From assembly GCA_024695475.1 (NCBI GenBank), contig JAILIC010000060.1, positions 1 to 48,888 on the forward strand: a DNA stretch of 48,888 nucleotides. The letters run 5' to 3'. Origin of the DNA: Treponema sp. Lineage in GTDB: Bacteria; Spirochaetota; Spirochaetia; Treponematales; Treponemataceae. Position 1 is the stretch's first letter; each line of letters starts with the position of its first letter. The translations under genes and the position numbers were made by a program. This document shows positions 1 through 48,888 of the stretch, piece after piece. The notes under the pieces were generated by a model. That model saw nothing but the letters and a program-made list of their open reading frames with translations, had not been told where the DNA came from and made no database searches.

Positions 1-272
1 TCAAAATATCCGCCTTTTATCTTTATTTCATTTATATCTATCGTATTACCTAAGTAAATTTGAATTATTGGTTTTGATTTATCGAATGATTTTTTATTTA
101 TTGCAAATACAGTGTCTGACTTATTATCAAAAATATTTAAAGGATTATATCTGATTATGTTTTTTTCATCTTTTAAGAAAGTCTGTGCATCTACTCCAAA
201 AATAGAAGCTACTTGAGCATAAGTGATTGAAGTAATCAAGAATAAAACTAGTGTAAAAATATTTTTTTTCAT
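1..272 (-). CDS. Secreted protein, N-terminal part only (possible glycan-binding domain)
   Basis: Open frame from ATG at 272 running off the window start, about 90 residues visible. The start is supported by AAGGAAA about 9 nt upstream. It begins with a clear signal peptide (MKKNIFTLVLFLITSITYA, likely cleavage after residue 19). The mature part contains YNPLNIFDNKSDTVFAI followed by IIQIYLGNTIDINEIKIKGGYF. That arrangement resembles the small discoidin-like NADase-type glycan-binding domain common in treponemal surface proteins: a shortfall-and-display motif, then an I-EIKI-GYF strand. The domain match is from memory of the family and is tentative; the export signal is directly visible. The C-terminal part is outside the window, so the function is unknown. 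Confidence 0.6.
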   Translation of the reverse strand, partial: MKKNIFTLVLFLITSITYAQVASIFGVDAQTFLKDEKNIIRYNPLNIFDNKSDTVFAINKKSFDKSKPIIQIYLGNTIDINEIKIKGGYF

Positions 273-346
273 AAATTCTATTTCCTTTTTAATCCACCCC
301 AGTGCGGGCGTTCACATAACAAGTATTATCCGTATCCTTAGTAAGC

Positions 347-378
347 ATCTTACACTGCAATTTTTGTCAGTGTAAGAT
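347..378. repeat. Perfect 11-bp hairpin in the first intergenic region
   Basis: ATCTTACACTG (347-357) and CAGTGTAAGAT (368-378) are perfect inverted arms around a 10-nt T-rich loop. A run of T follows at about 384-391 on the plus strand, but it is 6-8 nt away, so terminator activity is uncertain. It lies between two minus-strand genes (DJ-1 protein and the partial secreted protein). Apart from this hairpin and the tandem palindromes at 457-545, nothing else is recognised in 273-651. Confidence 0.6.
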
Positions 379-456
379 AGCTGTATTTTTTGTATTCCCC
401 ATACTACCACGACGTTATACTTCTGTCAGCCATATTATGCGGATACTGATAAGCCT

Positions 457-545
457 GTTAAGAAACTTAACAGATTTATTTCGGTTAAGTTTCTTAACCG
501 TGCCTAGGTTAAGTTTCTTAACGGCGCTAGGTTAAGAACCTTAAC
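457..545. repeat. Four tandem short palindromes GTTAAG-NNN-CTTAAC
   Basis: Four 15-bp units lie at 457-471 (spacer AAA), 484-498 (TTT), 508-522 (TTT) and 531-545 (AAC). Start-to-start distances are 27, 24 and 23 bp. The last three are separated or followed by a short CTAG-containing linker (CCTAG 503-507, GCTAG 526-530, ACTAG near 549-553). Each unit is an inverted repeat with identical 6-bp arms. No coding sense. Candidates are a multi-site operator, a nucleoid-protein array or a small mobile palindromic element. Confidence 0.85.
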
Positions 546-651
546 AGCACTAGGAGAGTTTTTAAACCTAGCTAGAATTGTGACCATCGCTACTCTTTGT
601 GTCCGCCCAGGGTGTCTGGGCGTACTGGATGTATGACCTTGGGCGCATTTG

Positions 652-1290
652 CTATTTATTTTTTTGTATTGATTGCATCAGGGCAAAAAAGTACTCAGGT
701 TTACCAGTCGTAAAATATGCATACCAAGAGTCGAGTGTTTCGGGGCTAAATACACCGAGTTTTTCTAGAATTAATTTTGCCCATGGTAAGGCACCAGTAG
801 CACTTGCGGTAATAAGGTTACCATCCCTTACAGCTGGTTGATCTACATAATATTTTTGTCCGCTGTAAGTCTCTGGAGTACAGAACATTTCCAAAAAGCC
901 TTTCCCGTTGCTTGTGTGCGGTCGCTCGTTAAAAAATCCTGCATTTGCCAATGCAACGGTTGCACCACAGATTGCACAAACGGTACCACCACAAGAAAGT
1001 AAGGCTGAAGCTTTTTGAATGATTGCATCGTGTTTTGTATCTGCCCAAGTATCTGCACCTGGCAAAAGCAAAACTGTTTTTTCGCTTATTTCAATGTCAT
1101 CAATTGTACCGTCAGGAATAATTGTTAGACCTCCCATCGTTGTAACGGGCTCTTTTGTAAGACTGACTGTTTTTACAACAATTTTTGGAGCCTCTGCCTT
1201 AAAAAAGCGTTTTGAATTAAGTTCTGCCGTAACAGGGGCAATTTCCCAATCTGCAAGTGTTGCAAGCAGGTATACATAAATAGTAATCAT
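652..1290 (-). CDS. DJ-1/PfpI family protein
   Basis: 212 residues, a normal length for single-domain DJ-1/PfpI proteins. The nucleophile-elbow Cys sits in AICGATVALANAG (about C108), and the partner acidic residue in ADWE (E16), as in the YdeA/YoaZ-like branch. Family members are deglycase/chaperone/amidase-like proteins, and the substrate cannot be read from sequence. No signal peptide, so cytoplasmic. The start at 1290 is preceded by GAGGGAG at good spacing. It is transcribed divergently from a WYL-domain regulator at 1411, with a perfect palindrome between them, so that regulator probably controls this gene. It could equally be annotated as a type 1 glutamine amidotransferase-like protein. 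Confidence 0.85.
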   Translation of the reverse strand: MITIYVYLLATLADWEIAPVTAELNSKRFFKAEAPKIVVKTVSLTKEPVTTMGGLTIIPDGTIDDIEISEKTVLLLPGADTWADTKHDAIIQKASALLSCGGTVCAICGATVALANAGFFNERPHTSNGKGFLEMFCTPETYSGQKYYVDQPAVRDGNLITASATGALPWAKLILEKLGVFSPETLDSWYAYFTTGKPEYFFALMQSIQKNK

Positions 1291-1341
1291 ACTGTTCTCC
1301 CTCTAAAAAATGGTCTGTATATGTATCTATCTTAGCCCATG

Positions 1342-1367
1342 ATTGTTGACAGCTCTATGTCAACAAT
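1342..1367. promoter_or_regulatory. Perfect 10-bp inverted repeat, candidate WYL-regulator operator
   Basis: ATTGTTGACA (1342-1351) and TGTCAACAAT (1358-1367) are exact reverse complements around a 6-nt centre. The left arm contains the -35 box of the promoter for the WYL gene, and a TTGACA on the opposite strand is embedded in the right arm. A protein bound here would block transcription into the regulator and could also affect the divergent DJ-1 gene. Confidence 0.7.
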
Positions 1368-1374
1368 TTAGAAT
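1346..1374 (+). promoter_or_regulatory. Sigma-70-type promoter of the WYL regulator
   Basis: TTGACA at 1346-1351, 17-bp spacer, TAGAAT at 1369-1374. This is near consensus and 36 nt upstream of the ATG at 1411. Confidence 0.75.
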
Positions 1375-1410
1375 TCTTAGTACGTTTTATCAAAAAATGG
1401 TGGCATTGAG

Positions 1411-2346
1411 ATGAAAATTGACCGGCTGGTAAGCATTATCATGATTCTCCTTGAAAAAGAGCGGATAAGTGCACAGGAACTTGCAAAGATGTTTGAAGTT
1501 TCTACGCGTACTATCTATCGTGATATTGATGCAATCAATCAGGCAGGAATCCCCGTACTATCTACTTCTGGTAATGGCGGTGGAATCGAGATTATGAGTC
1601 AGTACAAGGTAGATAAAAAGATTTTTTCTACAGATGACCTGTCTGCCCTTTTGATGGGACTTACCAATCTTTCGGGAATGGTTCGTGGCAGCGAAGTTGC
1701 AAATGCCATTGCAAAGGTAAAAAGTTTTATTCCATCGGAAAAAGCAAAAAGCGTAGAACTAAAAGCCAGCCAGATTTACATAGATTTGACTCCGTGGGAA
1801 GGCAACGGCAACGTAAAAACTGCCATTGAAATTATTAAAAATGCCCTGCAGGAAAATAAGCTGATTACTTTTACATATATCGACGGACATGGCACTAAAA
1901 CCACTCGAACGGTAGAACCATATCAGCTGGTATTTAAAGGTCGTGCCTGGTATGTCCAGACTTTTTGCCGTCTAAAAAATGACTATCGTCTGTTCCGTCT
2001 GTCGCGAATGTCAAATCTCAACATAATAGAAGAAACATTTACTCCTCGCGAATATCAGAAGCCTTTCCTTGATTTTGAAGAAACTGCAAAAAGCTTTCAG
2101 ATACATATAAAAATCCGCATACATTCATCTGTTTTGGATAGAATTCTTGACTTCTGTCCTTTTGACCGCATTACTGCTGCTGGCGGTGAATATTACCTTG
2201 TTGATTATCCATTTGTTGACAGTGATTATTATTACGATATGCTATTGAGTCTTGGAGACAAATGCGAAGTTATTGAACCTGACCATGTGCGCAAAAAACT
2301 AAAACAGAAAATACAAAATCTGATAAACATGTATGCTGATTCTTGA
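1411..2346 (+). CDS. HTH/WYL-domain transcriptional regulator (YafY type)
   Basis: 311 residues, the standard length of YafY-type regulators. An N-terminal helix-turn-helix is visible at residues 1-55 (ISAQELAKMFEVSTRTIYRD, then the wing LSTSGNGGG). A WYL ligand-sensing domain spans about 145-215 (LITFTYIDG, TVEPYQLVFKGRAWYVQTFC, YRLFRLSRM). A C-terminal WCX extension follows. Family members are DNA-binding sensors of small or nucleic-acid ligands. The ATG is preceded by a weak GGTGG. Divergence from the DJ-1 gene and the palindrome over its own promoter suggest autoregulation and control of that neighbour. The ligand is unknown. Confidence 0.9.
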   Translation: MKIDRLVSIIMILLEKERISAQELAKMFEVSTRTIYRDIDAINQAGIPVLSTSGNGGGIEIMSQYKVDKKIFSTDDLSALLMGLTNLSGMVRGSEVANAIAKVKSFIPSEKAKSVELKASQIYIDLTPWEGNGNVKTAIEIIKNALQENKLITFTYIDGHGTKTTRTVEPYQLVFKGRAWYVQTFCRLKNDYRLFRLSRMSNLNIIEETFTPREYQKPFLDFEETAKSFQIHIKIRIHSSVLDRILDFCPFDRITAAGGEYYLVDYPFVDSDYYYDMLLSLGDKCEVIEPDHVRKKLKQKIQNLINMYADS

Positions 2347-2371
2347 CATGAAAATAGCTTTGTACTACTAT
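2343..2371 (+). promoter_or_regulatory. Sigma-70-type promoter of the marR gene
   Basis: TTGACA at 2343-2348 overlaps the stop codon of the WYL gene. A 17-bp spacer and TACTAT at 2366-2371 follow. Two copies of the putative MarR operator follow immediately at 2374-2404. Confidence 0.75.
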
Positions 2372-2373
2372 CT

Positions 2374-2404
2374 GTATAGTTACTAAACACTATATTAGCT
2401 AAAC
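2374..2404. promoter_or_regulatory. Two tandem MarR-site 15-mers upstream of marR
   Basis: GTATAGTTACTAAAC (2374-2388) and CTATATTAGCTAAAC (2390-2404) are direct repeats just downstream of the -10 box and 10 nt before the ATG. The same 15-mer occurs twice upstream of the MATE gene (2969-2999). This is the expected pattern for an autoregulated MarR repressor that also controls an efflux pump. Confidence 0.75.
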
Positions 2405-2413
2405 AGGAAGTGT

Positions 2414-2875
2414 ATGAAAGAACATATTAGAGATTTTGCATGGCTTTGGGAACGCATAATCCACAAATACACTCAGGTTGAAAAAATGCCTCAAAAGTAT
2501 TGTGATAACCTTTTGTTGACGCAACCAGAAATTCATACTGTAGTCAGCATTGGCGATCAGGAAGGCATAGGTGTTACTCAGCTTGCAAAGATCCGTGGAA
2601 TTACTAAAGGTGCGGTTTCGCAGATGATCTATAAACTTGTGGATAAAGGAGTCGTAGAAAAACATGTTTCTCCGGATTCTGATGCCGCAGTTAGTCTTTT
2701 TCTTACAGACAAGGGCAAGCAGGTGTGCCTGGAACATCGTAAAAGACACGAAGCCCAAAGTGATATGTTTATGCGTCTTATGAGCTCGCTTTCTGAGGAA
2801 AATCTTCTTAAAATGACAGAGTTTTTTAATTCCTTTGAAAAGGAGCTTGATGAAATACTTTCAAAAGGTGAATAA
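2414..2875 (+). CDS. MarR-family transcriptional regulator
   Basis: 153 residues, a typical MarR length. The winged helix is visible at about residues 50-105: GVTQLAKIRGITKGAVSQMI is the recognition region, followed by LVDKGVVEKHVSPDSDAAVSL as the wing, and then LTDKGKQVCLEHRKRH. It acts as a dimer on DNA. The start is supported by AGGAAG upstream. It lies directly upstream of a MATE efflux gene, and both genes carry copies of the same 15-bp site, so it most likely represses the pump and itself until a ligand releases it. The ligand is unknown. Confidence 0.92.
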   Translation: MKEHIRDFAWLWERIIHKYTQVEKMPQKYCDNLLLTQPEIHTVVSIGDQEGIGVTQLAKIRGITKGAVSQMIYKLVDKGVVEKHVSPDSDAAVSLFLTDKGKQVCLEHRKRHEAQSDMFMRLMSSLSEENLLKMTEFFNSFEKELDEILSKGE

Positions 2876-2890
2876 GGTACGATACATAAG

Positions 2891-2958
2891 CTGGCAGCAA
2901 GGAAACTGTTTGATAACTGAAGTTTATAAGCAGTTTTATTTTCGTAGCCAGTTTTTTT
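2891..2958 (+). terminator. Nested hairpin with T tract between marR and the MATE gene
   Basis: The outer stem is CTGGC (2891-2895) with GCCAG (2947-2951), followed directly by seven T (2952-2958). An inner stem is AAACTG (2903-2908) with CAGTTT (2931-2936). It is placed 16 nt after the marR stop and just before the operator-bearing promoter of the MATE gene. It probably separates the two transcripts, though the outer stem is short. Confidence 0.55.
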
Positions 2959-2968
2959 ATAAGTTAGT

Positions 2969-2999
2969 GTTTAGTAGCTATACGGTATATTAGGTAAAC
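2969..2999. promoter_or_regulatory. Two inverted MarR-site 15-mers upstream of the MATE gene
   Basis: GTTTAGTAGCTATAC (2969-2983, the reverse complement of GTATAGCTACTAAAC) and GTATATTAGGTAAAC (2985-2999) flank one base and form an imperfect dyad. The same motif is tandem upstream of marR. TATATT at 2988-2993 may be the -10 box of the MATE promoter, so binding would cover it. Confidence 0.7.
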
Positions 3000-3020
3000 A
3001 AAATAAAAGAGGGAAAAGCT

Positions 3021-4355
3021 ATGATTAGCAAAATTGATTTTATAAATGGAAAGACAAACAGCTCCTTGTTAAAAATGTTTCTTCCATTACTGGCCGCTAT
3101 GACGCTCACCATGATTTACAGTATGGTAGACAGTTTTTGGGTCGGTAACATTCTTGGAGAACAGGGGATGTCTGCGCTTACGGCAGGAACAGCAATTATA
3201 CTTATAATGAATTCTTTGGCTATGGGAGTAGGTAACGGAATTTCTGTGATGGTTGCAAAGCTTGTGGGTGCAAATCAAAAAGAACGCCTGGAGGCTGCAA
3301 TTGCAACAATAATTACAGTTTCCTTTGCAATTTCTATTGCGCTTTGTGTACTTTCAGAAATTCTTGTAAAGCCTGTACTGCTGCTTATGGGTATCCCTGC
3401 TGAAATTTTTGCAGATGCGTATTTGTATCTAAAAATATACCTGTTGGGAAATTCGGCTTTATTTCTTTACATGCAGTTTACTTCAATTTTCCGAGGTTTT
3501 GGTGATCCTGTCTTTCAGATGAAAGGAATGTTGGTTACGGCAATTTTTAATGCGATGTTAGACCCGCTCTTTATAAAAATGTACGGTTTGGCTGGGGCTG
3601 CGATTGTTACGGTTGCTTCGGAAGTTTTGTGTCTTTTATATGCGGTACTGTATTATAAAAAGAGCAAGATGTTCACGATTGCTTTTTCTAAAGTAAATTG
3701 TGGTGATATAAAAACAATGTGTAAGCTTTCTGTTCCTACAACGATTCAGGCAGTTATGCCTGCGGTAAGCTCTGCTGTTATGGTTTCCTTTATTACTCCA
3801 TTTGGATTGCTTGCACTTTCGGGCTATGGTGTTGCAAGAAATCTTGAGTTGATTATGTTCATGCCTACAACAGGAATGTGTATGGCAGTAACGGCAATAG
3901 TTGGACAATGTATGGGTGCAAAAAGATTTGACCGTGCAGGTGCATATTTACGATCAAGTCTTTTGACAGGCGGAATTATGATTGCACTTATTTCAATAAG
4001 TGTGATTTATCTTTCTTCTGTACTTACAAGATTTTTTGGGCAGGGGGATGCAGTTGCACAAATTGTCATGCAGTTTTTTAAGGTAATAAGCATTGGCTAT
4101 GTTCTTTATATGCTGACAAGTTGTATGCAGGGGTATATTACAGGACTTGGAAAGCCTGGCCTGGCGATGGTGCTTTTGATTCTTTATTACCTTATTTTTA
4201 GAATTCCTGCTGCAGTTATCCTCAAAGGCTTTTTTAATCTGGAAGGAATCTGGGGTGGCTTTTTGGTAAGTCATATACTTGCATTTGTCACGGCACTGGT
4301 TATGGTCTGGATTTGTAAGATCTCCGTACTCTCACACTCTGTTATCGAGGAATAA
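3021..4355 (+). CDS. MATE-family multidrug/cation efflux protein
   Basis: 444 residues with about 12 hydrophobic segments, the usual MATE size. It belongs to the DinF/NorM superfamily: MIYSMVDSFWVGNILGEQG near residue 32 and the repeat-like MAVTAIVGQCMGAKRFDRAG in the second half are typical MATE signatures. The family exports cationic compounds in exchange for Na+ or H+ across the inner membrane. GAGGG upstream supports the start. It is flanked by a MarR gene, and its leader carries two copies of the same operator. The next gene starts 1 nt after the stop, so they are likely co-transcribed. Substrate unknown. Confidence 0.92.
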   Translation: MISKIDFINGKTNSSLLKMFLPLLAAMTLTMIYSMVDSFWVGNILGEQGMSALTAGTAIILIMNSLAMGVGNGISVMVAKLVGANQKERLEAAIATIITVSFAISIALCVLSEILVKPVLLLMGIPAEIFADAYLYLKIYLLGNSALFLYMQFTSIFRGFGDPVFQMKGMLVTAIFNAMLDPLFIKMYGLAGAAIVTVASEVLCLLYAVLYYKKSKMFTIAFSKVNCGDIKTMCKLSVPTTIQAVMPAVSSAVMVSFITPFGLLALSGYGVARNLELIMFMPTTGMCMAVTAIVGQCMGAKRFDRAGAYLRSSLLTGGIMIALISISVIYLSSVLTRFFGQGDAVAQIVMQFFKVISIGYVLYMLTSCMQGYITGLGKPGLAMVLLILYYLIFRIPAAVILKGFFNLEGIWGGFLVSHILAFVTALVMVWICKISVLSHSVIEE

Positions 4356-4356
4356 A

Positions 4357-4920
4357 ATGAAAAATAAAATTGATTATTTGGTTTCTAAAGTGAGCGTGAA
4401 GACAGCTGTTGCGGCAACATTGTTCTTTGGTCTTATGCTGTATCTTATTGATTTTAGTCCGATAGGAGTCGCAGGTTTGTTGAAAGTAAGTGGTGGTACA
4501 AATATTCTGGATTTTGAAACACGATACACAGCTGATTTTGCGTATAACCTGCTAAAATCAATGGGAGAAGCAGGCCGAGATTTTTATCTTACAAAGGTAA
4601 TGGTATTAGATATTTTTTTTCCGCCGAGTTTAATGCTTTTTATGTTCTGTTGGTTAAGCTTTTTGTTAAAAAAGGTGACAAAATCAGGCAGTCGATTACG
4701 CTATTTTATTATTCTGCCGGTGATTTATCTTCTTTTAGATTATACGGAAAATATTGGAATAACTGCAATGCTTATTAATTATCCAGCAAGGTTGGCTACT
4801 ATCTGCATCACAACAGGCATAATTACTTCTATTAAAAAGACCGCAGTGCTTATTTGTCTGATTGCGTTTGTTGGACTTGCCGTTGCTAGAAAAATTATTA
4901 AGGATTGTGATGAAATCTAA
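4357..4920 (+). CDS. Hypothetical four-helix membrane protein
   Basis: 187 residues from the ATG at 4357, which follows the MATE stop codon by one nucleotide; GAGG inside the MATE 3' end serves as ribosome site. A longer frame open from 4279 has no comparable start. About four transmembrane segments are visible (near residues 17-42, 84-106, 118-135 and 160-178), with a conserved-looking DYTENIG after the third. I do not recognise the family. Tight coupling to the MATE gene suggests the two proteins are expressed together, perhaps in the same resistance response. Confidence 0.75.
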   Translation: MKNKIDYLVSKVSVKTAVAATLFFGLMLYLIDFSPIGVAGLLKVSGGTNILDFETRYTADFAYNLLKSMGEAGRDFYLTKVMVLDIFFPPSLMLFMFCWLSFLLKKVTKSGSRLRYFIILPVIYLLLDYTENIGITAMLINYPARLATICITTGIITSIKKTAVLICLIAFVGLAVARKIIKDCDEI

Positions 4921-4981
4921 ACCTGTCGTTTTGACAATCTGGTATAACTAGGGTATCATTAGAGTACGGAGGTAGAAGCTT

Positions 4982-5209
4982 ATGATGTGTAGCATGTATT
5001 GCGATCCAATTAAAAATATTGTTATGTTTCTACCGGATGGTACAACTGATGCTGAGATTTTGTCTTTGGCGGCAATGACATTTCCTGATGAAGGTGAAGA
5101 AACTAACTTAAAGCCGACAGGTTTTATCGACTTGTATAATGAGCATGCAACCTATTCATTAAATGACATGTTGCCAGAAGATGTATCAGCAATGCCTTTT
5201 TCCTTATAG
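4982..5209 (+). CDS. Small acidic hypothetical protein
   Basis: 75 residues, soluble, acidic, with Cys at positions 3 and 7. A good ribosome site (ACGGAGG) lies 10-16 nt upstream, and two consecutive ATG codons could serve as start (4982 or 4985). No domain is recognised; the text NIVMFLPDGTTDAEILSLAA resembles no family I can name. The last 6 nt overlap the end of the convergent rarA gene. The ribosome site argues that it is real, but it could be a chance frame. Confidence 0.5.
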   Translation: MMCSMYCDPIKNIVMFLPDGTTDAEILSLAAMTFPDEGEETNLKPTGFIDLYNEHATYSLNDMLPEDVSAMPFSL

Positions 5210-7681
5210 CATGGAGCTGACTGTATAGAACGCAAGTTCTGTATTCCAATCGAAGATCCTTCTGTTACATTCTTGTAACAGAAGGTCTGCAATTGCTTGT
5301 GTTTGCTCTATTCCTATCTTTTCCGCAATCCATGATCCATATGCAGAGTGTTCACTATTAAACCATGTCTTTATGTCTGCCGTGGTTATTCTCCGTTTTT
5401 CTGATACTGATTGTATTTGAGTAGTAACTGCAAATGATGACTGTGTAAGCTCTGTAGTAATCGTTTGTGAATCCCAGTCAAATAGTGGATTTGCAGTATC
5501 AGAAAAAAAGGCAACTTCTGCTTTTTGCATTTGCTCTAAGAGTGGAGTATAGTGTTCATCTGTTTTACCGTGGAGTATTTGTTCCTTGATAAGCTGTGAA
5601 ATTTGTTGTCCTTTACACGGTATGCGTTGAGCGATAATGGCACACCACTCTTTTGAGAGTACGGTTGGTTGTTGCTGCAACAGGGTAGAAAGTGTCTGCA
5701 CAAACGTTTGCAATGATTGGCGTGAATATACGGGATTTCTAAAAAAGAGACGATCAAATATAATTTCGCCATCAACTTGTTGTACACATTGTGATAGTGC
5801 TGTAGTTACATACTGACTGGTGATATAATCCTGTGCTGTTTGTTGGGGGATGCTGGTAAGTATCGGTTTATCCAGATCTCCCAAAGTACGACCATACTGG
5901 GCAAGTATTTCTTTTCCCTTTTCTGTGCGGCAGACACCACAGGTAAGTCCTTCGGGTGTTTTTCGTGTAATGTCCCAAATTAAAAGTCCATCATCGGCAT
6001 TCCAGACAAGGCTTCGGTGATGACGTAACAGCTCTGCCATTGATGTCATGGTATTACGAACTCGCAGCAAGATATCTGCCTTATTTGTATCAATACGTTG
6101 CTTCCAATGATTGTCAGCTTTATCGAGAGTAGATTCTTTTTGTGGATCTTCGGGGCTAAAAGTCAGTTGTTCGCCTTTTTTTAACAGTCCGCTTTTAAAA
6201 TGTTCATTTACCCACCAGTCGCTGATAGGGTTTGCACCAAACTCTGACTTTTGTGCTTCCAAGTTTTTTGATCCTGTTGTTGCACTGTCAGAGCGCTGTT
6301 CAGTTTGGTTTGATTGCGAAATTGTACCGAGTATCTGCGCAATTTGGATTTCGCGTCTTGATAATACATCTTGTCGTATTGTCTTTTCGTAGCCTTGATT
6401 GCTAGGGGTATAAAATACACGACCGACCAATGCATCAGGAAGGTATTGTTGGGCAACCCAGTGATCTCGATAGGCATGAGGATACAAGTAGCCGGATCCA
6501 TGACCAAAACCTTCTGCATCCCTGCTTGGATCTTTGAGATGGTTTGGTACGTCGGCATCTTCTTGTTTTACAGATGCGAGTGCGTCAAAAAAAGCCATAT
6601 TGCTGTTACTTTTAGGAGCAGTGGCAAGATAGAGCGCTGCATGAGCTAAATGGTAGCGACCTTCTGGCATACCGACTCGGTCAAAAGCTGCTGCACAGCT
6701 GGTGACAACATTGATGGCATAAGGGTCTGCCAGACCGGTATCTTCACAGGCGGAGATAAGCATGCGGCGAAAAATAAAATCAGGGTCTTCACCTGCATGT
6801 ACCATTCGTGCCAACCAATACATTGCAGCGTCAGGATCACGCCCTCTCAAACTTTTTATAAACGCGCTGATAATGTCATAATGGTAGTCACCGTCTCGAT
6901 CATACAAGACTACTTTTTTTTGTATGGATTCTTCTGCAGCTTCTTTATTTATATATATAGTAGATTCCCATGCAGGAATGGGAGGCGTATGGTCAGGTTC
7001 CCATTTTTCGGGTGTAGTTTCGACAGCTAACTCAAGAGCGTTGAGCAGGCTTCGGGCATCACCATTTGCCGTATCGATGAGATGATCGAGCGCCCCTTTT
7101 TCAAACTCTACATGCCAATGACCATATCCACGCTCTTTATCGGTTAATGCCATGGTCGCTGCTTTTACGAGATCATCGCGGGTAAGAGCTTTTAATTGAA
7201 ACACTCTACTGCGACTAACTAATGCTTTATTAACCTCAAAAAATGGATTTTCAGTTGTGGCCCCGATAAGTATGATAGTACCATTTTCAACCCAAGGGAG
7301 GAGGGCATCTTGCTGTGCTTTGTTCCATCGATGGACTTCATCAACAAAGAGAATGGTACGCCGGTTATACAGTTTAAAATGTTCTTCTGCCTGTTTTATG
7401 GCTTGTCGTATGTCTGCCACTCCTGTTAGGACGGCATTAAGAGTAATAAAATTACTTTTTGTGTGGTTGGCAATGACCCGAGCTAGTGTTGTTTTGCCAC
7501 AGCCTGGAGGACCATAAAAGATTACTGATGATAGCTGATCTGCGGCAATGGCTCGTCTAAGTAAGCGTCCTTTACCGACAATATGATCCTGTCCGATATA
7601 TTCATCAAGATTTCGAGGTCTCATGCGAGCTGCAAGTGGCTCTTTTGAAGTATGAGAGGCAGAGTCAAATAAATCCGGCAT
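5204..7681 (-). CDS. rarA: RarA/MgsA AAA+ ATPase with long C-terminal extension
   Basis: 825 residues, nearly twice the roughly 430-450 of ordinary RarA. The N-terminal part is clearly RarA (replication-associated recombination protein, clamp-loader AAA+ family that acts at stalled forks). It has RPRNLDEYIGQ at 22-31, Walker A GPPGCGKT at 57-64, Walker B ILFVDE at 110-115, sensor 1 GATTENP at 140-146 and the C-terminal tetramerisation region ending near YLYPHAYRDHW. Residues about 470-825 are extra. Around 559-575, LVWNADDGLLIWDITRKTPEG looks like a decayed Rossmann methyltransferase motif I; this is my inference. GGAGGA precedes the ATG. A hairpin terminator separates it from ddl upstream. 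Confidence 0.9.
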   Translation of the reverse strand: MPDLFDSASHTSKEPLAARMRPRNLDEYIGQDHIVGKGRLLRRAIAADQLSSVIFYGPPGCGKTTLARVIANHTKSNFITLNAVLTGVADIRQAIKQAEEHFKLYNRRTILFVDEVHRWNKAQQDALLPWVENGTIILIGATTENPFFEVNKALVSRSRVFQLKALTRDDLVKAATMALTDKERGYGHWHVEFEKGALDHLIDTANGDARSLLNALELAVETTPEKWEPDHTPPIPAWESTIYINKEAAEESIQKKVVLYDRDGDYHYDIISAFIKSLRGRDPDAAMYWLARMVHAGEDPDFIFRRMLISACEDTGLADPYAINVVTSCAAAFDRVGMPEGRYHLAHAALYLATAPKSNSNMAFFDALASVKQEDADVPNHLKDPSRDAEGFGHGSGYLYPHAYRDHWVAQQYLPDALVGRVFYTPSNQGYEKTIRQDVLSRREIQIAQILGTISQSNQTEQRSDSATTGSKNLEAQKSEFGANPISDWWVNEHFKSGLLKKGEQLTFSPEDPQKESTLDKADNHWKQRIDTNKADILLRVRNTMTSMAELLRHHRSLVWNADDGLLIWDITRKTPEGLTCGVCRTEKGKEILAQYGRTLGDLDKPILTSIPQQTAQDYITSQYVTTALSQCVQQVDGEIIFDRLFFRNPVYSRQSLQTFVQTLSTLLQQQPTVLSKEWCAIIAQRIPCKGQQISQLIKEQILHGKTDEHYTPLLEQMQKAEVAFFSDTANPLFDWDSQTITTELTQSSFAVTTQIQSVSEKRRITTADIKTWFNSEHSAYGSWIAEKIGIEQTQAIADLLLQECNRRIFDWNTELAFYTVSSML

Positions 7682-7704
7682 GAGTTATAATGTCCTCCGA
7701 AATT

Positions 7705-7742
7705 TGAAAAAGACCCCCTCTAAGCATTTGATGTTTTAGAGG
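7705..7742 (-). terminator. Rho-independent terminator after ddl
   Basis: On the minus strand CCTCTAA (plus 7736-7742) pairs with TTAGAGG (plus 7717-7723). After three further G the T-rich run TCTTTTT (plus 7705-7711) follows. It lies between the ddl stop and the rarA start. The stem is only 7 bp, so strength is moderate. Confidence 0.55.
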
Positions 7743-7762
7743 TGGCACTTTGTTTACAGCGA

Positions 7763-8893
7763 TTATAATGATGTACGTAATGCTTTGCGGTCAGCGTAGC
7801 GTTTAATAGCTTCAGTAATCAGCAGCTCGGTGAGCGGTGTAAAGGTTAGCCCTGCTGCTTCGCACATTTTTGGGAACATACTGATAGACGTAAAACCTGG
7901 CATGGTATTAATTTCGTTGAGATACAGTGTTCCGTCATTTTTATCGATAAAGAAGTCAACACGGCTTAAACCGGCTGCATCTAGTACGGTATATGCCTTG
8001 ATTGCTATGGAACGAACCTGCTCGATTTGTTCTTTTGACAGATTTGCAGGAATCTGCAATGCAGCACCATCTGGATCGGTATACTTAGCATCATAATCAT
8101 AAAAAGTATGTGTTGGGATAATTTCACCAGGAATGTATGCTTTGACTTGTTCTGCTTCACAATCAGCGCTTGCTGTAGTTGCGTTTCCGGTAACGGAGCA
8201 CTCAATTTCGCGTGCAGATATTGCTTTTTCTATCAATACTTTGTCATCCCACTGAAAAGCGTCCATAAGTGCCATTGAAAATTCTTTTGGTGTATTTGCA
8301 CGTGAGGCTCCATTTGATGAGCCTGCACAACATGGTTTTATAAATAATGGGAATCCCAGAGTATCGATTGCTTTTTGGAATAAGGCGTCATAAACTGCGG
8401 AGTCATTTAAGTCGCTCCGTCTCATGCACATGTATGGTACAATCGGCAATCCAGCCTGTGCCCAAATCTGTTTTGTCTTTTCTTTGTCCATGGTAACAGA
8501 ACTTGCCATAACGCCACATCCGACGTATGGAATATCTGCCATCTCAAAGAGTCCTTGGATAGTACCGTCTTCACCGTAGGTACCATGTAATACAGGAAAG
8601 ACAACATCTATGTCTAAAGATTTTCCTTGTACGGCAAAAGAGCCTTTTTCTGCACCAGGAATAATAGAAATAAGCTGGGACTCTTCTTCTGTAATAGTCA
8701 AAACGGCTTTTTCATCTTTCTTGATGGTATCAAAGAGAGCTTGGCTTTGTTTATACCATCTACCATCTTTTGTGATACCGATCAGTACAACAGTGTGTTT
8801 TGTAGTATCAATATTACGTGCAACAGACGATGCAGAAATACATGAAACTTCATGTTCTCCACTTTTACCACCGTATATAACTGCTATATTCAT
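7763..8893 (-). CDS. ddl: D-alanine--D-alanine ligase
   Basis: 376 residues, in the range of the longer VanA/Ddl-type ligases. It joins two D-Ala with ATP for peptidoglycan stem peptides in the cytoplasm. Visible are the N-terminal GGKSGEHEVSCISA (GG-S-EHEVS signature), HGTYGEDGTIQGLFE, VGCGVMASSVTMDKEKTK, the ATP-grasp region with FIKPCCAGSSNGAS, and the C-terminal metal/ATP site VDFFIDKNDGTLYLNEINTM. The start lies 3 nt after the murE stop, with GGGGTGG inside murE as ribosome site, so the two genes form a cell-wall operon. Confidence 0.95.
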   Translation of the reverse strand: MNIAVIYGGKSGEHEVSCISASSVARNIDTTKHTVVLIGITKDGRWYKQSQALFDTIKKDEKAVLTITEEESQLISIIPGAEKGSFAVQGKSLDIDVVFPVLHGTYGEDGTIQGLFEMADIPYVGCGVMASSVTMDKEKTKQIWAQAGLPIVPYMCMRRSDLNDSAVYDALFQKAIDTLGFPLFIKPCCAGSSNGASRANTPKEFSMALMDAFQWDDKVLIEKAISAREIECSVTGNATTASADCEAEQVKAYIPGEIIPTHTFYDYDAKYTDPDGAALQIPANLSKEQIEQVRSIAIKAYTVLDAAGLSRVDFFIDKNDGTLYLNEINTMPGFTSISMFPKMCEAAGLTFTPLTELLITEAIKRYADRKALRTSL

Positions 8894-8896
8894 TTT

Positions 8897-10654
8897 TTAT
8901 TTCCACCCCAGCTCTCCGAGAGCTGTTTCTGCTTCTTTTATTTCATCATAGGGCATGATGTGATCTTTATAAATAATTGAGTTTTCATGGGATTTACCTA
9001 AAAGAAGTACAATATCTCCTTTTTGTGCCATGCTAAATGTTTGTCTAATTGCTTCGGGACGATCATGGATGATAAATAAATCAGTACCTCTGATTTTACC
9101 CTCTTTTTCTGCTCCCTCTGCAATCATCTGGAGCAATTTAACAGGATCCTCACCCCTAGGGTCCTCATCTGCAAGTATGATAATATCACAAAACTTTGCA
9201 GCAATAGCACCCTGCAATGGACGTTTTTTAAGATCTCTCTCTCCACCGCTGCCAAATACGGCAAAGAGTCTGCCATAGCAACGTTTACGGATTGGAGGAA
9301 AGATAGCCTCAAATGAAGATGGGGTATGGGCATAGTCAACAATGACTTCAAATGGTTGCCCTTTATCGATGACAGTCATGCGACCTGTAATAGGAGTTAG
9401 CTCTGTAACATGTTGTACTAACGTTTCAAATGGAAGTCCTGAAACTCCGCTTACTGCAATCAGTGCAGCCATGATATTATAGGCATTAAATGCTCCAGGA
9501 GTTTGTGCATTACAGTGTAACAGTTTATGCTCGCGTGGCAACACGGGATCAAAGTGCTCTGGAAACAAAGCTGATGAGCCATCTGTATCAATGCTAAATG
9601 AAAGACCAAAACGGGCTGATGCAATATTGCGGGCTATCATATAGCGCATATTGTCAGGTATCTTTGGTAGTGGCATTGCATTTGCCCCTGTTTCTGCAGC
9701 GGCTTTGCCTGCCTGTCCTTCAGTGGTATACCCGTAGATAGGCTGCTTGGTACAATCCATAAAGTAGGTTGCAGATGGATCTTCAAGATTAACGACTCCT
9801 AAAGCAGGAATCTTTTGCTCGGTACCATTGATACATTTGATATGGTCATGTTCATCTAATGCCCTAAAGAGATTTGCCTTGTCGTCTCTATACTGCTCAA
9901 ATGTTTTATGAAACTCCAAATGCTCTAATGTGACGTTCATAAAAACACCACAGTCAAACAGCACATTGCCCAAACGATTGAGTTTTTTTGATAGTCCATG
10001 AGAAGATGATTCTATGACGGCATACTCACAGCCGTTTTGCAACATTTCATACAGATGATGCTGAATGATAGGGGCCTCAGGTGTTGTCTGATGTTGCGGA
10101 TTGGCAATTGCTTCTTCACCGAGGGAGTATTGTACTGTTGAGATAAAACCAGCCTTTTTACCAGCTTTACGAAGTAATTGCCAGATAAATGATACGGTAG
10201 AGCTTTTACCCTCGGTGCCGGTGACACCGATGACAGCGAGCTTTTTGGATGGATGATCATAAAAAGCATCTGAGAGTGGTGCCATTGCAAAACGGGCATC
10301 TTTAACGTGTAAAAATACAGGCAGTACAGGATCTGCATCTGGATCAATAGATGCTTCAAGTGCACGCCTTGCCATGAGCATGGCAACTTTTGTTTGAATA
10401 CTTATATCAGGGACTCCCTGAAAAACGATAACATGAGCACCATTATCGATAGCTTCTGGAATAAATTCATTACCGTCGGAGTGGGTTCCTGGCAATGCGA
10501 AGAACAACGATCCTCGGGTTACTTCTCGAGAATCAAAGAACAAATCAGTGACAGTAATATCGCCAACTGTTGTGTCTGGCACATGAGTGTGACAGTCTGC
10601 AGCAACAATGGTACATTCTATAAATGGCAATAGTTCTGATAGTTTTTTAAGCAT
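8897..10654 (-). CDS. murE: UDP-MurNAc-dipeptide:amino acid ligase MurE
   Basis: 585 residues from ATG 10654; a frame opening at 10741 would overlap the divergent queD gene and reads as nonsense, so the internal MLKKLSELLP start is preferred. Mur ligase architecture is complete: N-terminal domain with FFDSREVTRGSLFFALPG, P-loop GVTGTEGKSST, central domain with the SSSHGLS and VTLEHLEFH motifs, and C-terminal domain with DYAHTPSSFE and GSGGERDLKKRP. The amino-acid specificity motif reads ADEDPRGEDP, not the DNPR of meso-DAP enzymes, which fits an L-ornithine or lysine stem as known for treponemes. Operon with ddl. Confidence 0.93.
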   Translation of the reverse strand: MLKKLSELLPFIECTIVAADCHTHVPDTTVGDITVTDLFFDSREVTRGSLFFALPGTHSDGNEFIPEAIDNGAHVIVFQGVPDISIQTKVAMLMARRALEASIDPDADPVLPVFLHVKDARFAMAPLSDAFYDHPSKKLAVIGVTGTEGKSSTVSFIWQLLRKAGKKAGFISTVQYSLGEEAIANPQHQTTPEAPIIQHHLYEMLQNGCEYAVIESSSHGLSKKLNRLGNVLFDCGVFMNVTLEHLEFHKTFEQYRDDKANLFRALDEHDHIKCINGTEQKIPALGVVNLEDPSATYFMDCTKQPIYGYTTEGQAGKAAAETGANAMPLPKIPDNMRYMIARNIASARFGLSFSIDTDGSSALFPEHFDPVLPREHKLLHCNAQTPGAFNAYNIMAALIAVSGVSGLPFETLVQHVTELTPITGRMTVIDKGQPFEVIVDYAHTPSSFEAIFPPIRKRCYGRLFAVFGSGGERDLKKRPLQGAIAAKFCDIIILADEDPRGEDPVKLLQMIAEGAEKEGKIRGTDLFIIHDRPEAIRQTFSMAQKGDIVLLLGKSHENSIIYKDHIMPYDEIKEAETALGELGWK

Positions 10655-10699
10655 ACATGTTGATTTTACCCCGAAACCCGTATAAAGTACAAGGCATAT

Positions 10700-11104
10700 A
10701 TGTACGAAGTAAGAGTAGAAACTGATTTTGCTGCTGCGCATTTTTTACGTGATTATAATGGCAAGTGCGAAAACTTACATGGACATAATTACAAAGTGTA
10801 TGTGCATGTACGAGGCTCTCAATTAGATGCTGGCGGTATGCTATTGGACTTTACGGAGCTAAAAAAGGCACTCAAAGAGGTATGCGGTGCAATGGATCAT
10901 ACTAATTTGAATGATATGCCAGTATTTGATCAAAACCCTAGTGCAGAACGTATTGCCAATTATATTTACAGTCAGCTTGTAGCTGTTTTAGCTCAGCTGG
11001 GATTGGACGTCTCTTATGCTCCTGGTAAAAAAAGTGCATGGTTGTATGCAGTTGATGTATTTGAGACGGAACACAATCGTGCCCGTTATTGTATTATCGA
11101 ATAG
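10700..11104 (+). CDS. queD: 6-carboxy-tetrahydropterin synthase family protein (QueD/PTPS)
   Basis: 134 residues, the typical QueD length. Zn ligands are H15 (AAHFL) and H27/H29 in ENLHGHNY, and the catalytic Cys is C23 in GKCENLHGH. A late catalytic Glu lies in VDVFETEHN. In the queuosine/preQ0 route QueD converts dihydroneopterin triphosphate to 6-carboxytetrahydropterin. No queC, queE or folE is seen nearby, so pathway assignment rests on family alone, and a pyruvoyl-tetrahydropterin synthase-like role is possible. AAGG lies 5 nt before the ATG, with a TATAAA box at 10681-10686. Divergent from murE. Confidence 0.88.
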   Translation: MYEVRVETDFAAAHFLRDYNGKCENLHGHNYKVYVHVRGSQLDAGGMLLDFTELKKALKEVCGAMDHTNLNDMPVFDQNPSAERIANYIYSQLVAVLAQLGLDVSYAPGKKSAWLYAVDVFETEHNRARYCIIE

Positions 11105-11175
11105 GTTGACGCAAGGTGCACTGACATTTAAAGCAGTGACCTGACGTAACACTATTTGTTAGGACTTGTGATTCT

Positions 11176-11946
11176 TTATTTATAATATAACTCGCTTTCA
11201 AAGCATATTTCATTGTTTGATATTTTTTTACCGACAACGATAATTTTTTTATTGTCGGTGTCAAAAGCTGCATACATCTGCAACATATCACCAATCATTG
11301 CTTCTTTAGCAAAGTTAATTCTAAAGTCGGTAAACTGTTTTTCCTGATACTCAGGAGGCAAACAATCAATGGTAAAAGCACCGTATCGAGAGTTGTTTGT
11401 ATGACCATTGCCATCTAGATCTGAATAGCAGATAGGACGCTGATTGAGTTGTACTAATTCTGATGGAATCTGTATTTTACCAGGTTCCATACAGTTGTGT
11501 TCTTCGGTATAACTTGGTGGCGTACGCAAGGTATAAAGCTTTGTTGGAACGATACGTCTTGTGGTAGGGCTTACGATGATCCATGCACTGACAGAGTCAA
11601 TGAGCGGAGTTCCGTTTTCATCACAAAACTGATAGCATCGTTTTAACTGAAAGGCTTCTGGAGTTTCTTCCCATGTGGTGAGTGTCAGTTTTTGATCACC
11701 GACAGGCATCTTATGTATTCGCAGTGACATACGCGAAACCAGAATGATATAATCGTTTTCAAAAAGTGTTGCAATCGACATGCCTCGTTCTCGATAATCT
11801 TCAACAGCTATATCGGATGCAAGTTTGAGCATTTCTGCAAAACTGATTTCATGTTTTATAGTACACTGGCTAAAATATAACCGAAACTCTCTTTTAAATT
11901 TTTTTATTCCGTTTATTTCTTCGTACCATTCTTTAAATTCATTCAT
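11176..11946 (-). CDS. Acyl-ACP thioesterase (FatA/FatB-like)
   Basis: 256 residues, the bacterial acyl-ACP thioesterase length, with two hotdog domains. The first hotdog contains FAEMLKLASDIAVEDYRERG and the core region RMSLRIHKMPVGDQKLTLTTW. The second opens with YSDLDGNGHTNNSRYGAF, which carries the Asn/His active-site region of the family. It would hydrolyse acyl-ACP to free fatty acid in the cytoplasm. GAGGAAA precedes the ATG. It lies 28 nt downstream of hisF on the same strand and may be co-transcribed, although no functional link is evident. Confidence 0.88.
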   Translation of the reverse strand: MNEFKEWYEEINGIKKFKREFRLYFSQCTIKHEISFAEMLKLASDIAVEDYRERGMSIATLFENDYIILVSRMSLRIHKMPVGDQKLTLTTWEETPEAFQLKRCYQFCDENGTPLIDSVSAWIIVSPTTRRIVPTKLYTLRTPPSYTEEHNCMEPGKIQIPSELVQLNQRPICYSDLDGNGHTNNSRYGAFTIDCLPPEYQEKQFTDFRINFAKEAMIGDMLQMYAAFDTDNKKIIVVGKKISNNEICFESELYYK

Positions 11947-11974
11947 AGTTTCCTCTTGTGTACTGCCAAGTCTG

Positions 11975-12739
11975 TTATAACCGTACGGGTACGCCCATGC
12001 TATGTAATTCTTGTTTTATGCCTTGTACCGTATACTTTCCTGAGTGTACCATGGTTGCTATCAAAGCTGCGTCAGCCTTACCCTCGGTAAGAGCATCTTT
12101 CATATGTGCTACGGTACCTGCACCCCCTGAAGCAATAACAGGAACTGGTACAGATTCTGCAATCATGCGTGTTAATTGTAATTCATAGCCTGCTTTTGTT
12201 CCATCAGCATCAATCGAATTTAAAACAATCTCACCAGCTCCGAGAGAGACTGCTTTTTGAGCCCATTGTCTTGCATCAAGCTCTGTTTTTACACGTCCGC
12301 CGTTTATATATACACGGTAGCCACTCGGCATTGATTCGTCTTTTGCAGCATCCATTCCAAGTACGATACATTGGTTTCCAAAAATCCGTGCACCTTCTGT
12401 GATGAGTGACGGGTTTTTAACTGCCTGAGAGTTTAGACTTATTTTTTCTGCTCCAGCGAGAATAGTAGAGCGAATATCTTCTACAGAACCAATGCCGCCA
12501 CCAACACAGAATGGTATAAAGACTTGACTAGCAACACGGGCAATCAGATCAAGAATGGGACCTCTTCCTCGTGTACTTGCCATGATATCATAAAATACGA
12601 GTTCATCTACACCTTGTTTGTAATAGGTTGCAGCCATCTCAACAGGGTCACCGATATCTATATTATTTTGAAATTGAACGCCTTTTGTAGTTCTTCCGTC
12701 TTTTACATCGAGGCAGACAATAATACGCTTTTTTAACAT
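11975..12739 (-). CDS. hisF: Imidazole glycerol phosphate synthase subunit HisF
   Basis: 254 residues, full length. TIM-barrel cyclase subunit that uses ammonia from HisH to form IGP and AICAR from PRFAR. The active-site Asp lies in [10 protein letters not shown] (D11), and the second in [11 protein letters not shown]. Phosphate loops are [13 protein letters not shown] and [26 protein letters not shown] corresponds to the usual TSMDRDGTK-GYD. An AGGAGG ribosome site lies inside hisH, whose end overlaps this start by 7 nt. No other his gene is in the window. Confidence 0.93.
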
Positions 12740-13392
12740 GCGACTACCTCCTGAGAGATATCGTTTTGTACATAATTACGTAAAATACGCATACCTGATT
12801 CACCTGATTTTTCGGGATGGAACTGGAATGCAGAGATGTTGTTATACTCGATAACAGCTGGTACCTGTATTCCATAGTTGCAATATGCCTTTATAATAGA
12901 AGAATCTACAGGCTGTATTACGTAAGAGTGTACAAAATAAAAATCGCTGTGCTCTGGAATTCCATCAAGAAGGGAAGATCCTCCATTGCTATAAACCAGA
13001 TCATTCCATCCCATGTGTGGAATTTTTAACTCTACAGTATTAGAGGTGCCTGACTGCTTTATAAGTGAATCAAAGTGTTTAATGGTACCTGGAACTAAAC
13101 CAAGACAAGTGACATTACCTTCTTCTGAACTGTCAAATATGATTTGGGATCCAAGACAGATGCCCATAAGTGGTTTACCTGCATGTGCCCATTCTTTAAG
13201 AAATAAATCAAATCCAGTTTTGTTTAGTTGTTCCATGGCATATGCTGCGTCTCCAACTCCTGGAAAAATAAGTCTGTCACATTCTGTTAAATCTGATGGA
13301 TTTTTTGACAATAGGTAGGGTGCTTGTAATGCGCTCAAAGAACGTTCAACACTACATATATTGCCAGCATTGTAATCAACAATTCCTGTCAT
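12733..13392 (-). CDS. hisH: Imidazole glycerol phosphate synthase glutaminase HisH
   Basis: 219 residues from ATG 13392, chosen because GAGGAAA precedes it and because the protein then begins [11 protein letters not shown] as in other HisH. Class-I glutaminase triad: Cys in [10 protein letters not shown], His and Glu in [17 protein letters not shown] corresponds to the conserved GVG region. It supplies ammonia to HisF, whose gene overlaps its 3' end. An orphan hisHF pair can serve histidine synthesis with genes elsewhere, or a sugar-amidation role in surface polysaccharides; the HisF sequence looks like the classical histidine type. Confidence 0.93.
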
Positions 13393-13431
13393 GTTATATT
13401 TCCTCTCTCTGAATAGTAAAAATCGTATCAA

Positions 13432-13725
13432 ATGTCTGTGATAATTGCAATGGTGCCCATAATGCCAATTTCAAAAAAAGCCGATAGTAGGAATATGGGT
13501 AGTGTTTCATTAGGTGAAGTATTTGCCGTTTTTGGTAAAGTTGTAACAAATCAATATGTCATCATTGCAACAGTAGGGGTTGTACTGTTTTTTAATTTTG
13601 TTTCATATGTACAACATTATCGTAAAAAGCCTCCAAAGGTACGAACTGTACGTACGACAGCTCCTGCTCCAGAAAAAAAGCCAGAAGAAAATGCTGGCGG
13701 GGAAAACGGTGGCGACAGCAAGTAA
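13432..13725 (+). CDS. Small single-pass membrane protein
   Basis: Up to 97 residues. One transmembrane segment (YVIIATVGVVLFFNFVSYV, about residues 42-60) is followed by a basic then acidic, Pro/Ala-rich tail (KKPPKVRTVRTTAPAPEKKP). The start is uncertain: no Shine-Dalgarno is visible before 13432, and in-frame ATG codons at 13450 and 13459 are alternatives; MPISKKADSRNMGSVSLGEV may be the true N-terminus. No named family. Short spirochaetal membrane proteins of this layout exist, but I cannot assign a role. Divergent from hisH, convergent with recQ. Confidence 0.6.
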   Translation: MSVIIAMVPIMPISKKADSRNMGSVSLGEVFAVFGKVVTNQYVIIATVGVVLFFNFVSYVQHYRKKPPKVRTVRTTAPAPEKKPEENAGGENGGDSK

Positions 13726-13736
13726 TACAAAACGCT

Positions 13737-15224
13737 TTACAGCTTTTTTTTAGTTATCGTAACTCTGTCAAGGCTTTTAGCGAAGCGTGTCTTGATCAGA
13801 TGTATTTTTTGTTCCTTTCGTAGTTGTAATAAAATAGAAATGACATCTTTATGATCCCATACATTTTTGTGATAAAAAGGATTGTCTCTTCTATTTAGTG
13901 CTACTTGTATCTGATATGATGCTTCTATAAAACTCCATTGTTTTTGATGTCGTTTTATGAGGGAATAGGCAAAATCTCCATCTGATTGTTTGTGTCTGTC
14001 CTGTAAGCTGGTATTGCAGACGGAACAGCCTGTACATGATATATTTTCGGCATCTGGACAGCCTAATGCTTGGAGTAATAGTTTTCGTTTACATTGTGTA
14101 CTTTGCAGATATTCTATAAAAAACTGCATGCGTCCGGTTGTGTCTTTTTTGATAAGATCAAAATCAGATGTATTCCAGAAAAGAATAGCTTTAGCTGTTT
14201 TTCCATCGCGACCGGCTCTGCCACTTTCCTGCATGTAGCTTTCAACACTGGGTGGTGGTGAAAGGTGAATGATAGTTCGTATACCAGGTATATCAACTCC
14301 CATGCCCAGTGCACAGGTTGTCGCAATGATTGCTTGTGGTTGTGTAAATAAAAAAGACTCAACTGCTTTTTTTTCCTCTTTTTCAAGCCCAGCATGGTAA
14401 AAGCGTACTATATCATTTCCAAAATAGAGGGCGAGTGTGTAGGCTGTTTGCTCTGCCTGCTTTCGAGTGCGGCAAAAAATGACTAATGGACGTCGCTCGG
14501 TAATGGCAAAATGAAGTAATGCTTTGTTTTTTGCTTCTGTAAAATGAGTGTAGTAGTGAATGTTTTGTCTATCTCCATCTCCTTGGATGACTCGTGCATT
14601 ATCATCAAAAAGTACCTGCGAAATGCGTTTAAGTACTGGTTCTGATGCAGTAGCGGTAAATGCGGATACCGTTTTTGGAGCAATTTTTTTGATGATTGTA
14701 CCGAGCGTGAGGTAAGCTGGTCTAAAGGTATCACCCCATTCTGAAACACAATGGGCTTCATCAATGGCGATATGACTTATGCTACAGTGAGCCAGCTGGT
14801 TTAAAAGTACGGTGTTTTGTAATACTTCTGGATTGGCAATGATACATTTTGCTCCCAGTCGTATTTTTTCAAATGCTTTTTGTTTTTGTTCTTTTGTCAT
14901 ACCACCTCTAAAGGTGGTATAGGGGATATGGAGTGCTTCGAGTCGGCGTTCCTGGTCATTCATCAATGCGAGCAAAGGATAGATAATGAGTGTCGGCCCT
15001 GATGATAATAAGGCTGGAAGCATAAAGCATAAGGATTTTCCGGCTCCGGTTGGTAAAAGTACAATGCGATGCGGTTGTACATCATCTTGCTGTGTAGTTT
15101 GCGAAGCTAAGGCTGAGTGTCGGCTTGTATATAACAGAATGTCCTCAATGACAATCTTTTGCATTTTATGTAGTGATGAGATACCAAAAACAATTTGTGC
15201 CGTTTGTTGGATAAGATGTGTCAT
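13737..15224 (-). CDS. recQ: RecQ-type ATP-dependent DNA helicase
   Basis: 495 residues, a short RecQ without room for an HRDC domain. Superfamily 2 motifs are Walker A LLPTGAGKS, YPLLALMNDQ, the DEAH box IAIDEAHCVSEWGDTFRP, FTATAS, and motif VI ESYMQESGRAGRDGK. A zinc-binding region follows (CKRKLLLQALGCP, CTGCSVCNT). GAGGAAA precedes the ATG. It would unwind recombination or repair intermediates. The 3' end (codons for about KTRFAKSLDRV) coincides with a copy of the dispersed hairpin repeat at 13767-13797, so the C-terminus may have been rewritten by repeat insertion. Confidence 0.9.
   Translation of the reverse strand: MTHLIQQTAQIVFGISSLHKMQKIVIEDILLYTSRHSALASQTTQQDDVQPHRIVLLPTGAGKSLCFMLPALLSSGPTLIIYPLLALMNDQERRLEALHIPYTTFRGGMTKEQKQKAFEKIRLGAKCIIANPEVLQNTVLLNQLAHCSISHIAIDEAHCVSEWGDTFRPAYLTLGTIIKKIAPKTVSAFTATASEPVLKRISQVLFDDNARVIQGDGDRQNIHYYTHFTEAKNKALLHFAITERRPLVIFCRTRKQAEQTAYTLALYFGNDIVRFYHAGLEKEEKKAVESFLFTQPQAIIATTCALGMGVDIPGIRTIIHLSPPPSVESYMQESGRAGRDGKTAKAILFWNTSDFDLIKKDTTGRMQFFIEYLQSTQCKRKLLLQALGCPDAENISCTGCSVCNTSLQDRHKQSDGDFAYSLIKRHQKQWSFIEASYQIQVALNRRDNPFYHKNVWDHKDVISILLQLRKEQKIHLIKTRFAKSLDRVTITKKKL
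13767..13797. repeat. Dispersed hairpin repeat, partial copy inside the recQ 3' end
   Basis: GTCAAGGC (13767-13774) and GTCTTGAT (13789-13796) can pair on plus-strand RNA with two G-U wobbles around TTTTAGCGAAGCGT. The core GTCAAGGCTTT-AGCG--AGCGTG-CTTGA and the following GATGTATT match the second hairpin of the element at 38790-38868. Here it forms coding sequence for the last residues of recQ. Confidence 0.7.
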
Positions 15225-15291
15225 TTATTTCCTCATTGTATATATAACAAGAGAACGTAATAAAAGAGACATGTATATAAAATAGCTGTGA

Positions 15292-16569
15292 TTACTTATC
15301 CATAATAGTAATTTCTACACGTCGGTTTTTTGCTTTGCCTGCATCACTCTTATTCGATGCTATTGGTTGGGAAGCTCCTAACCCTCTGGTAAAGATATGA
15401 TAGGCGTCTTTGACTCCAAGAGAGATTAAAAAATCTGCAACAGCCTGTGCCCGTTGTTCGGACAGGATTTTTCGTGTTTCAGTCTTTCCTGCAAGGGCAG
15501 TGTGTCCGGTAATCAAGAGGTCGTGTTTATCATATGCTTTGAGTAAGCCTGCAATTTTTTTGATTTTTTCCTTTTCACTGTCGAGTAATTCTGCTGAGTC
15601 AGGTTTAAACTGAATGTTTTCAAGACTAAGTGTTAATCCCTTTTGATCAGTTTTGACTGATACATCGGTTATGTTGAGTTGCTCAATTTGTTGCTGGAGT
15701 TTTTGTACGTTTTGTGGTGTGGCGATATGGGTAAACTCTGTTATTTCGACATGAGTAGTACCAATAAATTGAAATAGGTTTCCGTATGCGGTCTCGATAG
15801 CTATTTTGAATTCCTCATCGTAATGATCGATAGCACCTTTTTGTGCATCCCAATAGATTTCGCGATATGAGTATCCGGAGGTTGCCGTTGGAAAGTCCGA
15901 ATATGGCTGGCCGGTGCGGATTTCTGGACGAGGTGATTCGTAGTAAAGTGCATATTGAGCCGTAATGAGGTGCAATGTTTTTCCATTATTTGTTACGGGG
16001 CCTTCATAGGTGTATTCTGCCTCAAAAGGGACGATATATGGCTTTTGTAGATCAAATGTTCTGCGTAAGTCATGTGCTTCGTACCCAGTTGCTTTCCAGG
16101 TATCACCGACACTTACTGCTTGATCTGGAAATATAGGCATGTTGCGGACAACGGGCATAAAATAGGAGTCGTCAATGGTGAGTTCCCCGTTGGGATTTTT
16201 TTTATACTCGCTCTGGTATTCCTCTGACCAGGTAAAACGGGTTCCTGTAACGGCACCTCGTGCCTCATCAGAGGTCATGAATGTTGCTTTATGAATTCCA
16301 TTGCCCTCAGAATCTACATCTTCGATATGGACGGTGACTCTGCTGACGATTTCTGAGTGATGACTGCGTACATGATTGATGGAGACATCTTCATTTACCG
16401 TAGATAACATACGATAGGAATCACCCTTAGTAAACGAAAACACAAATCGTTGACTTTGCTCCTGAGTCTGTGCACCGAGAGAGAGAGGTGTACACATGAG
16501 ATATAGAACAATACAAGCTAAAGAGATGCTTTTGTGGTGATTACGTATATCATCAATAGGTGATTTCAT
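15292..16569 (-). CDS. OmpA-family C-terminal domain envelope protein
   Basis: 425 residues from ATG 16569. This start is preferred over an in-frame ATG at 16581 because GGAG lies 6 nt upstream of it. The signal peptide ends near LMCTPLSLGAQ. A large N-terminal beta-rich region of unknown type follows (about 35-290). The C-terminal peptidoglycan-binding OmpA domain spans about 310-425 (SLENIQFKPDSAELLD, LLITGHTALAGKTETR, LSEQRAQAVADFLISLG, KNRRVEITIM). In treponemes such proteins tether envelope layers to peptidoglycan. It lies divergent from the nag-type ABC operon. Confidence 0.9.
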   Translation of the reverse strand: MKSPIDDIRNHHKSISLACIVLYLMCTPLSLGAQTQEQSQRFVFSFTKGDSYRMLSTVNEDVSINHVRSHHSEIVSRVTVHIEDVDSEGNGIHKATFMTSDEARGAVTGTRFTWSEEYQSEYKKNPNGELTIDDSYFMPVVRNMPIFPDQAVSVGDTWKATGYEAHDLRRTFDLQKPYIVPFEAEYTYEGPVTNNGKTLHLITAQYALYYESPRPEIRTGQPYSDFPTATSGYSYREIYWDAQKGAIDHYDEEFKIAIETAYGNLFQFIGTTHVEITEFTHIATPQNVQKLQQQIEQLNITDVSVKTDQKGLTLSLENIQFKPDSAELLDSEKEKIKKIAGLLKAYDKHDLLITGHTALAGKTETRKILSEQRAQAVADFLISLGVKDAYHIFTRGLGASQPIASNKSDAGKAKNRRVEITIMDK

Positions 16570-16677
16570 AGAGAACTCCATGATATATATAGTCTTAAAT
16601 GATGGTTTTTCTCTTGATTTATCGGCACAAAATGCTCATTTTTTTACTGTTTAGGGCTGACTGGAATTTCTTTTCTA

Positions 16678-16712
16678 TTGACAATCGCTATTTTTCGCCA
16701 CAAAATTATAAT
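16678..16712 (+). promoter_or_regulatory. Putative promoter of the amino-sugar operon
   Basis: TTGACA (16678-16683) and TATAAT (16707-16712) are both perfect boxes but 23 bp apart, too far for ordinary sigma-70. A weaker -10 (CAAAAT at 16701-16706) would give 17 bp. TTGACAATCGCTAT (16678-16691) is nearly repeated upstream of nagA at 19964-19977. The gene starts at 16741 after GGAGG. Confidence 0.5.
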
Positions 16713-16740
16713 TAGGTAAGTAAAAAATTATGGAGGAAAT

Positions 16741-17979
16741 ATGAAAAAACTTACAATTCTTCTGTCTATTGCTACTGCTGTGGCAATGAGTGCATCTCTT
16801 TTTGCAATGGGTGCAAAGGATTCTCAGGAGTCAAAAAAGGTTGTTTTGACAATGGGTTCTTGGCGAGCTGATGATGTTGATCAAATGAATAATCTGCTTG
16901 CAGAATACAGCAAGGTTGCACCTAATGTTCATATCGATTTTAAGCCTACCAATCCTTCTGATTATAATGCTACTTTACGTTTGCAACTTGATAGTGGTAC
17001 AGGTCCTGATTTGATGTATGCACGTTCCTATGCAACTGGACAGGAATTGTATGAAGCAGGTTTTTTCGCAGATTGTACTGATATTCCTGGTTTGATGGAC
17101 AATTTTAGTGAGTCTAACCGTGCTCCTTGGACAACAAAAGACGGTAAGATGTTTGCGGTTCCTTTTGCAGCTGTTTCTCATGGAGTATATTACAACAAGA
17201 GTGTTTTCAAAAAAGAGGGCTTGTCTGTTCCAAATACATGGGAAGAATTTATCCAATTGTGCCGCACATTGCAGTCTAAAGGATATACACCTCTTGCCAA
17301 CGGTGTTGCTGATGAATGGGACATCTTGGAGTGCTTTTTCCTCGGTGGTGTAGTACCTGATTATGTTGGTGGTGCTGCAGAACGCGTACAGTATGAAAAA
17401 GGCTCAAAGAAACTTAATGATGCAGCATTCGTAGCTGCTTACCAGGCAATGGCAGAAGTAGCTCCTTATTTACCAAAAGGTTTTGAAGCTGTTACCTATA
17501 ATGACAGCCAGATTTTGTTTAATACACAAAAAGCAGTCATGTTCATGGATGGCTCTTGGACAGCTGGTGTTTACAGTGATGCTGATTTTGAATGGGGCGT
17601 TTTTGCTTTGCCAGCTCCTAAAGGTCGTAAGACAGTCATTTGTTTCCATCCTGATATGGCTTTGACAATGAACACAAAAACTGCACATCCAGAGGAAGCA
17701 AAAGCTTTCCTGGCATGGTTGTGTACAAAAGAAGGTGCTACAACAGCTTCTCGCAATCTCCCTGTTGGATACTATCCAATGATTAAGTATGAGATTGCTC
17801 TTGAAGATGCTCATGCAAATGAATTCCTTTCACTCAATACAGGTAAAGATACCGATGCACGTTTTGTATGGCCAGCATTGATGGACTTGTATGCTCCAAT
17901 GAACCAGGCTGTCATTTCAGTAATCAAAGGTACTCAGACTCCACAGCAGGCTGCTGATTCTGTAGCTGCTCGTAAGTAG
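16741..17979 (+). CDS. ABC sugar-binding protein, amino-sugar operon
   Basis: 412 residues, an extracellular solute-binding protein of the maltose/multiple-sugar class (family 1). The signal peptide runs to about residue 23 (AVAMSASLFAMGAKD); the usual lipobox Cys is absent. The mature protein has the lobe pattern VVLTMGSWRADDVDQMNNLL, YYNKSVFKKEGLSVPNTWEE and AVMFMDGSWTAGVY typical of the class. GGAGG lies 4 nt before the ATG. It is first in an operon with two permeases, nagA, nagB and a hexokinase-family gene, so the likely ligand is GlcNAc, a chito-oligosaccharide or another amino sugar. No cognate ATPase gene is present. Confidence 0.9.
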   Translation: MKKLTILLSIATAVAMSASLFAMGAKDSQESKKVVLTMGSWRADDVDQMNNLLAEYSKVAPNVHIDFKPTNPSDYNATLRLQLDSGTGPDLMYARSYATGQELYEAGFFADCTDIPGLMDNFSESNRAPWTTKDGKMFAVPFAAVSHGVYYNKSVFKKEGLSVPNTWEEFIQLCRTLQSKGYTPLANGVADEWDILECFFLGGVVPDYVGGAAERVQYEKGSKKLNDAAFVAAYQAMAEVAPYLPKGFEAVTYNDSQILFNTQKAVMFMDGSWTAGVYSDADFEWGVFALPAPKGRKTVICFHPDMALTMNTKTAHPEEAKAFLAWLCTKEGATTASRNLPVGYYPMIKYEIALEDAHANEFLSLNTGKDTDARFVWPALMDLYAPMNQAVISVIKGTQTPQQAADSVAARK

Positions 17980-18004
17980 TGTATCTCTGTTTTGTTGTAT
18001 CGTC

Positions 18005-18089
18005 TTTTTCCAGTTGAAATTTGTTTTCAACTGGAAAAACGTCTGAGTCATAGTTTCCTCAATCAAAGTATGCTATGACCGGACGTATT
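18005..18089. repeat. Composite two-hairpin element between binding-protein and permease genes
   Basis: Hairpin 1 has perfect 15-nt arms, TTTTTCCAGTTGAAA (18005-18019) and TTTCAACTGGAAAAA (18025-18039), around TTTGT. After ACG, hairpin 2 pairs GTCATAG (18047-18053) with CTATGAC (18072-18078), followed by GACGTATT (18082-18089). The same order (hairpin, AAAAACG, GTCA-hairpin, GACGTATT) recurs at 38790-38868. In this operon it may limit read-through or protect the upstream mRNA. Confidence 0.8.
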
Positions 18090-18120
18090 GGTTGTCTCTA
18101 CGCTGATTTGAGGTTGTTTC

Positions 18121-19029
18121 ATGAAAAAAGGAATAAGCATGCCAGGAACATATTGGGTGCCCTATTTGCTTCCTGCGTTTGCATTTTATGTCATCTTTAT
18201 GGCTTATCCATTGCTGAGCTCTCTTGTGTTGAGTTTGTTCAGCGGAAATCCCACAGGACCAAAAAAGTTTGTTGGTCTTGCAAACTTTATAACCTTGTTT
18301 ACCGATCCTGAAAAATCTACGAGATATTGGGGTGCTTTTGGACATACCTGTGTGTTTTTTATAATCCACATGTTGGTGCAAAATACACTCGGAATTTTAT
18401 TTGCAGTATTACTTACCAATAGAACGATGCAACATAAAAAATTGTTTCGTACTATAATTTTTATCCCTACTACATTAGCTGTATTGATTACTGGTTATTT
18501 GTGGAAACTTATGTTAAATCCTGTGTGGGCCGGTCCCATGCTTGAAAAAATTCATTTAGGCTTTTTGGCACAGCCTTGGCTTGGTAATGAAAAAACAGCA
18601 CTCCCCATTGTTGCACTTGTCTCTTGTTGGCAATGGGTAGGTATCCCTACAATGATGTTTTCTGCTGCCTTGCAGAACATTCCTGAAGAACTTATCGAAG
18701 CTGGACGTATGGAAGGTGCTGATGGTTTTACGATATTTTGTAAGATAAAAGTACCAATGATTCTTCCCGTTATTGGTATGATTGCTATCCTTACCTTTGT
18801 TAATAATTTTAATGCTTTTGACGTTGTTTTTGCGATGGAAAATGTTAATGGTGCTCCTGCATATGCAACTGATATTATAGGTACGCTATTTTATCGTGTT
18901 GGTATTGCTGGTCAACATCCTGTTGGTATTCCTGATACAGGTTTGGGAGCGGCAATTGCAACTATTACCTTCTTTGTATTGTGTCTTGGTGTTATACCGA
19001 CATTGAAAAAGACACAAAACATACAATGA
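18121..19029 (+). CDS. ABC sugar permease (MalF type)
   Basis: 302 residues with about six transmembrane segments. The MalF/UgpA-type inner-membrane permease subunit of a CUT1 importer. The ATPase-docking EAA loop reads EAGRMEGADGFTIFCKIKVP (about residues 197-216). The start at 18121 has GAGG 7 nt upstream. It pairs with the next gene and uses the binding protein encoded upstream. It is separated from that gene by a strong double hairpin, which probably lowers permease relative to binding-protein output. Confidence 0.92.
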   Translation: MKKGISMPGTYWVPYLLPAFAFYVIFMAYPLLSSLVLSLFSGNPTGPKKFVGLANFITLFTDPEKSTRYWGAFGHTCVFFIIHMLVQNTLGILFAVLLTNRTMQHKKLFRTIIFIPTTLAVLITGYLWKLMLNPVWAGPMLEKIHLGFLAQPWLGNEKTALPIVALVSCWQWVGIPTMMFSAALQNIPEELIEAGRMEGADGFTIFCKIKVPMILPVIGMIAILTFVNNFNAFDVVFAMENVNGAPAYATDIIGTLFYRVGIAGQHPVGIPDTGLGAAIATITFFVLCLGVIPTLKKTQNIQ

Positions 19030-19054
19030 TACTATTGATAAAAAGGGTTTTCCC

Positions 19055-19903
19055 ATGAAGCAAAAAAGAATAAGTTCCTTAAAGTGGGAACAAAAACATA
19101 TAGGTGCTCATATTATACTCATCTTCTGGTCAGTATTGGTATTGTTTCCGTTATGGGTAATGATCATCAATTCGTTTAAAACTCGACTTACTATTTATGC
19201 AAATCCATTTTGGTTGCCATCGAAATGGAATTTTGCAAATTATGCCTTAATACTAAAGGATGGAGATTTTCTCAATTATTTCAAAAACTCATTTATTGCC
19301 GTGTCCATTTCGTTATTTCTTGTGCTCCTGTTAGGAGCTTTGGCAAGCTATGCCTTTGCCAGCTGGAATACGAAACTGTCAAAAGGGTTATTTTTCTTTA
19401 TTATTGCAGGTATGATGTTGCCGATAAAAATTGCTTCGATACGCTTACTTGAAATGATTCGTAATTTGGGATTGCTTAATTCTGTAGCATCGTTAATACC
19501 GATTTATGTGGCGATGGGTATTCCTATTGCAGTTTTTATTTTAACGGAATTTATACGAGAAATCCCTGAAGAAATGACGGAGGCTGGTGTCATGGATGGG
19601 GCAACTCGCTTTGTCATTTTTAGACATATCATTGTACCTTTGCTGGGTCCCGCTTTAGCAACGGTAGGTATATATAATCTTGTTCCGTTTTGGAATGACT
19701 TATGGTTTCCTTTGCTGTTTATTACCAATGATGCTTCAAAGACGTTGTTGTTAGGTGTAACCCGCTTGTTTGGACAGTATCAGACAGATTGGTCAAAAGT
19801 ATTAGCCGTACTTACGTTATCTGCTGTTCCTGTTATAGCAATGTATCTGGCTATGTCCAGACAATTTATTGAAGGTTTGACAGCTGGTGCAGTTAAGGGC
19901 TGA
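19055..19903 (+). CDS. ABC sugar permease (MalG type)
   Basis: 282 residues with six transmembrane segments. The MalG/UgpE-type partner of the preceding permease. The EAA loop reads EAGVMDGATRFVIFRHIIVP. It ends ..FIEGLTAGAVKG, the usual MalG-type C-terminus. It starts 25 nt after the first permease. No ATP-binding subunit follows, so the importer presumably borrows a shared MsmX/UgpC-type ATPase encoded elsewhere. Confidence 0.92.
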   Translation: MKQKRISSLKWEQKHIGAHIILIFWSVLVLFPLWVMIINSFKTRLTIYANPFWLPSKWNFANYALILKDGDFLNYFKNSFIAVSISLFLVLLLGALASYAFASWNTKLSKGLFFFIIAGMMLPIKIASIRLLEMIRNLGLLNSVASLIPIYVAMGIPIAVFILTEFIREIPEEMTEAGVMDGATRFVIFRHIIVPLLGPALATVGIYNLVPFWNDLWFPLLFITNDASKTLLLGVTRLFGQYQTDWSKVLAVLTLSAVPVIAMYLAMSRQFIEGLTAGAVKG

Positions 19904-19963
19904 TCCATTGTAGACTGTCCAAATAAGTATTTTTGCATTTTTTCAGTAGTATATACCCTCTAA

Positions 19964-19980
19964 TTGCAAATCGCTATAAT
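19964..19980 (+). promoter_or_regulatory. Possible internal promoter/operator before nagA
   Basis: TTGCAAATCGCTAT (19964-19977) matches 12 of 14 bases of TTGACAATCGCTAT at the operon promoter (16678). It overlaps a perfect TATAAT (19975-19980), without a good -35 at 17 bp. It could be a regulator site shared by the two transcription starts. Confidence 0.4.
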
Positions 19981-20007
19981 AAACGTGCTTACGGAGGATG
20001 TTTTCTC

Positions 20008-21189
20008 ATGCAATTGTGTCTTCATAATGGAAAAGTTTTGAACGGCATTTCAGAAATGGATAGTTGTGCCGTTTTAATACAAGACAGTAAAATTGTTGAT
20101 GTTTTTTCAGAAGAACGATTTAAACAAAAGTCGTTTGATGATGAGGTCCGTGTCATAGATGTGCATGGTGCCTATATTGCACCTGGTCTCATAGATACTC
20201 ATATTCATGGATTTAAAGGCCATGGTACGGATGAGTGTACTACCGAAAATATATTACAGATGTCCTATGATTTAGGGCAGTATGGTGTTACTGCTTTTAA
20301 CCCGACTATGTACCCTGCTGATGAAGGAGTTATGATAGCTTCTATTAAGGCTATTGTTGCTGCCATGGGACGTGAAAATGGTGCAAAAATTATGGGTATT
20401 CATCTGGAAGGTCCATTTATTTCGCCAAATAAACTGGGTGTCCAGCGTCCTGAAACGGTAAAAGCTGTTGATATAGATTTGATGGAACGCCTGTGGAATG
20501 CTTCAGAGGGGCATATAGTTAATATGACTGTAGCTCCAGAGCTAAAAGGAATGCGTCGCCTTGCCTTGTATTGTATCGATAAGGGAATTGTCCTGCAGGC
20601 TGGGCATACAGACGCCGCATATAGTAATATGGTCGAAGGTATGCAGGCTGGTATTTTTCATGCTACGCACTTTTTTAACGCTATGAGCCAGATGCACCAT
20701 CGCAACCCAGGTGCGGTAGGTGCTGTATTGATACACCCGGAAATGTCTTGCGAAATTATTGCAGATGGCGTACATGTTCATCCCGATTTGTTTAAATTAT
20801 TGCAGAAAGATAAGTCGTCAGATCAAATTGTTTTAGTTACAGATGCGCTTAAACCAACTGAACAAGAAGGTGAGCATTTAACAGCTAATGGAGAAGAAGT
20901 CATATTGGAAGGTGGCTGCTTCCATCGAAAGGCTGATGGAGTAATTGCAGGTTCTTCATTGACGATGATTCGCGGTGTAAAAAATCTTGTTCATTTTGGA
21001 TTTCCTGTTGCAGATGCGGTCAAATGTGCTACTGCAAATCCTGCTCGTATCATGGGATATCGAAAAAAGGGAATGCTTGTACCAGGATTTGATAGTGATG
21101 TTATTGTGTTTGACAAGCATTTTAATTTACAATTTGTCTTGGCTCAAGGCAAGCCGTTGTTAATAACCCGTGAGTTAGAAGCACGGTAA
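20008..21189 (+). CDS. nagA: N-acetylglucosamine-6-phosphate deacetylase
   Basis: 393 residues from ATG 20008, chosen for its GGAGG at 19993-19997; a longer frame from 19933 has no ribosome site. Amidohydrolase of the NagA family: metal-site motif LIDTHIHGFKGHGTDE, the Glu in GIHLEGPFISPNKLG, His in LQAGHTDA, THFFNAMSQMHHRNPG, and catalytic Asp in VLVTDALKPTE (about D279). It converts GlcNAc-6-P to GlcN-6-P plus acetate in the cytoplasm. Lies directly upstream of nagB and downstream of an ABC importer, which supports amino-sugar catabolism. Confidence 0.96.
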   Translation: MQLCLHNGKVLNGISEMDSCAVLIQDSKIVDVFSEERFKQKSFDDEVRVIDVHGAYIAPGLIDTHIHGFKGHGTDECTTENILQMSYDLGQYGVTAFNPTMYPADEGVMIASIKAIVAAMGRENGAKIMGIHLEGPFISPNKLGVQRPETVKAVDIDLMERLWNASEGHIVNMTVAPELKGMRRLALYCIDKGIVLQAGHTDAAYSNMVEGMQAGIFHATHFFNAMSQMHHRNPGAVGAVLIHPEMSCEIIADGVHVHPDLFKLLQKDKSSDQIVLVTDALKPTEQEGEHLTANGEEVILEGGCFHRKADGVIAGSSLTMIRGVKNLVHFGFPVADAVKCATANPARIMGYRKKGMLVPGFDSDVIVFDKHFNLQFVLAQGKPLLITRELEAR

Positions 21190-21217
21190 AATATATAGAT
21201 TTAAAAGGATTGTGTGT

Positions 21218-22021
21218 ATGCGTGTTGTTATTAAGAAAGATTATGCAGATTGTTCAGAGTGGACTGCAAATTATATTGCCCGTCGTATATTGGATGCAAA
21301 TCCAACAGAACAGAGACCTTTTGTTTTAGGATTACCTACCGGAAGTACCCCTATTGGTGTGTATGAGCACTTGGTAAAACTCTATAACAAAAAGAAGATT
21401 TCTTTTAAGAATGTAGTGACCTTCAATATGGATGAATATGTTGGACTTGCAGATGATCATCCACAAAGTTATCACTATTTTATGTATGACCACTTTTTTA
21501 AGCATATCGATATTAAAAAAGAAAATATTCATATTCTTAATGGTCTTGCAAAAAATCCAGAAGAGGAATGTGCTGCCTATGAAAAGGCCATCAAGGCTTA
21601 TGGCGGTATCGATTTATTCCTTGGTGGTATCGGTAGTGATGGACATATTGCTTTTAACGAACCTGGTTCCTCATTGACATCTCGAACTCGTGTTATGACT
21701 TTGACACAAGAAACAATTGCAGCAAACTCTCGCTTTTTTGAGGGCGATTTATCAAAGGTTCCGACTCGGGCCTTTACTGTTGGTGTTGGTACTATTTGTG
21801 ATGCCCGTGAAGTTATAATTATGGTTACTGACCGTTCAAAGGCTAAGGCTTTGGCACAGGGGGTCGAAGGTGCTGTCAGCCAGATGTGGCCAATAACTGC
21901 ATTGCAATTACATCAGAATGCAATTATTGCATGTACTGATGATGCTACTGATGAGCTTAAGGTAGGAACTGTTCGGTATTTTAACAATATGGAATCTCAT
22001 TATCCTGTACCGGAAGTGTAA
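21218..22021 (+). CDS. nagB: Glucosamine-6-phosphate deaminase
   Basis: 267 residues from ATG 21218 (AAAAGGA upstream; an in-frame GTG at 21212 is less likely). Classical NagB: phosphate loop LGLPTGSTPIGVYEHL, catalytic region FNMDEYVGLADDHPQSYHYF, and GGIGSDGHIAFNEPGSSL. It converts GlcN-6-P to fructose-6-P and ammonia, feeding glycolysis. It lies 28 nt after nagA and 6 nt before the hexokinase gene, so all three are one transcript. Confidence 0.97.
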   Translation: MRVVIKKDYADCSEWTANYIARRILDANPTEQRPFVLGLPTGSTPIGVYEHLVKLYNKKKISFKNVVTFNMDEYVGLADDHPQSYHYFMYDHFFKHIDIKKENIHILNGLAKNPEEECAAYEKAIKAYGGIDLFLGGIGSDGHIAFNEPGSSLTSRTRVMTLTQETIAANSRFFEGDLSKVPTRAFTVGVGTICDAREVIIMVTDRSKAKALAQGVEGAVSQMWPITALQLHQNAIIACTDDATDELKVGTVRYFNNMESHYPVPEV

Positions 22022-22027
22022 TACAGT

Positions 22028-23392
22028 ATGAAATCAACCTCTTATATACGTCAACAAGTAGATGCTTTTTTAAGTCGTTATGGATTTACCAGAGAAAGTT
22101 GTGGCATGCGCACGGTCGTTTCGGCTTTGTTGTATGATATGGAGCAAGCTTTAGCTCATGCAACTGGTTACGAGGCTGGTGGACATATAAAGGATGGTGT
22201 ACAGGCTATGTTGCCTGTATGGACCTTGCCTCCAGAGCATATGCCTCGTAATAAAAAGGTAATTGTCATCGATGCGGGAGGCACTAATTTTAGATCCTGT
22301 TTGGTATCTTTTGATACTGATGGTGTTCCTATTATTAGTGATATGCAAAAAACTGCAATGCCAGCCATTGATCGGGAATATTCTAAAGCAGAGTTTTTTG
22401 ATGCCATAGCAGCTAATCTTGATCATTTAAAAGACAAGGCATCGGTAATTGGTTTTTGTTTTTCATATTCAATGGAAATCCTTCCTGACGGTGATGGTAA
22501 GATTGTAGAGTTTTCAAAAGAAATAAAGGCAGAAGAAGTTGTTGGCTCTCATATGGGTAAATGTTTGGCAGAAGCCTTACGGGCTCGTGGCTGGACTGCT
22601 ATTGATCATATTGCCATGCTTAATGATACTACTGCAGCTTTGCTTGCTGGTAGTGTCTGTGGGGGTAGCTCAAAACGCTATGATTCCTATGTAGGCTTTA
22701 TCTTAGGTACAGGCATGAATTGTGCCTATATAGAAAGTAAACCTATTGGCAAGATTGCACACTCGTATGAGCAAATACCAGCTAGTCAGATTGTTGTAAA
22801 TGAGATTGGTTCTTTTGATCGTCTGCCGATGAGTGACTTTGATAAAGAGCTTGATGCTGCTTCTCAGCGACCAGGCCGTTTTATTATGGAAAAAATGTGT
22901 TCTGGCGGATATCTGGGATTGTTGGCAACTATTATCATCCGCCATGCAATTGCTGAGTCATTGTTTTCTGATGGCTTTGCAGGCGCATTTGGTAAACTTG
23001 AGAAAGAACAAGGTGGATTTTCTTTATATGATATGGACCGTTTTATGTATACACCATTTGATGATACAACACTATTAGGTGCCATTGTATCAAAGGGAAC
23101 CGCCGAAGATTACGAAACAATGTATTATATCTTAGATGCTGTTATTCAGCGTAGTGCGTGTCTTGCTGCTGGCTGTATAGCAGCTGCAGTTATAAAAAGT
23201 GGTAAGGGAACCAATCCGCTCCATCCTGTCTGTGTAGTATGTAATGGCACAACCTTCCATAAAACCTATGGCTTAAAGGATCGTGTTTCTGCATATTTGC
23301 GTCAGTTCTTGACGGAAGAGCAAGGTCTTTATTACGAATTGGTCAGTGTTGATAATGATATTACACTAGGCTCGGCAGCTGCGGCGGTGTAA
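22028..23392 (+). CDS. Eukaryotic-type hexokinase, probable amino-sugar kinase
   Basis: 454 residues, matching the 50-kDa eukaryotic hexokinase fold rather than bacterial ROK kinases. Phosphate-1 motif VIVIDAGGTNFRSCLV, catalytic Asp in AMLNDTTAALLAG (about D200), GFILGTGMNCAYIE, then VNEIGSFDRLP and the fungal/animal-like FIMEKMCSGGYLGLL. Treponemes are known to carry such a hexokinase. Its place right after nagAB argues that it phosphorylates the imported GlcNAc or glucosamine, since ABC uptake delivers unphosphorylated sugar and NagA needs the 6-phosphate. Glucose kinase activity is the alternative. Last gene of the operon. Confidence 0.9.
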   Translation: MKSTSYIRQQVDAFLSRYGFTRESCGMRTVVSALLYDMEQALAHATGYEAGGHIKDGVQAMLPVWTLPPEHMPRNKKVIVIDAGGTNFRSCLVSFDTDGVPIISDMQKTAMPAIDREYSKAEFFDAIAANLDHLKDKASVIGFCFSYSMEILPDGDGKIVEFSKEIKAEEVVGSHMGKCLAEALRARGWTAIDHIAMLNDTTAALLAGSVCGGSSKRYDSYVGFILGTGMNCAYIESKPIGKIAHSYEQIPASQIVVNEIGSFDRLPMSDFDKELDAASQRPGRFIMEKMCSGGYLGLLATIIIRHAIAESLFSDGFAGAFGKLEKEQGGFSLYDMDRFMYTPFDDTTLLGAIVSKGTAEDYETMYYILDAVIQRSACLAAGCIAAAVIKSGKGTNPLHPVCVVCNGTTFHKTYGLKDRVSAYLRQFLTEEQGLYYELVSVDNDITLGSAAAAV

Positions 23393-23403
23393 AAGGTTGG
23401 TAC

Positions 23404-23435
23404 AAGCTGCTGTATACATTGTGTTATAGCAGCTT
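23404..23435 (+). terminator. Hairpin after the nag operon
   Basis: AAGCTGCTGTATA (23404-23416) pairs with TATAGCAGCTT (23425-23435) with a small bulge around an 8-nt loop, 11 nt after the hexokinase stop. The following tract (TGTGTATAG) is not T-rich until 23448, so it may be a weak or Rho-assisted terminator or a processing stop. Confidence 0.5.
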
Positions 23436-23460
23436 TGTGTATAGATAATTTTTACACATA

Positions 23461-23469
23461 TGATATACT
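23461..23469 (+). promoter_or_regulatory. Extended -10 promoter of the ECF S component gene
   Basis: TGATATACT: an extended TGn plus TATACT box, with no clear -35. It ends only 7 nt before the ATG at 23477 and no Shine-Dalgarno is visible, implying a leaderless or nearly leaderless mRNA. Confidence 0.5.
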
Positions 23470-23476
23470 ACATTAT

Positions 23477-24040
23477 ATGAGTTTAATAGCAATTACGAGA
23501 AAAGAACGAAAACCTGTGTCTGCACAACTACAATCAATTGCAACAATACTTGCAATAGTAGCTGCAGTCGTAGTACCACAAGTATTTCATCAGATTGGTG
23601 TTATCAGTGGGGCTGGTAAAGCTCCTGGTGTCGCCTTTAGCCCTATGCACTTGCCTATCATTATAGTAGGCTTGTTGGCTGGTCCGTATGCAGGCGCTAT
23701 TGCTGGCCTTGGAGGTCCTGTGGCTGCTTTTGCCTTGTCTGGAATGCCAACAGCTGCCCAGCTCCCCTTTATGATGGTTGAGCTGCTGGGTTATGGATTA
23801 ACGGCAGGCTTACTTCGTCAGGAGAGACTTCCATTACTGTTAAAAGTGGTCGTTGCCCAAGTGATGGGGCGGGTGCTACGTATGGTAGCAGTGTTTGTTG
23901 CCTTTTATATTTTGGGTGATACCCATCAGCAGTTGTTCAGGGTATGGACGAGTATACCTGCTTCTTTGCCAGGTATAGTACTGCAATGGACGTGTATACC
24001 ATTATTTGTCTATTGGATTGAAAACCAAAAGCGTTCATAG
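23477..24040 (+). CDS. ECF transporter S component
   Basis: 187 residues from ATG 23477 (a longer frame from 23435 would need a TTG start). Five to six hydrophobic segments. The stretch VAFSPMHLPIIIVGLLAGPY, then AGAIAGLGGPVAAFALSGMP, and a conserved VELLGYGLTAGLL are characteristic of ECF-type vitamin/micronutrient S components. The S component binds the substrate in the membrane and uses a shared energising module (EcfT plus two ATPases) not encoded here. The ligand cannot be told from sequence or context. A strong terminator follows at 24067. Confidence 0.75.
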   Translation: MSLIAITRKERKPVSAQLQSIATILAIVAAVVVPQVFHQIGVISGAGKAPGVAFSPMHLPIIIVGLLAGPYAGAIAGLGGPVAAFALSGMPTAAQLPFMMVELLGYGLTAGLLRQERLPLLLKVVVAQVMGRVLRMVAVFVAFYILGDTHQQLFRVWTSIPASLPGIVLQWTCIPLFVYWIENQKRS

Positions 24041-24066
24041 AAAGTTTACATACGATTAAGTATTAC

Positions 24067-24114
24067 GTGTACCCTAAAAACTTGAAAACAATTTTTGGAG
24101 GTACACTTTTTTTT
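24067..24114 (+). terminator. Rho-independent terminator after the ECF S component gene
   Basis: GTGTACC (24067-24073) pairs with GGTACAC (24100-24106), the inner AAAA/TTTT segments extend the stem, and eight T follow directly (24107-24114). It lies 26 nt after the stop. Confidence 0.85.
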
Positions 24115-24139
24115 GTTAAATATTTTTTTAAATTCCCTA

Positions 24140-24168
24140 TTGAATAAGTATCTAATATAGTGTATGTT
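24140..24168 (+). promoter_or_regulatory. Promoter of the amino-acid ABC operon
   Basis: TTGAAT (24140-24145), 17-bp spacer ending in TG, TATGTT (24163-24168). The extended -10 form is about 18 nt before the ATG at 24187. Confidence 0.6.
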
Positions 24169-24186
24169 CGAATTAGAGGTGAGTTT

Positions 24187-25122
24187 ATGAAAAAAATTTT
24201 TTTACAAGTCGTATTACCAATCGTATTATCTGCTGCTCTTTTTGCTGGTGGCAAAAGCGATGCTCCAGCTGCTGCAAATGCACAGCCAGCATCTTCTCCT
24301 GCTATCGATAAAGTAGCATTTGACTCCTTGCTTTCATCAGGTGTTGTTGCAGATGATGCTGAAATTGCTGCAAATGCATGGGCTTCTCAAGTAAAAAAAG
24401 CTGGTGTATTGCGTGTAGGAGCTGTACGTACTTCTTTCTTATTTAGTCAGCTTGACGAAACAGATAATGGTATCCGTGGCTTTGATGCAGGATTGTTTCA
24501 GCTGTTGGCACGATATATCCTTGGTGATGCAACAAAGTTTGAAATTACACAGGTTGATTCTAGTACCCGTGAGGCTGTTTTGCGCAACGGACAGGTTGAT
24601 GCAGTTTTTGCAACCTATTCAATAACCGAAGCCCGCAAAAAATTAATTTCGTTTGCTGGTCCATACTATACATCTAAACAGGCTATTTTGGTTAAATATG
24701 GCAATAAGAAGATTACTTCAATTGATGACCTTGCAGAAAAGACGGTAGCCACACAATCTGGTTCTACCGGTCCTTCTATTCTTGCTGAATATGCACCAAA
24801 AGCTATTGTTCAGGAATTTAAAAATGATATTGAAGCTCGTACTGCATTACAGCAGGGACGTGTTGATGCCTATGTTACTGACTATACATTGCTTTTGAAT
24901 GCCATTGTAAAAAATCCAAATACCTATGAAATTGCCGGTGACTCTTTTGGTTCTGAAGATAACTATGGTATTGGTCTGCCACTTGATAGTGATGGTGTAG
25001 CATTTGTAAATACATTCTTAAAGAAAATTGTTGCAGATGGTACATGGGAAAAACTTTGGTTGATATCTCTTGGTAACCGTACTGGTATCGAAAAAGCTCC
25101 TGCAGCCCCAGCTGTTCAGTAA
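24187..25122 (+). CDS. Amino-acid ABC transporter binding protein
   Basis: 311 residues from ATG 24187 (AGAGGTG upstream). Signal peptide MKKIFLQVVLPIVLSAALFA, then GGKSD with no lipobox Cys. Family 3 solute-binding protein (GlnH/PEB1 type): VLRVGAVRTSFLFSQ, GIRGFDAGLFQLLARYIL, VDAVFATYSITEARKKLISF, TVATQSGSTGPSIL, VDAYVTDYTLLLNAI. The ligand is probably glutamate, aspartate or glutamine. First gene of an operon with two permeases, an ATPase and a gamma-glutamyl hydrolase-like gene. Confidence 0.92.
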   Translation: MKKIFLQVVLPIVLSAALFAGGKSDAPAAANAQPASSPAIDKVAFDSLLSSGVVADDAEIAANAWASQVKKAGVLRVGAVRTSFLFSQLDETDNGIRGFDAGLFQLLARYILGDATKFEITQVDSSTREAVLRNGQVDAVFATYSITEARKKLISFAGPYYTSKQAILVKYGNKKITSIDDLAEKTVATQSGSTGPSILAEYAPKAIVQEFKNDIEARTALQQGRVDAYVTDYTLLLNAIVKNPNTYEIAGDSFGSEDNYGIGLPLDSDGVAFVNTFLKKIVADGTWEKLWLISLGNRTGIEKAPAAPAVQ

Positions 25123-25137
25123 TCGTATCAGTTACTT

Positions 25138-25797
25138 ATGAGTATAACACAGCTTTTTGCTACATATGGCGAAAAGTACCTTATGGCATTGCTCGTGACA
25201 TGGAAGCTTACTTTTTCTTCTTTTGCCATTGCGTTTGCCATAGGGGTTGCCGTTACTATCCAACGTATATCCCCCATATCGATATTGCGAAAAACTGCAA
25301 ATCTCTATATTCAGATATTTCGTAATATCCCGGGGGCTGCTTTATTGATAGTACTGGTCTATGCGTTGCCATATCTGGATATCGTCTTATCGTATTATAT
25401 TTGTGTCTTAATAGCGACCTCATTGATTCCAGCTGCATTTTGCTCAGATTATCTTCTCTCAGGTATTAATACTATTAAACCTGGACAGATAGAAGCAGCC
25501 AGAGCACTGGGTTTTTCGTTTTTTAAAATAGTCAGACATATAGTATTACCACAGGCATTGCGGGCATCAGTACTTCCGCTGACTAATTTGTTGATTGCAA
25601 CGATGTTGACGACGGCTTTGGCATCTCAAGTTCCACTAAATCCTCAGGATTTGACTGGTATTGTTGATTACATAAATACCCATGATACCGGAGGTATTGC
25701 TGCATTTATAATATCTGCCTTATTGTATTGTGCTACGGCAATTGTTATAGGACAGATTGGTAATAAAATTGATAAAAAAGTAAGGATTGTACGATGA
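25138..25797 (+). CDS. Amino-acid ABC permease 1
   Basis: 219 residues with about five transmembrane segments; the His/Glu/Gln/Arg/opine family of permeases. EAA loop EAARALGFSFFKIVRHIVLP, preceded by the typical Q-R-IRNIPGAALL-like FRNIPGAALLIVLVYALPYL. It starts 15 nt after the binding protein with no strong ribosome site, so translational coupling is likely, and overlaps the next gene by 4 nt (ATGA). Confidence 0.92.
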   Translation: MSITQLFATYGEKYLMALLVTWKLTFSSFAIAFAIGVAVTIQRISPISILRKTANLYIQIFRNIPGAALLIVLVYALPYLDIVLSYYICVLIATSLIPAAFCSDYLLSGINTIKPGQIEAARALGFSFFKIVRHIVLPQALRASVLPLTNLLIATMLTTALASQVPLNPQDLTGIVDYINTHDTGGIAAFIISALLYCATAIVIGQIGNKIDKKVRIVR

Positions 25798-26624
25798 AAC
25801 ACGCTGATGTTGCCATACTCGATTATCTTTACGAAGCACCAGGTCCTCGTACAGTCAAAAAAATACGTATCGCAACTGTCATATCTGCGATTATACTGAC
25901 GTTACTTACATTTGCAGTGCTCGCCCGTTTTTATACTACGGGACAGTTTAACAGGCAGTATTGGTTCTTTTTTTGCCGTGCTACAACATGGATATTTTTA
26001 GGCAAAGGATTACTGGGTACTTTAGAGTCTGCACTTTTATCTGGTGGTATTGCATTTTGTCTCGGTTTTTTGCTGATGCTTGGCAGGCTGAGTCGGTATA
26101 AAACGATACGGCTTGTAACGACAGCTGTTTTGGAGTTTACCCGTGGTGTACCGACATTGTTGCTTATTTACTTCTTTTTTCTTGGGCTCCCTGCGCTAGG
26201 AATTAAGATGATACCACTTTGCAAAATAGCTATTCCTGTTGCACTTTCAGCAGCAGGTGTTGTTGCTGAAGTATTACGCTCTGGTGTCAATGCTGTACCA
26301 AAAGGACAGTCAGAAGCAGCACTTTCTTTGGGAATGCAGGAACGACAGGTATTTTTTAAAGTTGTCTTTCCGCAGGCATTTAGATATGTTATACCCTCAT
26401 TAATTGCCGAAATTGTTATTGTTGTAAAGGATACAACGTTTGCATATATCGTTAATTTTCCAGATTTAATGCAGAATGCAAAAGTACTCATTTCTAATTA
26501 TGATGCAATGCTGTCAGTATACTTACTGGTTGCCGTACTCTATATTTTGGTGAATTATGGATTAAATACATTGTCATCGTTAGCAGCTCATCATGGGCTA
26601 GCTGGAATGAGTAACAAGAAATAA
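25794..26624 (+). CDS. Amino-acid ABC permease 2
   Basis: 276 residues, longer at the N-terminus than its partner because of an extra hydrophobic segment (residues about 24-47). EAA loop [20 protein letters not shown], preceded by the family motif [20 protein letters not shown]. Forms the heterodimeric channel with the preceding gene. ATGA overlap upstream; the ATPase gene begins 10 nt after the stop. Confidence 0.92.
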
Positions 26625-26634
26625 GGAACATAGT

Positions 26635-27411
26635 ATGAATTCAATGGAACAGACTTCTGATATGCAACATGAAGTTCCCGTTATAGAGCTTCGTAATGTT
26701 GAAAAGCATTTTAATGCACTGCATGTACTAAAAAATATACAGTTACGTGTACATAAAGGAGAAGTTGTTGTTATTATCGGTCCGTCAGGATCGGGTAAAT
26801 CAACATTATGTCGTACTATCAATCGACTTGAAACTATAGATTCTGGTGAAATTCTTATAGAAGGTAAACCTTTACCACTCGAAGGTAAGGAACTGGCGCA
26901 CGTGCGGTCAAAAGTAGGCATGGTTTTTCAGTCATTTAATCTTTTTGAACATAAAAAGATTATCGATAATGTTGCACTTGCTCCTATTGAAGTTTTGCAT
27001 ATGAACAAAAAAGAAGCTCGTAAGCAGGCGCTTCAGCTTTTAAAACGAGTTGGTGTAGAGTCCCAGGCTTATAAGCTGCCTGCTCAGCTTTCGGGTGGAC
27101 AGCAACAACGTGTTGCCATTGCACGGGCGCTTGCTATGAATCCGACAGCATTGTTGTTTGATGAACCTACCAGTGCTCTTGATCCAGAGATGATACAGGA
27201 AGTATTGTCAGTTATGACGGAACTGGCAGATTTAGGTATGACAATGGTTATTGTAACTCATGAAATGAATTTTGCACGTACTGTTGCTGATCGTATTGTT
27301 TTTATGGATAATGGAACCATTCTTGAAGAAGCACCGCCAGAAGAATTCTTTACTTCTCCAAAAACAGAACGGGCTAAGGCATTTCTTGCTTCTTTGACAC
27401 AGCGTGCATAA
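26635..27411 (+). CDS. Amino-acid ABC transporter ATPase (GlnQ type)
   Basis: 258 residues. Walker [11 protein letters not shown] loop [13 protein letters not shown], signature [19 protein letters not shown], Walker [15 protein letters not shown] and switch His in VTHEMNFA place it in the GlnQ/polar amino-acid subfamily. The first ATG (26635) is preferred to a second at 26644 because AAGGA lies 7 nt upstream of it. It energises uptake through the two permeases encoded immediately upstream. Confidence 0.95.
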
Positions 27412-27430
27412 TAAGTGGGGCTATATATAC

Positions 27431-28096
27431 ATGAAAAAAGTTTTAGTTGTCGGAGATAATAGTGTTTGTTTGGTGACAAACTATTATCATGCACTGGAAG
27501 CAGCTGGTGCGATGCCGGTTCCTTGTGATGAGTCTGATATAGAGAACCTCGTTACCTTAGTTGATGGTATTCTTATTCCTGGTGGGTGTGATCTTAATCC
27601 CGCTCTATATCATGAAAAAAATACTGAGTCACAAAATATAAATGATTCATTAGATGCTCTTGAGGAACGTGTATTGCAGTTGGCAGTTACCGCTAAAAAG
27701 CCTGTACTGGGCATTTGCCGTGGATTGCAGCTTATCAATGTATTTTTTGGTGGCAGTCTTGTACAAAATGTCAGCGATTGTGATGTACATCAGCGGGTTG
27801 AGTCTATCGATAAAGTACATGCTACTACCGTTGAGCATGATTCGTTTTTATATGACATCTATAAAAAAGAGAGCATAATGGTAAATAGTGCTCATCATCA
27901 ATCAATAAAAGTGTTGGGAACAAATTTACGGGCGGTGCAATATTGTACGGATGGTATTATTGAGGCTATCGTACACGAAACGCTTCCTATTATTGCCGTA
28001 CAGTGGCATCCGGAACGCATGTGTCTTGCAAATGCACGTACTGATACCGTTGATGGACTGTGTGTCTTTACGTATTTTGTTGAACACTATCTGTAA
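27431..28096 (+). CDS. Class-I glutamine amidotransferase-like gamma-glutamyl hydrolase (PuuD type)
   Basis: 221 residues from ATG 27431. Peptidase C26/PuuD family: ILIPGGCDLNPALYHE, nucleophile Cys in LGICRGLQLINVFFGG, VNSAHHQSIK, and the His/Glu pair in AVQWHPERM. Members hydrolyse gamma-glutamyl-GABA or similar gamma-glutamyl amides. It follows the amino-acid ABC ATPase by 19 nt and precedes a terminator, so it is the last gene of that operon; this suggests that the importer brings in a gamma-glutamyl compound or glutamine-like substrate. Confidence 0.88.
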   Translation: MKKVLVVGDNSVCLVTNYYHALEAAGAMPVPCDESDIENLVTLVDGILIPGGCDLNPALYHEKNTESQNINDSLDALEERVLQLAVTAKKPVLGICRGLQLINVFFGGSLVQNVSDCDVHQRVESIDKVHATTVEHDSFLYDIYKKESIMVNSAHHQSIKVLGTNLRAVQYCTDGIIEAIVHETLPIIAVQWHPERMCLANARTDTVDGLCVFTYFVEHYL

Positions 28097-28115
28097 TAAG
28101 ACATATTGCTCGTAT

Positions 28116-28153
28116 AAAAAAAGCCCTGTACTGTTTTACACAGTCAGGGCTTT
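28116..28153. terminator. Bidirectional terminator between convergent operons
   Basis: AAAGCCCTG (28120-28128) pairs with CAGGGCTTT (28145-28153), with an additional CTG/CAG pair inside. A-rich sequence (28116-28122) on one side and TTT on the other allow it to act on both strands: after the amidotransferase-like gene (plus) and after the carboxyltransferase gene (minus). Confidence 0.88.
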
Positions 28154-28176
28154 GTGCTTTATGGCTTGTACATCAA

Positions 28177-29667
28177 TTACAGAGGAATATTGCCATGCTT
28201 TTTAAGTGGCTTATCCATTGCTGTTTTATCAGCCAAGAATGCTAAGCTTTCAGCTACACGGCGGCGGGTTTCTTCTGGCTGGATGATTTCTGAAATATAT
28301 CCACGCTGCTGAGCAACAGCTGGAGTCATGATGGTATCACGATACTCCTGTGATTTTTGTGCTACAAACTGTGCCTTTGTCGGGTCTTTCATTTCTTTTG
28401 CATAGAGGATACCTAGAGCACCTTCAGCACCCATAACTGCAATTTCTGATTTTGGCCATGCATAGACAAAATCGGCACCTAAGTGCTTTGAACACATTGC
28501 AATATATGCTCCACCATATGCCTTTCGCAAGATGACGGTAACTTTTGGTACGTTAGCTTCGCTATATGCATAGATTACCTTTGCACCATGGCGGATAATA
28601 CCTTTTTGCTCTTCATCTGGACCTGGAATAAAGCCTGGTACATCAACAAAGGTGAGCAGTGGAATATTGAAAGAATCACAATAGCGGACAAAGCGTGCAA
28701 TCTTATCGCTTGAGTCGCAGTTAAGAACACCACCTAATCCAGCTGGATTATTGGCTACAATACCAACTGATTTTCCTTCGATTTTAGCAAAACCAACGAC
28801 ACAGCTGGTTGCATATTCTTCCATTACTTCAAAGAAGCTGTCTTCATCTACGGTTGCATTGATAACATCTTTTACCTGATATGTTTGTCTGGTGTTTTCT
28901 GGTAAAATGCTCGCAAGTGCTTTTTCTGCCTTTTTGGCATTGTACTTAAACTTGGGATTAGCAGAAATGGTATCACCAAAGTAGTGAGGTATATAATCCA
29001 AAAGCTTGCGTACTTTTTCGTAACACTCGTTTTCGTTGTTGCAACGGAAGTGTGCTACACCAGATTTTTTAGAATGAATGCTTGCTCCACCTAAGTCTTC
29101 TGGAGTGATGTCTAAAGCCATGACTGATTTTACTACTTTAGGACCAGTAATAAACATCTGGCTGATATTGTCAATTGCAAAAATAAAGTCGGTGATTCCT
29201 GGTGAGTATACGGCACCGCCAGCACAAGGACCAGCAATGATTGATATCTGAGGAATTGAACCTGAGGCACGGACATTCTGATAGAACAAATCGCCGTAGC
29301 CGCACAATGCATCAACACCTTCCTGAATGCGAGCTCCACCTGAATCATTTACACCGATAACAGGGCAACGTGCTTCAACAGCCTTTTCTATTAATTCTGC
29401 TATTTTTTGTCCATGTTTAAGACCAAGGGTTCCACCTTGAACAGTAAAATCCTGTGCATATACAGCTACCTTGCGTCCATTGATTTTTCCAAAACCTGTA
29501 ATAACACCATCGTATGGGATTTCTTTTGTTTCCATACCAAAATTAGTGCAGTGGTGTCTTACACCGGAATAAATTTCGATGAATGAATCTTTATCACAAA
29601 GAGCCTTAATTCGTTCAATAGCATGCAGTTTGCCTTTTGCGTGCTGTTTCTCAATATTATATTCCAT
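28177..29667 (-). CDS. Acyl-CoA carboxyltransferase (methylmalonyl/propionyl-CoA type)
   Basis: 496 residues, the length of the carboxyltransferase alpha subunit of methylmalonyl-CoA decarboxylase or propionyl-CoA carboxylase beta. Two crotonase-fold halves: VYAQDFTVQGGTLGLKHGQK, GVNDSGGARIQEGVDALCGY, IAGPCAGGAVYSPGITDF in the first, and VANNPAGLGGVLNCDSSDKI, FVDVPGFIPG, LRKAYGGAYIAM in the second. It transfers carboxyl between biotin and an acyl-CoA. No biotin carrier, biotin carboxylase or membrane subunit is adjacent, so partners must lie elsewhere. A near-consensus promoter lies at 29690-29718. Confidence 0.92.
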   Translation of the reverse strand: MEYNIEKQHAKGKLHAIERIKALCDKDSFIEIYSGVRHHCTNFGMETKEIPYDGVITGFGKINGRKVAVYAQDFTVQGGTLGLKHGQKIAELIEKAVEARCPVIGVNDSGGARIQEGVDALCGYGDLFYQNVRASGSIPQISIIAGPCAGGAVYSPGITDFIFAIDNISQMFITGPKVVKSVMALDITPEDLGGASIHSKKSGVAHFRCNNENECYEKVRKLLDYIPHYFGDTISANPKFKYNAKKAEKALASILPENTRQTYQVKDVINATVDEDSFFEVMEEYATSCVVGFAKIEGKSVGIVANNPAGLGGVLNCDSSDKIARFVRYCDSFNIPLLTFVDVPGFIPGPDEEQKGIIRHGAKVIYAYSEANVPKVTVILRKAYGGAYIAMCSKHLGADFVYAWPKSEIAVMGAEGALGILYAKEMKDPTKAQFVAQKSQEYRDTIMTPAVAQQRGYISEIIQPEETRRRVAESLAFLADKTAMDKPLKKHGNIPL

Positions 29668-29689
29668 AAGGTTTACCTCTTATGTATTG

Positions 29690-29718
29690 ATGATAGACAC
29701 TATCGTAAAAATTGTCAA
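29690..29718 (-). promoter_or_regulatory. Sigma-70 promoter of the carboxyltransferase gene
   Basis: On the minus strand TTGACA (plus 29713-29718), 17-bp spacer, TATCAT (plus 29690-29695). The predicted start is about 16 nt upstream of the ATG, leaving room for the AGAGGT ribosome site. Confidence 0.85.
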
Positions 29719-29749
29719 GCTGACATTTTTTGTACTTTTGTAAGAGGTT

Positions 29750-31345
29750 TTATTGCATGTATCGGGATAATTCTTGGTTTGTAGGGAACCATGGATACAG
29801 TTTGTGTAATACATTCGTTGCTGCTTGTACATCACCATGTGTCTGGATGAGTGTGGACTGCACGGTATCAAAAAACGAAGAATCGACTGGAATTTCTTTT
29901 ACTGTACCATCTATTTGTGTGATGTGCCAGGCGTTATGCGTATAGGTTACTATGATGTCATCATGATAGAGTTGGATCATGATATGGTCATTTTGTGTAT
30001 ACCACAAATAATAGGAGACACTATAGTTTTGTGTGAGAGTAGAAGGTTGTGCTAGTGGTTGTGGATGATTGCCTCTTGTGGGTATTTCTGTATCAGAAAG
30101 TGACAGAGGCTTTCCATTAACGCTTAGCCCTGATAGACCAAAAATAGGTTGTTCCTGTTTTGCCCCGTGTATCATCCATAAGCTTGGAGGAATAGGGGAG
30201 GCAATTCCTTCATAGGCCTGTCGTATTTTTCCTGTGATAAAGAGTGTTGTCACGGAGCTGAGATAGGTGTTTGCTTTGTTGCCTTGTGCCATAGCTTGCA
30301 TTAATTCTGCATTTTGGGTATTGATACCTTCATAATAGGCTTGTACTACTTGTAGTGGAGATAATCCTATGGAACTGGGTCTATTCTTGTTTGCCTGTAT
30401 GTAATTATGGGATGCAATACATACAATAGCTATAATCACTGCAGCTGTAATCAGCTTTGTTTTATAGGTTCTAAAAAAGCGTAGCCTCTTAATACGAGTT
30501 TTTTGTTTTGTACATGCTTTTGCACTTTGTTGTAAAAAGACTTCATCAGACAGTAGTTTTTGTCTTGGGTAACAGATAATACTGCCATCTTTCTGTATCC
30601 CTAATTCGGTTTGCAATAGTGGCAAAGGCAATGTTTGATCTGCTGGTTTATATGCGAGGCCCTGCTGTATGGCTTGAGAAAGTGCATTGTTTATGCCATT
30701 TATTCTATATATAAGCGGTATACAGTTACTGTCCATGACATCGGTATTGTAGGTGTCAGGATTTGTATAGGGGAGTTCCCCAGATAGTGCCTGGTAGGCG
30801 ATGGTGCTTGCAGTATAGTTTATGGCTTGCGTACCACTTGCATAGGGGTGTTGATATGCAGCTTGTAAAGTAAAATAATCAGGAGATCCATGTAAGAATG
30901 TATCAAAACTATTGTATGGTAAAAAGAGGAGCGTAGGGTAGCGCGTTTGATTTGCGTTGTTACAAATGATGATGCCACCGGCTCCACAGACATTAAATGA
31001 CGGATTAACATTTTGTAACTGTTGTAAAGCAGTACAGATGGCAAAACTTGCACCTTGTGCTTTTTCTCTGTCTTGTGCAAGCAATGTTGGCAAATCAACG
31101 CCAGAATCTATCGAAAATTGTGATAGCGAAGCTGTATAGGCGATATGTCCTGAGTCCAATTTTTTTGTAGCGGTACAATGCCACGGTGTAAAGGTATACT
31201 GCCCGTTATTTTGCTTGTCGCTCCAGGTTGCGATAAGGCCCTCTTCTTTCATAACAGAACTGACATTTGTTTTGCTAAATTGGGCTTCGTCAAGGAATGA
31301 ATCAAGCTCTAGTATGCCATTGTGTAACGTAACAGGTGTTGCCAT
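29750..31345 (-). CDS. Membrane protein with degenerate kinase-like N-terminal domain
   Basis: 531 residues, no signal peptide, one transmembrane segment at about 296-313 (LITAAVIIAIVCIASHNYI) after a very basic stretch (KQKTRIKRLRFFRTYKTK). The cytoplasmic part resembles a decayed Ser/Thr kinase lobe: NVCGAGGIIICNN where the catalytic loop would be, and YQHPYASGTQAINYTAS followed by IAYQALSGELPYTNPD, like the kinase helix F-G region. HRD and DFG are absent, so a pseudokinase at most. After the membrane, LSPLQVVQAYYEGINTQNAE resembles an NTF2/SnoaL-like fold. These fold readings are inference; function unknown. GGAG lies 12 nt before the ATG. Confidence 0.75.
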   Translation of the reverse strand: MATPVTLHNGILELDSFLDEAQFSKTNVSSVMKEEGLIATWSDKQNNGQYTFTPWHCTATKKLDSGHIAYTASLSQFSIDSGVDLPTLLAQDREKAQGASFAICTALQQLQNVNPSFNVCGAGGIIICNNANQTRYPTLLFLPYNSFDTFLHGSPDYFTLQAAYQHPYASGTQAINYTASTIAYQALSGELPYTNPDTYNTDVMDSNCIPLIYRINGINNALSQAIQQGLAYKPADQTLPLPLLQTELGIQKDGSIICYPRQKLLSDEVFLQQSAKACTKQKTRIKRLRFFRTYKTKLITAAVIIAIVCIASHNYIQANKNRPSSIGLSPLQVVQAYYEGINTQNAELMQAMAQGNKANTYLSSVTTLFITGKIRQAYEGIASPIPPSLWMIHGAKQEQPIFGLSGLSVNGKPLSLSDTEIPTRGNHPQPLAQPSTLTQNYSVSYYLWYTQNDHIMIQLYHDDIIVTYTHNAWHITQIDGTVKEIPVDSSFFDTVQSTLIQTHGDVQAATNVLHKLYPWFPTNQELSRYMQ

Positions 31346-31481
31346 GTATTGCTAATCTCCACTTGCGGGTATACTACCATGATAAGAATGAATTCTCAAG
31401 AATAGACTGTACTTTACGGAAAGCTCAAATACACAAATACAAGTTATGGTGAGGTAAATCCACAGGTGCATAACTGATCAA

Positions 31482-31865
31482 TTATTCCGTAATTTCAATC
31501 ATGTTATCTTCAAGCGCAATAATGCAACTTTCGTAATAACCGTCGCCAGTTGTACGCGGGCCACTGGTAACAGAATAACCTGCAGCAGCAAGTTTCGCAG
31601 TAAGTTCATTTACAGCGTCTTTGCTTCCAACGCTAAATGCAATATGAGCATAGCCGGTTCTGTAAGGATTCTTACTCTGTGACACAAGTTCAGGCCGTGT
31701 CATAATTTCTAAACGTGCCCCGTCATCGAAGGTAATGAAATAAGATCTAAAATCTGTTTTTGGATTGTGGTAGCCGTCATTGGCTTTACCGTTCAAGAAG
31801 GTCACGAAAAAGTCTTTGGCTTTTGCCAAGTCAGTTACATAAAGTGCTACATGTTCGATCTTCAT
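31482..31865 (-). CDS. VOC-family (glyoxalase/bleomycin resistance) protein
   Basis: 127 residues, one VOC domain of two beta-alpha-beta-beta-beta units: MKIEHVALYVTDLAKAKDFF at the N-terminus, YFITFDDGARLEIM, AHIAFSVGSKDAVNELTAKL, and terminal IIALEDNMIEITE. Metal-ligand candidates are H5, E (in LEIM), H (in AHIAF) and the terminal E of NMIEI, the glyoxalase I-like arrangement. Substrate unknown. No Shine-Dalgarno is visible; a promoter lies only 11 nt before the ATG. Confidence 0.9.
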   Translation of the reverse strand: MKIEHVALYVTDLAKAKDFFVTFLNGKANDGYHNPKTDFRSYFITFDDGARLEIMTRPELVSQSKNPYRTGYAHIAFSVGSKDAVNELTAKLAAAGYSVTSGPRTTGDGYYESCIIALEDNMIEITE

Positions 31866-31876
31866 AAAATCAGTCT

Positions 31877-31904
31877 AACATAAAAAATAAAAATGGTCTC
31901 TCAA
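31877..31904 (-). promoter_or_regulatory. Promoter very close to the VOC gene start
   Basis: On the minus strand TTGAGA (plus 31899-31904), 16-bp spacer, TATGTT (plus 31877-31882). The ATG is at 31865, so the transcript would have a leader of only a few nucleotides. Confidence 0.6.
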
Positions 31905-32000
31905 GAGTCTGTTCAAGAACTTTTAAGGCCCCAGCTTGTCAATACTAATTCTAAAAAGGTAAACAGCTTGCTGAGGAACTGAGCATTCAAGCAGCCTTTT

Positions 32001-32981
32001 TTAGCGGATTGCTGCAAAGATGGTAGCAGCTATATATAGTACGAGCATAAAAAATCCTTCCTTACGACTGATTGTCTTTTTAGACAGTGCAAATATAAAC
32101 GATACTGCGGTTACAACAGTTAAAATGGCAAGATCATAGATGGATGCTACATTTACCGTCACGGGGCGTATTACCGCTGATATACCCAGAATAAAAAGCA
32201 GATTAAAGATATTTGAGCCGATAATGTTTCCTACAGCGAGTGCATTTTCTCCCTTTCTCGAAGCAACGATACTTGTAATAAGTTCTGGAAGTGACGTACC
32301 AATTGCAACAATCGTAAGCCCTATAAGTGTTTCACTCATACCAGCTTTTTGTGCAATGTTTCGGGCTGCATAGACAACAGCCTCTCCGCCTGCAATAATA
32401 AGTACAAGTCCAACAGCAATAAAAAGAATATTTTTCCAAAGCGGTGGCAGCAGACATTTTTTTTCTTTCGGCAGTAAATTTTTTCTCGCATCATAAATAA
32501 GATACACGAGGTAGGCAGTAAACAACACAAGGAGTGTAACGGCAAATGGTCTGGTAACCGAGCCTGCAGCTGCTTCCATTTCCAGTGAAAAAAAAGTTCC
32601 ACCAAGCACTATATGAAAAGCAATCACAATAAGCGAAAAAAAAGTTACAATAAGCGAAAACGGAATGTCATAGCGAAGCAAGGCTGAATCAACAGGAAGT
32701 GGTCGTATGATGGCACAGAGGCCGAGTATTACAAGCAGATTAAAGATATTTGAGCCTACAATATTACTCAATGCTATTTCGTTTGCCTCTTGCAGGGCTG
32801 CAGTAGTGCTTACAGCAAGTTCCGGCATGCTTGTTCCAAATGCAACGATTGTAAGTCCGATTAGTAGCGACGAAACACGAAAACGATGTGCAAGGCTTAC
32901 ACTTCCGTCTACAAAGATGTCGGCACCTTTTACAAGCGCACCAAATCCGAGCACAAGAAACAAGATCTGTAAGAAAACCAT
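32001..32981 (-). CDS. CaCA-family cation antiporter (YrbG type), probably Mn2+/Ca2+ export
   Basis: 326 residues with about ten transmembrane segments in two inverted halves. Each half carries the alpha-repeat signature: GTSMPELAVS with NIVGSNIFNLLVILG, and GTSLPELITS with NIIGSNIFNLLFILG. Family members exchange Ca2+, Na+ or other cations across the inner membrane. AGGAG lies before the ATG. The leader holds a yybP-ykoY-type riboswitch followed by an intrinsic terminator, a class known to sense Mn2+, which makes Mn2+ (or mixed Mn2+/Ca2+) export the likely job. Confidence 0.93.
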   Translation of the reverse strand: MVFLQILFLVLGFGALVKGADIFVDGSVSLAHRFRVSSLLIGLTIVAFGTSMPELAVSTTAALQEANEIALSNIVGSNIFNLLVILGLCAIIRPLPVDSALLRYDIPFSLIVTFFSLIVIAFHIVLGGTFFSLEMEAAAGSVTRPFAVTLLVLFTAYLVYLIYDARKNLLPKEKKCLLPPLWKNILFIAVGLVLIIAGGEAVVYAARNIAQKAGMSETLIGLTIVAIGTSLPELITSIVASRKGENALAVGNIIGSNIFNLLFILGISAVIRPVTVNVASIYDLAILTVVTAVSFIFALSKKTISRKEGFFMLVLYIAATIFAAIR

Positions 32982-33002
32982 ACCTTCTCCTTTTGTTCGC
33001 AG

Positions 33003-33055
33003 AAAAAAAACGAGACTTTCTCTGCAAACCTAAAAAATTTGCAGTAAAAGTCTCG
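33003..33055 (-). terminator. Intrinsic terminator (riboswitch expression platform) before the CaCA gene
   Basis: On the minus strand CGAGACTTT and AAAGTCTCG (plus 33047-33055 and 33011-33019) and inner CTGCAAA/TTTGCAG (plus 33038-33044 and 33022-33028) form a 9+7-bp stem. Eight T (plus 33003-33010) follow. It lies 21 nt before the ATG, with no gene upstream on this strand. Its 5' arm overlaps the 3' P1 strand of the aptamer, so the two structures exclude each other. Confidence 0.9.
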
Positions 33056-33169
33056 CTTCTAAGAAAACAGTGTTTCCTGAACATATTTCGGAGAAGATTT
33101 TCTTCTCGTGATGACGAAATTATGCTATTACCTGCTGAGATGCAGATAACAAGCTACTCCCTTGTTACT
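33043..33169 (-). promoter_or_regulatory. yybP-ykoY-type (Mn2+) riboswitch aptamer
   Basis: Read on the minus strand. The 5' P1 strand AGTAACAAG runs into GGGAGTAGC, the class hallmark (AAGGGGAGUAGC). P2 is TTATCTGC/GCAGGTAA. P3 is CATAATTTCG/CGAAATATG, enclosing the conserved CGTCATCAC side and the stem GAGAAGA/TCTTCTC. A small CAG-GAAACA-CTG hairpin follows, then the 3' junction GCGAGAC and P1 closing strand CTTTTACT, which pairs with AGTAACAAG through one bulge. In known members Mn2+ bridges the two conserved loops and turns exporter expression on. A TTGACC box lies upstream at plus 33200-33205. Confidence 0.82.
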
Positions 33170-33320
33170 AAGATGACGCTATCATGATGGACTGATAGTG
33201 GTCAAGGGAAAGGGTATGCAATCCTACGGTAATAACAGATTTTTATTCTCTCAAAGCATATACATATTACCACTTAATGAAGAAACACAGTATTCACCAT
33301 CGTTTTTACACAGACCTTGT

Positions 33321-33350
33321 TTGAAATTTTGAACAGTGATATCGTATAAA
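33321..33350 (+). promoter_or_regulatory. Promoter abutting the M48 protease gene
   Basis: TTGAAA (33321-33326), 18-bp spacer, TATAAA (33345-33350). The ATG at 33354 is only 3 nt after the -10 box, so the predicted start site would fall at or just inside the codon. Either the mRNA is leaderless or another promoter is used. Confidence 0.5.
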
Positions 33351-33353
33351 ATT

Positions 33354-34178
33354 ATGAACAAAAACGTACTTAACAAACTGAATAAAATTATTTTTCTAGT
33401 TGCAACAGCTGTTTTTTTTACAGGCTGTCTTACAACCACAACATCTGCCGGTAGTGTCGGGGCAGACCGCAAACAGGTTCTACTCGTCTCAGAAGAGGAG
33501 ATGGAACAGAGCGCTCAGCAGTCTTATGCTGAAGTTCTTGCACAGGCACAAAATGCAGGCACACTCAACTGCGACAAGGCAACTCTCCAGCGAGTTCAAA
33601 AAATAGCAAATAATCTGATTGCACAAACTCCGATATTCCGTTCTGATGCCCTTTCATGGAACTGGCAGATAAATGTCATTTCTGACCAAACCGTGAATGC
33701 TTGGTGCATGCCGGGTGGAAAAATCGTTGTCTACACAGGAATTATTGATTCTCTCCAGCTCACGGACGGAGAACTTGCTGCCGTCATGGGGCACGAAATC
33801 GCACACGCACTCAAAGAGCACAGCCGTGAGCAGGCAAGTCAGGCAGGGCTTCAGAATATGGGAATCGCCACCGCTGCAGCACTTTTCGGACTTACAGAGA
33901 CGGGTACACAGGTTCTCGGTATGGCTGCTCAGTTTACGGTCGGTCTACCATTCTCACGCAAGCACGAAACTGAAGCAGACCACATCGGAACAGAACTCAT
34001 GGCACGCGCTGGTTACGATCCGTATGAAGCTGTCAATATATGGAAGAAAATGTCAGCTGCTTCATCAGCAAGCGTTCCTGAACTTTTAAGTACGCATCCA
34101 TCAAACGAAAGCCGTGTCGCAGATTTACAGGAAATTGCAAAAAAAGTGTATCCGCTTTACGAAATAGCAAAAAAATAA
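33354..34178 (+). CDS. M48-family metalloprotease, lipoprotein (LoiP/YcaL type)
   Basis: 274 residues from ATG 33354 (an in-frame GTG at 33336 is an alternative). Lipobox FFTGC gives a lipidated Cys near residue 24. Zinc-protease motif MGHEIAHALKEHS (HEXXH) with the third ligand Glu in KHETEADHIGTELM. It belongs to the periplasmic LoiP/YcaL group that degrades misfolded envelope proteins. DRKQVLLVSEEEME after the lipid anchor and THPSNESRVADLQ near the C-terminus are typical. Codons are more often C-ending than in neighbouring genes (by eye), hinting at a separate origin. No Shine-Dalgarno. Confidence 0.93.
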   Translation: MNKNVLNKLNKIIFLVATAVFFTGCLTTTTSAGSVGADRKQVLLVSEEEMEQSAQQSYAEVLAQAQNAGTLNCDKATLQRVQKIANNLIAQTPIFRSDALSWNWQINVISDQTVNAWCMPGGKIVVYTGIIDSLQLTDGELAAVMGHEIAHALKEHSREQASQAGLQNMGIATAAALFGLTETGTQVLGMAAQFTVGLPFSRKHETEADHIGTELMARAGYDPYEAVNIWKKMSAASSASVPELLSTHPSNESRVADLQEIAKKVYPLYEIAKK

Positions 34179-34215
34179 AACGTGCTTTTCATCAGCAAAG
34201 GCACTGCTGGTACCG

Positions 34216-34290
34216 GTAAGATGAATTACACACTATTTCTTTGTAGACTCACACTACTTGGTGAGATAACACATTATTATCTTACTTTTT
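34216..34290 (+). terminator. Long stem with T tract between the protease and ABC exporter genes
   Basis: GTAAGAT (34216-34222) pairs with ATCTTAC (34279-34285), followed by TTTTT (34286-34290). An inner CTCAC/GTGAG hairpin sits in the loop. It lies 38 nt after the protease stop and 25 nt before the exporter ATG. It could end the protease message or act as an attenuator in the exporter leader. Confidence 0.5.
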
Positions 34291-34315
34291 GCGGTATTTA
34301 TAGTATAGTAAAAGA

Positions 34316-36052
34316 ATGTCTACGTTTGGTACATTGACTGGTGGTCTTGAAAAAAAATATAAGGCATTTACGATACTTTGTCCCTTGGTAATGATTGGTG
34401 AAGTTCTTTTGGAAACTTTTATACCAATGATTATGTCAAAAATCATTGACGTTGGTATTGCTAACCAAGATATACATACTGTCTTACGACTAGGTTCCGT
34501 GATGATAGGAGCATCCTGTGTTTCGTTAGTCTGTGGTGCTTTTGGGGCCCGTTTTGCAGCAATAGCCTCTCAGGGCTTTTCGCGTAACTTACGCCGAAAG
34601 CTTTTTGCAAAGGTGCAGGATTTTTCATTTGCCAATATCGATCGTTTTAGTGCTGCATCTTTGGTTACTCGTTTAACAACAGATGTTACCAATGTACAGA
34701 ATGTTTATCAAATGATTATCCGTATCTGTATTCGATCCCCGTTAATGTTGATAAGTGGAACGGTGATGGCATTTTATCTTAACCGCAGGTTGGCACCACT
34801 TTTCCTTATTGCAATTCCTTTTTTAGGTTGTGTGCTCGCCATTATTACAACCACAGCCTATCCCCGATTTAGATCGATGCTCACTAAATATGATAAGATG
34901 AATACCATCGTGCAGGAAAATCTCATTGCCATACGTGTTGTTAAGTCGTTTGTACGAGGTGAGTTTGAGATTCAAAAGTTTGAAGACTCTGCTGCTGCTG
35001 TACGTAATGCCCAGGCACGTGCAGAAAAAATTGTTACCTGTAATATGCCTATTATGCAACTGGTAATCTATTCCTCAATTGTCAGTGTCCTCTGGTTTGG
35101 TGGTAATATGATTATTACAGGACAGATGCATACGGGAGAACTAGTCAGCTTTATTGCCTATGTTACGCAAGTGCTTATGTCGTTGATGATGCTGAGCATG
35201 ATATTTGTCATGTTTGTGTTATCACGTGCTTCTATAAACCGCATAATGGAAGTCCTCACTGAGGAAGTTGATATAAAAGATCCTGATCAGTTTTTTAGTA
35301 TTGTAACTGATGGATCTATACGCTTTAAGAATGTCAGTTTTAGTTATAACCATAAGGCTGATAATTGTGTACTGCAAGATGTTTCATTTTCTATCCCCAG
35401 TGGTTCCCTAGTGGGAATTATCGGAAGTACTGGCTCGTCAAAGTCAACATTGGTACAGCTTATTCCCCGTCTCTATGATGTAGATTCTGGCATGGTACAG
35501 GTTGGCGGTGTTGATGTGCGTAAATACAAACTGGAGTCGCTTCGCTCTGCTGTGGCGATGGTATTGCAAAAGAACGTGTTGTTTAGCGGTACCATTAGTG
35601 AGAATCTGCGATGGGGTAATGATGACGCAACTGATGATGAACTGATATCGGCTTGTAAGGCTGCCGATGCGCATGATTTTATCATGTCATTTCCTCAGGG
35701 ATATCAAACAGAATTAGGGCAGGGTGGTGTAAACCTTTCTGGAGGGCAAAAGCAACGCTTGTGTATTGCCCGGGCATTGCTTAAAAAACCAAAGGTCTTG
35801 ATTTTAGATGACAGTACGAGTGCTGTTGATACGGCAACTGACAGTCGTATCCGTAAGGCACTGCGCACTCAATTGCCAGATACAACAAAATTGATTATTG
35901 CGCAGCGTATTTCTTCAGTACAAGATGCAGATTGTATTTATGTCATTGATAATGGAAAAATCGATGGCTTTGGGACACATGAGCAATTATTGCAAAATAA
36001 TGCTATCTATCGAGAAGTGTATCAATCACAGCAAAAAGGAGATGATGACTAA
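34316..36052 (+). CDS. ABC exporter half-transporter, degenerate-site subunit
   Basis: 578 residues: six-helix type-1 exporter membrane domain (about 15-300) and a C-terminal ATPase (about 330-578). The Walker A reads GSTGSSKST with Ser in place of the usual Gly before Lys. The signature is LSGGQKQR and Walker B is LILDDSTSAVD, with Asp where the catalytic Glu normally stands. This is the non-catalytic-site pattern of heterodimeric exporters such as BmrCD or TM287/288. The next gene overlaps by one base (TAATG) and supplies the complementary subunit. A TATAGT box at 34304-34309 lies 6 nt before the ATG. Likely a drug or lipid exporter. Confidence 0.93.
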   Translation: MSTFGTLTGGLEKKYKAFTILCPLVMIGEVLLETFIPMIMSKIIDVGIANQDIHTVLRLGSVMIGASCVSLVCGAFGARFAAIASQGFSRNLRRKLFAKVQDFSFANIDRFSAASLVTRLTTDVTNVQNVYQMIIRICIRSPLMLISGTVMAFYLNRRLAPLFLIAIPFLGCVLAIITTTAYPRFRSMLTKYDKMNTIVQENLIAIRVVKSFVRGEFEIQKFEDSAAAVRNAQARAEKIVTCNMPIMQLVIYSSIVSVLWFGGNMIITGQMHTGELVSFIAYVTQVLMSLMMLSMIFVMFVLSRASINRIMEVLTEEVDIKDPDQFFSIVTDGSIRFKNVSFSYNHKADNCVLQDVSFSIPSGSLVGIIGSTGSSKSTLVQLIPRLYDVDSGMVQVGGVDVRKYKLESLRSAVAMVLQKNVLFSGTISENLRWGNDDATDDELISACKAADAHDFIMSFPQGYQTELGQGGVNLSGGQKQRLCIARALLKKPKVLILDDSTSAVDTATDSRIRKALRTQLPDTTKLIIAQRISSVQDADCIYVIDNGKIDGFGTHEQLLQNNAIYREVYQSQQKGDDD

Positions 36053-37950
36053 TGCCTCCCTTACGACGACATGGTGGTGCAAAGCCTAAAAATACAAAAA
36101 AAACGCTGCTGCGTTTGTGTTCCTACATGGCTGCCTATAAGTGGTTGTGGCCACTCGAATTTATATGTGTAGTGATAAGTGCAGGAGCCGGAATCTTTGG
36201 CACCTATTTATTAAAACCAATTATCAATAATTATATAGTTCCTTTTATTGGTAGGCAAAATCCTGACCTGTCAGTTTTTATGCAGCTCTTAGCGATTATG
36301 CTGTTTGTCTACCTGTTAGGTGCGTTTTGTACGTGGCTTAATGCCCGTATCATGATTCATATATCGACAAATACACTATATACGATTCGTTCTGACCTAT
36401 TTAAACGATTAGAAATGCTGCCTATTCGTTATTATGATGCCCATCCTCATGGCGAGCTCATGTCATTGTTTACCAATGATACGGATACGTTGCGAGATAT
36501 GTTGAGTATAACGATACCGCAGTTGTTTTCCAGTATGTTGACTGTAGTTGGCGTATTGATCATGATGATTGTACTTAATCCTGTTTTGGCATTGGTACTT
36601 ATTGGTACGCTTGCCTTAGTTATGGTTCTTGCTCGCAAAATTGGATCAAAAAGTGCTTCGTCATTTAGGGAACAACAAAAAAACATCGGTATTGTGAATG
36701 GCTATATTGAAGAGATGATAACTGGTCAAAATGTTGTCAAAGTCTTTAATCGCGAAAAGCAAATTACCGATCGATTTGCTATTCTAAATGACAATTTGTG
36801 TAAAGCTGGTACAGCTGCGAATACATATGCAAATATTCTTGGACCTATGATGAATAATTTTTCGCACATACAATATGCATTTATTGCTATGTGTGGATCA
36901 GCGTTGGCTATTTCTGGAGTGTTGGATATTGGCACAATTGCTTCATTTTTGCAGTATACACGTTCTTTTAGTCAGCCAGTTTCGATGATTAGCCAGCAGT
37001 TTAATAGTATTTTGAATGCCCTTGCTGGTGCAGAACGCATTTTTGGCGTTTTGGATCAGGAAAAAGAAGTTGATGATGGAACGGTGACATTGGTAAATAG
37101 TATGCAAACTGCCCCCTCAGCTGCTCAAGATGGAAAGAGTCATTTGGTTGAGTCTTTTGCTCATACGGGAACATGGGCTTGGAAAAAGGCAGATGGCTTA
37201 TTGTTGCCTTTGAAAGGTGATGTCAGCTTTGATCATGTCACGTTTGGATATGAGGCAGAAAAGACTGTATTGCATGATATTACTTTGCATGCGGAGCCAG
37301 GTAAAAAGATTGCACTGGTTGGTTCGACTGGTAGCGGTAAGACCACGATAACCAATTTGTTGACCCGCTTTTATGATATAGAAGATGGCTGTGGTACGAT
37401 TACCTATGATGGTATTCCTATAAAGGATATCACAAAGAACGAATTGCGCCGTTCCTTAGGTATGGTTTTGCAAGATACACACCTCTTTACTGGTACCGTA
37501 CGCGAAAATATTAAATATGGTAATCCTGATGCCAGCGAAGCGCAGATATTGGCAGCGGCAAAGCTTGCAAATGCAGACCCCTTTATCAGACATCTTGAAC
37601 AGGGATATGATACGGTTTTGACTGGAGACGGCAACAATCTGAGTCAAGGACAGCGACAATTGTTGTCTATTGCGCGTGCTGCTGTGGCAAATCCTCCTGT
37701 ATTGATTCTTGATGAGGCGACGAGTTCTATTGATACCCGTACTGAGGCGTTAATCGAAAAAGGTATGGATCGCCTTATGGAAGGTAGAACTGTATTTGTT
37801 ATAGCACACCGTTTGTCTACAGTTCGTAATGCTGATGAAATTATTGTACTTGAACAAGGTGTCATTATTGAGCGCGGTACCCATGATGAATTGATGGCTG
37901 CAAGAGGACGTTATTACAATTTATATACCGGTACATTTGAGTTAGACTGA
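36052..37950 (+). CDS. ABC exporter half-transporter, catalytic-site subunit
   Basis: 632 residues with an N-terminal basic stretch (MPPLRRHGGAKPKNTKK), a six-helix membrane domain and a C-terminal ATPase. Walker A is GSTGSGKTT, the signature LSQGQRQLLSIARA departs from LSGGQ at the fourth position, and Walker B LILDEATSSID keeps the catalytic Glu. The switch His is in VIAHRLSTVRN. About 40 residues between the membrane and ATPase domains (near 345-385) form a linker not usual in the partner. Start overlaps the upstream stop by one base, so the two subunits are translationally coupled and should form a heterodimer. Confidence 0.93.
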   Translation: MPPLRRHGGAKPKNTKKTLLRLCSYMAAYKWLWPLEFICVVISAGAGIFGTYLLKPIINNYIVPFIGRQNPDLSVFMQLLAIMLFVYLLGAFCTWLNARIMIHISTNTLYTIRSDLFKRLEMLPIRYYDAHPHGELMSLFTNDTDTLRDMLSITIPQLFSSMLTVVGVLIMMIVLNPVLALVLIGTLALVMVLARKIGSKSASSFREQQKNIGIVNGYIEEMITGQNVVKVFNREKQITDRFAILNDNLCKAGTAANTYANILGPMMNNFSHIQYAFIAMCGSALAISGVLDIGTIASFLQYTRSFSQPVSMISQQFNSILNALAGAERIFGVLDQEKEVDDGTVTLVNSMQTAPSAAQDGKSHLVESFAHTGTWAWKKADGLLLPLKGDVSFDHVTFGYEAEKTVLHDITLHAEPGKKIALVGSTGSGKTTITNLLTRFYDIEDGCGTITYDGIPIKDITKNELRRSLGMVLQDTHLFTGTVRENIKYGNPDASEAQILAAAKLANADPFIRHLEQGYDTVLTGDGNNLSQGQRQLLSIARAAVANPPVLILDEATSSIDTRTEALIEKGMDRLMEGRTVFVIAHRLSTVRNADEIIVLEQGVIIERGTHDELMAARGRYYNLYTGTFELD

Positions 37951-37987
37951 CAAGTGTTGTTGTTTTTAATATAAAGGGAGGAACAGA

Positions 37988-38785
37988 ATGAATAGTCTTC
38001 ATATTGAAATCCAAGATAAGTTGGGTAAGGTACTTGCTGCTGAAGAAGGAAAAGATAATGTTGTCTTAGTGTATGATACAGAATATCTTGATGGTGATAC
38101 CATACATCTTATGGCGCCTTCTGGCTCTTTTTTAGTGATACAGCTTGATGATGTACTTGAGCCTGCTTATGTCTATAGTAAGGAGTCGGAGTATACCTTT
38201 GTCATTCCATTTGGCGAAAAACGGTACTCCTATAATCCTAAGTGTTTTGTTGGTTCCATTCATGTGTTAAAGGCGCGATTTGCTACTCAGGCCGAAATGA
38301 CTATGCATAAAAATCTTGCCTATAATAGCCATGATACAGCTTATAATACTGCATGTTATCCTCATGCTTCGGCTAATATTGAGACTCGTGGAGAGTCGGT
38401 ATTTGCAGCTCGAAATGCTATTGATGGTAATATTGCAAACAAAAGTCATGGTAACTGGCCTTATGAATCATGGGGAATTAATCAGGATCCTCAAGCGGAG
38501 TTCTATTTAGATTTTGGCAGAGCGGTATGTATTGATACGCTTGTTTTGGTGACACGAGCTGATTTTCCGCATGACAATTATTGGAAACTGGCAGAAGTCG
38601 TGTTTTCAACTGGCGAAACAATGACACTTACCATGCAAAAGAGTACTTTGCCTCATAGCTGGCATTTTGAGCCAAAAAAAGTGACAGGGTTAACACTGCG
38701 TCATTTGGTAAAAGATGAGACTGATCCATCCCCATTTCCAGCTCTTACGCAGATAGCAGTATATGGTACGGATATACTGCTATAG
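37988..38785 (+). CDS. Cytoplasmic discoidin-like (F5/8 type C) carbohydrate-binding protein
   Basis: 265 residues with no signal peptide; GGAGG lies 6 nt before the ATG. The C-terminal half (about 115-260) has an F5/8 type C-like layout: ARNAIDGNIANKSHGNWPYE, then SWGINQDPQAEFYLDFGRAV, then CIDTLVLVTRADFP and a final strand ITQIAVYGTD. The N-terminal half (about 1-100) is a separate beta-rich domain with GDTIHLMAPSGSFLVIQLDD. It lies beside the beta-glucuronidase gene (convergent) and the uronate locus, so sugar or oligosaccharide binding inside the cell is plausible. No catalytic residues are recognised. Confidence 0.75.
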   Translation: MNSLHIEIQDKLGKVLAAEEGKDNVVLVYDTEYLDGDTIHLMAPSGSFLVIQLDDVLEPAYVYSKESEYTFVIPFGEKRYSYNPKCFVGSIHVLKARFATQAEMTMHKNLAYNSHDTAYNTACYPHASANIETRGESVFAARNAIDGNIANKSHGNWPYESWGINQDPQAEFYLDFGRAVCIDTLVLVTRADFPHDNYWKLAEVVFSTGETMTLTMQKSTLPHSWHFEPKKVTGLTLRHLVKDETDPSPFPALTQIAVYGTDILL

Positions 38786-38789
38786 GTAA

Positions 38790-38868
38790 TTTCAGGTTGA
38801 TAATTGTTATCAACCTGAAAAACGGAGATGTCAAGGCTTTAAGCGGTAGCGTGCCTTGACTCGACGTA
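38790..38868. repeat. Composite two-hairpin element between convergent genes
   Basis: Hairpin 1 has 14-nt perfect arms TTTCAGGTTGATAA (38790-38803) and TTATCAACCTGAAA (38807-38820) with loop TTG. After AACGGAGAT, hairpin 2 pairs GTCAAGGC (38830-38837) with GCCTTGAC (38853-38860), then CGACGTATT. Same order and linkers as 18005-18089, with different but still pairing stem bases. It sits in the gap between the discoidin-like gene and the beta-glucuronidase gene and could serve as a terminator. Confidence 0.82.
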
Positions 38869-40668
38869 TTACTCTGCTTGTGTTCCTCGATTTTTATAAA
38901 ATGCCTGCAGTACGTAGAACGCAAGCTTTTTATGAGTTTTATCAGCAGAGAGCAATCCCTTGGTATTGTATCCGTGCTGATACTTACTCATGCGGCGGGG
39001 AGTACGAAAATCAAAAAGAATCCACGGTGTAGTACCTTTTATATACGGTATGGTCCCAATTAATGCTGTCTGTTTTTTATAGACGTATTCCTGATATGTT
39101 TCTGTTCCTTTTTCGTCTATAGTACCGTATGCCCCGCTTAAAGCATCTGCACCAAACTCGGTGATAATGACAGGTTTTGTTGGCTGGGAGTTTTGCATAA
39201 GGGTATTAAGTTTTTGGAAGTCCGGATTGTACCAACCGTAGTATTCGTTTAATCCGATGACATCTAGGTACTGTTCCAATCGGTCCGCAATTTTGAGGTT
39301 TACCGTATCTACGAGACATGCTGCAGAGACAAGTCTGCAAGGGTCTTGTGTATGTGCGTGCTGAGCGAGACGACTCATGAATGATAGTCGGGAATCAGTG
39401 TCGGGATTTTCATTACCGACAGACCAGATGATGACACTGCAACGATTTTTATCCCTTGTGATGAGTTCTGATAATTGGTTTTGTGCATCGGCATAGGTAT
39501 CTGGGTTATCAAAATCGAGCAACCAGTATACGGGTATTTCTTCCCATAACAGGAGACCCATTTTATCAGCGAGTTTCGCAGCAAGCTCGTTGTGAGGGTA
39601 GTGTGCCAAGCGCATAAAATTACAGTTGAGCTCTTTTGCCAAGGTAAAATTAGCAATGATTTCTTCTTTGTCGGCAGCTTTACCATGCGGTACGCTTTCT
39701 TCATGTGCGCTGATACCGTTGAGATAGATGGCTTTTCCATTTAAGTAGATGTTATTACCTTTTACTTCAATGCTTCTAAAGCCTATTTCATCATGAACGG
39801 TGTCAGAGTCAGCGGTAACAGTAACATCATAGAGTTTTGGATTTTCGGGGCTCCATAATGAGAGGTCTGCCTTGCAGGTAAATGTGCCACTCTTCAGGTT
39901 ATCGTCTTTTTTTTCGAGTGGTACTTGTATGGTGAGGGATAATTCTGGTATGGCAACCTGGGCTGTGGCTATGGATGTATTACCGGCAACGGTTACCGAG
40001 CCTTCGAGTATGTTTGTACTACCTTTTTGTAAGCGGATTGTAAAATCCTGTATGTAACTCTCTGGGAGACGGATAAGTTCTACAGAGCGAGTGATACCTC
40101 CATAATTAAACCAGTCAGTATTTATTGAAGGTACTTGTGTTGTGCGACGTGTATTGTCTGCTACGATGATGATGCGATTTTGTTCTTGAATGTATGGGGT
40201 AACATCAATATAAAATGGCGTTGAACCGCCCTTGTGATACCCAATGAACTTTTTATTTAAGAACACTTTTGCGCTGTAATAAACTGCACCACATTTTAAG
40301 ATGACCTTTTTTTCGCCATGGTTTTTATAGATAAAAGTACGTGTATATACGCCTGGTCCTTCATAGTAAAAGTATTCCTTTTTTTGTGTATTCCAGACTC
40401 CAGGAACTTGTATGGTATCCCATCCGTCAAAATCGTAATCGACAGGAAGTGATAAACCATTTTCGTCAAAGTATTTTTCTTCGTACCACTTGCCCCGCAG
40501 ACAGTAGTCGTATTGGTCTGTAGAAAAGTGCCACTGTCCGTCCAAAGATTCTTTGGTGCGTCCACAATCATATATCATATCTTTGCAGGTATATTCGGGA
40601 GAAAGGTACTGTTTATAATATGTATCGTTATGGATATCTTCCGTATAGTTTTTAATAATCTGTGCCAT
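38869..40668 (-). CDS. GH2 beta-glucuronidase
   Basis: 599 residues, the length of E. coli GUS, no signal peptide. Three GH2 domains: sugar-binding jelly roll (residues 30-200), immunoglobulin-like (200-290) and TIM barrel. Acid/base Glu in IIWSVGNENPDTD (about E420), nucleophile Glu in VIITEFGADALSG (about E504), and NFMRLAHYPHNE in the barrel. The NTK of GYNTKGLLSADKTHKK (about N568/K570) matches the N-x-K motif that binds the glucuronate carboxylate and separates GUS from GH2 galactosidases. It removes terminal glucuronate in the cytoplasm. Divergent from the ABC importer/GH88/lyase operon. Confidence 0.9.
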   Translation of the reverse strand: MAQIIKNYTEDIHNDTYYKQYLSPEYTCKDMIYDCGRTKESLDGQWHFSTDQYDYCLRGKWYEEKYFDENGLSLPVDYDFDGWDTIQVPGVWNTQKKEYFYYEGPGVYTRTFIYKNHGEKKVILKCGAVYYSAKVFLNKKFIGYHKGGSTPFYIDVTPYIQEQNRIIIVADNTRRTTQVPSINTDWFNYGGITRSVELIRLPESYIQDFTIRLQKGSTNILEGSVTVAGNTSIATAQVAIPELSLTIQVPLEKKDDNLKSGTFTCKADLSLWSPENPKLYDVTVTADSDTVHDEIGFRSIEVKGNNIYLNGKAIYLNGISAHEESVPHGKAADKEEIIANFTLAKELNCNFMRLAHYPHNELAAKLADKMGLLLWEEIPVYWLLDFDNPDTYADAQNQLSELITRDKNRCSVIIWSVGNENPDTDSRLSFMSRLAQHAHTQDPCRLVSAACLVDTVNLKIADRLEQYLDVIGLNEYYGWYNPDFQKLNTLMQNSQPTKPVIITEFGADALSGAYGTIDEKGTETYQEYVYKKQTALIGTIPYIKGTTPWILFDFRTPRRMSKYQHGYNTKGLLSADKTHKKLAFYVLQAFYKNRGTQAE

Positions 40669-40694
40669 GGTTCCTAGACTAAATGTGAAAAATC

Positions 40695-40783
40695 AATCTG
40701 TCCATATAAAATCTGTATGTTTTTTATTCGTTTTTTATCGATGCATCGGACAATCTATAAAAATTAGATGATTTTGACAGATT
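40695..40783. promoter_or_regulatory. Divergent regulatory region with inverted AATCTGTC/GACAGATT
   Basis: AATCTGTC (40695-40702) and GACAGATT (40776-40783) are reverse complements, one on each side of the 185-bp gap. Between them lie the perfect palindrome CGATGCATCG (40739-40748) and AATCTA/TAGAT arms. The right copy overlaps TTGACA (40774-40779). This suits one regulator acting on both directions, but no -10 box fits well. Confidence 0.4.
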
Positions 40784-40853
40784 CTCGTATACCTTTTTCG
40801 CAAGAATGCTCCTACGATATATATAGTTATCTAAGTATTAGGAGGAATACATA

Positions 40854-42131
40854 ATGAAAAAGACGATTAGTGCTATTGCTGCACTTACGCTTGCTGCTGG
40901 AATGTTATTTGCTGGTGGAAAAAAGGAAGCAGATACTTCTTCAGGACCTGTTACCTTAAAATGGGCTTTGTGGGATTATACCCAGACAGTCTATTATAAG
41001 CCACTTATCGAAGCATTTGAAGCTACTCATCCAAATATCAAAATCGAGCCACTTGATTTAGGTTCTAGTGACTATCAGACTATGCTGAGTACTCAGCTGA
41101 CTGGTGGAGACTCTTCAATTGATGTTGTAACTGTAAAGGATATTCCTGGTTATGCAACATTGGTAAAAGCTGGTCAGTTGGTTGACTTGACTCCATTGAT
41201 GAAGAAAAACAATATTAATCCTGCAGATTATAATGGTGCTGCAGAACAGATGACCGTAGACGGCAAACTGTATGAAATGCCATTCCGCAGTGACTTCCGT
41301 GTTGTTTTCTATAATAAGGATTTGTTCGACAAAGCTGGTGTTCCATATCCAAAAAATGATTGGACATGGGATGAATATGATGCACTTGCACGTAAGATGA
41401 CAAGTGGTTCTGGTGCTTCAAAAGTTTATGGCTCTCACTATCACACTTGGAGAAGTATGGTACAGTGTCAGGCTATTCTTGATGGTCACACCGTTGTTCA
41501 GCCACCATATGATTTTATGAAGCCATACTATGAAAGAGTATTGAAACAGCAAAAAGAGGGTATTTGTATGGATTATGCTCAGCTTAAAACAACAAGTACT
41601 CATTACTCTGGTGTATTCTACAATAACAGTGTTGCTATGATGGAAATGGGCTCATGGTTTATTTCTACTTTGGGCAGCCAGATTGCTCAGGGTAAGACTG
41701 AGGTTAAAAACTGGGGTATTGTAAAACTTCCTCATGCTGCTGGTGTTAAAGCTGGAACAACTGTAGGTACTTTGACAGGTGTTGGTATCAGCAGTGCTTC
41801 AAAGCATCAGAAAGAATCTGCAGAATTTGTTGCATTCCTTTGTGGTGAAAAGGGTGCTGAAGTTTTGGCTAATACTGGAAACTATCCTGCTTTGATGAAT
41901 TCAAAGATGGCTGAGATCCTTGCTGCTCGTCCAGGATTCCCACAGGATGCAAACAGTAAGGCTGCTTTGCAGACAGAAAAGATTTGTCTTGAAATTGCAT
42001 ACAGCGACAAGGCTCCACAGATTGATGCTGCTTTGAACCGCGCACATGATAATATCATGACATTGAATACTACTCTTGATGAAGGTCTTGCACAGGCTGA
42101 TAAAGAAGTAAAAGGCATTTTGGCCAGATAA
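40854..42131 (+). CDS. ABC sugar-binding protein, uronate/glycosaminoglycan locus
   Basis: 425 residues, family 1 extracellular solute-binding protein. Signal peptide MKKTISAIAALTLAAGMLFA, then GGKKEAD, with Gly where a lipobox would have Cys. Core motifs are VTLKWALWDYTQTVYYKPLI, YNKDLFDKAGVPYPKNDWTW and AMMEMGSWFISTLG. AGGAGG lies upstream. It heads an operon with two permeases, a GH88 hydrolase and two heparinase-family lyases, so the ligand is probably a uronate-containing oligosaccharide. A strong hairpin follows the gene. Confidence 0.92.
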   Translation: MKKTISAIAALTLAAGMLFAGGKKEADTSSGPVTLKWALWDYTQTVYYKPLIEAFEATHPNIKIEPLDLGSSDYQTMLSTQLTGGDSSIDVVTVKDIPGYATLVKAGQLVDLTPLMKKNNINPADYNGAAEQMTVDGKLYEMPFRSDFRVVFYNKDLFDKAGVPYPKNDWTWDEYDALARKMTSGSGASKVYGSHYHTWRSMVQCQAILDGHTVVQPPYDFMKPYYERVLKQQKEGICMDYAQLKTTSTHYSGVFYNNSVAMMEMGSWFISTLGSQIAQGKTEVKNWGIVKLPHAAGVKAGTTVGTLTGVGISSASKHQKESAEFVAFLCGEKGAEVLANTGNYPALMNSKMAEILAARPGFPQDANSKAALQTEKICLEIAYSDKAPQIDAALNRAHDNIMTLNTTLDEGLAQADKEVKGILAR

Positions 42132-42151
42132 TAGGTTGTGATGATAAGAAT

Positions 42152-42187
42152 GGGATGCCGACAAGTACGTATGATAGTTGGCATCCC
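42152..42187 (+). terminator. Strong intra-operon hairpin between binding-protein and permease genes
   Basis: GGGATGCCGAC (42152-42162) pairs with GTTGGCATCCC (42177-42187) through 11 bp including one G-U, around a 14-nt loop, followed by TTCTTTATA. It lies 20 nt after the binding-protein stop. The position suggests partial termination or 3'-end protection so that binding protein exceeds permease. Confidence 0.75.
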
Positions 42188-42219
42188 TTCTTTATACTTA
42201 AGAAATACGAGAGGTAAGC

Positions 42220-43131
42220 ATGACTGCTGATATTTCTACCCGATCATTAAAGCAACGAAAAATAAAAGATACACTTGTCGCTTATAGTTTTATTATGCCT
42301 AATTTTTTAGGTTTTGCTGTATTTACCTTAGGACCGATTCTTTTTGCAGTCTATCTTGCTTTTACCCAATGGAATGGTTCGGGTGCAATAAAATTTATTG
42401 GATTTAAAAACTTTATTAATTTAACTCAGGATACGCTCTTTTTGACTGCTTTAAAAAATACGTTAGTATACTGTATTGCAACAGTACCGTTAACGGTTAT
42501 TTGTTCTTTGTTTTTGGCAGTTATGTTAAATCAAAAAATCTTTGCACGTAATTTTTTCCGCACGGTTAACTTTTTTCCTTATGTTGCTTCATTAGTTGCA
42601 GTTGCTGTTGTATGGAATATGATATTTAATCCGGCAAAAGGTCCTGTTAATCAGTTATTGATGATGCTCGGTGTAAATGAAGAAAGTTTGCCTCGGTGGG
42701 CAGCTGATAAAGACTGGGCAATGTTTACGGTAATTCTCTTTAGTGTCTGGAAAAACTCTGGTTACTATATGATTATTTATCTTGCCGGCTTACAGGGAAT
42801 CAGTGCTCAATTGTATGAGGCAGCTACATTGGATGGTTGTAATAAATGGCAACAATTTAGATATGTTACATTACCACAGTTGAGACCTACAACATTCTTT
42901 GTCATCGTTATGTTGACTATTCAAAGTTTTAAAGTATATGACCAGATTTATATGATAACACAGGGAGGCCCGGGCTCATCAACCTTGGTCTTAGTATATC
43001 ATATTTATAATACTGCATTTATTGACTGGGATTTGGGATATGCCAGTGCTGTAGCTATGGTATTATTCCTGCTTGTTCTTATTGTTACTCTTATTCAGTT
43101 TAGAGGAGAAAAGAATTATGCAAACGCCTAG
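42220..43131 (+). CDS. ABC sugar permease (MalF type), uronate locus
   Basis: 303 residues, six transmembrane segments, GAGAGG ribosome site. EAA loop EAATLDGCNKWQQFRYVTLP, followed by the family-typical MITQGGPGSSTLVLVYHIY. It forms the channel with the next gene, whose start lies 14 nt inside this one. Confidence 0.93.
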   Translation: MTADISTRSLKQRKIKDTLVAYSFIMPNFLGFAVFTLGPILFAVYLAFTQWNGSGAIKFIGFKNFINLTQDTLFLTALKNTLVYCIATVPLTVICSLFLAVMLNQKIFARNFFRTVNFFPYVASLVAVAVVWNMIFNPAKGPVNQLLMMLGVNEESLPRWAADKDWAMFTVILFSVWKNSGYYMIIYLAGLQGISAQLYEAATLDGCNKWQQFRYVTLPQLRPTTFFVIVMLTIQSFKVYDQIYMITQGGPGSSTLVLVYHIYNTAFIDWDLGYASAVAMVLFLLVLIVTLIQFRGEKNYANA

Positions 43132-43972
43132 TCTTATGCGCTCAAAAACAACACTTACCAATATCTGGAAAGGCTTTGTCTATGCGGTTTTGGTTCTTTC
43201 TGCATTAATGGCTTTGGTACCTTTCTTATGGATGCTTTCTTCTTCTTTAAAATTAGATAAGGATGTTTTTAAGTTTCCTATAGAGTGGATTCCAAAACAT
43301 CCGCGTTGGCAGAACTATAAAGAAATATGGCAGACAATTCCTTTGGGATTATTTATATGCAATACAGCAAAGTTGACGCTTATTGTTACCTTTTTGCAAA
43401 TGCTTACATCCAGTTTTGCTGCTTATGCTTTTGCAAAACTGCACTTTAAAGGGCGTAATACTATGTTCTTGTGCTATGTTGCCACAATCGCCATGCCGTG
43501 GCAGGTGTATATGGTGCCTCAGTTTATTATGATGAGAGGGTTCCATCTTAATAATACACATCTTGCAATCATTTGTTTGCAGGCATTTACGGCGTTTGGT
43601 GTATTTTTAATGAGACAATTTTATCAGTCGATTCCTGATGAGTTGTGTGAGGCTGCACGTATTGACGGTATGAATGAGTATCAGATTTGGGCTCGTATCA
43701 TGGTTCCGCTGTCAAAACCGGCATTGTCAACATTGTTAATTTTTGCTTTTGTTGGAACGTGGAATGACTTTTTAGGACCGATGATTTATCTCAATCGTTT
43801 GGAACTGAAAACAATACAGATTGGTCTTCGTATGTTCATCACCCAGTACTCTTCAGAGTATGGTTTGATTATGGCTGCTAGTGTTGTTGTATTAATACCA
43901 GTGCTTATAGTATTCCTTTCATTACAAAAGTTTTTTGTTGAAGGCATTGCTTCTACTGGTATCAAGGGGTGA
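43118..43972 (+). CDS. ABC sugar permease (MalG type), uronate locus
   Basis: 284 residues from ATG 43118, chosen because AGAGGAG lies 7 nt upstream; a longer frame from 43073 lies inside the preceding gene. EAA loop EAARIDGMNEYQIWARIMVP, C-terminus FVEGIASTGIKG. Overlaps the first permease by 14 nt. As in the amino-sugar importer, no ATPase gene accompanies it. Confidence 0.93.
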   Translation: MQTPSLMRSKTTLTNIWKGFVYAVLVLSALMALVPFLWMLSSSLKLDKDVFKFPIEWIPKHPRWQNYKEIWQTIPLGLFICNTAKLTLIVTFLQMLTSSFAAYAFAKLHFKGRNTMFLCYVATIAMPWQVYMVPQFIMMRGFHLNNTHLAIICLQAFTAFGVFLMRQFYQSIPDELCEAARIDGMNEYQIWARIMVPLSKPALSTLLIFAFVGTWNDFLGPMIYLNRLELKTIQIGLRMFITQYSSEYGLIMAASVVVLIPVLIVFLSLQKFFVEGIASTGIKG

Positions 43973-43982
43973 TGGAACGCAT

Positions 43983-45158
43983 ATGATACATCGTTTTTCA
44001 AACAAGGCAGAAATTTCTGATACTGAGTTACAACAAGCTGTTGCCATCGCCTGTGCTCAAATCGATAAGAATCGTGCTGATTTTACCCATGCATGTCAAA
44101 ACCATTCAAGTGTGCATAATCGCTATGCACCTTGCGAAAATGATCAGTGGACCTGTGGATTTTGGCCTGGTGAGCTATGGTTGGCGTATGAAATGACGGG
44201 CAGTGCTGGATATAAAGAATCTGCTTCTGTTTTGGTTGAAAGTTTTTTACATCGTATTGAAAACAAAATTGCTGTTGATCATCATGATATGGGGTTTTTA
44301 TATTCCCCTTCATGTGTGGCGGCTTATATGCTTACTGGAAATGAGCATGCAAAAAAGGCTGCGTTGTTGGCGGCATTACAGCTTGCTTCACGATTTCAGC
44401 AAAAAGGAGCGTTTATACAGGCATGGGGTGAAATGGGAGCAAAAGACAACTATCGTTATATTATAGATTGTCTCCTTAATGTTCCTTTGCTCTACTGGGC
44501 TGCCATTCAAGATCCCAAGCATACGGAGTATCTTCGTCATATTGCTGATTCTCATATAAAAACATGTTTGAGTAATTCTTTTAGGGAGGATTACTCGACA
44601 TATCATACGTTTTTTATGGATCCAGAAACGGGATTGCCCGATCATGGTGCTACTTGTCAGGGATATAAAGATGATTCTTCTTGGGCTCGTGGTCAGGCCT
44701 GGGCAGTGTATGGTATTGCGCTTGCCTATAAATATGTACCGGATAAAAAATATATTACGTTATTTGAAAATGTAGTGTCGTATTTTTTACGGCGACTACC
44801 ACAAGATCTGGTACCTTATTGGGATTTAATCTTTTCCGATGGTAGCAATGAGCCGCGAGATTCCTCCTCCGCGGCCATTGTTGCCTGCGGATTACTTGAA
44901 ATGTCAAAGTATGTGCCAGAAGACACTGGTAGTGTGTATACGGGAATAGCACGCCAATTGCTAAAATCATTATATGATTCATATGCGGTTAAAGACTATG
45001 CTGTTTCAAATGGATTATTACTCCATGGAACGTATAGTAAAAAGTCTCCTTATAACACCTGTACTCCAGAGGGAGTAGATGAGTGTGTCAGTTGGGGAGA
45101 CTACTTTTATATGGAAGCATTGGTCCGCCTGTCTAAAAACTGGGAGCCGTATTGGTAA
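43983..45158 (+). CDS. GH88 unsaturated glucuronyl hydrolase
   Basis: 391 residues from ATG 43983 (GGGG upstream; 10 nt after the permease stop), no signal peptide. Alpha/alpha-barrel hydrolase of the UGL family: NDQWTCGFWPGELWLAYEM, the two catalytic-type Asp in DHHDMGFLY (about D102) and YIIDCLLN (about D162), DHGATCQGYKDDSSWARGQA and EPRDSSSAAIVACGLLEM. The enzyme removes the 4,5-unsaturated glucuronate left at the non-reducing end by polysaccharide lyases. The two lyase-family genes that follow directly would produce its substrate. Confidence 0.93.
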   Translation: MIHRFSNKAEISDTELQQAVAIACAQIDKNRADFTHACQNHSSVHNRYAPCENDQWTCGFWPGELWLAYEMTGSAGYKESASVLVESFLHRIENKIAVDHHDMGFLYSPSCVAAYMLTGNEHAKKAALLAALQLASRFQQKGAFIQAWGEMGAKDNYRYIIDCLLNVPLLYWAAIQDPKHTEYLRHIADSHIKTCLSNSFREDYSTYHTFFMDPETGLPDHGATCQGYKDDSSWARGQAWAVYGIALAYKYVPDKKYITLFENVVSYFLRRLPQDLVPYWDLIFSDGSNEPRDSSSAAIVACGLLEMSKYVPEDTGSVYTGIARQLLKSLYDSYAVKDYAVSNGLLLHGTYSKKSPYNTCTPEGVDECVSWGDYFYMEALVRLSKNWEPYW

Positions 45159-45197
45159 ACGTTTTTAGCGACATGATGTAAAAAGAGTTGTGTATAC

Positions 45198-47258
45198 ATG
45201 AATGATCAGTGTAATAAAAAAGCAGTTTTCTTTTTTTTACTCGAAGAACGGGAACAGATAGCAAGTTATGTACGCGAGTACTATCCCGACGAAGTTGCTG
45301 AAGTTATACGAAAAGCAGATGAGACGTGTTGTTCTCAGTTTGTTTTTGATTGCCGCTGGGATTTGGAAAGTTGTTTTGAACCAGTCAGTTTTTCTGCTCT
45401 AGACGGAAAACTGGCTATACAATGGTTGTATCAACCAGCAGATGATCCTGAATGGACGTATTCCCTTAATCGTATGCGTTATTGGATTTGTCTGGGGCAA
45501 GCATATGTGTTGACTCATGATGAAAAATATGCGCGGACTTTTGTTGCACAATTGATTGACTGGACTAAAAAAGTAAAGCGTTCTGATCCAGCATGTGCTC
45601 CAGCCTGGCGTTCTATAGAAGCTGGCTTTCGTCTGGAATATTGGATAAAGGCTTGGCAATATTTTATTGGTAGTCCGAGTATTACAGATGAAGTAGTACA
45701 GATTTTTTGCACTAGTATACGTGAACATGCGGAACATGTTATTGCTGCATATAACCATTTTAATGTAATCAGTAACTGGGGGGTGCTTGCTAATCATGGC
45801 TTATGTATGGCAGGCATTTTTTTGGCTGATGGACAAAAGTATATCCAGCTTGCACTCGAACGGCTTGAAAAGGAACTGCTGACACAAGTATATCGTGATG
45901 GTATGCAATGGGAACAAAGTCCTATGTATCATAACGAAGTACTCCATGATTTTTTAGATGTGCTTGTTCTTGCAAAACGTAATGGTATAGCGCTTCCACC
46001 CGTATTCTTTGAAAAAGTACGGGCGATGTGTCTTGCTGATTGCTTTTTGCAAAAACCAGACCATCATCAAATTATGATGGGCGATAGTGACGACTTAGAT
46101 ATAAGCTATAATATTGCACGAGGAGCATATGTCTTTGACGATCCCCAATTAAAGTATTGTACGACATCACGTTTTGATTTTGATACTATCTGGGACACCG
46201 GTTATGAGGCTTCACAGAGATATCAAGGTATGCAAAGTCAGAAAATGCCGACCTCTTTATTTATGCAGGAAAGTGGAAATGTATGTATCCGATCCGACTG
46301 GAAAGAGGATGCTGCGTATATACATTTCCATTGTGGTACGCTTGGAGCTGGTCATGGACACTCAGATCAGTTGCATATTGATGTTAGTGCTGATGGTGAA
46401 GATGTTCTGTGTGATTCCGGTCGCTATACGTATGTATCAAAGCAGGCTCGCTACGACTTTAAAAACCCCTGTGCTCATAATACGATCGTGGTAGATCATC
46501 GTAATTATTGTGTGTGGAGCGATAGCTGGACTGCACATTCTTTGTGTCGGGCAATCAATCAAAAATGTGTGTCATATAAGGATTACGTGTATGGTGAGGG
46601 TGCTCATACCGGCTATTTGTTTACAGAGTCTGGTAAGATGAGTGATAACGGGGTACTGCTTAATCGCCGGTTGGTATATATAAAACCTGATATTTTACTT
46701 GTACTTGATGAAGCATTGAGTACAGGTATACATGTCTATCAGCAGTTTTTTCATTTTAGTGATACAGGAAACGTTATTAGGCAAACTATATCCGGTGATG
46801 ATGAAAAAGATCCTGTATGGTATGTATTTCAGGGACAAAAAACGCGAGCTGTTTTAGCTTTTGCTGATTGTTCTGCTGATGGGTATAAAACGAGTTTGAC
46901 TCGTACACAGATATCGCGACATTACAATCAAGCAGTTACACAGGATACCGTATGTGTTGATTACATTCATAAAGGTTTTCTCTGTATGGCTAGTTGCCTC
47001 TTTTTACATACAGATGCTGATACCTGTCTTGCTGTAAAGAAGATCCCGGTGACATCTGCAATTACAGGCGCTCCTTTTCGAGATGATCAAGTTGAAGCAT
47101 GGAATATTATGAAAGATACACGTACTTATACAGTTGTGATTGCACATAGGGAGTTTGCTGCCCCTACAGATATGTTTATGGCCGATGGGTGTGTTGGCTT
47201 TGCAAATGCCATGATTTTTGATCGTACTGCAGGGACGTCCGAAGTATTAGCGAGGTAA
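45198..47258 (+). CDS. Heparinase II/III-family polysaccharide lyase 1
   Basis: 686 residues, no signal peptide, so cytoplasmic. Alpha/alpha toroid in the N-terminal half (about 80-310), then an antiparallel beta-sandwich. Likely catalytic residues: NHG in GVLANHGLCMAG (N199/H200), Tyr in WEQSPMYHNEVLHDF (about Y244), His in GAGHGHSDQLHIDV (about H386), and CAHNTIVVD, as in heparinase II/III and alginate-type lyases. It would beta-eliminate uronate-containing oligosaccharides to unsaturated sugars for GH88. The ribosome site is weak. 39 nt after GH88; overlaps the next gene by 1 nt. Confidence 0.9.
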   Translation: MNDQCNKKAVFFFLLEEREQIASYVREYYPDEVAEVIRKADETCCSQFVFDCRWDLESCFEPVSFSALDGKLAIQWLYQPADDPEWTYSLNRMRYWICLGQAYVLTHDEKYARTFVAQLIDWTKKVKRSDPACAPAWRSIEAGFRLEYWIKAWQYFIGSPSITDEVVQIFCTSIREHAEHVIAAYNHFNVISNWGVLANHGLCMAGIFLADGQKYIQLALERLEKELLTQVYRDGMQWEQSPMYHNEVLHDFLDVLVLAKRNGIALPPVFFEKVRAMCLADCFLQKPDHHQIMMGDSDDLDISYNIARGAYVFDDPQLKYCTTSRFDFDTIWDTGYEASQRYQGMQSQKMPTSLFMQESGNVCIRSDWKEDAAYIHFHCGTLGAGHGHSDQLHIDVSADGEDVLCDSGRYTYVSKQARYDFKNPCAHNTIVVDHRNYCVWSDSWTAHSLCRAINQKCVSYKDYVYGEGAHTGYLFTESGKMSDNGVLLNRRLVYIKPDILLVLDEALSTGIHVYQQFFHFSDTGNVIRQTISGDDEKDPVWYVFQGQKTRAVLAFADCSADGYKTSLTRTQISRHYNQAVTQDTVCVDYIHKGFLCMASCLFLHTDADTCLAVKKIPVTSAITGAPFRDDQVEAWNIMKDTRTYTVVIAHREFAAPTDMFMADGCVGFANAMIFDRTAGTSEVLAR

Positions 47259-48888
47259 TGACTATGGGTATGGTATCGTCAGTGTTTTCAAAGCTAACGG
47301 ATCACTATAATCAGTTTGTTCCCTGTGCTCCAGCTACTGACAGAAATGTTTGGACTTCTCTTGATCCAGATATGTGTCAAGCAATTATACAGGAAGCTCA
47401 AAAGTATATTGGACAAGTTCCCCAACCATTACCGCTGTCTTTATATATGGATTTTTATAAAACGGGTAATCGGGTGCATTTTGAAACGGTCTATTTTAAT
47501 CGTCGAGTGATTTTAAACATATTGGTATTGGCTGAATGTATAGAATACAAGCAACGGTTTATGTACTGCATTTGTGATTATCTGTTTGCTTTGTGTGAAG
47601 AAAGTGGCTGGCAGTTACCTGCTCATAATACCTATGTACGTGATACTCCTCAACAACCTGTTCCTGATGTGACTCGTCCAGTGTTGGATTTATTTGCCTG
47701 TGAGTCTGGTGCGCAGATTGCCATGGTCTATTATCTGCTCCATGACGAATTGTTTGCGGTAGATCCAGCTTTGATTAAACGTATAGAGTACGAGTTATTG
47801 CAACGTATTATACATCCCTATCTTACAGATCATTTCTGGTGGATGGGGTATGAACATCAGGCGACTAACAATTGGACAGTTTGGTGTACACAAAATGTTT
47901 TGATTACTTCTTTTTTATTGAGAGAATGTATTGGTACTAAAAAAATACATCGCATTGTCCGTCGAGCTTGTTTTAGCATTGACAGATTTTTATCTGAGTA
48001 TGGTGATGACGGCTGTTGTGATGAGGGGCCTCAGTATTATAGGCATGCAGGATTATGTTTAGGAACCGCTTTACAATTATTGCAGCAGGTGACTGGGGGT
48101 ATGTATACTGCGGTACTTGAACATCCTAAGATACGCAATATAGCTGAGTATATCGTACATGTGCATGCGCAAGGTAAGTACTACCTTAATTTTGCTGACA
48201 GTGCCGCTGTTGCTGGTGCTGCAGGCATACGCGAATATGTGCTTGGAAAAATGATAGGTAGCGATGTATTGATGCAGTTTGCTGCTTTTGATTGGGTACA
48301 TGAATATAAACCGCATTGGGCTCTCCGACCATCTGATAGTAATGAGGGTATTAATTTGTTTTATTTGGTGCAGGAGTTATGTACTGCCCAGGAAGTTATG
48401 CAGTATGTAGCAACTCATCCAGTACCGCTTGCAATATCAAAGGCATCTGATTGGGCATATAAAAGTGCCGGTGTGTATATCAGCCGTGATGCTCATTATT
48501 GTCTTGGAATGAAAGCTGGAGATAATGATGACAGTCATAATCATAATGATGTGGGGAGCTTTATTTTGTATAAAGATGGCAACCCATTTATTATTGATGT
48601 TGGGGTAGAGACGTATACAAAAAAGACGTTTTCGCCTGATAGGTATACAATATGGACGATGCAATCATTGTATCATAACGTAACCAATATAGATGGGACG
48701 ATGCAGGCTGCAGGAGCACAGTATAAGGCTCAAAGGGTACGGTATGACGTGCAAAAAGACGTGACTACCTTATCTATGGAACTCTCTCATGCCTATCCTG
48801 CAGACAGTATGCTAGAGTCTTATCGTCGTACAATTAGTTTTTATAAAGAAAAACGTATTATTGTTACTGATGTGATACGACAAAAAGC
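47258..48888 (+). CDS. Heparinase II/III-family polysaccharide lyase 2 (3' end outside window)
   Basis: 543 residues visible from ATG 47258, which shares a base with the upstream stop (TAATG); ATG 47264 is an alternative. The frame stays open to the window end. No signal peptide. It differs from lyase 1 but follows the same plan: FWWMGYEHQATNNWTVWCTQ (about residues 200-215), EGPQYYRHAG (Y260/Y261) and SHNHNDVGSFILYKDG (H427/H429) are the Asn/His, Tyr and His positions of heparinase II-like enzymes. PFIIDVGVETYTKKTF continues the beta-sandwich. Probably cleaves a different linkage or chain length from its neighbour. Confidence 0.88.
   Translation, partial: MTMGMVSSVFSKLTDHYNQFVPCAPATDRNVWTSLDPDMCQAIIQEAQKYIGQVPQPLPLSLYMDFYKTGNRVHFETVYFNRRVILNILVLAECIEYKQRFMYCICDYLFALCEESGWQLPAHNTYVRDTPQQPVPDVTRPVLDLFACESGAQIAMVYYLLHDELFAVDPALIKRIEYELLQRIIHPYLTDHFWWMGYEHQATNNWTVWCTQNVLITSFLLRECIGTKKIHRIVRRACFSIDRFLSEYGDDGCCDEGPQYYRHAGLCLGTALQLLQQVTGGMYTAVLEHPKIRNIAEYIVHVHAQGKYYLNFADSAAVAGAAGIREYVLGKMIGSDVLMQFAAFDWVHEYKPHWALRPSDSNEGINLFYLVQELCTAQEVMQYVATHPVPLAISKASDWAYKSAGVYISRDAHYCLGMKAGDNDDSHNHNDVGSFILYKDGNPFIIDVGVETYTKKTFSPDRYTIWTMQSLYHNVTNIDGTMQAAGAQYKAQRVRYDVQKDVTTLSMELSHAYPADSMLESYRRTISFYKEKRIIVTDVIRQK

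Follow-up and report, generated by a model that had tools for sequence, protein, structure and literature searches.

The window analysed here is a whole contig (C73) of 48,888 nucleotides from a Treponema sp. genome of 3.17 Mb that is 95.8% complete. From position 37988 to the contig end it carries the gene for a 265-aa protein (plus strand), a GH2 gene (minus strand) and then, all on the plus strand, genes for an ABC substrate-binding protein (SBP), permease A, permease B, a GH88 hydrolase, a PL12-like lyase and a PL33 lyase (Table 1). The operon genes are tightly packed or overlapping. The initial annotation described a GH2 gene facing an operon of an ABC importer, GH88 and two heparinase II/III-type lyases. 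We recovered this arrangement, with the open reading frames in place and their families assigned by Pfam or by solved relatives. The locus had been taken to begin at 38869. It begins at 37988, since the 265-aa protein encoded there is a conserved partner of PL33. Because the window is the whole contig, the second lyase gene is truncated and no sequence follows it. No regulator gene lies within the window, and a promoter scan of the wider region around the divergent gap gave promoter-like matches at chance level.

Table 1. Features of the locus, with positions in the window.
Feature	Position	Strand	Remarks
265-aa protein, C-terminal half discoidin/F5-8C (DUF7402)-like, without signal peptide	37988..38785	+	orthologues adjoin PL33
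GH2 beta-uronidase (glucuronidase and/or galacturonidase), predicted cytoplasmic	38869..40668	-	all three GH2 domains (Pfam); 6ncy match
Divergent intergenic region, GH2 / operon	40669..40853		185 bp; RBS-like AGGAGG ahead of the binding-protein start
ABC substrate-binding protein, signal peptide, no lipobox Cys	40854..42131	+	SBP_bac_1
ABC permease A	42220..43131	+	BPD_transp_1
ABC permease B	43118..43972	+	BPD_transp_1; overlaps permease A by 14 bp
GH88 unsaturated glucuronyl hydrolase, predicted cytoplasmic	43983..45158	+	UGL matches, both active-site Asp aligned
PL12-like heparinase III-type lyase, predicted cytoplasmic	45198..47258	+	Hepar_II_III_N + C
PL33 lyase, predicted cytoplasmic, 3' end cut by contig end	47258..48886	+	start overlaps preceding stop by 1 bp

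Among solved structures, the GH2 protein comes closest to the beta-glucuronidase 6ncy (712 bits over 589 aa). The N-x-K carboxylate motif, already noted in the initial annotation, reads YNTKG at 567 and aligns with YNRKG of 6ncy. NENP at 419 and ITEFG at 502 are also present, with the catalytic Glu in place. The galacturonidase AqGalA (7vqm) scores high as well (451 bits), so that the enzyme may prefer either GlcA or GalA; against NCBIfam PRK10150 the GH2 protein stays below the cut-off. GH88 matches the unsaturated glucuronyl hydrolase (UGL) of Streptococcus agalactiae with 378 bits and a Bacillus UGL with 267 bits, and its active-site Asp pair, found in DHHD and IIDCLL, is conserved in the alignment. 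A TTG start at 43935 was rejected for GH88 as an over-extension overlapping permease B.

The two lyases do carry heparinase II/III domains (Hepar_II_III_N and C in one, Hepar_II_III_C in the other), as first annotated, and they belong to separate families. The PL12-like lyase matches PF16889 (Hepar_II_III_N) with 174 bits and PF07940 with 69 bits. It scores 98 bits to Pedobacter HepC (4mmh) and 23 bits to AlgL17. Its catalytic Asn, Tyr and His are N193, Y244 and H386, which align with HepC and are invariant in 19 sequences. The AlphaFold2 model has a pLDDT of 86 and gives HepC as its top Foldseek match. With a second structural aligner, PL12 was tied with the PL17 and PL39 alginate lyases (Z 26–28), which means that the substrate cannot be read from the fold alone. 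Against the NCBIfam HepC equivalogs the protein reached 134.7 bits, short of the cut-offs of 600–700 bits, and the same function as HepC is therefore not implied. The nearest named relatives come from Spirochaetaceae/Treponemataceae MAGs of rumen and horse faeces, in agreement with a spirochaete host. A PF07940 search of the genome found no further heparinase-type lyase.

The PL33 lyase scores 294 bits to BcPL33HA of B. cellulosilyticus and 287 bits to BtPL33HA of B. thetaiotaomicron, over ∼520 aa. Using the published reference residues, catalytic N238, Y291 and H444 correspond to N205, Y260 and H427 here, and conserved Y470 and F475 correspond to Y453 and F458 (PMC11848413). Characterised PL33 enzymes act on hyaluronan (HA), heparosan, CS, gellan or glucuronan, and PL33_2 members cut gellan and glucuronan (PMC11848413). 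The residue that tells the subfamilies apart sits at the -1 subsite and is Trp in subfamily 1 and Val in subfamily 2.

Orthologues of the 265-aa protein directly adjoin PL33 in five spirochaete loci (L013, L014, L016, L075 and L084), and orthologues in Rhizobium/Agrobacterium are 42–48% identical to it. These orthologues match Pfam F5_F8_type_C/DUF7402; the window protein itself does so only at E=0.19. Its structural model is of low confidence (pLDDT 61) and gives weak matches to discoidin structures, so we describe only the C-terminal half as discoidin-like. The protein probably binds glycans in the cytoplasm as a partner of PL33.

Among the solved-structure matches listed for the SBP, the best is 4rk2 (488 bits), which we take to be a Rhizobium etli protein, and all others are below 90 bits. 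No entry named Smon0123, the glycosaminoglycan (GAG)-binding SBP of Streptobacillus moniliformis, appeared among the 60 solved-structure matches listed at E≤1e-5, the comparison being made by entry names. Within that list the SBP shows no detectable kinship to Smon0123, a point against the reading preferred below. A UgpC-type ATPase is encoded elsewhere in the genome (C3), where no permease or SBP homologue of this locus was recognised beside it; this ATPase may serve other sugars too. The import of long acidic oligosaccharides had been proposed for the locus. ABC import agrees with our analysis, but "long" is overstated: the transporter class, SBP_bac_1-type, suggests short oligosaccharides.

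To assess export, we scored the strongest 12-residue hydrophobic stretch in the first 35 residues with a cut-off of 2.0, a crude test that differs from SignalP. No signal peptide was found on GH2, GH88, the PL12-like lyase or the PL33 lyase of the window; the SBP has one. Among orthologues, a signal-like N-terminus occurred in 0 of 28 GH88, 0 of 41 PL12-like and 0 of 21 PL33 proteins (0/90 in total), versus 24 of 28 SBPs. The earlier reading of the enzymes as cytoplasmic is therefore supported. By this test, the absence of an apparent export signal is a conserved property of GH88 and both lyases rather than an accident of one genome, and the sequences lend good support to a predicted order of import first and depolymerisation inside the cell.

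Genes for downstream steps are present elsewhere in the genome. KduI (425 bits, above cut-off) lies beside a KduD-like SDR (C18), and KdgK and KdgA lie beside UxuA together with a fructuronate-reductase-like gene (C49). Each of these routes may also handle other sugars. In a related locus (L019), KduI and KduD directly follow the PL12-like lyase. The KduI/KduD-like pair here is next to apparent tricarboxylate-type transporter genes, the transporter being judged by eye.

The absence of a sulfatase and an endo-lyase, reported at first for the window alone, extends to the genome as the absence of a catabolic sulfatase and of PL8. The sulfatase search of the 95.8% complete genome found no catabolic enzyme; the same search gives strong sulfatases in other genomes. 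PF00884 gave only two matches, both of them membrane proteins with a fused 60KD_IMP domain, which lie among apparent surface-glycan synthesis genes. PL8 was absent from this genome and from 11 other carriers, and the same search was positive in Clostridium tarantellae. Families outside the lyase search, such as PL6, PL13 and PL29, could supply an extracellular lyase.

L006/L068 and L007/L069 have kept the order SBP-permease A-permease B-GH88-PL12-PL33, and many loci of spirochaetes, clostridia and Calditrichales show close variants of it. Carriage of PL12-like genes among spirochaetes is sporadic: they turned up in 21 of the 393 spirochaete genomes sampled and in 3 of 59 close-relative genomes, the window's own included. 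Only one other close locus has GH2 (L007, the same as L069, with 67% identity), so GH2 may not be integral to the system. In most relatives the neighbours of the locus include a sensor kinase and a response regulator of the AraC type, L007 being without one nearby. A regulator may therefore lie beyond the contig end here.

Orthologues of the SBP, both permeases, GH88, PL33 and the discoidin-like protein also form one cluster on the three Rhizobium/Agrobacterium plasmids examined (L047–L049). Identity to the window proteins, computed for the SBP and the permeases in L047 and L048 only, is 51–54% for the SBP, 68% for permease A, 78–80% for permease B, 61–62% for GH88 and 42–45% for PL33. Matches to the SBP, GH88 and PL33 each span 126 plasmid records (110 Rhizobium, 9 Agrobacterium, 5 Neorhizobium and 2 Allorhizobium). 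Unlike the spirochaete locus, the plasmid cluster has its own UgpC and YesL/DUF624 and lacks the PL12-like enzyme and GH2. Where the spirochaete has GH2, it has a DUF2264 protein homologous to the glucuronate dehydratases 9o4u/9nwf, a kind of enzyme that primes chains for GH88 (PMC12269599). Our search found no published work dealing directly with GH88 in rhizobia. Since rhizobia are plant-living, a glucuronate motif, rather than animal tissue in itself, is the likely target of the core kit. The occurrence of the kit minus PL12 in plant-associated Rhizobiaceae bears against a GAG operon, in that the core specificity may be for a non-GAG glucuronate glycan.

From the gene families, intact active sites, lack of export signals, conserved synteny and downstream genes, we consider it probable that the operon serves the catabolism of acidic oligosaccharides that are short and unsulfated and contain beta-D-glucuronate. 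The SBP would capture the oligosaccharide in the periplasm, and the two permeases, energised by the shared UgpC/MalK-type ATPase encoded at a distance, would import it uncut. In the cytoplasm, the PL33 and PL12-like lyases would cleave the chain by beta-elimination, the discoidin-like protein probably holding or presenting chains to PL33. GH88 would then take off the unsaturated uronate, and GH2 would trim saturated beta-uronate from non-reducing ends, a role probably filled in the rhizobial version by the DUF2264 glucuronate-dehydratase homologue. The predicted flux of unsaturated uronate is through KduI, the KduD-like reductase, KdgK and KdgA; saturated glucuronate would enter through UxuA and the remainder of that branch. 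In the gut of a herbivore, such a spirochaete would most likely feed on HA-, heparosan- or chondroitin-type fragments freed by other bacteria; bacterial or plant glucuronate glycans are possible.

A GAG substrate, as suggested in the initial annotation, is not established, given the 126 rhizobial records of the SBP/permease/GH88/PL33/discoidin-like set and the action of PL33 enzymes on gellan and glucuronan (PMC11848413). The true substrate could instead be a non-GAG glucuronate polymer met in both gut and rhizosphere, such as a bacterial exopolysaccharide or capsule, a gellan-like polymer or a plant fragment, with the same uptake and cutting mechanism and GAGs uninvolved. We regard this as a real though doubtful alternative. 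The clustering of the orthologous genes on Rhizobium/Agrobacterium plasmids and the gellan and glucuronan activity of PL33_2 members (PMC11848413) argue for it. The PL33 lyase scores 457–464 bits against rhizobial enzymes and 287 bits against BT4410, the two values coming from different programs. The SBP, too, has its best solved match in a presumably rhizobial protein, 4rk2. However, the spirochaete locus has in addition a PL12-like enzyme, which is absent on the rhizobial plasmids and whose sequence comes closest to heparan sulfate lyases, and GH88 scores higher with the streptococcal (GAG) UGL than with the Bacillus UGL. The PL12-like enzyme may be a spirochaete and clostridial adaptation to GlcA-GlcNAc chains. 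We tentatively suggest, at a confidence below even, an unnamed import-first glucuronate-glycan system that crosses phyla. It would be common to gut spirochaetes and Rhizobiaceae, would act on a shared non-animal glycan, and would combine cytoplasmic PL33 with a dedicated cytoplasmic discoidin-like partner, GH2 and DUF2264 being interchangeable on saturated uronate ends.

The "heparinase" annotation would point to a sulfated GAG, either heparan or chondroitin sulfate. The PL12-like lyase and the heparin Gram-positive-type PUL (gpPUL) of similar layout predicted in silico in Roseburia (PMC9067506) are consistent with this, but the lack of a catabolic sulfatase in the 95.8% complete genome makes it improbable. 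Lyases acting on mannuronate/guluronate chains, as in an alginate-type locus, are very improbable. The structural tie of PL12 with PL17 and PL39 would fit such a locus, but sequence favours PL12 over AlgL17 and Foldseek puts HepC first. In addition, the second lyase is PL33, and neither GH88 nor a GH2 uronidase is known to take part in alginate use.

With an operon for glucuronate-containing oligosaccharides as the preferred reading, the locus places the use of uronate oligosaccharides in uncultured gut spirochaetes, which are predicted to live on fragments from other microbes. Annotations of "heparinase II/III" and GH88 need not mean host GAG use, because the same cluster is on rhizobial plasmids. 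The locus also gives a functional hint for an uncharacterised family of discoidin-like proteins.

Compared with known systems, the Bacteroides GAG PULs with PL33 or PL12 (BT4410, BT4657) share the lyase families and GH88 chemistry. They differ in surface and periplasmic breakdown with SusC/D and sulfatases (PMC9067506). In Streptobacillus moniliformis, ABC import with a cytoplasmic UGL has been demonstrated. Its cluster Smon0115-0128 comprises an ABC importer that takes up unsaturated uronate oligosaccharides by way of an SBP, a cytoplasmic GH88 UGL, a PL12 gene and the KduI/KduD/KdgK/KdgA route (PMC5430744). Unlike the window locus, it has a sulfatase as well as PL8 lyases, for which a site of action outside the cell is proposed, and imports disaccharides pre-cut there (PMC5430744). 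Of the parts expected in a gpPUL, the window locus contains the lyase, the glycoside hydrolase and the transporter, and the transcription regulator may lie beyond the contig end. The heparin gpPUL of the Firmicute Roseburia hominis A2-183, a prediction only, likewise has a PL12 lyase, an unsaturated glycoside hydrolase and three ABC genes, together with a two-component regulator; PL33, GH2 and the discoidin-like protein are unmentioned (PMC9067506). The import-first strategy had been called scarcely described for spirochaetes. That stands in so far as the literature searched held nothing direct on spirochaete GAG use, but a similar Roseburia cluster (PMC9067506) and the Streptobacillus precedent (PMC5430744) are already on record. 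With PL12-like genes in other spirochaetes and a published in-silico equivalent in Roseburia hominis, the import-first layout is not unique to this genome.

The cytoplasmic PL33 lyase has a conserved partner, a discoidin-like protein that is found beside it from spirochaetes to Rhizobiaceae and is apparently uncharacterised. In Rhizobium and Agrobacterium vitis, large plasmids (loci L047, L048 and L049) carry an uptake cluster orthologous to that of the window. The plasmid version also encodes a homologue of glucuronate dehydratases (DUF2264), together with a YesL/DUF624 protein.

Genes of the locus and of other contigs of the same genome
Feature	Location	Remark
Discoidin-like protein, 265 aa	37988-38785	just beyond the bounds of the initial annotation (38869-48888)
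60KD_IMP (YidC-like) and sulfatase/phosphodiesterase-like domain fusion, ~900 aa	L036 (contig C45), 4710-7391	
60KD_IMP (YidC-like) and sulfatase/phosphodiesterase-like domain fusion, ~900 aa	L036 (contig C45), 12183-14915	
GH88 Pfam family gene	L044 (contig C33)	
GH88 Pfam family gene	L045 (contig C58)	
GH88 Pfam family gene	L046 (contig C159)	

The three additional GH88-family genes score far above the locus GH88 with the Pfam GH88 model and are perhaps of GH105 type; the C159 gene is preceded by a pair of ABC permeases together with a putative binding protein. Each of the two 60KD_IMP fusion genes sits within an apparent surface-glycan gene cluster. Similar long-frame matches were seen in other carrier genomes.

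Two diverged PL12-like paralogues share one locus in L013, L014 and L016 (spirochaetes), one copy inside the operon and the other opposite it, with 28-30% and 37-40% identity to the PL12-like lyase of the window. In Lachnospiraceae and relatives (L020, L023 and L024), the gene order is PL12-like lyase, GH95-type protein of ~1000 aa (among these loci, Pfam-tested in L020 only) and GH88, and the ABC binding proteins are different. This layout is a further arrangement of the PL12-like/GH88/ABC theme.
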